From positions 1 to 64,000 of the forward strand of contig JAGWVJ010000006.1 in the NCBI GenBank assembly GCA_018970945.1: a stretch of DNA of 64,000 nucleotides, in the 5' to 3' direction. A program made the position numbers and the translations under genes. The stretch is from Cyanobacteria bacterium REEB417. GTDB lineage: Bacteria; Cyanobacteriota; Cyanobacteriia; PCC-6307; Cyanobiaceae. Under the pieces are notes generated by a model, which saw only the letters and a list, made by a program, of their open reading frames with translations, made no database searches and was not told the origin of the DNA. Shown one piece after another: positions 1-64,000 of the stretch (position 1 is the first letter of the stretch; every line of letters starts with the position of its first letter).

Positions 1-146
1 TCGGGCAGGGCCCGGCCCACGATCACGCTCATCGCATACTCCAGATAGGAGCGCGACATCTCATTGCGCAGGTCTGTCTGGATGACCCTGGAGTTGGGAT
101 CGTTGCCGGATTCGCCTGGATTCTCAGGTCCGGTTGGATCCGCCAT
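1..146 (-). CDS. gyrA: DNA gyrase subunit A, N-terminal fragment (runs off window start)
   Basis: Reverse strand from ATG at 146 reads [48 protein letters not shown], typical GyrA N-terminus. Confidence 0.9.
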
Positions 147-225
147 GCGCTACCGATCTGATCAGTAACGATTCTATCCGGCCCCCCGGGCCTTGCCTTG
201 TTTCCGCTGTTTTTTGCCCCAGGCC

Positions 226-1395
226 ATGGTGCCCCGTCGCGACGAGAATCCCAGGCGCAGCATCGCCGACCTGCAGGCACGGCAGGCAAAGGGCGATCTG
301 AAGGTGCTCACGGCCAGCGACTACCGCGCCCTGGTGGCGCGCGTGGGGTTGGCCGAGGCCTTCCAGCAGACCGATGTGGTGGTGGCCGCCGACACGGTGC
401 TCACCGATGAGGGTGCCCTGCTGCTGTCGCTGGGGCCCTGCGATCCCCCCATCCGGTTGCGGGAGGTTCAGATCGGCGGCGTCGCGGCCCAGGTCTCCGG
501 TTCAGGGTCGGACCTGTTGCTGCCGCTCGGCTGTTCCCCCACCGATGCGGCGCGGCGCAGCGGCGGTCACGTGCTGGCCGAGCTGCTGGCCGGAGGCACG
601 GTCTCGCTCAGTGGACTGGGGGATCCCACGGCCATGCAGCCCCGGCTGGAAGTGAGCGGAATGGTGGGCCTGCGTCAGTGCGGCGTCGCCCGCCTGCTGC
701 TGCACCGCGCCATCGTTGAAAACGGCATCGTTGCCGTGAGCACGGCCGATGGCCTGCTGCGAACTCCCTATGGCCCCCTGCTGGGGCCCCTGGCCTCAGC
801 GCTCTACAGCTGTGGCGGCGCCGGCAGCATCGGCCTGACGATGCCGGCGCTGTCGCTGCTGGGCCCCGGTTCGCCCGTGTTCATCGGCGGTGGCATCGGC
901 TGGGTTCAGGGGGTGGGCAGTGGTCACAACCCGATGGCCCGACGGCAGTCGAGTGGACACGCCACCGTGCCCGCTGCCAGCGCAGCGGTGGTGGTCGATG
1001 TCGAGCAGCTGTCGTCGGGATCGGTGCGCCCCTGCTTCATCGAGGGCCATGGGGCCGCCCTGCTGGTTGCGATCGCCGTTCCTGTTCCCCTGTTTGAGGC
1101 CACCGTGGCGGCCCAGGCGGCTGCAGAGCCCGAGGACCTGGAGGCCCCGGTGCTGGATCTGGCGGTGCCCAGGCGGGTCAAGCCCCAGCTGGGCCGGGTC
1201 ACCTATGGGCAGTTGGCCCAGGGGCGGCTGACGCTGCAGGGCAGCCCTGTGCGCTGTGCGCCGGCCCACAGCCCCAGGCTGGCGGTGGCGGCGGCTCTGG
1301 AACTGGGCGAGCAGTTGCGGTCGGGTGCGTTTCCGTTGGTGCAGCCCTCCATGGGGCTGAGCCGTCGGCCCGGCCTGTTGCCGCTCGATCCTTGA
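226..1395 (+). CDS. DUF39 / homocysteine biosynthesis (HcyBio) family protein
   Basis: ORF 193..1395; DUF39-like sequence (KVLTASDYRALVAR..VVVAADTVLTDEGALLLSLG..GVARLLLHRAIVENGI..GPGSPVFIGGGIGWV); start 226 ATG more likely than 193. Confidence 0.8.
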   Translation: MVPRRDENPRRSIADLQARQAKGDLKVLTASDYRALVARVGLAEAFQQTDVVVAADTVLTDEGALLLSLGPCDPPIRLREVQIGGVAAQVSGSGSDLLLPLGCSPTDAARRSGGHVLAELLAGGTVSLSGLGDPTAMQPRLEVSGMVGLRQCGVARLLLHRAIVENGIVAVSTADGLLRTPYGPLLGPLASALYSCGGAGSIGLTMPALSLLGPGSPVFIGGGIGWVQGVGSGHNPMARRQSSGHATVPAASAAVVVDVEQLSSGSVRPCFIEGHGAALLVAIAVPVPLFEATVAAQAAAEPEDLEAPVLDLAVPRRVKPQLGRVTYGQLAQGRLTLQGSPVRCAPAHSPRLAVAAALELGEQLRSGAFPLVQPSMGLSRRPGLLPLDP

Positions 1396-1438
1396 TCCCA
1401 ACAGCAGTCCTTTAATCTGATGACGAGTGCAGGGTCCC

Positions 1439-1819
1439 ATGGTTGATGAACCGGCCGCCAGGGCCGAGCACGGCCAAACCATCCGGGCCGAGCACGGCCA
1501 AGCGAGTGGGGAGTGGCAACTGCTGCTGTCACGACTGAACGACTGGGTTGCCACGGCCGATGCATCAGACCTCTGGGAACGTTCCAGGCGACCGCTCACC
1601 TTTGCTGGCTTGCTGCTCGGCGGGCTGATCCTGCTCAGGGTTTACGGCGCCGTGATCCACACCATCGACAGCTTCCCTCTGATGGGTGGCCTGCTCGAGC
1701 TGGTCGGTGTGATCTGGTTGTCGCGCTTTGCCGTGGATCGCCTCTTGCGCCGCAGCGACCGTCAGGAGTTGCTGGCGGCGCTGGAGACTCGTTGGCACCG
1801 TTTTCTGGGCCGGCCCTGA
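1439..1819 (+). CDS. CAAD-domain small membrane protein (cyanobacterial aminoacyl-tRNA synthetase appended domain, stand-alone)
   Basis: ORF; two hydrophobic helices and a C-terminal amphipathic tail (..RRPLTFAGLLLGGLILLRVYGAVIHTIDSFPLMGGLLELVGVIWLSRFAVDRLL..). Confidence 0.7.
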   Translation: MVDEPAARAEHGQTIRAEHGQASGEWQLLLSRLNDWVATADASDLWERSRRPLTFAGLLLGGLILLRVYGAVIHTIDSFPLMGGLLELVGVIWLSRFAVDRLLRRSDRQELLAALETRWHRFLGRP

Positions 1820-1876
1820 AGCTTCAGGGACGGCGTTCCCCCGGTTGATAGTTTGGCGAGACTGCTTCATGACCTG

Positions 1877-3040
1877 GTGACCATTCAGCTCGGCCGCTCC
1901 CGCACCGTTCGCCGCGCTTACGGCATTGACGAGATCGCCCTGGTCCCGGGGGGGCGCACCGTCGATCCGGCCGTCACCGACAGCCACTGGACCCTCGGTG
2001 GGCACAGCCGCGAAATTCCGATCATCGCTAGTGCCATGGATGGCGTGGTGGACGTGGGCATGTGCGTCGAGCTCAGCCGGCTTGGTGCCCTCGGTGTGCT
2101 CAACCTTGAGGGTGTCCAGTGCCGATACGACGATCCCAACCCGGTGCTGGATCGGATCGCGGCGGTCGGCAGGGATGAGTTCGTGCCGCTCATGCAGGAG
2201 CTTTACAGCCAGCCGGTGCGTGAAGACTTGATCCGCCAGCGCATTGGGGAAATCAAGCAGCGCGGCGGCATCGCGGCCGTGAGTGCCACGCCCGTGGCGG
2301 CCCTACGGTTCGGCAAGGCCGTTGCCGAAGCTGGTGCCGATCTGTTCTTTGTGCAGGCCACCGTCGTCAGCACCGAGCACATCGGTCCGGAAGGCCAGGA
2401 GAGCCTTGACCTTGAAGCGCTCTGTCGCGATTTCGGTGTACCGGTGGTGATCGGCAACTGCGTCACCTACGACGTCGCCCTCAAGCTGATGCGTGCCGGC
2501 GCCGCGGGCGTGATGGTGGGTATCGGTCCCGGTGCCGCCTGCACCAGCCGAGGTGTGCTCGGCATTGGCATCCCCCAGGCCACCGCCGTGGCCGACTGCG
2601 CAGCTGCCCGGGACGATCACCGGCGCGAGACCGGTCGCCATGTGCCGGTGATCGCCGATGGGGGCATCGTGACCGGCGGTGACATCTGCAAGTGCCTGGC
2701 CTGTGGTGCCGATGCTGTGATGATCGGCTCGCCGATTGCCCGGGCTGCTGAGGCTCCCGGCCGGGGCTACCACTGGGGCATGGCCACTCCCAGCCCGGTG
2801 CTGCCGCGGGGCACCCGCATCAAGGTGGGCACCACCGGCAGCCTCGAAAAGATCCTGCGGGGACCGGCCAGCCTCGATGACGGCACCCAGAATCTGCTCG
2901 GCTGCATCCGCACTTCGATGGGCACTCTGGGGGCCCGCAATCTGGCTGAGATGCAGCAGGTCGAGGTGATCGTGGCCCCTTCCCTGCTAACCGAGGGCAA
3001 GGTCTACCAGAAGGCCCAGCAGCTCGGAATGGGAAAATAA
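1877..3040 (+). CDS. GuaB3-family IMP dehydrogenase-like protein
   Basis: Contains [78 protein letters not shown]; start GTG 1877 (or TTG 1853). Confidence 0.85.
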
Positions 3041-3109
3041 TGCAATGGCTCGGCGAAGAACCCCCCCGCCGGCTTCAAGACCCGGCTGCAGGCGCCCTAT
3101 CCTGACGCT

Positions 3110-3167
3110 GTGGGGGCTACGGCTCGCACACTCCTCACACCCCCGGCCCGGCGCGTCCGGGCCTTTT
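3110..3167 (+). ncRNA. yfr1: Yfr1 small regulatory RNA
   Basis: guaB-trxA intergenic location; TATCCT -10-like box at 3098-3103; 5' hairpin 3110-3129 GUG-G-GGGC(UACG)GCUC-G-CAC; unpaired ACTCCTCACAC at 3130-3140; terminator GGCCCGG-CGCGT-CCGGGCC-TTTT at 3145-3167. Confidence 0.88.
3145..3167 (+). terminator. Rho-independent terminator of Yfr1
   Basis: Perfect 7-bp GC stem GGCCCGG/CCGGGCC, 5-nt loop, followed by TTTT. Confidence 0.85.
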
Positions 3168-3265
3168 GTCTTCACCGCATCAACCCTGGCCTGCAACGGG
3201 TTGTTGCCCGGTCTGGCCCCAGCAGAAAACCTTGCTAGATTCCCGGAACCCAGATTCCATCAAGG

Positions 3266-3589
<324 letters not shown>

Positions 3590-3626
3590 CGCCCTTTGTG
3601 GCGCAGAGTCATCACGGCGCCCGGCG

Positions 3627-4253
3627 ATGGGCCGCATCGGTCTGATTGATTACGGCATGGGCAACCTGCACTCCGTGCAGCGGGCCCTCGAACGTTGCGG
3701 TGCGACGGTTGTGCCGGTTTTTTCGGTTGGGGCGATTGAGGGATGCGATGCCCTGGTGTTGCCAGGGGTGGGTGCCTTTGACCCGGCCATGGCCCAGCTG
3801 CATGAAGCCGGTCTGGTGGGCCCTCTTCGCGCCTGGTGTGACCGCGGCGGGGCTTTACTGGGGATCTGCCTGGGCCTGCAGTTGTTGTTCGAAGCCAGCG
3901 ATGAGGGTCAGGCCGAGGGCCTGGGGGTGTTTGAGGGGCGGGTCAGGGCCTTGCCGCGGGGCCACGGGGAACCCGTTCCTCACATGGGCTGGGAGCGGCT
4001 GCTGCCGGCAGAGCCCAGCCCGCTGATGCCTGGCCATGGCCCCCAGGAGTGGATGTATTTCGTGCATTCCTATGCAGCTGTCCCGCGCACCCCGGCCTGC
4101 ACCACCGCCCACATGACGTTTGCCGGCTCCCTCATCACGGCAGCGGTCTGGCAGGGCAGCGTGGGCGCCTGTCAGTTCCATCCTGAAAAATCAGGTCCCA
4201 GTGGCGAGGCCATGCTGCGTCGCTGGCTCAGCTGGGTGGTGACGCGGCCGTGA
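3627..4253 (+). CDS. hisH: imidazole glycerol phosphate synthase subunit HisH
   Basis: IGLIDYGMGNLHSVQRALER, GICLGLQLLFEAS, CQFHPEKSG glutaminase motifs. Confidence 0.93.
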   Translation: MGRIGLIDYGMGNLHSVQRALERCGATVVPVFSVGAIEGCDALVLPGVGAFDPAMAQLHEAGLVGPLRAWCDRGGALLGICLGLQLLFEASDEGQAEGLGVFEGRVRALPRGHGEPVPHMGWERLLPAEPSPLMPGHGPQEWMYFVHSYAAVPRTPACTTAHMTFAGSLITAAVWQGSVGACQFHPEKSGPSGEAMLRRWLSWVVTRP

Positions 4254-4921
4254 CCCTGCGGCTCAGTGGCGGGCGTCGCCTGCACAGTCCGCCGGGCGAT
4301 CGGGCCAGGCCCACGGCCTCGCGGGTGCGGCAGGCGGTGTTCAACATGCTGGCGCCTCACCTGCGCGGGTCACGCTGGCTCGATCTCTGCAGCGGCAGTG
4401 GCGTCATGGCCTGCGAGGCCCTCAAGCATGGGGCGGCCAATGTGGTGGCGGTCGAGCAGGACCGGCGCATTGCCCGGGTCGCCCATGCCAATCTGGCCAT
4501 TGTGGCTGGAGGGCTCACTGCTTCAGGCCGCTGGACGGTCTGCTGTCGGGAGGTGCTCCACTGGCTTGAACAGGAACACCCCGGCCCCGGTTTTGACCTG
4601 ATTTATTGCGATCCTCCCTATGCCGACAGTCTCCACGGTCCGGTGGCCGAGGTGCTGGCGGCGGGTGGCTGGCTTAGACCCCAGGGGCTGCTGCTGCTCG
4701 AATGCGGCAGCCAGATGACACCCGCCATCCCCTCGAGCTGGAGCCTGGTCGATGAACGCCGTTATGGCGGTACAACCGTTCTGGTGTTGCAGACGTCGGC
4801 GTCAGCTGTCGAGCAGGCTGCCACGGCGATACTGGTTCCAGGCGGCCATGAACAGGCCCAGCAACGTCACGGGAATCAGACCGAGCACGATGCCGCAGAG
4901 CAGGGGTTCGATCATGGCTAA
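4250..4921 (+). CDS. rsmD: 16S rRNA (guanine(966)-N(2))-methyltransferase RsmD-like
   Basis: [38 protein letters not shown] motifs; C-terminal ~40 codons read through the antisense of petG. Confidence 0.87.
4802..4915 (-). CDS. petG: cytochrome b6f complex subunit V (PetG)
   Basis: Reverse strand encodes [37 protein letters not shown] (37 aa), a canonical PetG; not in supplied ORF track. Confidence 0.95.
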
Positions 4922-4999
4922 ACATTGTCATTGCCGAAGCCCGATTCTTTCACGCCCCAGGCCGTCCCTGTGGCCCCGTTGGAGACTCTGAGGAGATTT

Positions 5000-5389
5000 G
5001 TGATCACCCCGTCTGCGCCCACCGTCCTGACCCAGTCGACCCGCCGCACCCTGGTGGCGGCCCTGCTCGTGACGTTTGCTGCCATCTGCATCGTGGTCAT
5101 GCTGCTGGTGCTGCCGGCAGCGCGCACCGACCCTTACACCCGCTCGACCCTGGAGCTGGGTGGGACGGCCGCGAACGGTGGGCGCCTGTTTCTGCTCAAC
5201 TGCGCCGGCTGCCACGGCATCGCCGGGCAGGGTCTGGTGGGCCCCAATCTGCATGGGGTCGCCCAGCGCAAGAGTGAGCGCCAGCTGATTCAGCAGGTGG
5301 TCAGTGGCCGCACCCCACCGATGCCCCGTTTCCAGCCCGAGCCCCAGGCCATGGCTGATCTGCTGGCCTATCTACAGAGTCTCGTTTGA
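5000..5389 (+). CDS. cytM: cytochrome cM-like c-type cytochrome
   Basis: One N-terminal TM, haem motif CAGCH (LNCAGCHGIAGQGLVGPNLHGV), adjacent to petG; GTG start with AGGAG upstream. Confidence 0.82.
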   Translation: MITPSAPTVLTQSTRRTLVAALLVTFAAICIVVMLLVLPAARTDPYTRSTLELGGTAANGGRLFLLNCAGCHGIAGQGLVGPNLHGVAQRKSERQLIQQVVSGRTPPMPRFQPEPQAMADLLAYLQSLV

Positions 5390-6174
5390 GCATCGCCCAG
5401 GTCTCGCCATGGCCCATCCAACTGGCCCTGGTGCTGGTCGAACCGGCCGGGCCCCTCAATGTGGGCAGCGTGGCGCGCCTCTGTGCGAACTACACCTCCC
5501 GGCTGCTGACGATCGAGCTGCGGCTGGTCGCGCCCCGATGTGACCACCGTGGCATCGAGGCCCGGCGCATGGCTGTTCATGGTGGCGCTCTGCTCGATCG
5601 GGCCCGGGTGTTCGATCAGCTGGCACAGGCCCTGGCCGATTGCGGCCCGGTGGTGGCCACCAGCGGCAGGGGAGAAGGGGAGCCCTTGCCGACCAGGTCT
5701 CTGCAGGACGCCCTGGCCTGGCTGACGACCCAGCCGAGCCCAGAGCCCTCGGGTGCCGTGGCCCCCTGGGGCCTCGTCTTTGGGCGGGAGGATCGCGGCC
5801 TCAGCACTGCCGAGCTGCTGCAGGCCGGCTGCCTCCTGCAGCTCGACACCGGTCCGTCGTACCGCTCGCTCAACCTGTCCCATGCGGTGGCGGTGGTGCT
5901 GCATGGGCTGCACCAGCATCTGCAGCATCCCCGGCAGCCCCGGGAGGCCGGCTCTGCCCTAGCCACCCGGGCGCCCCTGGAGGCCATGCTCGACGATGCC
6001 GAGCAGCTGCTTCTGGAGGTGGGTTTTCTGTACCCCCATACCGCTGCGGCCCGCATGGCCAAACTGCGCACGCTGCTGCAGCGGGCCGGTCTGTCGGTTG
6101 ATGAGGTGGCTCTGCTGCGGGGCATGGTGCGCCAGTGCCGCTGGGCTGCTGGACGTGGCGCCCGGACCCCCTAG
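5386..6174 (+). CDS. RNA methyltransferase, TrmJ/SPOUT (TrmH) family
   Basis: LVEPAGPLNVGSVARLCANY and FGREDRGLSTAEL, SYRSLNLSHAVAVV SPOUT motifs. Confidence 0.85.
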   Translation: MSIAQVSPWPIQLALVLVEPAGPLNVGSVARLCANYTSRLLTIELRLVAPRCDHRGIEARRMAVHGGALLDRARVFDQLAQALADCGPVVATSGRGEGEPLPTRSLQDALAWLTTQPSPEPSGAVAPWGLVFGREDRGLSTAELLQAGCLLQLDTGPSYRSLNLSHAVAVVLHGLHQHLQHPRQPREAGSALATRAPLEAMLDDAEQLLLEVGFLYPHTAAARMAKLRTLLQRAGLSVDEVALLRGMVRQCRWAAGRGARTP

Positions 6175-6198
6175 CGTCGGGGTCCCTGCTGAGCTCCG

Positions 6199-7287
6199 GT
6201 GCCGCCCGCCCGCCCCTCACGCCCCGCCAGGCGACCCTGGGTCGCGCCGCTCAAGCTGGTGCTGCGACTCAGCGTGATGGGGGTTGGCCTGGGGGTCATC
6301 ACCGGCACCGGTCTGCGGCTGCTGGCGCCGCGCCTGGCCTTGGGGGCCTCGAGCCAGAGCTCCACCCCCCACCTGGGCGCACCCGGGTTCGGGGCCGCCC
6401 AGGTGGGGCCGGGGGGGCGCGGGGCTGCAGCCCTCGGTCGTTTTGAACCGCGCATCGAAATCACCGCGCTGTCGCGGCAATGGCAGCGCCTGGCCGCGAA
6501 GCACAAGGACCTGACCGCTTCGGGGTATCTGCTGGTGCTCGATGACGGCCGCTTTGCGCAGCTGCAGAGCACGGTGCCGTTGCCTGCGGCGAGCTCCATC
6601 AAGACCCCGATCCTGCTGGTGGCGTTGCAGTCCTTTGACAACGGCAGACTCAGCTGGAATGAAGCCCTGCCGATGACCAAGGAGGTGGTCGGTGGGGGTG
6701 CCGGCTGGATGGCCAGCCGGCCCGTGGGCACCCGCTTTGCCTTTTTCGAGGCCGCCACCGAGATGATCCGGGTGAGCGACAACACCGCCACGAACCTCCT
6801 GATCAAGCGCCTGGGCGGCAAAACCGCCGTCAATGCCCAGTTCACCACCCTTGGCCTCAGCGGCACGGTGATCAACAACTGGCTGCCCGATCTCGACGGC
6901 ACCAACACCACCAGTGCCCACGACCTGGCTCGCACGATCGCCCTGGTGGACACCGCCAAGTCCTTGGGGCCCCGTGCCCGGGACCTGTTCCGCGAGATTC
7001 TCTCCACCTCCCGAACCAACACGCTGATCCCCCTGGGGCTGCTGCAGGGGCTGGGCCAGGACAGTGCCGACCCCGACACCGAATTGCGCGCCCTGGGAAT
7101 CACCGTTTACAACAAGACCGGTGACATCGGGATCGCCTATGCCGATGCGGCCCTGGTGCAGCTTCCCACCGGTGCGCGGGCGGTACTGGCCCTGATGGTC
7201 AAAGGGCCGTTCAATGATCCCCGTTCCACCGATCTGATCCGGGCGATGGCTGCCGAAGTTTCCAAAACCCTCGTGGGGCGCCGCTGA
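6199..7287 (+). CDS. class A beta-lactamase-like serine hydrolase
   Basis: SxxK (SSIK), SDN (VSDNTATNLL) and KTG (YNKTGDIG) motifs in the expected order; N-terminal hydrophobic segment. Confidence 0.85.
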   Translation: MPPARPSRPARRPWVAPLKLVLRLSVMGVGLGVITGTGLRLLAPRLALGASSQSSTPHLGAPGFGAAQVGPGGRGAAALGRFEPRIEITALSRQWQRLAAKHKDLTASGYLLVLDDGRFAQLQSTVPLPAASSIKTPILLVALQSFDNGRLSWNEALPMTKEVVGGGAGWMASRPVGTRFAFFEAATEMIRVSDNTATNLLIKRLGGKTAVNAQFTTLGLSGTVINNWLPDLDGTNTTSAHDLARTIALVDTAKSLGPRARDLFREILSTSRTNTLIPLGLLQGLGQDSADPDTELRALGITVYNKTGDIGIAYADAALVQLPTGARAVLALMVKGPFNDPRSTDLIRAMAAEVSKTLVGRR

Positions 7288-8744
7288 TGGCCGCAGTACG
7301 CCAGCGTTGGTCTGGGCCCCTGGCAGCGCTGTTGCTGATGGTCCCCGCAGGGTGGGCCCATTCGTCCAGTGCCCAGGGTCACGCTCAGAGGCAGTCGGCC
7401 GTGCTGCGGCCGCAGGTGGTAGAGCCCCTGGCCGGCGGCCTCGATGGGGTGCTGGTGGTCAATGACAACAATCCGGAACTGATCACCGCGCCGGGCATCC
7501 TGCTGTCGACCTTTGCCCCCACTGGTCGGGCAGTTCCCGCAGCCCATCTCGATGTGGCGCTCGAGGGCCGCTTTGATCTGTTCAGCCATCACGTGTATGC
7601 CGGCAAACCCGAGACCCAGGACTCCACCCTGTGGCTTGCGGTGGTCGCTGAGCCCCGGGGCAGCAGGGCGGTGACCCTGCGCTTGCTGAACGGATCGACC
7701 GCCCTATCCCAGTCGTTGGATCCGAGCCAGCCCGGCGCGCCGTTCTTGCCGTTGCCCACGCTGATGACCCAGGGCCTCAGCCCGGTCTATGCCGGACCGG
7801 GCAGCCGGGTGGCGAGCGAACTGCTAGGGCGGCAGCGCTCGCCCCTGATCCCTGCCCAGTGGACCCTGGCACCGGGGGCGCCCAGCACCCTGCTGGTGCT
7901 GCCCATACCGGTGCGGGGGCTCGATCCGCTTCTCAACGGCCGCAACCTGCAGTTGCGGCTGCAGAGCGATGGCCCCCTCTCGGTGGCCACCCTGGCGGCC
8001 TTCGGGCCCAATGACCGGCCACCCCCAGCCGACACCTGGGCAACCCTGCTTGCTGGCGGCCTGAGCCCGCGGGAGCATCTGGCCAGTCCGCGGGGAGCCC
8101 CGGGGCCGATCACCTATTCGCGGGTGAGCGGCGTGCAGCGGGGGAGCCTCTGGACCGCCCGCCTGACCGACCCGGGCCTGCCCTATCTCTCAGCAGGGCG
8201 GGCGCCCATCTCCTGGCCGATCGCTTCCCTGCTGCGGGGCACCCTGGGCACCGCGCAGGTGCAGACCGCCGAGCTCAAGGCGTTCTACCCAGGGACGGCC
8301 TGGGCCGCCCATGGCAACTACGGCGTCGAATACGACCTGACCATTCCACTGCGGAACACCGGGTTGAAGCCCACCACCCTGCAGCTGGCCTTTGAGTCTC
8401 CCCTCAAGGTTGATCAGGCACAGGGCGGCCTGCGGTTCAACACCCTGCCGGCCAAGGCGGTCATGTTCCGGGGCACCGTTGAGGTGAGCGGACTGGATGG
8501 CAGCAGCGGTCGCCCCGCCGGTCGGCAGGGGTTCCATCTGGTGCTGCGCAACGGTCAGCCGGGCCCCCCCCTGGGCACGGTGACCCTGCCGCCCGGTGGT
8601 GAACGCACCCTGCGGGTGCGGCTGATCTACCCCGCTGATGCCAGCCCCCCCCAGGTGCTCAGCCTGCTGCCCTTGGCCGGCCCTGGGACGACAGGAGTGC
8701 CTGTGAAACAATCGCCACCATCTCCTGCCCCCAGCCAGCCGTGA
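7287..8744 (+). CDS. DUF3370 domain-containing secreted protein
   Basis: Signal peptide; LRPQVVEPLAGGLDGVLVVNDNNPELITAPGILLSTF; cyanobacterial DUF3370-type sequence; overlaps upstream stop by 1 nt. Confidence 0.7.
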   Translation: MAAVRQRWSGPLAALLLMVPAGWAHSSSAQGHAQRQSAVLRPQVVEPLAGGLDGVLVVNDNNPELITAPGILLSTFAPTGRAVPAAHLDVALEGRFDLFSHHVYAGKPETQDSTLWLAVVAEPRGSRAVTLRLLNGSTALSQSLDPSQPGAPFLPLPTLMTQGLSPVYAGPGSRVASELLGRQRSPLIPAQWTLAPGAPSTLLVLPIPVRGLDPLLNGRNLQLRLQSDGPLSVATLAAFGPNDRPPPADTWATLLAGGLSPREHLASPRGAPGPITYSRVSGVQRGSLWTARLTDPGLPYLSAGRAPISWPIASLLRGTLGTAQVQTAELKAFYPGTAWAAHGNYGVEYDLTIPLRNTGLKPTTLQLAFESPLKVDQAQGGLRFNTLPAKAVMFRGTVEVSGLDGSSGRPAGRQGFHLVLRNGQPGPPLGTVTLPPGGERTLRVRLIYPADASPPQVLSLLPLAGPGTTGVPVKQSPPSPAPSQP

Positions 8745-9829
8745 TGCAAGCCCGCAAGCGCCGGGTGTTTCCCTTCACCGCCATCGTCGGTCAGGAGGAG
8801 ATGAAACTGGCCCTGCTGCTCAACGTGATCGATCCCCGCATCGGCGGAGTCATGATCATGGGCGATCGGGGTACCGGCAAGAGCACCACGATCCGGGCCC
8901 TGGCCGACCTGCTGCCCGAGATCGAGGTGGTCGCGGGTGATCCCTACAACAGCTCCCCGAGCGATCCTGATCTGCAGAGCGCCGAGGTGCGGCAACGGCT
9001 CGACCAGGGCGAGGCTGTGGCCACTGAGCCTCGTCAGGTGCCGATGGTGGACCTGCCCCTGGGGGCCACCGAAGACCGCCTCTGCGGCACCATCGACATT
9101 GAGAAGGCCCTCAGCGAGGGCGTGCGGGCCTTCGAACCCGGCCTGCTGGCCAAGGCCAATCGGGGCCTGTTGTATGTCGACGAGGTCAACCTGCTCGACG
9201 ACCATCTGGTCGACGTGCTGCTCGATTCGGCCGCTTCGGGCTGGAACACCGTCGAGCGTGAGGGTATCTCGGTGCGCCATCCGGCCCGCTTCGTGCTGAT
9301 CGGCTCGGGCAACCCCGAAGAGGGTGAGCTGCGGCCCCAGCTGCTCGATCGCTTCGGCATGAGCGTCGAGGTGCGCACCGTGCGCGACCCCGAGCTCAGG
9401 GTGCAGGTGGTCGATCAGCGCACGGCGTTTGATCACGACCCCGAGGGCTTCAACAACGCCATTCAGTCAGGTCAGGATGCCCTGCAGGCGCGGGTGGTGG
9501 AGGCTCAGCAACGGTTGCCCCAGGTTCAGATCGACGACGACCTGCGCATTCGCATCAGCGCCATCTGCGGTGAACTCGATGTCGATGGCCTGCGCGGTGA
9601 CATCGTCACCAACCGTGCCGCCCGGGCTCTCGCCGCCTTCGAGGGCCGCACCGAGGTCACCGAAGATGACGTGGCCCGTGTAGCGGCCTGCTGCCTGCGC
9701 CACCGGCTGCGCAAGGACCCACTTGAGACGATCGATTCCGGCGATCGGGTGGTCAAGGTGTTCTGCAAGGTGTTCGAACGGCCCGAGGGCGACGATCGCC
9801 GTGCCTTCGAGCTGGCCCTGGCGGCCTGA
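8741..9829 (+). CDS. chlI: magnesium chelatase ATPase subunit I
   Basis: [61 protein letters not shown]. Confidence 0.95.
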
Positions 9830-9841
9830 TCGGGCGGGCGG

Positions 9842-10306
9842 GTGCGCATCCTCGGCATCGACCCAGGACTGGCCCGCGTCGGTTATGGGGTGATCGAGGT
9901 TGCAGGGCGCCAACAGCGCCTGCTCGACTGCGGCATCATCCGAACCGATGCGGGCCGCAGCGAGGGGGATCGCATGGTCGAGATCGCCCGCGATCTGCGC
10001 CAGCTGATCCGGGCCTGGCGCCCGGAGCTGGCGGCGGTCGAAAAGTTCTTCTTCTATCGCTCCAGTACCACCATCGCCGTGGTTCAGGCCCGCGGTGTGG
10101 TGATGATGACCCTGGCTCGCTTTGCGGTGCCGGTGGTGGAGTTTCCGCCGATGCAGATCAAGCTGGCCCTCGCCGGTTCGGGCCATGCCCGCAAAGATGA
10201 AGTGCTCGAAGCGGTGATGCGCGAGTTGGATCTCCGCGAACCGCCCCGTCCCGACGATGCCGCCGATGCCCTGGCGGTGGCGCTCACCGGATGGTTTCAG
10301 CGTTGA
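9842..10306 (+). CDS. ruvC: crossover junction endodeoxyribonuclease RuvC
   Basis: [54 protein letters not shown] start. Confidence 0.95.
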
Positions 10307-10350
10307 GCAAATGGTTTCCGCGGGGAGCAAATGGTTTCAGCAGTGAGCAA
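10291..10350. repeat. 20-bp tandem repeat, 3 copies (ATGGTTTC[A/C]GC[GAT]...GAGCAA) across the ruvC 3' end / next gene start
   Basis: atggtttcagcgttgagcaa / atggtttccgcggggagcaa / atggtttcagcagtgagcaa, contiguous. Confidence 0.97.
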
Positions 10351-10909
10351 ACAGCTGCTGCGCGCCCGTTTCCGGGACCTGCGCCGCGAACATGGGTCGG
10401 CACTGCAACAGCGGCTGGATCGACTGACTGCGGTCGACCTCGCCGACCTGTTGGCGCGCCGGCGCCCGCCTTTGACGGCCCAGGGCTATGTGGGTCTGTG
10501 CTGGCCCCTGATCGATGAGCCTGACCTGCGGCCCTGGCTGCAGGGTCTGTCGTGGCCCCTGGCGCTACCCGCCGTGGCCGCTGGCCGGCTCCGTTATCGG
10601 CCGTGGCAGCCCGGACTGCCCCTGGAGCCCGACGATTGCGGTGTGCCGGCACCGCCTGCTGCGGCGCCGTCGCTGCAGCATCAGGACGTGGCCCTGATGC
10701 TGGTGCCGGCCCTGGCCGTGGATCGTTCTGGGATCCGTCTCGGTTATGGCGGCGGTTGGTATGACCGATTGCGTGCCGATCCCGGTTGGCGCCGGGTGCC
10801 GGCCCTGGTGGTGCTGCCTGCGGCGTGCGTGTGCGAGGCCCTGCCGGCCGATCCCTGGGATGTGCCCTTCGACGGCTGGCTCGATGACGACGGCTGCCAC
10901 TGGATTTGA
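10331..10909 (+). CDS. 5-formyltetrahydrofolate cyclo-ligase
   Basis: VPALAVDRSGIRLGYGGGWYDRLR signature; KQLLRARFRDLRRE N-terminus. Confidence 0.88.
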   Translation: MVSAVSKQLLRARFRDLRREHGSALQQRLDRLTAVDLADLLARRRPPLTAQGYVGLCWPLIDEPDLRPWLQGLSWPLALPAVAAGRLRYRPWQPGLPLEPDDCGVPAPPAAAPSLQHQDVALMLVPALAVDRSGIRLGYGGGWYDRLRADPGWRRVPALVVLPAACVCEALPADPWDVPFDGWLDDDGCHWI

Positions 10910-10980
10910 CAAAGCGTGCACAGCCATCGCACAGGGGCACGGACTTTGCCAGGATCGGTTGACGACGTCACTGCTGGAAC

Positions 10981-11178
10981 GTGCCCGAGCACTTTGCCCT
11001 GACCACCGCTGCCGCCCAGCCGGCCCGTGCAGGGGCTCCCTCGGCAGCTGAGCGGGTTCTGGCCGCCGAACTTGAGGGCCGCAGCCAGGCCAACGGCGCT
11101 CTCTCGATGATGGTCACCTCGATGGTGCACATGGTGCAGGCCGGTCGGTCGCCGCGCAGCCGTTGGCAATCCTCTTGA
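10981..11178 (+). CDS. small hypothetical protein
   Basis: 65-aa ORF with GTG start filling the gap between neighbours; no recognised domain. Confidence 0.35.
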   Translation: MPEHFALTTAAAQPARAGAPSAAERVLAAELEGRSQANGALSMMVTSMVHMVQAGRSPRSRWQSS

Positions 11179-11226
11179 CCCTTGCATCCGGATTTGTCGT
11201 TCACGCCCATGCCGGCTTTGTCGATC

Positions 11227-11709
11227 ATGCCCATGGTTGTTGTGCGCCGCCCGCTGCTGGCTGCAGCAGCCCTTTCGCTGTCGGCGATGGCCGTTGGGTC
11301 CCGCCCAGCGGTTGCCCATGGCATCGAATCGAGCCTCGAACGGGTGTCTGACCTGGGCGGCGGCCTTGTGCTCCAGAGCCACTTCAGCACCGGTGAGCCT
11401 GCCGCTGGAGCAGCTGTGACACTGGTGGCTCCAGGAGGTCAGACCGTGGCGGTCGGCCAGACCGATGTCCAGGGCCAGTTGCGTTTCCGGTTGCCGGCCA
11501 GCGTCGACGCAGCCTGGGAACTGCGGGTGGATCAAGGGCCTGGACATCGCGACTATCTCGAACTGCCGGTCGCGACGGCCCAGCCACTGCGACGCGTTTC
11601 CCGTTCCAGGCTCCGTCTTCCCCTCGACCGCGGTTCCCTGGCCTGGGGTGGTGGGGCGCTGGCGCTGGTGGGTGCCCTGGTGCTGCACAGCCGGCGCGGG
11701 CAGGGCTGA
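11227..11709 (+). CDS. secreted/membrane protein with carboxypeptidase-regulatory/DUF4198-like fold and C-terminal TM
   Basis: N-terminal signal peptide, beta-rich GEPAAGAAVTLVAPGGQTVAVGQTDVQGQLRFRLP, C-terminal hydrophobic anchor; start uncertain (several in-frame ATGs). Confidence 0.55.
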   Translation: MPMVVVRRPLLAAAALSLSAMAVGSRPAVAHGIESSLERVSDLGGGLVLQSHFSTGEPAAGAAVTLVAPGGQTVAVGQTDVQGQLRFRLPASVDAAWELRVDQGPGHRDYLELPVATAQPLRRVSRSRLRLPLDRGSLAWGGGALALVGALVLHSRRGQG

Positions 11710-11711
11710 AC

Positions 11712-12146
11712 GTGACCACCGGCAGCGCCGAGCTTGACGCCATCGTGCAGCGCCTTGCCGGCACAGATGATCCTCGCCGACGTTACGAATACGTGCTGTG
11801 GCTGGCCAAGGGGCTGGCGCCGTTGCCTGAGGAGTTCCGCCAGGAGGTCTTCAAGGTCAAAGGCTGTGTTTCCCAGGTCTATGTGGTCGGCCAGCTCAGC
11901 AACGGCCTGCTCCACTGGCAGGGCGATTCGGACGCGGCCATCACCAAGGGATTGCTGGCCCTGCTGATCAAAGGGCTCGAGGGACTCACCCCCCAGCAGG
12001 CCGCGGCGGTCGATCCCGGTTTCATCGCCCGGACCGGCCTGCAGGCCAGCCTGACGCCATCAAGGGCCAATGGTTTCATCAATATCTTCAGGACCATGCA
12101 GGCCCAGGCCCGAGCCCTTGCCGGCGAGCAGTCAGGCGATTTCTAG
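11712..12146 (+). CDS. sufE: cysteine desulfuration protein SufE
   Basis: RYEYVLWLAKGLAPLPEEFRQEVFKVKGCVSQVYV typical SufE with conserved Cys. Confidence 0.92.
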   Translation: MTTGSAELDAIVQRLAGTDDPRRRYEYVLWLAKGLAPLPEEFRQEVFKVKGCVSQVYVVGQLSNGLLHWQGDSDAAITKGLLALLIKGLEGLTPQQAAAVDPGFIARTGLQASLTPSRANGFINIFRTMQAQARALAGEQSGDF

Positions 12147-12173
12147 GATCGGCCCCATGTCTGTCCCCGTTGT

Positions 12174-13505
12174 ATGACCATCGGCATCGGCTTGCTTGGC
12201 CTCGGCACGGTGGGCGCCGGGGTGGCGCGGATCCTGGCCACCCCCCAGGGGCGCCATCCGCTGGTGGGTGAGCTGGCCCTGCGGCGGGTGGCCGTGCGAG
12301 ACCTGCAGCGCCAGCGTCCGATCGACCTCGATCCGTCCCTGCTGAGCACCGATCCGGAGGCGGTGGTTGACGATCCGGCTGTGGACATCGTGGTCGAGGT
12401 GATGGGCGGGCTCGAGCCGGCCCGCTCGCTGATCCTGCGGGCAATCGCCGTTGGTAAACCGGTCGTGACCGCCAACAAGGCCGTGATCGCCCGTTTCGGC
12501 GAGGAGATCGCCGCCGCGGCGGCCCAGCGTGGCGTCTATGTGCTGATCGAAGCCGCCGTTGGCGGCGGTATCCCGATCATCGAGCCGCTCAAACAGTCAC
12601 TCGGTGGCAACCGTATTCAGCGGGTGAGCGGCATCATCAACGGCACCACCAACTACATCCTCAGCCGCATGGCCGACGAGGGTGCTGCCTATGGCGCGGT
12701 GCTCGCCGACGCCCAGCGCCTCGGCTACGCCGAGGCCGACCCCGCCGCCGATGTGCAGGGCGGTGATGCGGCCGACAAGATCGCGATCCTGGCCTCCCTG
12801 GCTTACGGGGGTGTGGTGCCCCGGGCTGCGATTCCGACCAGCGGCATCGACCGTCTCGATGCCCGCGATGTGGCCTATGCCGACCAGTTGGGGTACGGCG
12901 TCAAGCTGCTGGCCGTGGCCGAGCAGGTGGGTGTGGCGTCCGATGGCACGGCCGAGCTCGATGTCAGCGTCAGTCCCACCCTGGTGCCCAGGGACCATCC
13001 CCTGGCCGGCGTCCACGGGGTCAACAACGCAATCCTGGTCGAAGGCGATCCGGTGGGCCGGGTCATGTTCTACGGGCCTGGTGCCGGATCCGGACCCACC
13101 GCTTCGGCAGTGGTGGCCGACATTCTCAACATCGCCGGCATCCGCCAGGTGAGCGGCGGGCGCTTCCCTGGTCAGCCGGCCCCGCTCGATCCGCTGCTGG
13201 CCGCAGGCAGCTGGCGTACCTGCCGGCTGGTAGACCCGGCCGTCACCCAGCACCGCAATTACGTGCGGTTGCGCACCAGTGACGAAGCCGGAGTCATCGG
13301 CCGGATCGGCACCTGTTTCGGTGAGGCGGGGGTGTCGCTCCAGTCGATCGTGCAGTTCCAGCCCCAGGGCGGCGGTGATGGCAGCCATGCCGAGATCGTG
13401 GTGATCACCCATCGGGTGCTCGAATCGGCCTTCCGGGCGGCAATGGCCGCGATTGAGGCGCTGCCGGCGGTGCAAGCGGTGGCCGCCTGTCTGCGCACGC
13501 TTTGA
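12174..13505 (+). CDS. hom: homoserine dehydrogenase
   Basis: GLLGLGTVGAGVARIL, VVTANKAVIA, SGIINGTTNYILSRM, C-terminal ACT domain. Confidence 0.95.
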   Translation: MTIGIGLLGLGTVGAGVARILATPQGRHPLVGELALRRVAVRDLQRQRPIDLDPSLLSTDPEAVVDDPAVDIVVEVMGGLEPARSLILRAIAVGKPVVTANKAVIARFGEEIAAAAAQRGVYVLIEAAVGGGIPIIEPLKQSLGGNRIQRVSGIINGTTNYILSRMADEGAAYGAVLADAQRLGYAEADPAADVQGGDAADKIAILASLAYGGVVPRAAIPTSGIDRLDARDVAYADQLGYGVKLLAVAEQVGVASDGTAELDVSVSPTLVPRDHPLAGVHGVNNAILVEGDPVGRVMFYGPGAGSGPTASAVVADILNIAGIRQVSGGRFPGQPAPLDPLLAAGSWRTCRLVDPAVTQHRNYVRLRTSDEAGVIGRIGTCFGEAGVSLQSIVQFQPQGGGDGSHAEIVVITHRVLESAFRAAMAAIEALPAVQAVAACLRTL

Positions 13506-15085
13506 CGGTGGCGCCCCGTCGCCTCCGCATGCTGGCTGCGGCGGTGACGCTCGGGTCGGCGCTGACGCTCACGGTCGGCTGCAAACCCCGCCGAGACCCC
13601 CAGCGGTTGATCATCGGCAGTCGCAACCGGATCGACACGGTCGATCCGGCCGGGGCCTACACCTTCGGAGCCATGCAGCTGCTGAGCGCGATCGGCGATC
13701 CGCTCTATGCGATCACCCCAGACGGCCGCCTCGAACCCAGGCTGGCCATCGGCCTGCCCCGAATCAGCGACGATGGCCTGCGGGTGCAGGTGGATTTGCG
13801 CCGTGGCGTTCAGTTTCACGACGGCACCCCTTTTGATGCCGCCGCCATGGTCTTCACCCTGGAGCGCTTTCTGGCCATCGGCAAGCTGAGCTATCTGCTG
13901 GGCGATCGGGTGACGGCCGTGCGGGCTCTCGGCAGCCACACGATCGAACTGCGCCTCAAGCGGCCTTTCGGGGCCATGGCCCAGCTGCTCAGTGCGATCA
14001 ATCTGACGCCGCTGTCGCCCTCGGCCTACCGCCAGCATCGCCGCCGCCAATGGAGCGATCGGTTCGTGGGCACCGGTCCCTACCGGCTCAGCTTCTTCAC
14101 TCCCCAGCAGCAGCGCCTGGAACCGTTTGCCCGGTACTGGGGGCGCCCCGCGGCCAACCGGGGCCTTGACCTGGTGGCGCTGGGCAACTCCACCGCCCTG
14201 TTCGGTGCCCTGCAGAGCGGCGAGGTCGATGGCCTGCTCTCCACCAGCCTCGAGCTTGACCATCAGGCAGCGCTACAACGCCAGGCCAGCCGCGGCCAGC
14301 TGCGCCAGGCCACCGGTCCGGCGCTCGAGATCGGCTATCTGACCCTGCTCAGCGACCAGCCGCCCCTGAATGGGGTCGGCCTGCGTCGTGCCCTGGCCCT
14401 GAGCCTGGATCGCCAGCGGCTGGTGCAGCGCGTGAGCCAGGGCCTGAATGCGCCGTTGCGGGGGCTGGTGCCACCGGTGCTGCCCGGGGGAACGCCTGAA
14501 CCGTGGCCCGCCTATGACCCCGCTGCCGCCCGCAGGCTGTACCGCCAGGCCGGCTATTGCCAGGGCCGGCGCCTGCCTCTGGAGCTCACCTTCCGCTCCA
14601 ACATCCCCAGCGACCGCCTGTTTGCCCTGACCTGGCAGGCACTGTTGCAGCGCGATCTGGGCGATTGTGTGGACCTGAAGGTGCAGGGCATGGAATCGAC
14701 CACCGCCTACCGCCAACTGGGCGAAGGGGCGTTTCAGCTGATCATTCTCGACTGGATGGGCGATTTTCCCGACGCCGACAACTACCTGATGCCGCTGCTG
14801 GGTTGTGACCAGTCCCAGGGCGATCGGTGTCTCAAGGGCTCCAGCGCCGCCAGTGGCAGCTTCTGGACCCGGCCGGGGCTGGAGGCCGAACTCCGGCGCA
14901 GTGCCAGCGCCCAAGGGGACTCCCGCGTGGCACTGCTGCGCCGGATCCAGGGTCAGACCGCCGCCGCCAGCCCCTACCTGCCGTTGTGGCTGGTGCAGCC
15001 GCGCATCTGGGTCCAGACCAGCGTGGCCCAGCCCCGCTTTGATGGGTCCGGTCGGGTGCTGCTGCAGGAGTTGCACCGCCCGTGA
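13502..15085 (+). CDS. ABC transporter substrate-binding protein (peptide/nickel SBP_bac_5 family)
   Basis: Lipobox LTVGC, RLIIGSRNRIDTVDPAGAYTFGAMQLL, WMGDFPDADNYL. Confidence 0.88.
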   Translation: MTVAPRRLRMLAAAVTLGSALTLTVGCKPRRDPQRLIIGSRNRIDTVDPAGAYTFGAMQLLSAIGDPLYAITPDGRLEPRLAIGLPRISDDGLRVQVDLRRGVQFHDGTPFDAAAMVFTLERFLAIGKLSYLLGDRVTAVRALGSHTIELRLKRPFGAMAQLLSAINLTPLSPSAYRQHRRRQWSDRFVGTGPYRLSFFTPQQQRLEPFARYWGRPAANRGLDLVALGNSTALFGALQSGEVDGLLSTSLELDHQAALQRQASRGQLRQATGPALEIGYLTLLSDQPPLNGVGLRRALALSLDRQRLVQRVSQGLNAPLRGLVPPVLPGGTPEPWPAYDPAAARRLYRQAGYCQGRRLPLELTFRSNIPSDRLFALTWQALLQRDLGDCVDLKVQGMESTTAYRQLGEGAFQLIILDWMGDFPDADNYLMPLLGCDQSQGDRCLKGSSAASGSFWTRPGLEAELRRSASAQGDSRVALLRRIQGQTAAASPYLPLWLVQPRIWVQTSVAQPRFDGSGRVLLQELHRP

Positions 15086-16113
15086 GCCGATCCATCCGCC
15101 TGTTGCGTTACGTGCTGGCCCGGCTCGCCCTGGCGCCGGTGATGCTATGGCTGCTGGCCAGCCTGGTGTTTCTGCTGCTGCGTCTGGCGCCGGGTGATCC
15201 GGTGGATGCCCTGCTGGGCAGCAGGGCTCCGGAGGCGGCCCGGGCGGCGCTGCGGGCCCAGCTGGGACTGGACCAACCGCTGTGGCATCAGTACGGCGGC
15301 TACCTGCGGGATCTGCTGCAGGGTGATCTGGGCACCTCCCTGACCAACCAGCAGCCGGTGCGGTCGGTGATCGGCCAGACATTGCCCGCCAGCCTCGAAC
15401 TGGGCCTGGTGGCGCTGTTGCTGGCTGCTCTCGTGGGACTGGCCGTGGGGTTCAGCGGCATTGCCCGGGCCGAGGGTGCGGTGGATCTCGGCGCCCGCCT
15501 CTTTGGCATCGGCACCTATGCGCTGCCGCCGTTCTGGCTGGCGATGCTGGCCCAGCTGGTGTTTGCCGTCTGGCTGGGGTGGCTGCCGGTGGGGGGGCGC
15601 TTCCCGCCCACCCTGCTGCCCCCTGGCGGCAGCGGCTTCTACCTGCTCGACAGCCTGCGCACCGCGCTGTTTCAGGGGCAATGGCAGAACCTCAGCGGCA
15701 CCCTGCGCCATCTGGTGCTGCCGGCCTGCACCCTCGCCCTGTTGCTGAGCGGGATCTTTGCCAATGCCCTGCGTCTCAATCTGCGACGCGCCATGGCCTC
15801 CGACTACGTCGAGGCGGCCCGCTGCCGTGGCCTCAGTGAACGGCGCCTGATCCTGCGCCACGCCCTGCCCAATGCCCTGCTGCCGGTGCTCACGATCACC
15901 GGCATCACTGTGGCCTCGCTGATCGGAGGGGCCCTGCTGATCGAAGTCACGTTTTCGTGGCCTGGTGTTGCGGCGCGGCTGCAGGAGGCCATTGCCCAGC
16001 GCGACTACCCCCTGGTGCAGGGCATCGTGGTGGTGGTGGCGACCCTGGTGGTCGCTGTCACGGTGTTGGTCGACGTGCTGGTGGCCTGGCTGGATCCCCG
16101 TCTTGAGTTCTGA
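15082..16113 (+). CDS. ABC transporter permease (DppB-like)
   Basis: Multi-TM; VFLLLRLAPGDPVDALLG, EAARCRGLSERRLILRHALPNALLPVLT EAA loop; 4-nt overlap with SBP gene. Confidence 0.9.
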   Translation: MSRSIRLLRYVLARLALAPVMLWLLASLVFLLLRLAPGDPVDALLGSRAPEAARAALRAQLGLDQPLWHQYGGYLRDLLQGDLGTSLTNQQPVRSVIGQTLPASLELGLVALLLAALVGLAVGFSGIARAEGAVDLGARLFGIGTYALPPFWLAMLAQLVFAVWLGWLPVGGRFPPTLLPPGGSGFYLLDSLRTALFQGQWQNLSGTLRHLVLPACTLALLLSGIFANALRLNLRRAMASDYVEAARCRGLSERRLILRHALPNALLPVLTITGITVASLIGGALLIEVTFSWPGVAARLQEAIAQRDYPLVQGIVVVVATLVVAVTVLVDVLVAWLDPRLEF

Positions 16114-17713
16114 TTGCGTGGCCCCAGCGCCGGGCCAGGGGTGGATCCAGCACATGGGCGCGCACACCGCTGAGCTTGCGCACCTGGGGAGAGAGCAGCA
16201 GCGGCTGCTCCAGCCCCTTGAGAAATTCAAGGGTGAGCAACAACAGCAGCGATTGGGCTTTGCGTGGTTCGATGCCGACCAGGTCATCGCCGAGACGAAA
16301 CAGGGCCTGGTCGTTGGCCGGCACCCGCACCGGTGAAAAATGGCTGCCGCCTTCGAGCAGCACCAGGCGGCTGCGCGGATGGCTCTGGCTGCTGAACACG
16401 GCCAGTTGCTCCACCAGCGGCGGGGTGATCAGGTCGAGGCTGCCGCCCACCAGCAGCAGGGGCGCCTTGAGATCCTCCAGGCCGCGACTGGGCCACAGCA
16501 AGCTGCCGAAGCCGTTGTAGGCCACGATCGCGGCCACGGGTGTGCCCGGCGACGGTGCCGGGCGGCGGCCGCTGCGGCCCTGGGGCAGCTGGCATTGCAG
16601 CAGCCGCGACAGGTTCGACAGGGGCAGGCGGCGCAGGGCCTGCCGGCAGCGCCGGCCCAGGCCATCCTCGGGCGTGAGTCCTGCAGCCATCAGTGCGGTC
16701 AGCCCACCCAGGGAATGCCCCATGAGCACCACCGGCGCGCCAGCTGGTGCGCCCAGGGCCGGCAGCTGCCCCTGCCGCTGGGCCTGAAGCACTGCCTCCC
16801 CATCGGCGAGGCGCTGGGCCAGGCTTTCACTGCCCGGGGGTGGCTGCTGGCCGATCAGGGAGGCCTGCAAGGCGGCTTCGTTGCTGCCGGGGTGGTCGAG
16901 CACCACCACGGGCCAACCCCATTGGGCCAGGCTGGCCGCCAGCCAGCTCAGCTGCCCGCTGCTGCCGCCGAGGCCCGGCATCAACAGGATCCAGGGCCCC
17001 CGCACCCTGCCCTGGCTGGGCCAGATCTGCAGCGGCAACGGTTCACGTCGGTGGTTGACGGCCAACGCCGTTGCCACGAGCGGGCCCCGTTGCCGTTCGC
17101 TCAGGGTCAGGGGGCTCGATTGCCGCTGGGGTAGCCCCAGGCCATCGAGCCGGCGCAGTGCCAGCTGCTGCAGCTCCAGCTGCCGGCGCCACTGCTGGGC
17201 CAGCTCGATCACCCCGTCGAGCTTCAGGCTCACCCGCTCAGCGGGAAGCGTCCGCAGCAGCTCGAGCAGCGTCACCTGCCGCTGGCGGCTCAGCAGGTCA
17301 TCGAGACTCCGGCGCAGCATGCCTGCCGTCGCGACCTCCGGGGCAGAGGTGGTCGGCAGCCCGGCCTGGCTTGGGCTCAGCAGGGCGGCGATCTCATTGA
17401 TCAGCGGTTCGCCGGTCCAGCTGTTAAGCAGCTGGCTGGCCAGGCTCTGGTCGCGCAGAAACGGCTCCCGCAGCAGCTGCACCAGGGTGCTGCGGCTGCG
17501 TTGATCCAGGAGCCCCAGCCAGACCCCCAGCTCGCTGCGGTCGCGGGCGGGATCCCGACTCCAGGCCTCCAGCGCCTTGAGGTCGATTGGCACACTCAGG
17601 CCGTCGAGCTGCACCTGAAGCACCTCGGCTGCCCGCAGCGGCAGGGCCGTGCCACTCACCAGCAGACTGGCGAGTGCAGCGGCGATGGGGCGGTGGGCTC
17701 TTGATGGAGGCAC
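16058..17713 (-). CDS. alpha/beta hydrolase with N-terminal DUF1400-like region, secreted
   Basis: VLMGHSLGG nucleophile elbow; signal peptide; LEVLQVQLDGLSVPIDLKALEAWSRDP; start ambiguous (GTG 17713 or 17731). Confidence 0.78.
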   Translation of the reverse strand: MPPSRAHRPIAAALASLLVSGTALPLRAAEVLQVQLDGLSVPIDLKALEAWSRDPARDRSELGVWLGLLDQRSRSTLVQLLREPFLRDQSLASQLLNSWTGEPLINEIAALLSPSQAGLPTTSAPEVATAGMLRRSLDDLLSRQRQVTLLELLRTLPAERVSLKLDGVIELAQQWRRQLELQQLALRRLDGLGLPQRQSSPLTLSERQRGPLVATALAVNHRREPLPLQIWPSQGRVRGPWILLMPGLGGSSGQLSWLAASLAQWGWPVVVLDHPGSNEAALQASLIGQQPPPGSESLAQRLADGEAVLQAQRQGQLPALGAPAGAPVVLMGHSLGGLTALMAAGLTPEDGLGRRCRQALRRLPLSNLSRLLQCQLPQGRSGRRPAPSPGTPVAAIVAYNGFGSLLWPSRGLEDLKAPLLLVGGSLDLITPPLVEQLAVFSSQSHPRSRLVLLEGGSHFSPVRVPANDQALFRLGDDLVGIEPRKAQSLLLLLTLEFLKGLEQPLLLSPQVRKLSGVRAHVLDPPLARRWGHAIRTQDGDPARPPARRPTP

Positions 17714-19044
17714 GGGCAGGGGCCAGCACACACGCGTCCTGGTGGAGCCAGTTTCCCCCGTCGTTGCTCCGGGTGTCGCTGGTGCGTCTGGTGGGTTCCA
17801 TCGGCGCCGGCGGCGTGCTCTATCTGACGCCCCTGGTGTTTCACCGCGCCGACTTCAGTGCCAGCAGCATCACCGAAGGTGTGGCACTGGCTGCCGTGGC
17901 CGGAACCGCGGGCCGATTTGCCAGTGGCTGGCTGCTGGATCGCGGCCTGCGCTGTTCGCTGCCGGTGTTGTTGGCGGTGCTGTTGGCCCTGGCCGGGGAT
18001 CTGCAGCTGATCACGGCCCACACCGTTGCGGCCTATGTGCGCGGCCAGCTGCTGCAGGGCGTCGCCATGGGCCTGTACTGGCCGGCGATCGAACTGGCGG
18101 TCTCCGCCACGGCCGGGGCTCTGGGGTCGCCGCGGGGGTATGCCCTGGCCCGAACCGCCGACGCCCTGGGCATCGCCGTCGGCGCCCTGCTGGGGGCCCT
18201 GCTGGCGGCGATCGGGCCCTTGCGGGGCATCTACGGCGTCGACCTGGCCTGCCTTGTGGTGATGGGGCTGCTGCTGTTGCTGGCCCCCCTGCCCCCGGGG
18301 CGAGGCGCCAGCAACAGCAAACCGGGCGGTGCCGTGCAGTGGGGGCGCTGGTTGCCGGCCCTGCTGCCGATTCTGTTGATCTCGGTGGTGGCCACCGCCG
18401 TGCCGGTGCTGATGCAGAGCGCGCTACCCCTCGATCTGGTGCGCGGCAGCCTGCAGCGTCGCGGCCTGCCTGAAGCCTCGGGCGCCCTGCTGATTGGGGG
18501 GCAGCTGGCGTTGCTGCTGCTGATTCAGTGGCCCCTCGGGCGGTGGCTGGCCGAGCGACCAGTGCACGTGGGCCTGCGGCTCAGCCTGGTGGCCTTCGCC
18601 GCCGGTGCCCTGCTGCTGGCGCTCAGCGGTTTCAGCGCCGGCGCGGGGCTGGCCCTGGTGCTGCTGGCCCAGGTGCCCCTGGCCGTGGGTCTGGCGGCGT
18701 TCCTGCCGACTGCGACCGAAGCGGTGGTCGAGCTCAGCCCGCCGGCCCATCAGGGGCTGGCCATGGCGCTGTTTTCTCAGTGCTTCGCGGTCAGTGCCTT
18801 TGCCGCGCCCCTGTTGGCGGGTCGGCTGCTCGATGGCCAGGGCCATGGTGCCGGCGTCTGGTTGCTGCTGTTCGTGGCGGTGCTGCTGGGCCTGCCATTG
18901 GTCAACCGCATTGCCAGCCAGCAACGCCGTCGCCTGCTGGCGGTGCTGAGCGGCGCCGGGGGAGGCGATGACAACCTCGACGAGACGCCCGAAGTTCTCT
19001 ACAGGCTTGGACCACCGGCGGGTGGTTCAGACCCCTTGTCCTGA
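17704..19044 (+). CDS. MFS family transporter
   Basis: 447 aa, about 12 hydrophobic segments. Confidence 0.82.
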   Translation: MEARAGASTHASWWSQFPPSLLRVSLVRLVGSIGAGGVLYLTPLVFHRADFSASSITEGVALAAVAGTAGRFASGWLLDRGLRCSLPVLLAVLLALAGDLQLITAHTVAAYVRGQLLQGVAMGLYWPAIELAVSATAGALGSPRGYALARTADALGIAVGALLGALLAAIGPLRGIYGVDLACLVVMGLLLLLAPLPPGRGASNSKPGGAVQWGRWLPALLPILLISVVATAVPVLMQSALPLDLVRGSLQRRGLPEASGALLIGGQLALLLLIQWPLGRWLAERPVHVGLRLSLVAFAAGALLLALSGFSAGAGLALVLLAQVPLAVGLAAFLPTATEAVVELSPPAHQGLAMALFSQCFAVSAFAAPLLAGRLLDGQGHGAGVWLLLFVAVLLGLPLVNRIASQQRRRLLAVLSGAGGGDDNLDETPEVLYRLGPPAGGSDPLS

Positions 19045-19220
19045 ACCCATGCCTCCTGGGGCAGGGGTTCGGTGCCGTATTCCCAGTCGTCGTAGTCGGG
19101 ATCGTTGCGGATCTGCTGGTGCAGCTGCTTCTGCACCGCAAAGTCGTGGGGTTGGCTGATGTCTTCGTCAGGCCCGGAGGGCTGCTGAACCGTCATGCCG
19201 GAGAGTTGGGCTGCAGCCAT
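18999..19220 (-). CDS. small conserved hypothetical protein (73 aa, acidic)
   Basis: MAAAQLSGMTVQQPSGPDEDISQPHDFAVQKQLHQQIRNDPDYDDWEYGTEPLPQEAW; protein-like composition. Confidence 0.55.
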   Translation of the reverse strand: MAAAQLSGMTVQQPSGPDEDISQPHDFAVQKQLHQQIRNDPDYDDWEYGTEPLPQEAWVQDKGSEPPAGGPSL

Positions 19221-19323
19221 TCTGGGGCAGCCCCAGGCGGGTCGGTTCAGGCCGGTGGGTCGAGCAGCGGGGCGCTGGCAACGAGGACGGGTCTCGAGAT
19301 CTCTGCAATCAGAACCTCAACGA

Positions 19324-20415
<1,092 letters not shown>

Positions 20416-20471
20416 GGCCAGAATCTACGGGGGGCACCACCCCACAGGCTGCCGCCCCGACCGCGAGACTG

Positions 20472-21677
20472 GTGCAAGCCGCCCTGCGGGTCATTCCTGC
20501 CTTGACCTCTCCAAAGCCCACCAATCCCTCCTCCAGACCCCTGGCGGCCGTGGGCAGCCCCGCGCAACCTGCCCGTGCCCTTTGGCAGCGCCGCCGGCTC
20601 TGGATCGGTGTCGGCGCCACGGCCGTGGTGCTGCTGGGCGCGGGGGCGATGCAGTGGAACCGCGGCAACGCCCAGAAGGCCTCGTTGGCCCGCTACACCG
20701 TGCTGGCGCAGCGGGGCAGCCTGCCCGGGGTGATCTCGGCCACCGGCGAGCTTGATGCGATCGAGCGCGTCAACGTGAGCCCCAAGCGCCAGGGGATTCT
20801 CGAGCAACTGTTTGTCGATGAAGGGGATCGGGTGCGCCGCGGTCAGGCGCTGGCCCGCATGGATTCAGGCGATCTCACCGACCGCCGTCAGGAACTGCAG
20901 GCCAATGTGCGCTCGGCCCAGGCCAACCTGCAGCGCAGCCGCAGCGAATGGCAGCGCCGGCGCCAGTTGTTTGCCAACGGCGCCATCAGTGCCGATGACT
21001 ACAACCGCGCCTACGCGGCCTACCGGGTTGACCTTGAGGCCCTCAGCGCCGCCCGCGAGCGGCTCCAGCAGCGGGCTGTCGAGCAGGATGATCTGGTGGT
21101 GCGGGCCCCCTTTGACGGTCTGATCAGCCAGCGTTACGCCGATCGCGGTGCCTTTGTGACGCCGACCACCACCGCTTCCTCCAGCCTGGGGGCCACCAGC
21201 TCCTCGATCGTTGAGGTGGCCCGTGGTCTGGAGGTTGTCGCCAAGGTGCCCGAGAGCGATGTGGGCCGCCTGCGTCTGGGCCAGACCGCCAGCGTGCAGG
21301 TCGATGCCTTTCCCGACCAGCGCTTTGCGGCGCGGATCCGCCAGATCGCACCGCGGGCGATCAAGACCAACAACGTCAATTCATTCGAGGTCAAACTCGC
21401 CTTTGTGCAGCCCATGACCCAGCTGCGCATCGGCATGACCGCCGAAATCGATTTTCAGATCGGCAGGGTGCCGCCCCAGACCCTGGTGCCCACCGTGGCG
21501 GTCGTCACCGAAGACGGCCGCCCTGGGGTGCTGCTGGTGGACAAGGGCAATCAGCCCAGGTTTCAGCCGGTGGAGCTGGGCATGAGCAGCGGCCGCAGCA
21601 CCCAGATCCTCAGTGGCCTGTCAGAGGGAACCCGGGTGTTCATCGACTTGCCGCCCTGGGCCAAGAAGAAGCGCTGA
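20472..21677 (+). CDS. efflux transporter periplasmic adaptor subunit (HlyD/MFP family)
   Basis: GELDAIERVNVSPKRQGILEQLFVDEGDRVRRGQALARMD; coiled-coil and barrel organisation. Confidence 0.88.
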   Translation: MQAALRVIPALTSPKPTNPSSRPLAAVGSPAQPARALWQRRRLWIGVGATAVVLLGAGAMQWNRGNAQKASLARYTVLAQRGSLPGVISATGELDAIERVNVSPKRQGILEQLFVDEGDRVRRGQALARMDSGDLTDRRQELQANVRSAQANLQRSRSEWQRRRQLFANGAISADDYNRAYAAYRVDLEALSAARERLQQRAVEQDDLVVRAPFDGLISQRYADRGAFVTPTTTASSSLGATSSSIVEVARGLEVVAKVPESDVGRLRLGQTASVQVDAFPDQRFAARIRQIAPRAIKTNNVNSFEVKLAFVQPMTQLRIGMTAEIDFQIGRVPPQTLVPTVAVVTEDGRPGVLLVDKGNQPRFQPVELGMSSGRSTQILSGLSEGTRVFIDLPPWAKKKR

Positions 21678-21717
21678 GGCAGCAACCCCTCAAGCTTGTC
21701 CTGGGTCACGATCGGGG

Positions 21718-22872
21718 TCAGCCGCAGGGGGCGTTGAGCAGATGGCGTGCCGCCTCCACAATGCGGCCGCTGGCCAGGCCATCTCCAAAGGGGTTGTGGG
21801 CCCGGGCCATGGTGTCGTAGGCAGCAGGATCGTCGAGCAGGCGCGCAGCTTCGTTGACGATTGTGGCCGAATCGGTGCCCACCAGCCGGGCCGTGCCCGC
21901 GTCGACCGCTTCGGGCCTCTCGGTGGTGCGGCGCAGCACCAGCACGGGTTTGCCAAGGGCTGGGGCCTCTTCCTGCAGACCGCCCGAGTCGCTAAGCACC
22001 AGGGTGCATTCGCGCATGGCCGCCACCAGGCGGTCGTAGTCGAGCGGTTCGCACAGGTGGGCGCGGGGATGCTCGCCCAGCAGTGCCTGCAGCGGTTCGC
22101 GCACGGTGGGGTTGCGGTGCAGTGGCAGCAGGATCGCCACGTCGTCGTAGCGATGCAGCAGCTGCAGCAGGCCGTTGCCGATGCTCTGCAGGCGTTCGCC
22201 CCAGTTTTCACGGCGGTGCACGGTCACCAGAATCAGCCGCTGCCGGGCCGCATCAAAGCCCTCCAGGGCAAACGGGGCCGCCTGCTGCGCCATCAGCAGC
22301 AGGGCGTCGATCACCGTGTTGCCGGTCGTGAGGATCTCACCGACCACCCCCGAGGCGCGGCAGTTGGCCGCTGAGCGCTCGGTGGGGGCAAAGTGCAGCT
22401 GGGCCAGCTGGGAGATCAGTCGCCGATTGGCTTCTTCAGGGAAGGGGTCCAGCAGGTTGTCGGTGCGAAGACCCGCTTCCACATGTCCAACTGGAATCTG
22501 CTCATAGAACGCTGCCAGGGCCGCCGCAAAGGCGGTGGTGGTGTCCCCCTGAACCAGCACCAGGTCCGGCCGGTGGCTGGCGAACTCCTGCTTGAGGCCC
22601 TCGAGCGCGGCGCAGGTGATGTGGGTGAGGGTCTGCTGGGGGGCCATCAAAGCCAGGTCGTGGTCGGCTCTGATGCCGAACAGCTCCATGACCTGCGTCA
22701 CCATTTCGCGGTGCTGGCCCGTGAGCACCACCCGGGTGGTGAACGCGGGATCCTTCTGAAAGGCCTGGATCACCGGCGCCAGCTTGATCGCCTCGGGCCG
22801 GGTGCCCAGCACGATCGTCACCAGGGGAAGGGGCTTCAAGGCGTGGCGGCCGTGCTCAGGCCACTGTGTCAT
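21718..22872 (-). CDS. wecB: UDP-N-acetylglucosamine 2-epimerase (non-hydrolyzing)
   Basis: VLGTRPEAIKLAPVI, LTGQHREM, VQGDTTTAFAAALAAFY, HVEAGLRT, VTVHRRENWG, LSDSGGLQEEAP. Confidence 0.95.
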   Translation of the reverse strand: MTQWPEHGRHALKPLPLVTIVLGTRPEAIKLAPVIQAFQKDPAFTTRVVLTGQHREMVTQVMELFGIRADHDLALMAPQQTLTHITCAALEGLKQEFASHRPDLVLVQGDTTTAFAAALAAFYEQIPVGHVEAGLRTDNLLDPFPEEANRRLISQLAQLHFAPTERSAANCRASGVVGEILTTGNTVIDALLLMAQQAAPFALEGFDAARQRLILVTVHRRENWGERLQSIGNGLLQLLHRYDDVAILLPLHRNPTVREPLQALLGEHPRAHLCEPLDYDRLVAAMRECTLVLSDSGGLQEEAPALGKPVLVLRRTTERPEAVDAGTARLVGTDSATIVNEAARLLDDPAAYDTMARAHNPFGDGLASGRIVEAARHLLNAPCG

Positions 22873-22997
22873 GGGACTGGAGCATCGGACAGGCCGCTGA
22901 AGCTGTTCTGCCCGTGACACGCTGCCAATGACACGCTGCTAATGACAAGAGCCGGCCGCGGCGCGAAGCTGGGGTGCCGCCGCCGTTGGCCGCAGCG

Positions 22998-24170
22998 ATG
23001 ACGCCGCCGGAGTCTCCCAGCCTGTTTCCGCGCACCAGCCCATTCCCGGCGGGGGGCCACCCGGCTGCGTCCGTGCCTGCTGCGCCTGCGGCTGTTGCCC
23101 CAGCTCCCGCCTCAGTCGCGCTCGAGGCGATCGTGCGCATCGCCCACGAACAGGGCCATTCCGATGTGCATCTGGGCATCGGCGAGGAGCCCCGCTATCG
23201 CAGCCGCGGCGAAATGCTGTGCAGCGGTCTGCCGGTGACCGATGCCGCGACCTTTGCGCGATGGCTGCGGGAACTGCTCAGCCCGGCCGAGATCGATCGG
23301 TTTCAGCGCGAGCTCGAGTACGACGGATCCCACGCCTTCAGCTTCGTACGGGTGCGCTTCAACCTGCTCGATTCGCTGCGGGGCCAGGCCATGGTGCTGC
23401 GGCTGATTCCCCGGCAGATCGCCAGCCTTGAGGACCTCAACCTGCCGGAGGTGCTCAAGGAGCTGGCCGCCCGGCCCAAGGGGCTGGTTCTGGTGACCGG
23501 ACCCACGGGCTCCGGCAAGAGCACCACCCTGGCGGCCATGGTCGACTGGATCAACACCAACCTCGCGCGCCACATCCTCACCATCGAGGATCCCGTTGAA
23601 TTCGTGCACGAGAGCCGCCGTTCCCTGGTGCGTCAACGGGAGGTCGGGCAGCACACCCGGCAGTTTCACCAGGCCCTGCGCTCGGCGCTGCGCGAAGACC
23701 CCGATGTGATCCTGATCGGTGAAATTCGCGATCAGGACACCCTCGCCACCGCGATCGAGGCGTCCCAGACCGGCCACCTGGTGTTCGGCACCCTGCACAC
23801 CAACTCGGCTGTCAAGACGATCGAGCGCATCCTGGGTCTGGTGCCGCCGGCCGAGCAGGAGGCCATGCGCCGCGCCGTGTCCGAGGTGTTGCTGGGGGTT
23901 GTGGCGCAGGGGTTGCTGCGCTCCAGCGATGGCAAGCGCTGCGCCTTTCACGACATTCTGATCAACACGGATGCGTGCAAGGACTACATCGTGCGGGGTG
24001 AGCTCGAGGCGATCGAAGAGATCATGGGTCGCAGCGGCTTCGACGGCATGCAGACCGCCAATCAGGCGCTGCAGCGGTTGGTCGAGGGGGGGCTCTGCAG
24101 TGCCGACGACGCCCTGGCCCAGAGCCTGCGGCCCAATGAACTGGCGCAGGCCCTGCGGGGCCGCATCTGA
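22998..24170 (+). CDS. pilT: type IV pilus twitching motility ATPase PilT
   Basis: VLVTGPTGSGKSTTLAAMVDWIN, EDPVEFVHESRRSLVRQREVG, GTLHTNSAVKTIERI. Confidence 0.93.
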   Translation: MTPPESPSLFPRTSPFPAGGHPAASVPAAPAAVAPAPASVALEAIVRIAHEQGHSDVHLGIGEEPRYRSRGEMLCSGLPVTDAATFARWLRELLSPAEIDRFQRELEYDGSHAFSFVRVRFNLLDSLRGQAMVLRLIPRQIASLEDLNLPEVLKELAARPKGLVLVTGPTGSGKSTTLAAMVDWINTNLARHILTIEDPVEFVHESRRSLVRQREVGQHTRQFHQALRSALREDPDVILIGEIRDQDTLATAIEASQTGHLVFGTLHTNSAVKTIERILGLVPPAEQEAMRRAVSEVLLGVVAQGLLRSSDGKRCAFHDILINTDACKDYIVRGELEAIEEIMGRSGFDGMQTANQALQRLVEGGLCSADDALAQSLRPNELAQALRGRI

Positions 24171-24171
24171 T

Positions 24172-24384
24172 TCAGGAGTTGGCCAGCCGGGCGATCAGCA
24201 GCACGCTCAGGCCGACCGAAAGGCCCAACATGGCGAGCCGACCGTTCCAGATTTCGGCCTGGGGTGTGAACCCACGGCGCCAGGCATTGAGCTCAGTGGG
24301 GCTCACCGGTTCCCGCTCCACAGCCGGACCCTGCTCCATAGCCGGACCCTGCTCCATAACCGTTTCCTGCTCGACAGGGGCCAT
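24172..24384 (-). CDS. high-light-inducible (Hli) chlorophyll-binding-like protein
   Basis: C-terminus NAWRRGFTPQAEIWNGRLAMLGLSVGLSVLLIARL with ExxNGRLAMLG Chl-binding motif. Confidence 0.9.
   Translation of the reverse strand: MAPVEQETVMEQGPAMEQGPAVEREPVSPTELNAWRRGFTPQAEIWNGRLAMLGLSVGLSVLLIARLANS
24305..24376. repeat. 18-bp tandem repeat, 4 degenerate copies, in Hli N-terminal coding region
   Basis: accggttcccgctccaca / gccggaccctgctccata / gccggaccctgctccata / accgtttcctgctcgaca; encodes VEQETV-MEQGPA-MEQGPA-VEREPV. Confidence 0.9.
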
Positions 24385-24420
24385 GGCACTGAAGCCTGGA
24401 TCACCGACACCTTAAACGGA

Positions 24421-25476
24421 TCAGAAAGGTGCTGGGCGTTCCAGCAGCCCTGCCGCCTGCTCGAGCGGCCAGCGGGCAGCAATGCCCAGGTCGATCGGGC
24501 TGTCGCCCCCCTGCCCGAGCCACTGGCATGCGGCGACACCGATCATGGCGGCGTTGTCGGTGCAGTAACTCAGAGGTGCCAGGTGCCAGTGCAGTTGCTG
24601 CTGTGCGCAGGCCTGGCTCAGCAGCGTCCGCAGGCGCCGGTTGGCGGCCACTCCGCCCACCAAGACCAGGGTGTCGAGCCCCTGGTCGCGGGCGCAGCGG
24701 CAGCTGCGTTCAACCAGCACGTCGGCCACCACCTGCTCAAAGCTGGCGGCCAGGTCGGCCAGGGGCAGCGGCGCGCCGCTGTCCTCCAGCGACCGCACCA
24801 GGCGCAGCATGGCGGTCTTGAGACCGCTGAAGCTGAAGTCGTAGGGATAGATCCCGCCCTCAGGCCTGGAGACCTGGCCCTTGGGCAGGGCAAAGCGGCG
24901 GGGGTCGCCCGCGGCGGCGGCCGCTGCGATGGCCGGGCCGCCCGGATACCCGAGCCCCAGCAGCCGCGCCACCTTGTCGAAGGCCTCGCCGGCGGCGTCG
25001 TCGTGGCTGCGGCCCAGGCGGGTGTAAGCACCGGCGGCGTCGACCCTCACCAGTTCGGTGTGGCCGCCGCTCACCAGCAACACCAGATAGGGGGGCTGGG
25101 GTGGGGCCTCGCCCAGCAGGGCCGAGCACAGATGGCCCTCGAGGTGGTGAACGCCCACGAAGGGGCGACCATGCAAGCGCGCCAGGCTGCGGCCTGTGAT
25201 CGAGGCCACCTGCAGGGCGCCCGCCAACCCGGGGGTGACCGTGGCGGCGATGCCATCGAGACCGGCCATGGCCAGACCGCTGCCGACCATGACCTGATCG
25301 ATCAGCTGCGGCAGGGCTTCGACGTGGCGTCTTGAAGCGATTTCGGGTACCACTCCTCCCCATCGGGCATGCTCGGCCACCTGGGAAGCCACGGCGCTGG
25401 CCAGCACCGTGCGATCGCGCACAACGGCCGCTGCCGACTCGTCACAACTTGTTTCGAGGGCCAGAACCGTGGGCAT
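24421..25476 (-). CDS. tsaD: tRNA N6-adenosine threonylcarbamoyltransferase TsaD
   Basis: [53 protein letters not shown]. Confidence 0.95.
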
Positions 25477-25535
25477 TGGATCGGGGCTGCTCCCCTACTG
25501 TCCGCTGGTGACATCCTGCCCTGCGGCTCGATCCG

Positions 25536-26027
25536 ATGCGCCGTCTTCTTCCCCGTCTGTTTGCAGCACTGCTCTCAGTCTTTCTGCTGATCGGTGTGGC
25601 TCCCGCAGCCCACGCCGATGTGGCCGGTCTCACCCCCTGCAGTGAGAGTGCCCGCTTCCAGCAACGGGCCGCTGCGGCCAAGACCGACCAGGCCAAGGCC
25701 CGCTTCGCCATGTACAGCCAGGCTGTCTGCGGTGCTGATGGTCTGCCCCACCTGATCGTTGATGGTCGCTGGACCCATGCCGGTGACTTCATGATTCCCG
25801 GCATTGCGTTCCTCTACATCGCCGGTTGCATCGGCTGGGCCGGTCGCAGCTACATCATTGCGGTGCGCGGTCGTAAGGATGCCGCCATGAGTGAGATCCA
25901 GATCGACCTGCCCCTCGCGCTCAAGTGCACGATCGGTGCAGCGTCCTGGCCCCTTGCTGCCCTGGCCGAATTCAAGGGCGGGAAGCTGCTCGAGGCCGAG
26001 GGCAAAATCACTGTCTCCCCCCGTTGA
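25536..26027 (+). CDS. psaF: photosystem I reaction center subunit III (PsaF)
   Basis: Signal peptide, [42 protein letters not shown]. Confidence 0.96.
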
Positions 26028-26056
26028 TTCAGCTTCGCTCCATCGCCGACTTTCCC

Positions 26057-26173
26057 ATGAAAAAGTTTCTCACCACCGCCCCGGTGTTTGCAGCGATCTG
26101 GTTCACCGTCACCGCCGGGATCATGATCGAATTCAACCGGTTCTTCCCCGATCTGTTGTTCCACCCGCTCTGA
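26057..26173 (+). CDS. psaJ: photosystem I reaction center subunit IX (PsaJ)
   Basis: [38 protein letters not shown]. Confidence 0.96.
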
Positions 26174-26226
26174 TCATCGCTCTGGCGACCAGGCCCTGAT
26201 CACCGGGCTGATCCAAGACTGTCGAA

Positions 26227-26249
26227 GCGGTCCCCGGGGGCCGCTTTTT
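26227..26249 (+). terminator. Rho-independent terminator downstream of psaFJ
   Basis: gcggtccccgggggccgctttttcg: GC-rich hairpin followed by T run; also facing convergent gmk. Confidence 0.75.
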
Positions 26250-26256
26250 CGATGGT

Positions 26257-26865
26257 TCACTTCCCGGGCGCTCGAGTCGCCTCCGGTTTCGCGGTTGCAG
26301 GTGCCGCCACTCCCATATGGGTTTCCAGGGCTGCCAGGGCGCTCTCCAGGTCATCGTTGACCAGGGAGGCATCAAATTCGCGCACGGCGGCCAGCTCGGT
26401 GTGGGCCCGCGCCAGGCGTCGTGCAATGGCCTCCTCGCTGTCGGTGCCGCGCCCGCGGATGCGCTGCTCGAGCACCGCCAGCGAGGGTGGTTCGATGAAC
26501 AGCTGAAAGGCCGACGGGAAGCTCTGGCGCACCTGCCGGGCCCCCTCAAGTTCGATCTCGAGCAGCACCGGCCGGCCGGCCTGCAGCCGATCTTCAACCG
26601 GCCGGCGTGGGGTGCCGTAGAGGTTGCCGGCAAATTCAGCCCATTCAAGAAAGCCCCCGGCCTCGATCTGCTGTTCGAAGTCCGATCGCGTCAGGAACAC
26701 GTAGTGAACCCCATCGGTTTCACCGCTGCGGGGGCTGCGGGTTGTGGCAGAGATCGACAGCCAGATCTCCGGGTGACGCTCCAGCAGGCGGCTCACCAGG
26801 GTGCCTTTGCCGACACCGCTGGGTCCGGTGATCACGGTGAGTCGACCGAGACTGGAGCTGGCCAT
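26257..26865 (-). CDS. gmk: guanylate kinase
   Basis: [54 protein letters not shown]. Confidence 0.95.
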
Positions 26866-26965
26866 CGGCATGGCGGCAGGCAGGGACGAACCTGCCAGCA
26901 GAGTAGAAGTCACTCTTGCCCGCCGGCTTCGAGCCTTGGCAACCGCTCTGCCCAGGATCCAGGCC

Positions 26966-28663
26966 ATGGATGTCACCAGCCTCAAGGCGGTGCTTGCAGA
27001 GCTGCGTCCATGGCTGTTGCCCTCCCGCTTTGAGAAGGCCCAGCAGGGCAGCCCGCAGGCCCTGCAGCTGGGCCTGCGCAGTCTCGACGGGGTCCACTGG
27101 CTTGAGCTCAGCTGGATGGCCGAGGCGCCCAGGCTGCATGCCATCGCGCCGCCGCCGCGCCAGGGCGATGGCAGCACCCTGGCGCGGCAGTTGCAGCACG
27201 GCCTGCGCGGGCTGGCCCTGGTGGACCTGGTGCAGAGCGGCTGGGAGCGGGTGGTCGAGCTCGGCTTTGCCCGTCGCCCTTCCGATCCGGTCGAGCGCTG
27301 GTTGGTGCTCGAGCTGATGGGGCGCCACAGCAACCTGTTTCTGCTCGATGAAGCCCGTCAGGTTGTGGCATTAGCGCGGCAGGTGCGCCAGCAGCACTCG
27401 CGCCTGCGACCGATCGCCACCGGAGACCCCTACCAGTGCCCGCCGCCCCTGCAGGGTGAGGCACCTTCGCGCGACGCGTCGCTAGCCCAGTGGCGGGGCC
27501 GCCTGCAGTTGCAGGATCTGTCCCTGCGCGAGGCGCTGCTGCGGAGTTACCAGGGTGTCAGCCCCGCCCTGGTGACGCAGCTGGTCGAACCGGAGCTGGT
27601 CGAAGCACCGGTCGCCAGCCTCACGGCTGACCAGTGGCAGCGGTTGCACGGGCGCTGGTCAGCCTGGCTCGGGGCCCTGCAGCACCAGCACTTTGCCTTT
27701 GCCAGGACCGACGATGGCTATGCCTGCTGGAATGCCGACGCCTGCTGGATCGATGCGCAGGCCTCTGCAGAGAACGCCGGCTGCAGCGTCAACATGGGCC
27801 TGGCCACCTACTACGGCGACCGGCTGCAGCGCCGCCAGCACCTGAGGCTTCAACAGCAGTGGCAACAGCGCCTGGCGCTGCTGCGTCACAAGGAGCAGCA
27901 GCAGCTCGAGGTCCAGCAGGGCCTTCTGCTCAGCAGCGAGCAGGCCGACGCGCTGCAGCGCCAGGCCGATGCCCTGCTCTGTGAAGCCCATCGCGATCCG
28001 CTGGCGGCCACAGAGGCTCAGAAGCTTTACCGCAGGGCCAAACGTCTGCGGCGCTCGGTGGCCGCGGTGCAGGCCCGCATCGACCTGCATCAGCAACGCC
28101 TGGCGTGGCTTGAGGCCAGCCTCACCTACCTCGACCAGGCCGATTCCGAGGCGGTGCTGACGCCACTGGTTCTCGACCTGGCGGCTGCGCTCGACGCCGG
28201 TGTGGCCGGTGACGGCAGGCGCCGGGGACAGCGCAGGGGCGCCAGCCAGCCCGAGGGTGTCCCCCAGCCCCTTGAACTGTGCTCGCCTGGGGGACTGCGC
28301 CTGCAGGTCGGCCGTAACCACCGGCAGAACGCCTGGATCAGCCTCCGCCAGGCTCGCCGCGGCGACCTCTGGTTCCATGCCCAGGAGTGTCCGGGCAGTC
28401 ACGTGGTGCTCAAGGCCTCGGAAGGACCATGGGGCGATGCCGATCTCGCCGCCGCCGCCGATTTGGCGGCCTACTTCAGCCGTGCCCGCGGCAACGGGCG
28501 CGTCGCGGTCGTGATGGTGCCCACCGACGACCTGCAGCGCATTCCAGGGGCGGCACCCGGCACGGTGCGCCATCGGGGTGGCACCGTGCTCTGGGCCGTT
28601 CCGGCCCAGGCGGCCGCGTTGCTGGCTTCTCCCCCTACCCTGCCGGTGGAGGCCAGCCCATGA
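26966..28663 (+). CDS. NFACT family protein (Rqc2/RqcH homolog)
   Basis: N-terminal [14 protein letters not shown]-terminal [42 protein letters not shown]. Confidence 0.9.
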
Positions 28664-29481
28664 GCGACAGCGACAGCGTGCCAGGCGGTTCATCGGCAGG
28701 TACCAGCAGCGGCACCGCCACCGGGCCGCCGCCGCCGATCCGGGTCGCGCCCCGGCTCGACGAATGTCCTGCCGAGGTGGAGATGAGCCTGGTCGACCAT
28801 CTCGAAGAGCTGCGGCGCCGCATCCTGCGCAGCCTGGTGGCTGTGGTGGTGGCCGCTGCGGGCTGCCTGCTGCTGGTGCGCCCCCTTGTGCGGCTGCTGG
28901 AGATGCCGGCCCATGGCATCCATTTTCTGCAGCTGGCCCCGGGCGAGTTTCTGCTGGTGTCGCTCAAGGTGGCGGGCTATGCCGGGCTCACCCTGGCCCT
29001 GCCCTACGTGTTGTACGAAGTGTTGGCGTTTGTGCTCCCCGGGCTCACCCGCCGCGAGCGCAGGCTGGTGGCCCCGGCCGTGGCCGGTTCGGCGGTGCTG
29101 TTCGCTGCGGGTCTGGCCTTTGCCTGGTGGGCCCTGGTACCGGCTGCCCTGCAGTTTCTGGTGAGCTATGGCGCCGATGTGGTCGAACCGGCCTGGTCGA
29201 TCGAGCGCTATCTCGATTTTGTGCTGCTGCTGATGCTCGCCACCGCCCTGGCGTTTCAGTTGCCGGTGCTGCAGCTGCTGCTCGGAGCCCTTGGCCTGGT
29301 CCGCTGGCGCAGCATGCTGGGCGCCTGGCGCTGGGTGGTGCTGGTGGCGGCCGTGGCCGGTGCTGTGCTCACACCGTCGACCGACCCGCTCACCATGCTG
29401 CTGCTGAGCGGGGCGATCACCGCACTGTTCCTGATCGGTGTGGCCCTGGTGGCCCTCACCGAGGGCCTGCGTCCCTCCTAG
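28660..29481 (+). CDS. tatC: twin-arginine translocase subunit TatC
   Basis: EMSLVDHLEELRRRILRSL N-terminal motif and 6 TM segments. Confidence 0.94.
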   Translation: MSDSDSVPGGSSAGTSSGTATGPPPPIRVAPRLDECPAEVEMSLVDHLEELRRRILRSLVAVVVAAAGCLLLVRPLVRLLEMPAHGIHFLQLAPGEFLLVSLKVAGYAGLTLALPYVLYEVLAFVLPGLTRRERRLVAPAVAGSAVLFAAGLAFAWWALVPAALQFLVSYGADVVEPAWSIERYLDFVLLLMLATALAFQLPVLQLLLGALGLVRWRSMLGAWRWVVLVAAVAGAVLTPSTDPLTMLLLSGAITALFLIGVALVALTEGLRPS

Positions 29482-29801
29482 AGCACAAATTCGCTGCTGC
29501 GGCCGGCGGGCAGCTCGAGCGCCAGTGACAGGGCCTTGCCCAGCCGTGGCCGATCGGAGCAGCTGCTGAGCCAATGGCGCACGGCCTCAGCGGCGCCGAG
29601 GCTGTTGAGCACCAGCACCAGTTCGCCGATGTGGCGTTCGTAGTCAGCGGCGCTCAAGGGGAAGGACTGCTGCTCCTGATAGGCCCACATCACCTGCAGG
29701 TAGACCCGGCCCCGTCGCTGCACCAACTGCAGGTCATAGGAGGCCTGCCAGCGCTGCTGCAGCAGGGCGATCACCTCGCCGGCGCTCAAAGGGGCATCCA
29801 T
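29478..29801 (-). CDS. DUF3067 family protein
   Basis: 107 aa; GEVIALLQQRWQASYDLQLVQRRGRVYLQVMWAYQEQQSFPLSAADYERHIGELV, conserved cyanobacterial/plastid family. Confidence 0.8.
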   Translation of the reverse strand: MDAPLSAGEVIALLQQRWQASYDLQLVQRRGRVYLQVMWAYQEQQSFPLSAADYERHIGELVLVLNSLGAAEAVRHWLSSCSDRPRLGKALSLALELPAGRSSEFVL

Positions 29802-30034
29802 GGCCAGGTGGGCGGGGCCGCACCCCTCACCCTCGCATGAAGAATCACCAACACCCCATGGCCGGGCTGATGTCTGCTTTCTCGCATGCCCTGGCACCGC
29901 CTTGACCGCTGTGCTGGCGATGCCCAGATTTCAGAACCTTGCGGCCCGTGTCTCCCCCATGGGCACAGGTGCCCGGCCGGGGCAAGGCAAGTTCTAATGT
30001 GGCCCGACGTTGCGCCGGCTTCCGGACTGCCCGC

Positions 30035-30583
30035 ATGACCCAGATTCCAGCAGCCTCCTCGGCCGGCGATGTGCCCGGGATGGGCCGTCGGCAGTTCATG
30101 AATCTGCTGACCTTCGGGTCGGTCACCGGAGTGGCCCTCGGTGCCCTGTACCCGGTGGTGAACTATTTCATTCCCCCTCGGGCCGCCGGCAGTGGTGGCG
30201 GCACCACCGCCAAGGACGAGCTCGGCAACAACGTCACCGCGAGCGGCTGGCTCGCCACCCACAAGGAGGGTGACCGCAGCCTGGTCCAGGGTCTCAAGGG
30301 TGACCCCACCTATCTGATTGTCGAGGGCAGCGATGCCATCGGCAGCTACGGCATCAACGCGATCTGCACACATTTGGGCTGTGTGGTGCCCTGGAACAGT
30401 GGCCAGAACAAGTTCATGTGCCCGTGCCACGGCTCCCAGTACGACGCCACCGGCAAGGTGGTGCGCGGCCCGGCACCCCTGTCTCTGGCCCTGGCGCACG
30501 TGTCGGTCGAAAACGACAACGTGTTCCTCAGCCAGTGGAGCGAGACCGACTTCCGCACCGGTGACAAGCCCTGGTGGGCCTGA
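30035..30583 (+). CDS. petC: cytochrome b6f Rieske iron-sulfur protein
   Basis: Tat-like [19 protein letters not shown] and CPCHGSQYD cluster-binding motifs. Confidence 0.97.
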
Positions 30584-30615
30584 TCTCATCTTTTGTAACC
30601 ACCATCAGCCCTGCC

Positions 30616-31563
30616 ATGCGCCGTCTTCTTTCCTCCCTCACCGGTTCCCTGCTCGGCCTGAGCCTCGTCTGCACCGTGATGTTCAGTGCCGCCAGCCCCA
30701 GCTGGGCCTACCCCTTCTGGGCCCAGCAGAATTACGCCAGCCCCCGGGAGGCCACGGGCAAGATTGTCTGTGCCAACTGCCACCTGGCCAAAAAGCCCAC
30801 CCGTGTTGAGGTGCCCCAGGCCGTGATGCCCGACACCGTCTTCAGGGCCGTTGTGGAGATCCCCTACGACACCTCGGTGCAGCAGGTGTCAGGCGACGGC
30901 AGCCCCACCGGTCTCAATGTGGGTGCCGTGATCATGCTTCCCGACGGCTTCACCCTGGCTCCCCAGGACCGCATGAGTGACGAGCTCAAGGAAGAGACCG
31001 CTGGTATCTACTACACCCAGTATTCCGACGACCTGCCCAACACCTACATCGTCGGCCCCCTGCCTGGCGATCAGCACCAGGAGATCGTCTTCCCGATCCT
31101 CTCGCCCGATCCGGCCACAGACAGCGCCATCCACTTCGGCAAATACAGCATCCATGTGGGCGGCAACCGCGGCCGCGGTCAGGTCTACCCCACCGGTGAA
31201 AAGAGCAACAACACCGTCTACACCTCCCCTGCTTCCGGCACCATCGCCTCGATCACCCCGGCCGACAACGGCGCCCAGGTGGTGGCAATCAAGACTGCAG
31301 ATGGTGGCAGTGTCAATGAGACGGTCCCAGCCGGTCCCACCCTTGTGGTTGCCGTCGGCGACAGCGTCGAGGCCGGTACCGCCCTGACCAACGATCCCAA
31401 CGTGGGCGGATTCGGCCAGATCGACACCGAGATCGTGCTGCAGAGCCCGGTTCGCATCATCGGCCTGCTGGCATTCTTCGGTGCGGTCGCCCTTGCCCAG
31501 ATCATGCTGGTGCTCAAGAAGCGTCAGGTTGAGAAGGTGCAGGCGGCTGAAGGCCTGATCTGA
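30616..31563 (+). CDS. petA: apocytochrome f
   Basis: [32 protein letters not shown]-terminal TM. Confidence 0.98.
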
Positions 31564-31580
31564 ACCCCTCTCGATTTCCA

Positions 31581-32432
31581 TTGTTGGCGACCTTCACATC
31601 ACCGGGGCCCCTGCTGTTCCAGCTGGGCCCCTTTGCTGTGCGTTGGTATGGATTGCTGATCGCCTCGGCGGTTCTGGTGGGCCTGGTCCTGTCCACACGC
31701 CTGGGCCGTGCCCGTGGCATTGACCCTGGTCTGATTGCCGATCTGCTCCCCCTGATGGTGCTGGGTGCCGTGGTTGGTGCTCGCCTTTATTACGTGCTGC
31801 TCGAGTGGCGCCAGTACAGCGCCGACTGGCCCTCGGCCCTGGCGGTGTGGCGCGGCGGAATTGCCATCCACGGCGCCCTGATCGGTGGAACCCTGACGAC
31901 TGTGTTCTATTGCCGCTGGCGGCGCCTGCGGTTCTGGCCCCTGCTCGATGTGCTGGTGCCGGCCGTGGCCCTGGGCCAGGCGATCGGCCGGTGGGGCAAT
32001 TTCTTCAACAGCGAGGCCTTTGGGCTGCCCACCGACCTGCCCTGGAAGCTGGCGATCCCGGCGGCCAACCGCCCGCCCGAATTCCTGGCACAGCTGTACT
32101 TTCACCCCACGTTTCTGTACGAATCGCTCTGGAACCTTGGGGTCTGCGCCCTGCTGCTGCTGCTGTTCAGGGCCGCCGGCCGAGGCCGCATCCAGCTGCC
32201 TGCCGGGGCCATGAGCTGCATTTATCTGATGGCCTACAGCAGCGGCAGGGTGTGGATCGAGGGCCTCAGGCTCGATCCCCTCTGCCTCGTGGGGGTTCCG
32301 CCGTTCTGCAGCGGTGGGCTGCGCATGGCTCAGCTGATGAGCCTGGTTCTCATCGCCGTGGGCGCCCTGGGACTGTGGTGGCTCTATGGCCGCCGTCGCC
32401 CGTTGCCCGATCCCAGCGGCGTGGTGGCATGA
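31581..32432 (+). CDS. lgt: prolipoprotein diacylglyceryl transferase
   Basis: [39 protein letters not shown]. Confidence 0.95.
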
Positions 32433-33196
32433 GCACCCCGCATCCGGTCTGGATCGTGGGTGCGGGCCCCGGGGCGCCTGACCTGCTCACCCTGCGGGCG
32501 GCGCGGTTGGTGGAGCAGGCTGAGGTCCTGGTCTGGACCGACTCGTTGGTGAATCCCCAGATCGCGGCCATGGCCCCCCTGGCCTGCGAGCGCATCCGCA
32601 CCAGCAGCCTCACTCTCGAGGAGGTGATGGCCGTGGTGCTCGAGCGGGCTCAGGCCGGCAGGCGGGTGGTGCGCCTGCACGACGGCGACCCCTGCCTCTA
32701 TGGCGCCCTTGCCGAGCAGATCGTGCGGCTGGCCGATGCCGGCCTGTCGGTGGAGGTCGTGCCCGGTCTGAGTGCCTACCAGGCCGCCGCGGCAGCCCTG
32801 CAGCAGGAGCTCACCATTCCCGGTCTGGTTCAGACGATCGTGCTGAGCCGGGCGGGTGGTCGCACCGGCACCCCCGAGCGTGAATCGCTCGAGCGCCTGG
32901 CCGCTTTGCAGGCCTCCTTGTGTCTGTACCTCAGTGCGCGGCATGTCGAGGAGGTGCAGGAGCAGCTTCTCCTGCACTACCCCCCCCAGACCCCGGTGGC
33001 CATCGGTTATCGCCTCAGCTGGCCCGACCAATGGATCAAGGTTGTGCCGCTCGCCGAGATGGCTGCCGCCAGCCGGGAGCAAGGGTTGATCAGGACCACG
33101 CTGTACGTGGTGAGCCCGGCCCTGGCGGCTACGGCAGAGGCGCGCTCCAGGCTCTATTCGGCGGCTCACAATCACCTGTTCCGCGGCGGTGCTTAA
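32429..33196 (+). CDS. cobM: precorrin-4 C(11)-methyltransferase
   Basis: [62 protein letters not shown]. Confidence 0.92.
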
Positions 33197-33520
33197 GGTT
33201 GAGCACTGCTTCCGCGCGTTGCTGTTCGGCGCCCTGGCCATCGCAGCACCAGCACTGGGAATACCCCAGGCTGCCCAGGCCGGCCCCCAGCTCGCGGCCC
33301 TGACCAAGGCCGTCAACCCGTGCATCGCCCTGGGGCGGCCTGCAGCCTGCCCAGCTGCGCCGTGCACCGGCCCATGCCAAGGCTGGTCGCTATTGCCAGG
33401 AGCAGGTCACCACTTTGGCCGGGAGCTGGACCTGCTGCCCTTCAGGACGTGATTCCCCAGACCGTGCAGGCCAGCCTCACGGCCTGGTTCAGGCCTGCAG
33501 TCCTGACGGGCTGTAAGCCA
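33189..33520 (+). pseudogene. small secreted hypothetical protein gene, possibly frameshifted (coding-like segments in three successive frames)
   Basis: Frame 1 signal peptide [44 protein letters not shown]; then frame 2 HAKAGRYCQEQVTTLAGSW; then frame 3 DVIPQTVQASLTAWF. Confidence 0.4.
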
Positions 33521-35062
33521 TCAGGCCGACTGGGGAGCCGTTTCGCCATACAGCTCTGCGGCGAGGCGATCGCGGTCAAAGCGGCAGCCCAGCCGGTTGG
33601 CGATCGCTTCGACATCGGCGGCGCCGTTGCCCAGGCAGCAGGTCCCGCCAGGTGAGGGGGTCACGTTGAACACAAGTCCTGGTCGCGCCTGAATGCTGGC
33701 CTCACCCAGCATCAGCCGCCGTTGCCGCTTGTCGATCAGCTGGGGGCGCACGCCGCCATATCCCTTGGCGAAGCTGAGGTCGGCCAGTGTCATGTCGGGC
33801 ACGATCTTGCGGGCGTCGGCCAGAAACAGCCAGCGGCGCAGCCAGGGCACCTCGAACAGCAGGTTCTTGAGGATGTAGTTGCGGATGTCGGCCACCTTGA
33901 ATAGCTGCCAGAACACCGTCAGCACGGCCCAGTCGAGCCGCAGCACCTTGAGAAAGTCCCAGAACGAGGCGGGTCGGTAGCGCTCCAGCATCGGCAGCAG
34001 CAGCGCGGTGGGTCCAAAACGGGTCTTGCCGGGGGCGCGCACATCGGGGTCGCCGTGGATCGCCGCAAAGGGCAACCGGTCGTTCTGCACCGTGTAGACC
34101 TTGCCCCTCAGCAGGTCTGGGGTGAAGTAGAAGCTGCCTGCCACCGGCAGGCAGGAGTACTCCAGGCCGTAGCCCATCTGCTGGGCCATCAAGAGGCTGT
34201 GGGCGCCCGCGTTGACCACCACATGGCGGGCCCTGACCTGCCGTGGAATCCCCTTGCCGTCGCCCTTGGCGGGCCGCAGTCTCACCAGAAAGGTCGTGTT
34301 GTCTTGGGGGGTTCCGTTGGCCTGGGTGTGGCCTGCGTCGTGGTTTTCGATCGCGATGTGCTCCACCGTCATGCCGAGCTCGACGTCGAGGCGCCGGTCG
34401 CTGCCACAGGTGGCCGCCCGGGCCTGCTCAACAAAGGAGGCTGAAAGGGCCTCATAGTCGACGGCGGTGTAGGCGTCGCGGATCCCGATCGCCACCAGCT
34501 CCTCCCTGCGCAGCTCACCATGGCGGAGGGCGACCTGGGGTTCCCAGTCGACGATCTGCTCCTTCTCCAGCCATTCCATCGCCGGGAAGTGGGGTGAGAA
34601 GGTCGTGAACCGCTGCCGCAGGAATCGGCACTCGGCCGCACCCACCCCCAGCACCATCTTCGGCGTGCGAAACACGCAGCGCTCCCTCACCTCTGGCGCA
34701 AGCAGTTCGGCGTAATGAACGATCATCTCGGCCGTTCGCTTGACCCTGATCGCTTTCTCGAGGCTGTAGTTGGTCTCGATGTCGCCGCAGTGGATCGTCT
34801 GACTGTTGTTGGTGGCACGCGAGTTGACCTGGGCCAGCTGCTCGTAGCGCTCCACCAGCAGCACCCGCTCCACATCGGTGTAACGGGCCAGCTCAAACAG
34901 CAGGGCCGTGCCGCAGACACCGCCGCCGACGATCAGAACGTCAACGGTTTCAGGGGCCTGCGCTTCCGATGAGAATGCTGCTGCACCTGGATGCGCTGGT
35001 CGTTGCGTCACCATCCACCTGTGATCTGGATCCCATGCTGGCCTGCCGCAGGACCCCGCCAT
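33521..35062 (-). CDS. mqo: malate:quinone oxidoreductase-like FAD-dependent oxidoreductase
   Basis: DVLIVGGGVCGTALLFELARY FAD-binding motif; SRATNNSQTIHCGDIETNYS; GGTCCLGNGAADVEAIANRLG; start codon uncertain. Confidence 0.82.
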   Translation of the reverse strand: MAGSCGRPAWDPDHRWMVTQRPAHPGAAAFSSEAQAPETVDVLIVGGGVCGTALLFELARYTDVERVLLVERYEQLAQVNSRATNNSQTIHCGDIETNYSLEKAIRVKRTAEMIVHYAELLAPEVRERCVFRTPKMVLGVGAAECRFLRQRFTTFSPHFPAMEWLEKEQIVDWEPQVALRHGELRREELVAIGIRDAYTAVDYEALSASFVEQARAATCGSDRRLDVELGMTVEHIAIENHDAGHTQANGTPQDNTTFLVRLRPAKGDGKGIPRQVRARHVVVNAGAHSLLMAQQMGYGLEYSCLPVAGSFYFTPDLLRGKVYTVQNDRLPFAAIHGDPDVRAPGKTRFGPTALLLPMLERYRPASFWDFLKVLRLDWAVLTVFWQLFKVADIRNYILKNLLFEVPWLRRWLFLADARKIVPDMTLADLSFAKGYGGVRPQLIDKRQRRLMLGEASIQARPGLVFNVTPSPGGTCCLGNGAADVEAIANRLGCRFDRDRLAAELYGETAPQSA

Positions 35063-35105
35063 GCCGTGGTTTAAGGTGACCTAATCCCCAGCTGGTGCTG
35101 GGCAT

Positions 35106-35177
<72 letters not shown>

Positions 35178-35295
35178 CTGGTCTGGAACCTCCAGCCCTC
35201 GCCAGGGGGTCTCCCCGGGGATGGCCGTTGGCCTGTTGCCTGCGACGTGCTTGACGGGGTCATCAGAATTGTGAGCGAGTGCGCACAGGCCTCCG

Positions 35296-36237
35296 TTGCC
35301 GGCCGATTCTCAGATTCACGACAACTCCTCTTGTCTGGACGATTCCCAGCAGCTGGAGCCGCCGCTCGAGATTCCTGAATTGCTGGCACTGGCCCAGGTC
35401 CTCAGCCAGGCACGGCAGGCCCAGGGCCTCAGTCTTGAGGCGCTGGCCTCCAAGCTTCACATGGGGGTGGAACAGCTGCGGGCCTTTGAGGCGGCAGATC
35501 TGACGCGTCTGCCTGAGCCCGTCTTTGTGGTGGCCCAGGCCCGCCGCATTGCCGACACGCTGGCGGCCGATGTCGGCAGCCAGATCGAGTCGCTGCGGGC
35601 CAGTGATGCGTTTTCAGCCCTCAAGCCCGCCCTGAGCACCGAGGTGTTTCAGCAGGCGGCCCGTCTGGCCGCTTCCTCAGCCTCCAATGCCCAGGGCGAG
35701 GCCGGCACCCCGTCCTCTTCGCGCCCCTGGGGTGAGCCCGGGCCGCGGTTCAGGCTGTGGTGGCTGGCGCCGCTGCTGTTGGGTGCCGGCGCGCTGGCGG
35801 CGGCGACGGTGGTGTGGCAGCAGCCATCCCTATGGCGTCCGTTGAAGGTTGCTCAGCAGCAGAGCAGCCCGGCCAGGCCACTCAAGCCCCCGCTGGCGCC
35901 TCCTGTCCCCAAGGCCGTGGCACCGCAGCCTGAGGCCCAGGCGCCAATCGCGTTGTTGATCAGCTCGCGCCAGCGCAGCTGGCTGACGGTGCGCCCCCTT
36001 GGCGGCGGCGAGCCGCTTTATCGCGGCAGCTTTGTGGGGGAGCGGCGCTTCCCCCTGGGTGAGGGCCTGCTGCTGCGGGCCGGGCGTCCCGATCTGGTGA
36101 TGGTGAGCCAGGGTGCCGCGGCCCCCAGGCCGCTGGGCAAGGTCTCTGACATCCGCTGGATTGCGTTCAGGCCCGCTGCCCCCCAGGGGACGGTGCCTAA
36201 GCCGAAGGCACCAGGTCAGGGGCCGGGCTCGTCGTGA
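35296..36237 (+). CDS. helix-turn-helix / RodZ-like membrane protein (DUF4115-type)
   Basis: N-terminal HTH (LSQARQAQGLSLEALASKLHMGVEQLRAFEAADLTRLPEPVFV), single TM, C-terminal beta domain. Confidence 0.8.
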   Translation: MPADSQIHDNSSCLDDSQQLEPPLEIPELLALAQVLSQARQAQGLSLEALASKLHMGVEQLRAFEAADLTRLPEPVFVVAQARRIADTLAADVGSQIESLRASDAFSALKPALSTEVFQQAARLAASSASNAQGEAGTPSSSRPWGEPGPRFRLWWLAPLLLGAGALAAATVVWQQPSLWRPLKVAQQQSSPARPLKPPLAPPVPKAVAPQPEAQAPIALLISSRQRSWLTVRPLGGGEPLYRGSFVGERRFPLGEGLLLRAGRPDLVMVSQGAAAPRPLGKVSDIRWIAFRPAAPQGTVPKPKAPGQGPGSS

Positions 36238-37840
36238 CCCTCAGTTCGATGCCACTGGCCTCCTGCACATAGCCGCCGCAGGCTTCGAGGCTCCAGCGCT
36301 CGAGGCTCAGGTCGGGCTGGGGCTCCTTGCCCGCGGTGGCGATCGGTTGCAGGACGATGTGCACGGTGGTGGCACCGTCGCCCGCGGCCCGCTCCACGGT
36401 CACGGCCAGGGTCTCGATCATCGGTTGGGGTCGGCGGTCGAGGGCCGCTGCCAGACGCAGCAGCAGGGCCATCGCCGCCACGGTGTGGCGTGCGTTGCGG
36501 CCATCGAGCAACTGCCATGATTCGTGCCGTTTTTTCGGCAGGCTGCGGCGGTGATAGCGCGCGATCGCTGCCACCATCAGGTGCTCGTTCTCGGTGTAGC
36601 CCAGAAGCTCGCCGTGACGTATCAGATACCAGGTGTGTTTGTGGTAAGCACCGATGTTGATGTGCTGGCCGCACGTATGGAGCATGGCAGCGGCCCACAG
36701 CAGCTGACGCCCCTCACCGTTGTCGTCGTGAAGCACCCCTCGGGTCTGGTCGTACAAGCTGAGGGCATGGCTGGCCACGCGCTCCGCACGCACCAGGTCG
36801 ACGCCGAATCCCCTGGCAAGGTGCAGCACCGTTCGCTTGCGGATCGTGCTCTGGTACGCGAAGCGGTCGTCGAGCAGGCGGTTGCGCAGCATCCAGTCAA
36901 CAATCAGCCCCTCCCGCAGGGCCCGCTCGCAGATCACCAGTTCGGGGATCTGCAGGCTGGCCATGGTGGTCTGCAGGATCAGGGCCCCCGGCACGATGAT
37001 CTCGGCGCGCCGTTCATTGAGCGCAGGCAGCTCGCGGCGTTGCTGGGGGGTGAGCGCAACAAGCCGGTTGACCAGCTGATCAACCCGTTCGCGGCTCAGG
37101 CGGTATCCCTGCAGTTTGAGGGGTGGCCTCGGGTCTTCGGCAGCCGCCAGGGCCGCCAGGGCCATGGCCGTGCCGCTGGTGGCCACCAGCTGGGGCTGCT
37201 CGCCGGGTTGGAGGGCGGCCTTGACCTGGGAGACGGCCGGATCCATCGCCCCCTGGATGTACGCGATCAGAAAGGAGCGCCGTTCGGTTGGCAGGGGATC
37301 GCTCTGGCAGAACTCCCGCTGCAGCCGCACGGCGCCGATGCGGCTGCTGCTCAACACCCGGGCATCCCGACCGTCGGCCAGGATCAGCTCGGTGGACCCG
37401 CCGCCGATGTCGATGATCAGGTGGGGCTGTTCGCCGAAGCTCATGCCCGAGAGCACACCCAGGTAGATCAGACGGGCTTCTTCTGGGCCGCTGACCAGGT
37501 CCACCTCCAGTCCCAGTTGCTCCTGCACCGTGCTGAGAAATTCACGCCCGTTGGGCGCCTCGCGCACGGCGCTGGTGGCCGCCGTGACGATTTGTTCTAC
37601 CCCGTGGCTGAGGGCCAGATCGCGGCAGTGCCGCAACGACAGCAGGGCGCGTTCGATCGCGGCGGGAGATAGATCGCCCCGATCCAGATCGCGCTCACCC
37701 AGGCGGGTGGTCGATTTTTCGGTGACGACCACGTTGAAACTGCCGAGCACCGGGTCGACCGCGGCGATCAGCAGGTGAATCGAATTGGTGCCGATGTCGA
37801 TGGCGGCAACCCGGCGGGTCTGGTTGGAGGCCTGGGGCAT
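36197..37840 (-). CDS. ppx: exopolyphosphatase Ppx/GppA family
   Basis: AAIDIGTNSIHLLIAAVDP, DIGGGSTELILADG. Confidence 0.94.
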   Translation of the reverse strand: MPQASNQTRRVAAIDIGTNSIHLLIAAVDPVLGSFNVVVTEKSTTRLGERDLDRGDLSPAAIERALLSLRHCRDLALSHGVEQIVTAATSAVREAPNGREFLSTVQEQLGLEVDLVSGPEEARLIYLGVLSGMSFGEQPHLIIDIGGGSTELILADGRDARVLSSSRIGAVRLQREFCQSDPLPTERRSFLIAYIQGAMDPAVSQVKAALQPGEQPQLVATSGTAMALAALAAAEDPRPPLKLQGYRLSRERVDQLVNRLVALTPQQRRELPALNERRAEIIVPGALILQTTMASLQIPELVICERALREGLIVDWMLRNRLLDDRFAYQSTIRKRTVLHLARGFGVDLVRAERVASHALSLYDQTRGVLHDDNGEGRQLLWAAAMLHTCGQHINIGAYHKHTWYLIRHGELLGYTENEHLMVAAIARYHRRSLPKKRHESWQLLDGRNARHTVAAMALLLRLAAALDRRPQPMIETLAVTVERAAGDGATTVHIVLQPIATAGKEPQPDLSLERWSLEACGGYVQEASGIELRVTTSPAPDLVPSA

Positions 37841-37918
37841 CGCTTCACAGCGGCGGCGTCACTTTGCCACCAAAGCTGCGCCTTGCCGGCGTAACTTGCG
37901 CCCAGACGAGTGCCATTG

Positions 37919-38797
37919 ATGCTCCCCGGCCGCGCTGGCGCCTGGTTGGAACTGATTCGCTGGCACAAGCCCAGCGGGCGCTTGATCCTGCTGATCCCGG
38001 CTGGATGGAGCCTGTGGCTAGCGGCGGCGGGCCCCCCTCCCGGACCCCTGCTGGGATGGATCGTGCTGGGAGGGCTGGCTGTGAGCGGTGCCGGCTGCAT
38101 CGCCAATGACCTCTGGGACCGGCGCCTCGATCCCCAGGTGCAACGCACCGCCACCCGCCCCCTCGCCTCCGGCCGGGTGGGCGTTGGCGAGGCGGTGCTG
38201 TTGCTGCTGGTCTGCCTGTTGCTGGCCCTGCTGGTGGTGCTGGCGCTGCCGCAGGGCAGCCGCCCCTGGGTGCTGGGCCTGGCCCTGGCAACCCTGCCAC
38301 CTGTGTTGCTGTATCCATCGGCCAAGCGTTGGTTCGGTTACCCCCAAGCCGTGCTGGCCCTTTGCTGGGGGTTTGCGGTGCTGATCCCCTGGGCGGCGTT
38401 GCGGGGATCGCTGGCTGGCGGTTGGCCCATGGGTCTGTGTTGGTTCGCGTCCGTCTGCTGGACCTTCGGATTTGACACGGTTTACGCCATGGCTGATCGA
38501 CCCGACGATGCGCGCGTCGGCATCCGCAGCAGCGCCCTGAGCCTGGCGGCCCGGGCCCCCGGGGCGGTGGCCTGGAGTTACGGCGCCACCGCCGCCTGCC
38601 TTGCCGGGGCGGCCCTGGTTGGCGGCGTGGCGCCGATGTTCTGGCCGTTGTGGGGTGTCGCCGCCGCGGGCATGCAGCGCGAGGCGCGGCAACTGCTGCG
38701 CTCCGATCTGCCCGCTTCGGCCTATGGCCGGCATTTTTCCCGCCAGGTGCTGCTGGGTGCGCTGCTGTTGCTGGCCCTGGTCGTCGGATTTCCGTGA
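37919..38797 (+). CDS. 4-hydroxybenzoate polyprenyltransferase (UbiA family)
   Basis: IRWHKPSGRLILLIPAGWSLW, NDLWDRRLDPQVQRTATRPLASG, YAMADRPDDARVGIRSSA. Confidence 0.93.
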   Translation: MLPGRAGAWLELIRWHKPSGRLILLIPAGWSLWLAAAGPPPGPLLGWIVLGGLAVSGAGCIANDLWDRRLDPQVQRTATRPLASGRVGVGEAVLLLLVCLLLALLVVLALPQGSRPWVLGLALATLPPVLLYPSAKRWFGYPQAVLALCWGFAVLIPWAALRGSLAGGWPMGLCWFASVCWTFGFDTVYAMADRPDDARVGIRSSALSLAARAPGAVAWSYGATAACLAGAALVGGVAPMFWPLWGVAAAGMQREARQLLRSDLPASAYGRHFSRQVLLGALLLLALVVGFP

Positions 38798-39741
38798 TGG
38801 CTCCTGCAGTGGCACCGCTGCGTCGAGGCGATCGGGTGCGGCTGGTCGCCGCCAGTTCGGCCCTGGCGCCCGAGAGCCTGCTGCGGCTTGAAGCCGGCAT
38901 CGCGGTGCTGCGCACCTGGGGGCTCCAGCCCGAGCCCCATGCCGCCTTGCAACGGCGCTGGGGCTACCTGGCCGGGCTGGATCGGCAGCGGGCTGCCGAT
39001 CTTGAGGGCACGGCGAGTCTGTGGGCCTGCGTGCGCGGTGGCTGGGGGGCGGCACGCCTGCTCGAGAATCCCAACCTGGCCCTGCCGTCGGGCTGGCTGC
39101 TGGGCTTTTCGGATGTGACGGCGCTGCTGTGGGCCCAGCGGGCCCGCGGGCTGTCAGGTGGCATCCATGGGCCCCTGCTCACCACCCTGGCGTCCGAGCC
39201 AGCCTGGAGCCAGGAACGCCTGCGCCAGCTGCTGTTTGGTGAGCCCCTGGCGCCGCTGCAGGGGCAGTGCTGGCAGCCGGGTGTGGCCGAAGGCCCCCTG
39301 TTGGCGGCCAATCTCACCGTGGCGACCCATCTCCTGGGCTCGCCCCATTGCCCGCCTCTTGAGGGGGCGATCCTGGTGCTCGAAGACGTGGGCGAAGCCC
39401 CCTACCGGCTTGACCGGATGCTGACCCACTGGCGCCTCTGTGGGGCGCTGCAACAGCTGGCGGGGTTGGCCCTGGGGCGGTTCGACGACTGCGACCACAT
39501 CGAGGGTGACCACGCCGAGGTCGACGAGACCAAGGCGGATGGTTTCAGCACCGCCCAGGTGCTGCACGAGCGCACGGCCGATCTGGGCATTCCGGTGATC
39601 GCTGGCTTGCCTGTGGGCCACGGCAACACCGGTAATGCGGCCCTGCCACTCGGCCACAGGGCCCGCCTGAATGCGAGCGCGGGGTGCCTCAGCGTTGAAA
39701 GTCCCAGTGCTGAGAGTCTCAGAGACGGCAGCGCTGGCTGA
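38797..39741 (+). CDS. LD-carboxypeptidase (MccF/LdcA family, S66)
   Basis: [60 protein letters not shown]. Confidence 0.9.
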
Positions 39742-40405
39742 GCACCGCCTCAGCGATCCTGAGATCAAAGGGTGTGGTCAGCTTGATGTTCGAGGCCGGG
39801 GCCTCAAGCACCTGGACCGCCAGCCCCAGCCGTTCAAACAACGCCGCGTCGTCGGTCACATCCCAGCCTTCGCGCCTGGCCTGGGCGTGGGCGTCGCGCA
39901 GCTGCGCGACGCCAAAGCCCTGGGGTGTCTGGGCGGCCCAGAGGCGGCTGCGCTCGGGGGTGGCGGTGATGCTGCCGGCGGCGTCGACCAGCTTGATTGT
40001 GTCGGTCACCGGGGTGGCCGCGATCACGGCCCGTCCCGCCGTCACGGCCGCGGCACAACGCTCCAGCAGCTCGGGCTCGACCAGACAACGTGCCCCATCG
40101 TGGATCAGCACGCCGGTGGCGTCGGGCGGCAGCGCCGCCAGACCCCGGCTCACCGACTCCTGGCGCGTGTCGCCACCGACGATCCAGCGCACCGGTTTGT
40201 CGGGCGCCGCCGCGTCGATGATGGATTTGATCGGCACCTCATCGGCCGGCTGACCGATCAGACCAACCCAGCTGATCACCTCGCAGCGCAGCACGGTCTC
40301 GAGGGTCCAGGCCAGCACCGGTCTGCCGGCCACGTCGAGCAGCAGCTTGTTGCCGCTGGCACCCATGCGCCGACCCGACCCGGCTGCAGCGATCAGCAGA
40401 TGCAC
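39719..40405 (-). CDS. ispD: 2-C-methyl-D-erythritol 4-phosphate cytidylyltransferase
   Basis: [57 protein letters not shown] start. Confidence 0.94.
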
Positions 40406-40487
40406 GCTTGGCCTCCCCGCGGCTTGACCGCTACAAGACAATCCGGATGCTCTCCATACAATCAGGCCACGTGCCTGACCCTCGCCC

Positions 40488-41330
40488 ATGCGCGCCCTGT
40501 TTCTGATTCCGGGCGATGCCGTGCGCCAGGTGCAGGCGATGCCGGCCGTGGCGGCCGTCGCCGACCAGCTCAAGGCCACCGTGCAGGTGGTCTGCGCCCC
40601 GGGCCTGGCGGCTGGCTGGGGGTTGCTGGACGCCGTGGAGAAGGTGATTCCCTTCGACTTCGAGGCGGCCAGCCTGGCCGACTGGGCCAACCTGCTGGGG
40701 TCGGTGCGGGAGCCTGATTTTCAGCTCTGCGTCAACCTGGCCAGTGGCCGTCAGGTCGACCTGATGCTGTCGATGAGCCACATCCCGAACCGGCTTGCCG
40801 CTAAGGGGTTTTCGGCTACTGAAACGGTCACTCCCCAGGTTGGGGGCTGGCCGGCCCAGAGCCTGGAGGCCTACCTGCGCCCGGTGGGCGTGACCCTCGA
40901 CGCCGCCGCCTTCAGGCTCACCCTTCCCAGGGCCGAAATCGATAAGGCTGCTTCCCTGTTGCCCGGCGGCGACGGTCCCCTGCTGCTGCTGGCCCCCCGG
41001 GGCGGCAGCACCGACTGGCCCGCGTCCTGCTGGCAGGAGCTGACTCCACGGATTGCCGCCCGCCTGCCCAACCTGCGTAGCTGCACCCTGACAGCGACCG
41101 ATCCGGCGGGTGCACGCCAGCGGGCGGCCCTGCTGGCCGGAGCCGACGTGGTGTTGGCCAGCGATCCGCTGACGATCGAACTGGCCCTGCTCCTGGGCCT
41201 GCCCCTGGTGGCCCTAGGGCGCCCTGCCGCCAGCCTGCCCACCCGTGCCGGCGTCAACGGCCTGGGTGGGCCGGCCGACCTGGCCGATCTGCCGCCGGCT
41301 CAGGTGTTGCAGGCCCTGGGCCTGACCTGA
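40488..41330 (+). CDS. glycosyltransferase family 9 / heptosyltransferase-like protein
   Basis: Two Rossmann-like halves; [54 protein letters not shown]. Confidence 0.72.
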
Positions 41331-41342
41331 GCCCCCACCCGC

Positions 41343-42476
41343 ATGCCGTGGCCATGGCCCTTGGGACAGCAACGGCGCCGCCGACCGCCATCGACCCGCT
41401 CGCGTCACCCCTGGTTGCGGCCCGTGCTGGCCCTGGTGCTCGTGGTCAACCTCTCGGCGCTGGGCTATCGCCTCACCGAGGGTTGGGACTGGGGCGACTG
41501 CTATTGGATGGTGGCGATCACCATCCCCACCATCGGCTACGGGGAGGTGGAGCCCCTCTCGACAGCAGGCCGCTTTGTCACCGTGTTTTCGGTGGTGGGC
41601 GGGCTGGCGGTGGTGCAGCTGTCGGTGCAGAGCCTGCTGGGTCTCTCGGAGGCGGGCTATTTCAGGCGCCTGCGCCACAGGCGCTTTCTCAACTGGGTTC
41701 AGACCATGAATGACCACGTGATCCTCTGCGGCTACGGCCGCATCGGCCGCGAGATCGGCGATCAGATCAGCCGTGAAGGGGTCGAGGTGCTGGTGGTCGA
41801 AATGGATCCCGAGCGCAGGCAGGCGGCTGAGGAGGCCGGCCTGCCCGTACTGATGGCTGATGCCACCCTCGATGAAACCCTGGTGGAGGCCGGCATCCAC
41901 CGTTGCCGTTCCCTGGTGGCGGCGCTGCCCAGCAATGCCGCCAATCTCTATGTGGTGCTGAGCGCCCGCGGATTGGCTCCCCGCTGTCGCCTGATCGCCC
42001 GTTCCGACAGCGATGAGGCGGCCCGCAAGTTGCGCCAGGCCGGTGCTGACCAGGTGGTCAGTCCCTATGTGGCAGGCGGGCGCACCATGGCGGCCACCGC
42101 CCTGCGGCCCCTGGCGGTCACCTTCATGGAGTTGCTGGCCGGCACCGACTGTGAGGTCGAGGAGTTCAGACTGTCAGCGGATCCTGTGCGCCTGGGCGAG
42201 CTCAACGGTCGCAGCCTGACGGAGCTGGAGCTGCGGCGCCGCACCGGGGCCCTGGTGCTGGCGATCCGCAACCCCGAACCCAACCTGCTCAACCCTTACA
42301 TCTACCGGGGCAGCTCGTACACGCCCGATGAACCGAGCCTGCTGGCCAATCCCGGTGGCGAAGTCACCCTGGCGCCGGGGCAGCTGTTGGTGGTGATGGG
42401 CAGCCAGGCCCAACTGGCGGCGTTTGCCGCGTTGCTGGGCCGGGCCCTGGTCAGCATCGACACGATGCGCGAGTAG
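41343..42476 (+). CDS. potassium channel family protein with RCK/TrkA-N domain
   Basis: Pore TIPTIGYGEVEP; RCK HVILCGYGRIGREIGDQI; C-terminal TrkA-C. Confidence 0.9.
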   Translation: MPWPWPLGQQRRRRPPSTRSRHPWLRPVLALVLVVNLSALGYRLTEGWDWGDCYWMVAITIPTIGYGEVEPLSTAGRFVTVFSVVGGLAVVQLSVQSLLGLSEAGYFRRLRHRRFLNWVQTMNDHVILCGYGRIGREIGDQISREGVEVLVVEMDPERRQAAEEAGLPVLMADATLDETLVEAGIHRCRSLVAALPSNAANLYVVLSARGLAPRCRLIARSDSDEAARKLRQAGADQVVSPYVAGGRTMAATALRPLAVTFMELLAGTDCEVEEFRLSADPVRLGELNGRSLTELELRRRTGALVLAIRNPEPNLLNPYIYRGSSYTPDEPSLLANPGGEVTLAPGQLLVVMGSQAQLAAFAALLGRALVSIDTMRE

Positions 42477-43298
<822 letters not shown>

Positions 43299-43314
43299 GC
43301 CCCGATGCGCGGAG

Positions 43315-43539
43315 TCAGGTGCTCAGCTCATCTCGCAGCTGCCTGATCCGCTGCAGCAGACGCAGGCGCCGGCTGCGGGCCGTCAGGGTCAGAAACAGAC
43401 GGATCGGCACATAGACAAGAGCCATGGCCAGGCCGACGCCGGTGATCAGGATGAACACCAGGGGGTTGGCGTTTGGCATGGTCGGCCCCATGGCGTCTTC
43501 GACCGCGCTCTCCAGGGCGTTCTGCAGCAGATCCTCCAT
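43315..43539 (-). CDS. small hypothetical membrane protein (74 aa)
   Basis: MEDLLQNALESAVEDAMGPTMPNANPLVFILITGVGLAMALVYVPIRLFLTLTARSRRLRLLQRIRQLRDELST; one/two TM. Confidence 0.6.
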   Translation of the reverse strand: MEDLLQNALESAVEDAMGPTMPNANPLVFILITGVGLAMALVYVPIRLFLTLTARSRRLRLLQRIRQLRDELST

Positions 43540-43546
43540 GGCTTGA

Positions 43547-45334
<1,788 letters not shown>

Positions 45335-45359
45335 TCCGACCTGCCGCTCCCTCGCCTTC

Positions 45360-45388
45360 AAAGCCCTCGGCGATCAGCCGAGGGCTTT
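45360..45388. terminator. Bidirectional rho-independent terminator between convergent groEL and nanE
   Basis: aaagccctcggc-gatca-gccgagggcttt, perfect 12-bp inverted repeat with A/T flanks; overlaps nanE stop codon. Confidence 0.88.
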
Positions 45389-46066
45389 GTTGTAGGCCGC
45401 CACCTGAAGATCGATGCCGGTGATGGCGGTTCCCACCACCACCGCATCGGCCCCCAGATCGATCGCCCGCCGGGCCTGCTCAGCACTGGCGATTCCCCCT
45501 TCGCAGATGAGCGGCACCGCCGCCGGCAGGGCACTCCGCAGGGGGGGCAGCAGGTCCCAGGCGGGGGGCTTGTGGCCTGCTGTGGCTTCGGTGTAGCCAA
45601 ATAGGGTCGTGCCCACCCAATCGCAGCCCAGCTCGGCCGCCCGCAGACCGTTGGCCAGGCTGTCGATGTCGGCCATCAACCTTGCCCCCAGCTCGTTTTT
45701 GGCGCGGGCGACCAGCTCAGCCAGTTGTTGCCCCTGGGGGCGATGTCGTTCGGTGGCGTCGAGGGCGATCACATCGGCGCCAGCGGCCCACACCGCCTTG
45801 ATCTCCTGCCATCCCGGGGTGATGTATGTGGGGCTGTCGGCAAAGGTGCGTTTCCACAGGCCGATGATCAGGGCCTCGGGGCAGCGGCGTCGCACCGCAC
45901 CGATGTGCTCGGGGCTTTCCAGTCGGACCCCCGAGGCGCCATTGGCCAGGCTGGCTTCGGCCATCGCCGCGATCACCTCGGGAGCTCGCAGGGGTGAGCC
46001 TTGCGGAGCCTGAACCGAGACGATCAGGCCCGAGGCGATCAGGGTGGTGCCCATCTCAGGCGGCAT
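45374..46066 (-). CDS. nanE: putative N-acetylmannosamine-6-phosphate 2-epimerase
   Basis: GLIVSVQAPQGSPLRAPEVIAAMA, GLWKRTF, ALDATERHRP, DIDSLANGLRAAELGCDWVGTTLFGYT. Confidence 0.92.
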   Translation of the reverse strand: MPPEMGTTLIASGLIVSVQAPQGSPLRAPEVIAAMAEASLANGASGVRLESPEHIGAVRRRCPEALIIGLWKRTFADSPTYITPGWQEIKAVWAAGADVIALDATERHRPQGQQLAELVARAKNELGARLMADIDSLANGLRAAELGCDWVGTTLFGYTEATAGHKPPAWDLLPPLRSALPAAVPLICEGGIASAEQARRAIDLGADAVVVGTAITGIDLQVAAYNKALG

Positions 46067-46526
46067 CGCAGTGGAGCCAGGAGCGCAGCTCGGCCAGGTC
46101 GGCAGGGCGGGGTGCGGGCACCTTGGTCAACACCGGTTGACGCGCTGGTTGCTGCTGTGGTGCGGGCTCCCAGGGGTCGCTGCTGGCGCTGGCGGCGTTG
46201 TGGCTATCGGGGCGGATCGGTGCCAGGGCCTCGTCCAAGGCCTGCTGAAACAGGATTCCGATCGAGGGCCGCGGTTCAGGTTCAGGTGCCGACCTGTCGC
46301 TGGGGTTGCTCTGCATCTGCTGACGCAGCCATGCGACCCCTTCCTGACCGCACGTGCGCAGCAGCCCGTGGTCGATGAAGGCAGCCAGGTCACTCCAGCC
46401 GCGGCGGTGAACCCATTGCTGGGCCAACCGAGCCGCCAGGTCGTCCTGGCGGTTGATCACGGCATCAATCAGCAGAACCTGCGGATCGGGACGCTCCGGC
46501 AGGTCAGAAACATAAGGATCGGGCAC
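46056..46526 (-). CDS. hypothetical cyanobacterial protein
   Basis: GTG start; PDPYVSDLPERPDPQVLLIDAVINRQDDLAARLAQQWVHRRGWSDLAAFIDHGLL; 11-nt overlap with nanE. Confidence 0.65.
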   Translation of the reverse strand: MPDPYVSDLPERPDPQVLLIDAVINRQDDLAARLAQQWVHRRGWSDLAAFIDHGLLRTCGQEGVAWLRQQMQSNPSDRSAPEPEPRPSIGILFQQALDEALAPIRPDSHNAASASSDPWEPAPQQQPARQPVLTKVPAPRPADLAELRSWLHCDAA

Positions 46527-46543
46527 GGCCTTCCTTGCAGATG

Positions 46544-47398
46544 TCAGGAGAGCTTGCGATCCAGCAGAGGGCGGATCGCCAGAAACAATCCGGCGGCCAG
46601 GGCGGCGAGAAGTCCCAGGCAGGTGGCGGTGGTGAGATTTCCATAGGGAGCCTCCAGCACCACGGCAGCCAGGGACAGATCTCCCGCGTAGGCAGATCGA
46701 ATCGGTTCTATCGCGAAGGTAAGGGGATTCAGGGCCGCGAGCCACCCCAACCAGGGCGGCATGAAACTGAGCGGTGCCAGGGCCGTGCTGGCAAACAGCA
46801 ACGGCAGGTTGGCCACAAAGATCACGGCGATCAGTTCGATGTGCCCCGGCAGGGCAAAAGCGAGGCCCAGGCTCAGGGCTGTGACGGCAAACACCAGCAG
46901 CAGCAGGGTCACCAGCACCAGCAGGAGCCCGGCCGCGCCTGGCCAGCCATAGCCGAGCAGGGAAGCGGTGACCATGATGGCCAGGCTCTGCACCAGCGAG
47001 AGCGTGGTGATGTACAGCACTGAGGCCAGCACGATCGAGCTGCGTGAGCGCAGTGGAGCCACCAGCAGGCGGTTGAGAAAGCCGAACTCGCGATCGAACA
47101 TCACCGGCAGTCCCGCATTGAGGGCACCACTGAAGGCCGTGAACACGATCACCCCGGCTCCCAGGAAACGCCCGTAACTCATGCCGCCGGGCAACAGGCC
47201 GGCGGGGGCATTGGCAAACAGGGCGCCGAACAGCACCAGCCAGATCAGCGGTTGCAGCACGCCGGCCACCAGGGTCGACGGGCGGCGTGCCAGCTGCACG
47301 AACAGACGCCGGGTCAGGGCAAGGGTCTCCTGGGTGATCTCGGCCAGGGCCGATGTCGGGTTGGAGCTGCTGGTCAGGGGGGGATTGGCGCTGGTCAT
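46544..47398 (-). CDS. ABC-2 type transporter permease
   Basis: Six TM; PLIWLVLFGALF, FDREFGFLNRLLVAPLRSRSSIVLAS. Confidence 0.9.
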   Translation of the reverse strand: MTSANPPLTSSSNPTSALAEITQETLALTRRLFVQLARRPSTLVAGVLQPLIWLVLFGALFANAPAGLLPGGMSYGRFLGAGVIVFTAFSGALNAGLPVMFDREFGFLNRLLVAPLRSRSSIVLASVLYITTLSLVQSLAIMVTASLLGYGWPGAAGLLLVLVTLLLLVFAVTALSLGLAFALPGHIELIAVIFVANLPLLFASTALAPLSFMPPWLGWLAALNPLTFAIEPIRSAYAGDLSLAAVVLEAPYGNLTTATCLGLLAALAAGLFLAIRPLLDRKLS

Positions 47399-47401
47399 CG
47401 C

Positions 47402-48439
47402 TTAGCGCATGCTCTGTTTGCGTTCGGCCTTGGCGTCTCGGTTGCCCGCGACGGCCAGTTCGGCATCCATCAGGGTGCGGCCCGTGGCCTGCAGATACAC
47501 ATCATCGAGGCTGGGGCGGCTCTGGGCGAGGGCAAACACCGGTAGATCGGCCTCGGCCAGCTGACGCCTCAGCTGTTCGACCACCCCGTCGTGCTCGATC
47601 ACCAGGTTCAGGGAGAAGCCCTGGGCCCGGTTGACCACCACCTGTCGCACCCCCTGGCAGCCCTTGAGCAGTGCCTGAACCTGCAGAGCTTCGTTTTCGT
47701 CGCTGAATTCGCGCACCCGCAGGGTGACCCGATCACCGCCGAGGGCATCCTTGAGTGCCGCAGGAGAACCGCAGGCGATGACGCGCCCGGCTTCGATGAT
47801 GGCCAGCCGGTCGGCCAGGGCATCGACCTCCTCGAGGTAGTGACTGCTCAGCAACACGGTGGTGCCTGCAGCGCGCAGCTGCCGCAGCACCGTCCAGATG
47901 GCACTGCGACTCTCGATGTCGAGGCCGACGGTGGGTTCGTCGAGCACCAGCACCTGGGGGCAGTGCAGCAGACCTGCGGCCAGGTCAAGCCGCCGTCGCA
48001 TCCCTCCCGAATAGCCGCCGCAGCGTCGGTCGATCCAGGCCTCCATGCCCAGCAGGGCGATCAGCTCGTCGATGCGGCCGTCGCGCCGGCTGCGCGGCAG
48101 GTGGTAAAGGTCACCCTGCAGCTGCAGCAGTTCGCGGCCGCTGAGGATCTTGTCGATCGCCACCTCCTGAGCCACATAACCCAGCAGGGAGCGCACGCTG
48201 CGGGGATCGGCGAGGGCATCACGTCCGCCCACCCTGACGCTGCCACTGTCGGGCGACAGCAGGGTGCAGAGGATTCTCAGGGTGGTGGTTTTGCCGGCTC
48301 CGTTGGGGCCCAGCAGGCCGAACAGGGAACCCTCCGGGACGCTCAGGCAGAGGTCGTCGAGGGCGACCACAGATCCGCTCTTGCGGCCAACGCCGTAGCG
48401 CTTGTTCAGGTGCTGCAACTCGATGAAGCCCACGCTCAA
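47402..48439 (-). CDS. ABC transporter ATP-binding protein (DrrA-like)
   Basis: LLGPNGAGKTTTLRIL Walker A, YSGGMRRRLDLAAGLLHCPQVLVLDEPTVGLD signature/Walker B. Confidence 0.95.
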   Translation of the reverse strand: MSVGFIELQHLNKRYGVGRKSGSVVALDDLCLSVPEGSLFGLLGPNGAGKTTTLRILCTLLSPDSGSVRVGGRDALADPRSVRSLLGYVAQEVAIDKILSGRELLQLQGDLYHLPRSRRDGRIDELIALLGMEAWIDRRCGGYSGGMRRRLDLAAGLLHCPQVLVLDEPTVGLDIESRSAIWTVLRQLRAAGTTVLLSSHYLEEVDALADRLAIIEAGRVIACGSPAALKDALGGDRVTLRVREFSDENEALQVQALLKGCQGVRQVVVNRAQGFSLNLVIEHDGVVEQLRRQLAEADLPVFALAQSRPSLDDVYLQATGRTLMDAELAVAGNRDAKAERKQSMR

Positions 48440-48475
48440 ACCGAAGCCTCTCCCGATCGCTGCACTTGCTCGAAT

Positions 48476-49456
48476 TTAAAGGGATCCGGCCGGTGTCAGC
48501 AGGGCCATCAAGGGACCCAGCTGCAGCGAGGCCGCCTGGGGTGTGCGGGCCAGCACCAACAGCAGGCAGATGCCGAAAAGGTAGAAAATCGACCAGCGGA
48601 ACATCCCCCGTGCCGGAGCTGCGGCATCAGGATTGCGGCTGAGCGCGTGGCTCTGCTGCAGCAGCCTGGCGTTGAAGGGGATCAGCAGCACCCCGTATAG
48701 AAGTCCGCCACTGGGCAGCATCACAATCCCCAGCAGGCTCACCGCCACCGTCAGCCAGGCATAAGTGCGGATGGCCCGCACGGTCACGGCCACGCCCTTG
48801 ACCGCCGGCAGCATCGGGATCCCCACGGAGCGATAGTCGTCGCGCAGCAGCAGCGCCAGGGCCCAGAAGTGAGCCGGTGTCCAGACCATCACAAGGGCAA
48901 ACAGCCACCAGGCTGCGGTGGTGAGGTGACCGCTGACAGCGGCAGCTCCCACAAGTGGGGGGATGGCACCGGCCACTCCGCCGATCACGATGTTCTGGTC
49001 AGTGCGCGGTTTGAGCAGGGCGGTGTAGAGCAGCACGTAGCTGCACAATCCCAGCAACGACAGCGCGGCCGCCAGGGGGTTCACACCCAGGCAGAGCACC
49101 AGCACAGAGGCCAGGGTCAGGACGATCGCCATGGCAAAGGCGGCGTTCTGGGCCAGTCGACCACTGGGCAGGGCCCGGCTGCTGGTGCGCTGCATGCGCC
49201 CGTCGAGATCCTGCTCCCAGAGACAGTTGAGGATGCCGGCCGCAGCCGAGGCCAGGGCTCCGCCCAGCAGGGTCAGGGTGATGGTGAAGCCATTGCCAGG
49301 CCATCCCTCGGCTAGGGCCATGCCTCCCAGGGTGGTGGCCAGCAGCAGGGGGATCAGGCGCGGCTTGGCGATTTCAAGCCAGGCGGGCAGGCGGGGCCTT
49401 GAGCTCACCTTTGCAGGCGAGTTCGGTGCCGTGGTGGCCAGCGTTGCACTAACCAT
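48476..49456 (-). CDS. ctaB: protoheme IX farnesyltransferase (heme O synthase)
   Basis: [56 protein letters not shown]. Confidence 0.96.
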
Positions 49457-50369
49457 GGGCCACCTCCCGGCTGATGCCGGCTGTGAGTACGGCCACCAGC
49501 AAGGCCGCGACAACCTGGTGGGCGACCGTCACCAGGGGCGCTGTGAGCTGGAGATGCCAGCTGGTCAGGCCAAGACCCAGTTGGCCCAGCACCAGGGCAG
49601 CAGCGGCGAGACTGAGACCACGCGCCAGGGGCCTCACGGGCATCCGCAGAGCTGCCACCGCCTGCACGGCGACCGCCACCGCGGCGATCGAACCCAGATG
49701 GCGATGGGCTGCGAGCCATTGGCAATCCTCACCACTCGCCAGGCAACGTTCGGCAGCCCACTGGGTCGCCATCGCGCCGCCGAGCAGGCACTGGGCCAGC
49801 ACCGCAACCAGGCTGCCTCCGGCCAGCAGCACCCAAACCCAGCCGAGGCCTTGCGCCTGCCGGCCAGGCTGATCAACGCTCAGCAGCTGCTGACTGGCGG
49901 CACTGATCACGACCACCAGCAGCAGCGCCATGGCCAGATGGGCGGTGACCACCACGCTGGGCAGTAGAGCCAGCACGGTGATCGCACCGAGGCCCCCCTG
50001 AATGGCCACCAGAACCAGAGCCATGGCGCCAAGCCAGGGCACCCAGCCTGGCAGCCTCTGGCGTTGAAGAAGGCTGACCACGCAGAGCACCAACAGGGCC
50101 ACGCCCACCACAAAGGCGTCGAGGCGGTGGAACCACTCGAGAAACACCTGCATGTTCATGCGGCCTCCGGGCAACAGGGAGCCGTAGCAGAGGGGCCAGT
50201 CGGGACAGGCCAGCCCCGCCTCCATCACGCGGGTGGCGCCCCCGATACCCACCAGCGCCACCAGGGCTACCACCAGGTGGGCACACAGCAAGGCCAGCTG
50301 GTGTGTCAGCCGTTGCTCGTTCCAGCGGATCTGCACGGCTCCTGTGCATGAGGTCGTCAAGCTAGCCAT
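49449..50369 (-). CDS. ctaA: heme A synthase (CtaA/COX15)
   Basis: [62 protein letters not shown]; 8-nt overlap with ctaB. Confidence 0.94.
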
Positions 50370-50536
50370 TGGGTTCTGATCTGCGACCCAGAGGTCCGCC
50401 AGGTGCGCGAGTTGAAACATGCCGGGCGCGCGGGTGGTTGCTGATTGATCTCAATTCGCGAGCAAATCCCCATCAGATCCGCCCAGGCGTGGCGATCTCC
50501 ATAACGTGGTGTCGACGGCTCGTCGGGTCTGCACCC

Positions 50537-51415
50537 ATGGCCATTCCTTCTGCCCTGGTCACGTTGCTGATCGGCATGGCCCTGACCCTGGCAGGGTTAT
50601 GGATCGGCCACAACGTGCGGCTGCTGCCCGTTGATGCCAGCGCTAACGCACCGGTTTACGACGCCCTGTTCGAGGTGTTGTTCAGCATCGGCACGATTCT
50701 CTTTCTGGGAATCGTTGGGCTGTTGCTGTACAGCCTGGTGCGATTCCGGCGACGTCCCGGCGACAGTGGTGACGGCCAGGCCATCGAAGGCAACCTCCCC
50801 CTGGAGATTGTCTGGACAGCCATCCCGGCCGTTGTGGTGTTGTTTGTCGGTATCTACAGCTACGACATCTATGAGCGCATGGGAGGCATGGCCTCGTTCC
50901 ATGACCACAGCCCCCATGACCAGACCGCCATGGCGGCCATGGTCCACGAAGCGTCGCTGACCCAGCAGGTTTCGGACGACCCCGACGGGCAGGAGCGCAT
51001 TTGGGGTGGCATCGGCCAGAGCAACGATTCCGCTGCCGTGCTGCCGGTGGAGGTCACGGCGATGCAGTTTGCCTTCATTTTTCACTACCCCGATAGCGGC
51101 ATCACCGCCGGTGAACTGCACGTTCCCCTCGGGCAAAGCGTGCAGTTGCGCATGGAGGCCAAGGATGTGATCCACGCCTTCTGGGTTCCCCAGTTCCGCC
51201 TTAAGCAGGACGTCATCCCCGGGCAGCCAACCCTGCTGACCTTCACCCCCACCAGGGTCGGCACGTACCCCATCGTGTGTGCCGAACTCTGTGGCCCGTA
51301 CCACGGAGGCATGCGCTCCAACGTGGTGGTGCATGAGCCCGATGGGTTTGATGCCTGGTTGCAGAGCAATCGACCGGCTCAGGTGGCCCAGGCAGCGGCT
51401 GCGCCGTTCTCCTGA
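50537..51415 (+). CDS. ctaC: cytochrome c oxidase subunit II
   Basis: LPLEIVWTAIPAVVVLFVGI; DVIHAFWVPQFRLKQDVIPG; CAELCGPYHGGM CuA site. Confidence 0.97.
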   Translation: MAIPSALVTLLIGMALTLAGLWIGHNVRLLPVDASANAPVYDALFEVLFSIGTILFLGIVGLLLYSLVRFRRRPGDSGDGQAIEGNLPLEIVWTAIPAVVVLFVGIYSYDIYERMGGMASFHDHSPHDQTAMAAMVHEASLTQQVSDDPDGQERIWGGIGQSNDSAAVLPVEVTAMQFAFIFHYPDSGITAGELHVPLGQSVQLRMEAKDVIHAFWVPQFRLKQDVIPGQPTLLTFTPTRVGTYPIVCAELCGPYHGGMRSNVVVHEPDGFDAWLQSNRPAQVAQAAAAPFS

Positions 51416-51464
51416 CCGTTGATGGTCAGCCGATCTTCTGCTCCGCCCCATTCTGAATTCCCCC

Positions 51465-53132
51465 ATGACCATCGCCAATCCAGCCGAGCTTGAACAGAGC
51501 CTGCAGCCCCAGGGCTGGCTGAAGTACTTCAGCTTCAGCCTGGATCACAAGGTGATCGGGATCCAGTACCTGGTCTGCGGATTTCTCTTCTATTTCATCG
51601 GTGGTGCGCTGGCCGGTGTGATCCGCACTGAATTGGCCAGTCCCTTGTCTGACTTCGTCAGACGCGACACCTACAACGAGGTGCTGACACTGCACGGAAC
51701 GATCATGATTTTCCTCTGGATCGTACCGGTGGTCAATGGCGCCTTCGGCAACTATCTGATTCCCTTCTATGTGGGGGCACGTGATATGGCGTTTCCCCGT
51801 CTCAATGCCGTGGCGTTCTGGTTGATTCCACCGGCTGGAATTCTGTTGATCAGCAGTTATTTTATCGCTGGTGCCGCCTCCCAATCGGGCTGGACGGCCT
51901 ACCCACCTCTGAGCCTCACCACCCCCGCAGCCGGTCAGATCGTCTGGATTCTGAGTGTCCTGCTGCTGGGCGGCAGTTCAATTTTCGGAGGGATCAATTT
52001 TATCGCCACCGTGCTGAAGCTTCGGCGTCCGGGCCTGAAGATGATGCAGTTGCCCATGTTCTGCTGGGCCATGCTCGGGACCAGCATCCTGGTGGTGCTC
52101 TCCACGCCAGTCCTCGCTGGAACCCTGATCCTGCTCAGCTTTGACATCATCGCGCATACAGGCTTCTTCAACCCTGCGCTCGGTGGCAACGTGGTGGTGT
52201 ATCAGCATCTCTTCTGGTTCTATTCGCACCCAGCCGTTTACATCATGGTGCTGCCTGCATTTGGTCTTGTCAGTGAGATTCTGCCGGTCCATGCCCGAAA
52301 GCCCCTCTTTGGCTACACCACGATGGTCTATTCGATCATGGCCATTGTCGTGTTGGGTCTGATCGTGTGGGCCCACCACATGTTCACCAGTGGCACGCCT
52401 CCTTGGATGCGTTTGTTCTTCACGATTGCCACATCATTCATTGCCGTTCCAACCGGAATTAAGTTCTTCAACTGGCTTGCCACCCTTTGGGGCGGCAAGA
52501 TCGCTCTGAACAGTGCTGTGCTGTTTTCCTGCGCCTTCATCTTCAATTTCGTGTTCGGCGGCATCACCGGCGTAGCCCTGGCTCAAGTGCCGTTTGATAT
52601 TCATGTGCATGACACCTACTTCGTTGTCGCGCATTTTCACTACATCGTTTACGGTGGCTCGGTGTTCGTGATCTTCGCGTCGCTGTACCACTGGTATCCG
52701 AAGTTCACCGGTCGCTTGTTGAACGAAGATCTTGGTCGGCTGCACTTTCTGCTCACCTTCATCGGCTTCAACCTCTGTTTTGCTCCCCAGCACTGGCTGG
52801 GGTTGAACGGCATGCCCCGCCGGGTCGCCGAATACGACCCCGCATTCACCACCTGGAATCAGGTCAGCAGCGTCGGGGCTCTGTTAATGGCGATCAGCAC
52901 CCTGCCCCTAGTCATCAACGTCGTGCTGACCGCCGTGTCAGGACCGCTAGCCGGCGACAACCCATGGCGGGCCCTGACCCCTGAATGGCTCACCACGTCA
53001 CCGCCGCCTGTCGAGAACTGGGCAGGAGAGGCGCCGCTGGTCACCGAGCCCTATGGGTATGGCGAACACACCTGTGCCATGGATCTCGGCGGCCTGAGCG
53101 GCCGTGATCTCTGGTCATCGGGCAAGTCCTGA
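51465..53132 (+). CDS. ctaD: cytochrome c oxidase subunit I
   Basis: YQHLFWFYSHPAVYIMVLPAFG haem-copper motif; HDTYFVVAHFHYIVYGGSVF. Confidence 0.98.
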   Translation: MTIANPAELEQSLQPQGWLKYFSFSLDHKVIGIQYLVCGFLFYFIGGALAGVIRTELASPLSDFVRRDTYNEVLTLHGTIMIFLWIVPVVNGAFGNYLIPFYVGARDMAFPRLNAVAFWLIPPAGILLISSYFIAGAASQSGWTAYPPLSLTTPAAGQIVWILSVLLLGGSSIFGGINFIATVLKLRRPGLKMMQLPMFCWAMLGTSILVVLSTPVLAGTLILLSFDIIAHTGFFNPALGGNVVVYQHLFWFYSHPAVYIMVLPAFGLVSEILPVHARKPLFGYTTMVYSIMAIVVLGLIVWAHHMFTSGTPPWMRLFFTIATSFIAVPTGIKFFNWLATLWGGKIALNSAVLFSCAFIFNFVFGGITGVALAQVPFDIHVHDTYFVVAHFHYIVYGGSVFVIFASLYHWYPKFTGRLLNEDLGRLHFLLTFIGFNLCFAPQHWLGLNGMPRRVAEYDPAFTTWNQVSSVGALLMAISTLPLVINVVLTAVSGPLAGDNPWRALTPEWLTTSPPPVENWAGEAPLVTEPYGYGEHTCAMDLGGLSGRDLWSSGKS

Positions 53133-53158
53133 GCCATGCCACCCTCCACTACACGACC

Positions 53159-53773
53159 ATGGACACCCGCCTGAGCCAGACCACGTCCGCTTCCGTCGTA
53201 CTCCCCGCCTCTGAGGACGAGTCCCACGGATCCCACGCCGATCACCGGCTGTTCGGGTTGGCCACCTTCCTGGTGGCCGACGGCATGACCTTCGCGGGTT
53301 TCTTCGCTGCCTACCTCACCTTCAAGGCGGTGAATCCACTGCCGGAGGGCTCCAGCTATGAACTGGAATTGTTGTTGCCTTCGATCAACACCGTGCTGCT
53401 GCTGGTCAGCAGCTTCACCTTTCACAGGGCCGGCGTCGCGTGCCGCTCTGGACAGATGACCCGTTCCCAGGCCTGGTTGCTCGTCACCACGGCGCTGGGG
53501 GCCGCATTCCTGGCGGGGCAGATGGTGGAGTACTTCAGCCTGCCCTTCGGCCTGCGCGACAACCTCTTTGCCAGCACCTTCTACGCCTTGACCGGGTTCC
53601 ACGGTCTTCATGTGACCCTGGGTGTGATCTGCATCCTGGTGGTGTACTGGCAGGCGCGCCCCGGTGGTCGCATCAACGCCGCCAGCCATTTCGGGCTTGA
53701 GGCTGCAGAGTTGTACTGGCACTTCGTGGATGGGATCTGGGTTGTGCTCTACGGCATCCTTTATCTGCTTTGA
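53159..53773 (+). CDS. ctaE: cytochrome c oxidase subunit III
   Basis: LTGFHGLHVTLGVICILVV; EAAELYWHFVDGIWVVLYGILYL. Confidence 0.97.
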   Translation: MDTRLSQTTSASVVLPASEDESHGSHADHRLFGLATFLVADGMTFAGFFAAYLTFKAVNPLPEGSSYELELLLPSINTVLLLVSSFTFHRAGVACRSGQMTRSQAWLLVTTALGAAFLAGQMVEYFSLPFGLRDNLFASTFYALTGFHGLHVTLGVICILVVYWQARPGGRINAASHFGLEAAELYWHFVDGIWVVLYGILYLL

Positions 53774-53906
53774 TCGATCCCGAAGGGTTTCAATCGCGCT
53801 GAACAGCACAGATCATGATCCTGTTTTCCCCATCCCCTTGCCGATCTGTACCTGGGATGGGCACAATTTCAGTGTCTGCTTTCAGTTTCCACAGAACCGG
53901 CACGTC

Positions 53907-54314
53907 ATGGCACTGGAGAGTGACAACACAGCCTCGGTAGGTTCACAGATGCTGGTTGGTCAGGCTCTGCTGGCCAAGGCCCGATCCCTGAGCAACAGAC
54001 CTGAAGATCAGATTGCTAGGGCCTGCGGCTACGTGGGTCCCAGTGGCCGGCTGCTCAAGAAGAGTTTTTATCGGGCGCTGGTCGAGGCCAAGGGCTACGT
54101 CATGCCTTCGGCGCTACCGGCCGGAGCAGGAGGGGGCAGCAAGGGGAGGCAGGCTGAATTCCGTACCCGCGTGCATGGCAACGGCAATCTCCTGATCGGT
54201 CATGCCTACACCCGGCGCATGGGACTGGAGCCCGGGCAGGAGTTCCGCATCGAACTGCACAAGGAAACAGGTTCGATCTGGCTGTCGCCGATCGAGCACG
54301 ACGAGCACTCCTAA
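53907..54314 (+). CDS. AbrB family transcriptional regulator (cyAbrB)
   Basis: LVGQALLAKARSL..ACGYVGPSGRLLKKSFYRALVEAKGY; C-terminal GNLLIGHAYTRRMGLEPGQEFRIEL. Confidence 0.9.
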   Translation: MALESDNTASVGSQMLVGQALLAKARSLSNRPEDQIARACGYVGPSGRLLKKSFYRALVEAKGYVMPSALPAGAGGGSKGRQAEFRTRVHGNGNLLIGHAYTRRMGLEPGQEFRIELHKETGSIWLSPIEHDEHS

Positions 54315-54332
54315 ACGCCTGAGTTGCCAGCC

Positions 54333-54920
54333 TCAGGCATCTTCGGCGCGGTGGAAGGCGGCACTGAAGGCCAGCAGGTCGATGCCGCTGAACAGGAAGC
54401 TGATCCCCACAAGAATGCCCAGCACCTGAAGCACCATCACACCCTGCATGGTCAGGATCAGGATGCCCAGGATGAGTGTCACCACACCATTGGCCAGTCC
54501 CCATCCCCAGCCGTTGCGTTCGGTGTGTGACAACGCGACGATCATCGCCACGATTCCGTCCACCAGAAACACGATTCCAACCGCATAGGCCAGGGCTGCC
54601 ACCTGCAGCCCCGCCGCCAGGGGCCCGGTGCTGAACTGCTGAATGATCCATAGGCCAATCACCACGAACAGCGTCGAGGCGACCAGTCGCCAGAAGCAGT
54701 GCAGCCGGCTGAGACGCCGAGCCCGTGAAAGGTTGCTGATCCAGCCGATGATGCCTCCTACCAGGAAGGCGATGGCCACGACGACGGTGATCCAGGCCGA
54801 GGCAATGATCGGGAACACCAGGGCCAGGATCCCCAGTACGAGCAGCACGATGCCTTCCCCGATGGTGAAGGCTCGCAGCCCCTGGATGGTGGCCCGTTCA
54901 CGTTCAAGGTCGGAGGCCAT
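54333..54920 (-). CDS. HdeD family (DUF308) membrane protein
   Basis: Six short TM helices; GIVLLVLGILALVFPIIASAWITVVVAIAFLVGGIIGW. Confidence 0.87.
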   Translation of the reverse strand: MASDLERERATIQGLRAFTIGEGIVLLVLGILALVFPIIASAWITVVVAIAFLVGGIIGWISNLSRARRLSRLHCFWRLVASTLFVVIGLWIIQQFSTGPLAAGLQVAALAYAVGIVFLVDGIVAMIVALSHTERNGWGWGLANGVVTLILGILILTMQGVMVLQVLGILVGISFLFSGIDLLAFSAAFHRAEDA

Positions 54921-54968
54921 GACAATGCAGACGCACTTCCCAAACCGTAGTCATGGCCCGTGGCGCTG

Positions 54969-55625
54969 TCAGCTCCAGCCGTGGTCCTGCAGCCAGGCCT
55001 GGTTGAGCTTGGTGTTGGCCACTGAATCAGCCGTGGGTTGCAGCAGCCGTTCGGCGTATTTGGCCAGCAGGTCGGCTTCCAGATTGACGACCTGGCCCAC
55101 CCGTAGCCGATGCAGGGTGGTACAGCTCCAGGTGTGAGGGATCACCGCGACCCAGAAGCGACAGCCCTGATCGTCGCTGCCCGCCACGGTGAGACTGATG
55201 CCGTTGACGGCCACGCTGGCCTTGTCGCACACATAGCGGCCGTAGTGCCGGTCGATCCAGCTGAGTTCGAGCCGCCAGGATTCACCGGTCCTGGCGATCG
55301 CCTCTACCCGTCCCAGACCATCGACATGGCCACTCACCAGATGGCCGCCTAGGCGATCGGCCAGCCGCAGGGCCGGCTCCAGATTCACCGGTTCGCCGCG
55401 CTGTGCCCTGGCGCCCAGGGTGCTGCGAGCCAGGGTCTCGTTACTGACGTCGGCTCTGAAGCCATGGGGCAGCAGGTCGGCCACGGTCAGGCAGACCCCG
55501 TCGACGGCGACGCTGTCTCCCAGGCTCAGTGGTGTGTTGAGTCCTTCGTGGGGTGGCCACATCACCTGCACACCACTGCCGCAGCGCTGCAGGGTGCCGA
55601 TGGCCTGCACCAGACCGGTGAACAT
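54969..55625 (-). CDS. ribE: riboflavin synthase alpha chain
   Basis: MFTGLVQAIGTL; GDSVAVDGVCLTV; GGHLVSGHVDGLG; DKASVAVNGISLTV duplicated fold. Confidence 0.96.
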   Translation of the reverse strand: MFTGLVQAIGTLQRCGSGVQVMWPPHEGLNTPLSLGDSVAVDGVCLTVADLLPHGFRADVSNETLARSTLGARAQRGEPVNLEPALRLADRLGGHLVSGHVDGLGRVEAIARTGESWRLELSWIDRHYGRYVCDKASVAVNGISLTVAGSDDQGCRFWVAVIPHTWSCTTLHRLRVGQVVNLEADLLAKYAERLLQPTADSVANTKLNQAWLQDHGWS

Positions 55626-55682
55626 GGCTGCGGCGCTCCGTTCCACTGCTGGCCATAATCAGGCAGCAGACGCACCACGGCC

Positions 55683-56261
55683 ATGGTCGAGATGAGCGTC
55701 GCCGGCATCGCCCTCGATGCGGCCAGCCGCAGCCCGATCGTGCTGCTGCGGGATCCTTCGGGCCGTCGCCAGGTACCGATCTGGATCGACCAGGCCCAGG
55801 CGCAAAACATCCTGGCGGGCATGAGTGGGCAGATGCCCCCCAGGCCCCTGAGCCACGACCTCATGGCCAGCCTGCTGGCCGCCGGCGGGCTCACCCTCGA
55901 GCGGGTGATCGTGCACACCATCGAAGACAGCACCTTCCGGGCCGTGCTCAAGCTCATGGGCCCGGCTGACGACCAGCAGCAGGAGCTTGATGCCCGTCCC
56001 AGTGATGCGATCGCCCTTGCCCTGCGAACCGGCAGTGGCATCTGGATGCTCGAGGAGGTGGTGGCCGATGCGTCGATTCCGGTCGATGCCGAGGCCGATG
56101 CCGAAGACCGTGAGGATTTTCGTCGCTTTCTCGACAGCACCTCACCCGCTGAGCTGGTACGGCATCTGAGCAAGGCCCAGCCCGAGCCCCAGCCTGCACC
56201 GCAGGCCGATGAGGGCGAACCGCCCACCCCGCCCGCAACCCCCGGCGACCCTGGTGGCTGA
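55683..56261 (+). CDS. bifunctional nuclease family protein (DUF151)
   Basis: VLLRDPSGRRQVPIWIDQAQAQNI; DARPSDAIALALRTG. Confidence 0.9.
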   Translation: MVEMSVAGIALDAASRSPIVLLRDPSGRRQVPIWIDQAQAQNILAGMSGQMPPRPLSHDLMASLLAAGGLTLERVIVHTIEDSTFRAVLKLMGPADDQQQELDARPSDAIALALRTGSGIWMLEEVVADASIPVDAEADAEDREDFRRFLDSTSPAELVRHLSKAQPEPQPAPQADEGEPPTPPATPGDPGG

Positions 56262-57408
56262 GTTGCCCTGGCGCCGTTTCGGCAGCCTGCCGGCGGTCTC
56301 ACCCTTTTCGCTGGGCACCATGCGCGCCATCGACAGCGCCGCCCAGATGGAGAGTGTGCTGCGCGCAGCCGTGGCCGCCGGCCTCAACCACATCGAGACC
56401 GCCGCGGCCTATGGGCCTGCCGAGACCTTTCTCGGCCAGGGCCTGACCCGGCTAGAGCGCGAGGGGGTCGTTCCGGCAGGCGGTTGGTTGATCACGAGCA
56501 AGCTGTTGCCCGGGCCTGACCTGCCCACGGCCCAGGACCAGCTGCGGGCCATGCTCAGGCGACTGGGGGTGGCCCGTCTCGACGGGCTGGCGGTGCACGG
56601 CATCAACCGAAGCGAGCACCTCGACTGGGCTCTGGACGGCCCAGGTGCGGCCTTTCTGGCCTGGGCCACCGGCGAAGGCCTGGTGGGCCAGATCGGATTT
56701 AGCAGCCATGGCTGCACATCCCTGATCGAGCGGGCCCTAGCCAGCGGCCGCTTTGCCTTCTGCAGCCTGCACCTGCATTGGTTTGACCAGGAGCGGCTGC
56801 CGCTGGCCCGCGCTGCCCTGGCCCAGGGCATCGGTGTGATGGCGATCTCGCCGGCCGACAAGGGCGGCCGCCTCTTCGACCCGCCGGCCGCGCTGCTCGC
56901 CGACTGCGCCCCCTTCCATCCGCTTGAGCTGGCCTATCGCTTTTTGCTTGATCAGGGGATCTCGACCCTCACCCTGGGGGCGTCCCAGCCCAGCGATCTG
57001 GCCATGGCCAACGCCATCGCCGCTGCGACCAGCCCCCGGCAGCCCTGGCTCAGTCCTGCCCAGCACCAGGCCCTGGCTCGTCTGGAGGCGGCCGGCCGTG
57101 GGCGACTTGGTGACGAGCGCTGCGGCCAGTGCCGCGCCTGTCTGCCCTGCCCCAATGACGTGCCGATCCCGGCGCTGTTGCGGCTGCGCAACCTGGCGGT
57201 TGGCCATGGTCTGCAGGGGTTTGCCCAGGAGCGCTACAACCTGATCAACCGGGCCGGCCATTGGTGGGAAACGGTTGATGCCGAGGCCTGCGCGGCCTGT
57301 GGTGCCTGTCTGCCCCGTTGTCCGCATCAGTTGCCGATTCCCCAGCTGCTGGCCGACACCCACCGGCGCCTGGTTGCCCGCCCCGGGCGCCGTCTGTGGG
57401 ACGACTAG
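56254..57408 (+). CDS. aldo/keto reductase with C-terminal 4Fe-4S domain
   Basis: GLNHIETAAAYGPAETFLGQGL; CGQCRACLPCPNDVPIP and CAACGACLPRCPHQLPIP cysteine motifs. Confidence 0.88.
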   Translation: MAELPWRRFGSLPAVSPFSLGTMRAIDSAAQMESVLRAAVAAGLNHIETAAAYGPAETFLGQGLTRLEREGVVPAGGWLITSKLLPGPDLPTAQDQLRAMLRRLGVARLDGLAVHGINRSEHLDWALDGPGAAFLAWATGEGLVGQIGFSSHGCTSLIERALASGRFAFCSLHLHWFDQERLPLARAALAQGIGVMAISPADKGGRLFDPPAALLADCAPFHPLELAYRFLLDQGISTLTLGASQPSDLAMANAIAAATSPRQPWLSPAQHQALARLEAAGRGRLGDERCGQCRACLPCPNDVPIPALLRLRNLAVGHGLQGFAQERYNLINRAGHWWETVDAEACAACGACLPRCPHQLPIPQLLADTHRRLVARPGRRLWDD

Positions 57409-57426
57409 GCCGCTGTCGGTCAGGCC

Positions 57427-58404
57427 TCAGGGGGCAGCCGCATCCCAGAGGGTCTGCCAGGCGAGCCGCTGGGCTGCGGGCAGGGGCGGCTGACTCCAGC
57501 AGCGTTGCAGCACGGCTTCAGGCGGCAGCAGCAGCGTTGCCAGGGACCCCGGCAGCGTCCGCAGGGCCTGCTGCAGTTCGTCCGCGGGCAGGGGCGGCAC
57601 CCAGCCCGCGGCCAGCAGCCGGGGCAGCAGGGGCGGCTGCAGCACCCGGGCCAGCCAGGTCAGCGGCACCGGGGCGGTCGCCCGGGCGGGCCTCAGCATC
57701 ACCTGCCAGCTCAGGGGCGCACCCGTGGCGGGAAGCACCACCTGGAGGCGGGGGTCCTGGCGCAACAGCGGGATCAGCCGTTGCTGCGGCAACACGGCAG
57801 CGCTGGCCCTGCCCAGCAGCAGCAGGTTGAGGCCATCGGCCTCGTCGTAGGCCAGGGCCGCCTGGCGCAGCCGCCGCAGCCGATCAGCATCGGCCCCCAT
57901 CAGCTCGATGCTGATGCGGGGGCTCGAGGGCAGCACCAGGCGCCCTTTCAGGCTCGGATCCAGCAGCACATCCCAGCTCCGGCGGGCCCGATCGAGCAGG
58001 TCCGGGCGGTTGCGCAAGGCCAGAACCCAGGGGCTGAACGCCCAGGGAAAGGCCAGTGCCTGGCTCTGGGGCGGGCCGTAAAGGCGGCTGACCGGCCCGG
58101 CAGCCGCGGCCAGACGGGCCAGCAAGGCCGGGGCACCCAGCGGCTGCAGCGCCGCTGGAGGGAGGCTCGAGGCCCAGCCGTCACTGAGTTGCAGCAGGTC
58201 GGCATCACGGGCGGCCGCCACGATCTGCTGACTGCGCTCGACGTCCTGCAGGCTCCAGGGGCTGGGCAGGCTGGCCAGCCAGGCCTTGGGCAACGCCCCC
58301 TTGCAGGCCAGGAGCCTTGGGCCGGCGCCGCGTGCGCAACCACCCAGCAGCGCCAGTGGCAGCAGGGCCGCACCCTGGCCCAGCAACTGGCGGCGGCTGA
58401 GCAC
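57427..58404 (-). CDS. extracellular solute-binding-like protein with Tat-type lipoprotein signal
   Basis: VLSRRQLLGQGAALLPLALLGGCARGAG; SRRQLLG twin-arginine and LLGGC lipobox; DLLDRARRSWDVLLDPSLKGRLVLPSSPR as in polyamine/iron-type SBPs. Confidence 0.72.
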   Translation of the reverse strand: MLSRRQLLGQGAALLPLALLGGCARGAGPRLLACKGALPKAWLASLPSPWSLQDVERSQQIVAAARDADLLQLSDGWASSLPPAALQPLGAPALLARLAAAAGPVSRLYGPPQSQALAFPWAFSPWVLALRNRPDLLDRARRSWDVLLDPSLKGRLVLPSSPRISIELMGADADRLRRLRQAALAYDEADGLNLLLLGRASAAVLPQQRLIPLLRQDPRLQVVLPATGAPLSWQVMLRPARATAPVPLTWLARVLQPPLLPRLLAAGWVPPLPADELQQALRTLPGSLATLLLPPEAVLQRCWSQPPLPAAQRLAWQTLWDAAAP

Positions 58405-58444
58405 GGCGGCCAAGGCAAAGGTTGACCCTAGGGTGTCTGAGCGC

Positions 58445-59545
58445 TCAGGCCAGCAGGCTGCAGGCCTCATCGCAGGCCTCGGCCAGGGCCAGGGCCGGGC
58501 GGCCGCTGAGCTCCCAGAGCACCGCCACGCCGCCGGCACCCACCCCTTCCTTGACGTAGCCGCATTCGTAGTCGCGCAGCGCGCGGTGCTGACATCGGTC
58601 AAATCGCAGCCCGGTGACCGCCAGTCGGGCACGCACCCCAAGCAGCGCACCGATGCGCACGAGCAGCAGCGACAGATCGCTGCCGGGCTCCCTGGCCACC
58701 CAGGCGGTGGTGGCCACAAGAGCCGCCGCCGCGATGGCGCTGCGCCGCTCCGCAGGTGCCAGGGCCAGGGTCAGGGCCAGCACCGCCGCCATCTGGCTGC
58801 CACCGGCCAGCAGCACCGGTGCACCCCGTCCGGCCAGCTCGAGCACCAGGCCGGCCGCCAACGCCTGCATCGGATCGCCCACGGCCGCCAGCACCCTGAT
58901 GGGGTCCCGGTGCGCCTCCTCCCCCGGATCGGGTGTCGGCCCCAGGCCGGCTGCCGCCAGGCCGCGGTTGACCAGGGTGGCCTTGAGTCCATGGACCGGC
59001 TGCCGCAGGCTGCCGCTCACCAGCCCGGTGGCGGCGATCCCCAGGCCCTCCAGCACGCCCAGGGCCGTGGTGGTTCCACCCGGGACGCATTCGGCCAGCA
59101 GCAGGGGGTCACCGGCGGGCCAGCTGCGGCCCCAGCGACGTCCCCGCTCCACGAGAGCACGAACCCGTGCCATCGGCATGGCGGCACCCGTGCTCACACA
59201 GGCGGCCGTCCCACCGGCTTCGGGGGCAGGCAGGCGTACGTGGGGTACCCGGGGTGCCACAGGGCAACCCAGGTCGACCACCAGGGTGCGCGGCAGCAGG
59301 CCCAGTTCCCGCAGCCCCACATGGCTGATCAGGGCAGGGCTGACGCCAGCAGGCAGGGGCGGTAAGGCCTGGGACCGCGGCGCCTGGGGCCCCAGCAGCA
59401 GCAGTTCGGCATCGGCGGCCGCGGTCTGGCGCCGGGAGGCGGCCGTGGCACCGGCCGCCGAGATGCCGTGCACCTCGGCCGTGGCCGTGGCCGCCAGCAG
59501 CAGCAGGGGGCGGACCTGCTGCCAGCGCCCGGCCAGCTCGGTCAC
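58445..59545 (-). CDS. nicotinate-nucleotide--dimethylbenzimidazole phosphoribosyltransferase-like (TIGR00303/CobT-like)
   Basis: MARVRALVERGRRWG..LLLAECVPGGTTTALGVLEGLG; LAVTGLRFDRCQHRALRDYECGYVKEGVGAGG; GTG start overlapping upstream stop. Confidence 0.85.
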   Translation of the reverse strand: MTELAGRWQQVRPLLLLAATATAEVHGISAAGATAASRRQTAAADAELLLLGPQAPRSQALPPLPAGVSPALISHVGLRELGLLPRTLVVDLGCPVAPRVPHVRLPAPEAGGTAACVSTGAAMPMARVRALVERGRRWGRSWPAGDPLLLAECVPGGTTTALGVLEGLGIAATGLVSGSLRQPVHGLKATLVNRGLAAAGLGPTPDPGEEAHRDPIRVLAAVGDPMQALAAGLVLELAGRGAPVLLAGGSQMAAVLALTLALAPAERRSAIAAAALVATTAWVAREPGSDLSLLLVRIGALLGVRARLAVTGLRFDRCQHRALRDYECGYVKEGVGAGGVAVLWELSGRPALALAEACDEACSLLA

Positions 59546-60189
59546 AGGGGGTCGAGGGCCACCAGCGCCCGCAGCGCCGCCGGCGGTTCGCTGATCGGGC
59601 TGCGTAGTCGCGGAAAGATCCAGTAGGCCACGGCGTGCAGCGCCAGCACCACGATGGCGTTCTGCAGCCATACCAGCAGCACGGCGGCCAGCTGCACCTG
59701 GGGAAGTTCGATGCCGCTGGCGAGTCCGACCAGACCCAGCACCCGCTCGAGCAGCCCTGCTGCGGCAGCGGTGATCACCACCCAGAGGTTTTCGCCCACC
59801 AGCACCGAGAGCACCGCCACCCGCACAAGAAAGCCCGCAGCGCCGATCACGCTGCCGACACCCCAGCTCCACCACCAGCTGATGCGCCGCTGCCAGCACC
59901 AGCCCAGCCAGAGGGCCAGGGCCCCATAGGGAAACACCACCAGCGGTCCGCGGATGGGGCCCATCAGGGCCAGCAGCAGCAGGCCGGTCACCGCCAGACC
60001 CTCGAGGGCCTGGCGCCCGCCGTGGCGCAGCTGCAACAGGGCCAGGGGCAGGGGCAGCGCCAGCCGAAACAGGGGACTGCCCACCGGCAGGTAATACAGG
60101 GCGATCCACAGCAGAGCCGTGGCCGCGGCCAGATAGGCCGTTTCGGTCAGCTGGCGCGCCTGGCGCTGGCTCAGGGGCTGGGGGGCCAT
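59542..60189 (-). CDS. DUF2232 domain membrane protein
   Basis: 215 aa polytopic protein directly upstream of cobT-like gene; DUF2232-like composition. Confidence 0.72.
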   Translation of the reverse strand: MAPQPLSQRQARQLTETAYLAAATALLWIALYYLPVGSPLFRLALPLPLALLQLRHGGRQALEGLAVTGLLLLALMGPIRGPLVVFPYGALALWLGWCWQRRISWWWSWGVGSVIGAAGFLVRVAVLSVLVGENLWVVITAAAAGLLERVLGLVGLASGIELPQVQLAAVLLVWLQNAIVVLALHAVAYWIFPRLRSPISEPPAALRALVALDPL

Positions 60190-60193
60190 CGCG

Positions 60194-60667
60194 TCAGCGG
60201 CTGCGCGGTGCTGGAGCCGGTACCGGCAGCGGCGCCGCTGCAGGGGCGCCGCTGCCGGCGGCTCCGGGTGTGATGCGCTCGATCATTTCGACTTCAAACG
60301 GAACCCCCGCGGCCCGCAGGGCCTGGGTGACCACTTCGGCCGGCGCCGCAGGGTCTCCGCTCGGCAGCCGGATGGTGATCCGGTAGGGCGCCGGTGCCAT
60401 GGTGCGGCTGGGGGCTGCTGCCGGACGCGCAGCCTCGACTCGAGCCCCCACAGGGCTTGGGGGCTGTGCGGCCGTCGGCTTGGCCCGGCTGGCCGCTGCT
60501 GCCGGCGTGCCGGGTTGGCGTGCGGGCTGGTCTGCAGGCTGGTCTTCAATCTGGGGTGCGCTCGAAAAGCTGCTGGCTAGCCGGTCCCCCAGGGGAGTGC
60601 CGCTGCAGCCTCCCAGCAGCAGGACCGCAAGCGCCGCCGCCGCACGGGTTGGGTGCCGGCGAATCAT
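60194..60667 (-). CDS. putative lipoprotein, proline/alanine-rich
   Basis: Lipobox [12 protein letters not shown], low-complexity linker, C-terminal [38 protein letters not shown]. Confidence 0.68.
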
Positions 60668-63393
60668 GGGCTGTCGGCGGCGCGGACGATCCGCACCGCA
60701 CTTGCCCTGAGGCGGCCGCTCTTGGTGGTGGCGGGTGGCTTCTTGGCGGCGGGCTTGGCCGGGGCTTTGCTGCCGGCGGCCTTGCGGGTGGTGCCGCCGG
60801 CCGCCTTGGCACGGCCTTTGCCCTTGCCGGTGGCGGCCTTGGCGGCCAGCAGTTCGACGGCCTGCTCCAGGTTGATGGTCTCGGCGGTGGTGCCCTCAGG
60901 CAGCGAAGCGTTGACCTTGCCCTGTTTGACGTAGAGGCCATAGGGGCCATCGAACAGCTGGACCGCCTCGTCGGCCCCCTCAGGGATGCCGAGGTCCTTG
61001 AGGGCGGTGCGCCCACCGCGACCTTTCTTGGGCATCGCCAGCAGCTCGAGGGCGCGGCTCAGGCCGATGGCCAGCACGTCGTCTTCGGCCTTGAGCGAGC
61101 GGTAGTCCTTTTCGCCCTTGCCCTTGTCGTGCACCACATAGGGGCCGAACCGGCCCAGGCCCGCCTGCACCCTGCCGCCATCGGGGTGTTCGCCCAGCTG
61201 CCGTGGCAGCCGCAACAGCCCCAGGGCGTCCTCGAGGCTCAGCTCCTCGGGCTTGGCGCCCTTGGGCAGCGAGGCGCGCTTGGGCTTGGGGTTCTCGTCG
61301 CTGACCTGACCCTTTTGCACGTAGGGACCGTACTGGCCGAACAGCAGGTAGACCTGCTCGCCGGTTTCGGGGTCTTCGCCGAGCGACTCGGGTCCGTCAA
61401 CCTTTTGCCTGAGGATCAGCTCAGCGCGCTCAGCATCGAGATCGGCCGGGGTGATCTCGGTGGGCAGGTTGGCCTTGAGCAGTTCCTCGGTGCCATCGTC
61501 GGCCACCCGCTTGGTCTCGAGGTAGGCGCCGAAGCGGCCGATGCGCACGACACAGGGCAGGCCCTCGAGCTCGACCGTGCGCGAGGCGCCTGGGTCGATG
61601 TCGCCCTCGCGCTGGGCCACCTGGGTCTCGAGACCTTGTTCGCCTTTGTAGAAGCCCTCCAGGTAGGGCAGCCACTGCACCTGCCCATGGGAGATCTCGT
61701 CGAGGCTGTTCTCCATCCGGGCGGTAAAGCTGGTGTCCACCAGATCTGGAAAGTGCTCCTCGAGCAGGGCCGTGACGGCAAACGCCGTGAAGCTGGGGGT
61801 GAGGCTGTTGTTCTGCAGGGTGGCGTAGCCCCGGTCCACAATCGTGCCGATGATCGAGGCGTAGGTCGAGGGCCGACCGATACCTTCTTTCTCGAGCATC
61901 TTGACCAGGGCCGCCTCGCTGTATCGGGCGGGTGGCTGGGTCTGGTGGCCCAGGGCCTCGACGCCCTTGCAGGCCGGGCTGTCGCCGGCCTTGAGGCCGG
62001 GTAGCAGCACCTCCTGACCCTCCAGGGCCGCATCGGGATCGTCGCTGCCCTCCACGTAGGCCCGAAAGAAGCCCGCGAAATCGATGCGCTTGCCGCTGGC
62101 CCGGAAGCTGGCGGTGCCCAGGGCGCCGCCGGCGACCTCGAGATCGACGCTCAGCATCGTGAGGCGGGCATCGGCCATCTGGCTGGCCACGGTGCGCTTC
62201 CAGATCAGCTCGTAGAGGGCCAGATCGCGGCCGTCCAGGCCGGTGCCCGCAGGGTCGCGAAAGCTCTCGCCGGCGGGCCTGATCGCTTCATGGGCCTCCT
62301 GGGCGTTGCGGGCCTTGGTCGAGAACTGGCGGGGGGCCGGGCTCAGGTAATCCTGGCCGTACTTGGCCTCCACGCAGCTGCGGGCGGCACCGATCGCCTG
62401 CTCGCTCAGGTGCACCGAGTCGGTGCGCATGTAGGTGATGAAGCCGCGTTCGTAGAGCCCCTGAGCTGTGCGCATGGTTTCGCGCGCCGAGAGGCGCAAC
62501 TTGCGGTTGGCCTCCTGCTGCAGGGTGCTGGTGGTGAACGGTGCGACCGGCTTGCGCACCGTTGGTTTCTCCTCGACCGTCGCCACCCGCCAGGGGGCCG
62601 TTTCAACAGCCTGTTGCAGGGCCCTGGCCTCAGCCTCGGCCAGCAGCCGCACTTTGCTGCCGGCCTTGAGGGCGCCGGTGCTCTCGTCAAAGTCGCTGCC
62701 GCCGGCGATCCGCTCGCCGGCCAGGTGGCTGAGCTTGGCCTCAAAGCCGCCACCCGCCTGCTCGAGCCTGGCCTTCAGGTCCCAGTAGCTGCCGCTGCGG
62801 AAGGCCCGGCGCGCCCGCTCACGCTGCACGAGCAGGCGCACCGCCACCGACTGCACGCGGCCGGCGCTCAGACCCCATGCCACCTTCTTCCACAGCAGGG
62901 GCGAGAGGGTGTAGCCCACCAGGCGGTCAAGGATGCGCCGGGTCTCCTGGGCGTGCACGAGTTCCATATCGAGCTCGCGGGTCTGTTCGAGAGCCCGGCT
63001 GATGGCTTCTTTGGTGATCTCGTGGAACACCATGCGCTTGGCCGGCACCTTGGGGGCAAGCAACTGCAGCAGGTGCCAGCTGATCGATTCGCCTTCGCGG
63101 TCCTCGTCGGTGGCGAGCAGCAGCCGGTCGGCACCCTTGAGGGCGTCCTTGAGCTCCTTGACCACCTTTTTCTTGTCCTTCGGAACCACGTAGAGGGGTT
63201 CGAAGCCGTTGGTGGTGTTGACGCCCAGGTTGGCCCATTTCTCCCCTTTGAACGCCGCTGGAATCTCACTGGCGTTGTTGGGCAGATCGCGCACATGCCC
63301 CATCGAGGCCTCCACCCGGAAGTCCTTGGGCAGAAAGCCGCGGATGGTGCGCGCCTTGGTGGGGCTTTCGACGATGACGAGGGTATGACCCAC
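60664..63393 (-). CDS. topA: DNA topoisomerase I
   Basis: [63 protein letters not shown]; basic Lys/Ala-rich tail. Confidence 0.97.
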
Positions 63394-63503
63394 AGCTGAG
63401 GCGGTGAACCGCTTCCCTCTTTATCGCATCGGCGCGCCCTGTGCGCGAGCCCCGGCCCCGATGACTGAAGTGCCTGGCAGCGCAGCTACAGTCGCAGCGA
63501 GCA

Positions 63504-64000
63504 ATGCTGGCAACTCTTCCGGTGAATTTCAGCACCTTGTCGCTGCAGCTCCATGCGGATGCCATCGCACCCGAAGCGGCTGTGCTGGTGGCGCTGCTGC
63601 TGAGCCTGCTGGTTGATCTGGCCGGCGAACAGGCCGCGGCCCGCTGGGTGCCGCCGATCTGCTACGGCGGCCTGGGTGGTGCCTTGGTGCTGCTTGCCCT
63701 GCAATGGAACAACCCTGCAGAACCCGCCTTTCTCGGGTCGTTCCTGGCCGACAACCTGGCCATCGCCTTCCGGGCGGTTGTGGCGGCATCGACCCTGATC
63801 TCGCTGATGCTGAGCTGGCGCTATGTGGAGCGCAGCGGCACACCGATCGGCGAATACGCGTCGATTCTTCTGGCAGCCACTCTGGGCGCCATGCTCCTGT
63901 GCGGCTCCACCGACCTGGTCAGCATCTTCGTGTCGCTGGAAACCCTCTCGGTTTCCAGCTATCTGCTTGCGGGCTACATGAAGCGCGATGCCCGAAGCTC
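63504..64000 (+). CDS. ndhB: NAD(P)H-quinone oxidoreductase subunit 2 (NdhB), N-terminal fragment (runs off window end)
   Basis: [78 protein letters not shown]. Confidence 0.92.

Follow-up and report, generated by a model that had tools for sequence, protein, structure and literature searches.

Yfr1 is a regulatory RNA of about 57 nt, which nearly every cyanobacterium carries beside its thioredoxin gene. The family is already known across all cyanobacterial lineages, and a single RNA such as the one described here changes nothing that is known about it. Yfr1 has been confirmed experimentally in 10 of 10 strains tested, and its loss in low-light Prochlorococcus has been published (PMC2190773). 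Unpaired stretches of 16-20 nt were observed in the 2007 survey, whose search descriptor allows 12-20 nt (PMC2190773), and most yfr1 genes are located in the order guaB-yfr1-trxA (PMC2190773, PMC6778093). Porins were the first published targets of the RNA. In an E. coli reporter system, the porin leader PMM1121 is repressed 4.7-fold by Yfr1, and this repression is reversed by a second RNA, Yfr2 (PMC6778093). The Yfr1 and Yfr2 elements of Prochlorococcus MED4 were called nearly complementary, and in Yfr10 the seed is placed in the loop atop a stem, at a genomic location that varies (PMC6778093).

The window analysed here, a 64-kb stretch of DNA from Cyanobacteria bacterium REEB417, was searched with the covariance models of Rfam 15 (cmscan). 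Yfr1 (RF01116) was found at 3110-3165 on the forward strand with 61.8 bits and an E-value of 7.9e-10, and the match covered model positions 1-59 of 59, i.e. the full length. The covariance score had been named beforehand in the earlier note as a test that could refute a Yfr1 identity, and it came out far over the gathering score of 38 bits. When the whole assembly (1.96 Mb, 82 contigs, 79% complete) was searched, this was the only match (E = 5.9e-12), so the gene is present as a single copy. The features of the locus are as follows.

1853-3040, forward strand: guaB-type gene of the IMP dehydrogenase family, with a product of 395 aa; neighbour on the upstream side (Pfam PF00478, E = 1.4e-44)
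3098-3103, forward strand: -10-like box TATCCT, 6 bases ahead of the inferred RNA start
3110-3167, forward strand: yfr1 gene, whole, containing the Rfam match
3110-3129, forward strand: 5' stem-loop GTGGGGGCTACGGCTCGCAC, with 3 bp, a G.G mismatch, 4 bp and a C(UACG)G loop
3130-3140, forward strand: unpaired, ultraconserved ACUCCUCACAC (DNA ACTCCTCACAC), the predicted antisense seed, from sequence, fold and comparison of 30 loci
3145-3163, forward strand: terminator hairpin GGCCCGG-CGCGT-CCGGGCC, with 7 GC pairs and a 5-nt loop, from terminator scan and fold
3164-3167, forward strand: TTTT tail of the terminator
3266-3589, forward strand: trxA thioredoxin gene, 107 aa, downstream neighbour (Pfam PF00085, E = 5.2e-35)

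All the elements of Yfr1 were found where the earlier note had put them, correct to the base, and the 5' stem-loop, the seed and the 7-bp GC terminator with TTTT were read and folded as it had claimed. The predicted fold is GUG.GGGC(UACG)GCUC.CAC, 15 unpaired nt (3130-3144), GGCCCGG(CGCGU)CCGGGCC and UUUU, with a minimum free energy of -27.6 kcal/mol (z = -2.0 against dinucleotide shuffles); this single structure makes up 94% of the ensemble, and the seed is unpaired in both the minimum free energy and the centroid structures. The 5' stem, with its single 1x1 mismatch, agrees with the family description of 6-10 bp interrupted by no more than one bulge or internal loop, the 3' hairpin agrees with that of a GC-rich stem of 6-9 bp followed by a U-tail, and the terminator scan picked exactly this hairpin. 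Judging from fold and family, the two stem-loops would hold the 11-nt seed single-stranded and protect the RNA.

The unpaired stretch lies inside the descriptor range and is one base shorter than those surveyed, and there is also a 3-nt deletion against the Rfam consensus. These two points could be taken as signs of a degenerate Yfr1 remnant without function. Such a reading is the least probable of those weighed here, however, since the RF01116 match is full-length with both stems intact, the linker has an equal length in several relatives, and near-identical copies of the gene exist in four genomes of the same genus. Judged by its sequence, the segment is instead a genuine and ordinary orthologue of the known RNA.

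The wider distribution was examined in 61 genomes, of which 53 had a Yfr1 match over the cut-off; some of the eight genomes lacking a match are incomplete and others are nearly complete. The seed was found in all of the 30 loci examined, i.e. the REEB417 locus and 29 from relatives. In an alignment of 27 sequences, standard pairs were kept at 94.7% over both stems, against 22.9-53.9% when the partners were slid, and none of 500 shuffles reached the observed value. For the 5' stem alone, pairs were kept in 95.7% of the cells of the same alignment. The loop-closing pair of the terminator showed a compensatory change, being G-C in 12 and A-U in 13 of the 27 sequences.

Compared with the Yfr1 of Prochlorococcus and Synechococcus (RF01116), the RNA of REEB417 has the same two stem-loops, seed and U-tailed terminator, a predicted length of about 56-58 nt (54-69 nt for the abundant transcripts of the family), a single copy and the same gene order. 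It differs in the 15-nt unpaired stretch, in its G+C-rich stems and in the C(UACG)G loop, but these differences are of no substance, as all of them are common to other Cyanobium/Synechococcus relatives. The UACG loop was considered as the mark of a variant Yfr1 and then dropped: a C(UNCG)G loop occurs in 12 of 23 picocyanobacterial loci, exactly C(UACG)G in 7 of the 23, and the same 20-nt 5' hairpin, base for base, in several other Cyanobium/Synechococcus genomes. Because UNCG loops are common among the relatives, no variant status can be given to this RNA, and its earlier description as a "GC-rich, UNCG-tetraloop variant" was overstated.

Upstream of the gene, each of the positions T(-12), A(-11) and T(-7) is shared by 20 of the 23 aligned loci, at a fixed spacing to the first G. 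The relatives have a conserved TAnnnT at the place of TATCCT, and the TATCCT box, present at 3098-3103 as had been claimed, keeps all three positions. No -35 element was conserved across the 23 aligned loci, and a scan upstream of yfr1 gave no match to the sigma-70 consensus. Since the -10 positions are conserved at a fixed spacing from the hairpin, a promoter of its own is supported for yfr1. The gene order was also very stable: trxA lies downstream in 30 of 30 loci, guaB lies upstream in 29, and both neighbours occur in the order guaB-yfr1-trxA in 29. Together with the Pfam matches of both neighbours, this bears out the view that the location ahead of trxA fits the synteny of Yfr1. However, the segment begins 69 nt past the guaB stop, ends about 100 nt ahead of trxA on the same strand and holds a working-looking terminator, and could accordingly be read as a cis-element, either the guaB transcription terminator or a trxA leader, with no independent small RNA. 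This is very improbable, given that the -10 motif is conserved at its spacing from the hairpin whereas the remaining upstream spacer is variable, that the seed is invariant though unpaired, and that Yfr1 was verified experimentally in every strain tested (PMC2190773). The best explanation, held as a whole with near certainty, is a yfr1 gene whose RNA would pair through its seed with target mRNAs and be subject to competition by Yfr2. Transcription of this single-copy gene would run rightwards from its own -10-type promoter and stop at its own terminator.

Judged by the guaB product, the closest named relatives are genomes of Cyanobium, Vulcanococcus and Synechococcus, which marks the window as that of a Cyanobium-like picocyanobacterium. 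Yfr1 is now annotated at its correct place in this assembly, where annotation by ORFs only would overlook it. One contig titled Bifidobacterium breve (L149) has a picocyanobacterial guaB (91% identity) and Yfr1, and this metagenome-assembled genome is therefore evidently mislabelled. The sole tRNA of the window is a tRNA-Val (CAC) at 35106-35178.

The complement of the seed, GUGUGAGGAGU, is present in three exact copies in the genome: on the opposite strand of yfr1, at C16:1368-1378 and at C21:2034-2044. The second copy falls inside an RNA of the Yfr2 family.

G000:C16:1317-1382 (L041:1317-1382), reverse strand: Yfr2/Cyano-1 RNA, 51.1 bits (cut-off 41)

The RNA carries GTGTGAGGAGT as its 5' motif, complementary to the Yfr1 seed at 11/11 positions; because it contains the C16 copy, the complementarity between Yfr1 and Yfr2 extends here to all 11 bases. 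As the bearer of the exact complement, Yfr2 would compete for the seed and sequester it. A Yfr2 signature was also recognised by eye, without covariance scoring, in the loci of five other relatives with the exact complement. The search with Cyano-2 (RF01702) gave nothing in this genome; the control genomes were equally silent, so that this absence is not evidence.

A candidate target was found in the leader of a porin gene.

G000:C59: leader of an OprB-type porin gene, ctctGTGTGAGGAcccATGAAACTC (= GTGTGAGGACCCATGAAA), arranged as GTGTGAGGA-CCC-ATG

In this leader, GUGUGAGGA stands three bases ahead of the AUG, and the ribosome-binding site is covered by 9 nt of complementarity to the seed; among the porin genes of the 79%-complete assembly, the site is present in this one only. 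The predicted duplex has an energy of -15.7 kcal/mol, and in this crude duplex scan 2 of 53 background ORFs of the window were lower, so by the model the energy is good and not exceptional. For target finding, the pattern TGTGAGGAN{2,9}ATGAAR (TGTGAGGA...ATGAAR) was searched in the 61 genomes. The TGTGAGGA...ATG pattern, which arises by chance as well, was found in 46 of 61 genomes and a scrambled control preserving the Shine-Dalgarno sequence in 38 of 61; since the control also matches many genomes, the pattern by itself is weak evidence. The weight is carried, on the sequences compared, by the concentration of the pattern loci at porins: 14 of 18 same-family loci examined encode homologues of the C59 porin (E < 1e-50), and nearly all porins at pattern loci start with MK(L/P)FQ-L-APAALGL. 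The control was compared by genomes hit, and the porin share was counted for the real pattern only.

As porins are the targets published first, these porin sites are a confirmation in new genomes and no discovery. By analogy, the mechanism is likely the published one, in which the seed would pair with GUGUGAGGA-type sequences in the Shine-Dalgarno regions of target mRNAs, porins first, and repress their translation, while Yfr2 sequesters the seed. The sequence, fold, family, synteny and complementarity of Yfr1 are established in this genome; for its transcription, pairing and repression in REEB417, we infer from the experiments on relatives. The presence of the seed, the Yfr2 complement and the porin site together in one genome supports the published model, and the conservation of the porin site across picocyanobacterial relatives provides a list of candidate porin leaders. 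The suggestion that targets may be encoded elsewhere in the genome is in agreement with published work, the C59 leader and Yfr2.

The third copy of the complement marks a second exact copy of the seed.

G000:C21:2034-2044 (L032:1501-1511): extra ACTCCTCACAC within a hairpin loop (7-bp stem), GGGGAGT-ACTCCTCAC-ACTCCCC

It is located between a 105-aa ORF on the reverse strand and an RNA methyltransferase-like ORF (named by eye) on the forward strand. On the forward strand it resembles Yfr10 in that a hairpin loop holds the seed, but no good terminator follows. Yfr10-type RNAs have an 11-nt seed identical to that of Yfr1, but in the Yfr1 described here the seed lies between two hairpins and at a conserved location. 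On the reverse strand, the C21 copy is the ribosome-binding region of the 105-aa ORF and forms a predicted duplex with Yfr1 of -28.7 kcal/mol. This ORF was considered as a prime Yfr1 target and rejected, because the site is missing upstream of its three same-genus homologues and is also a self-complementary hairpin. It is a tentative and rather doubtful idea that the C21 copy could be a lineage-specific layer of the Yfr1 network, either as a Yfr10-like competitor (forward strand) or as the target leader of a gene for a family-restricted 105-aa protein (reverse strand). In other genomes of the family, a second ACTCCTCACAC followed by a GC-rich hairpin and a T-run was seen at L089:1501 and L092:1501 (both on the minus strand) and at L103:1501; from their sequences, these copies are probably unannotated Yfr10-type RNAs. 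Near the C21 copy, a two-piece (permuted) cyanobacterial tmRNA lies at L032:851-1139 on the reverse strand (cyano_tmRNA, 309.8 bits).
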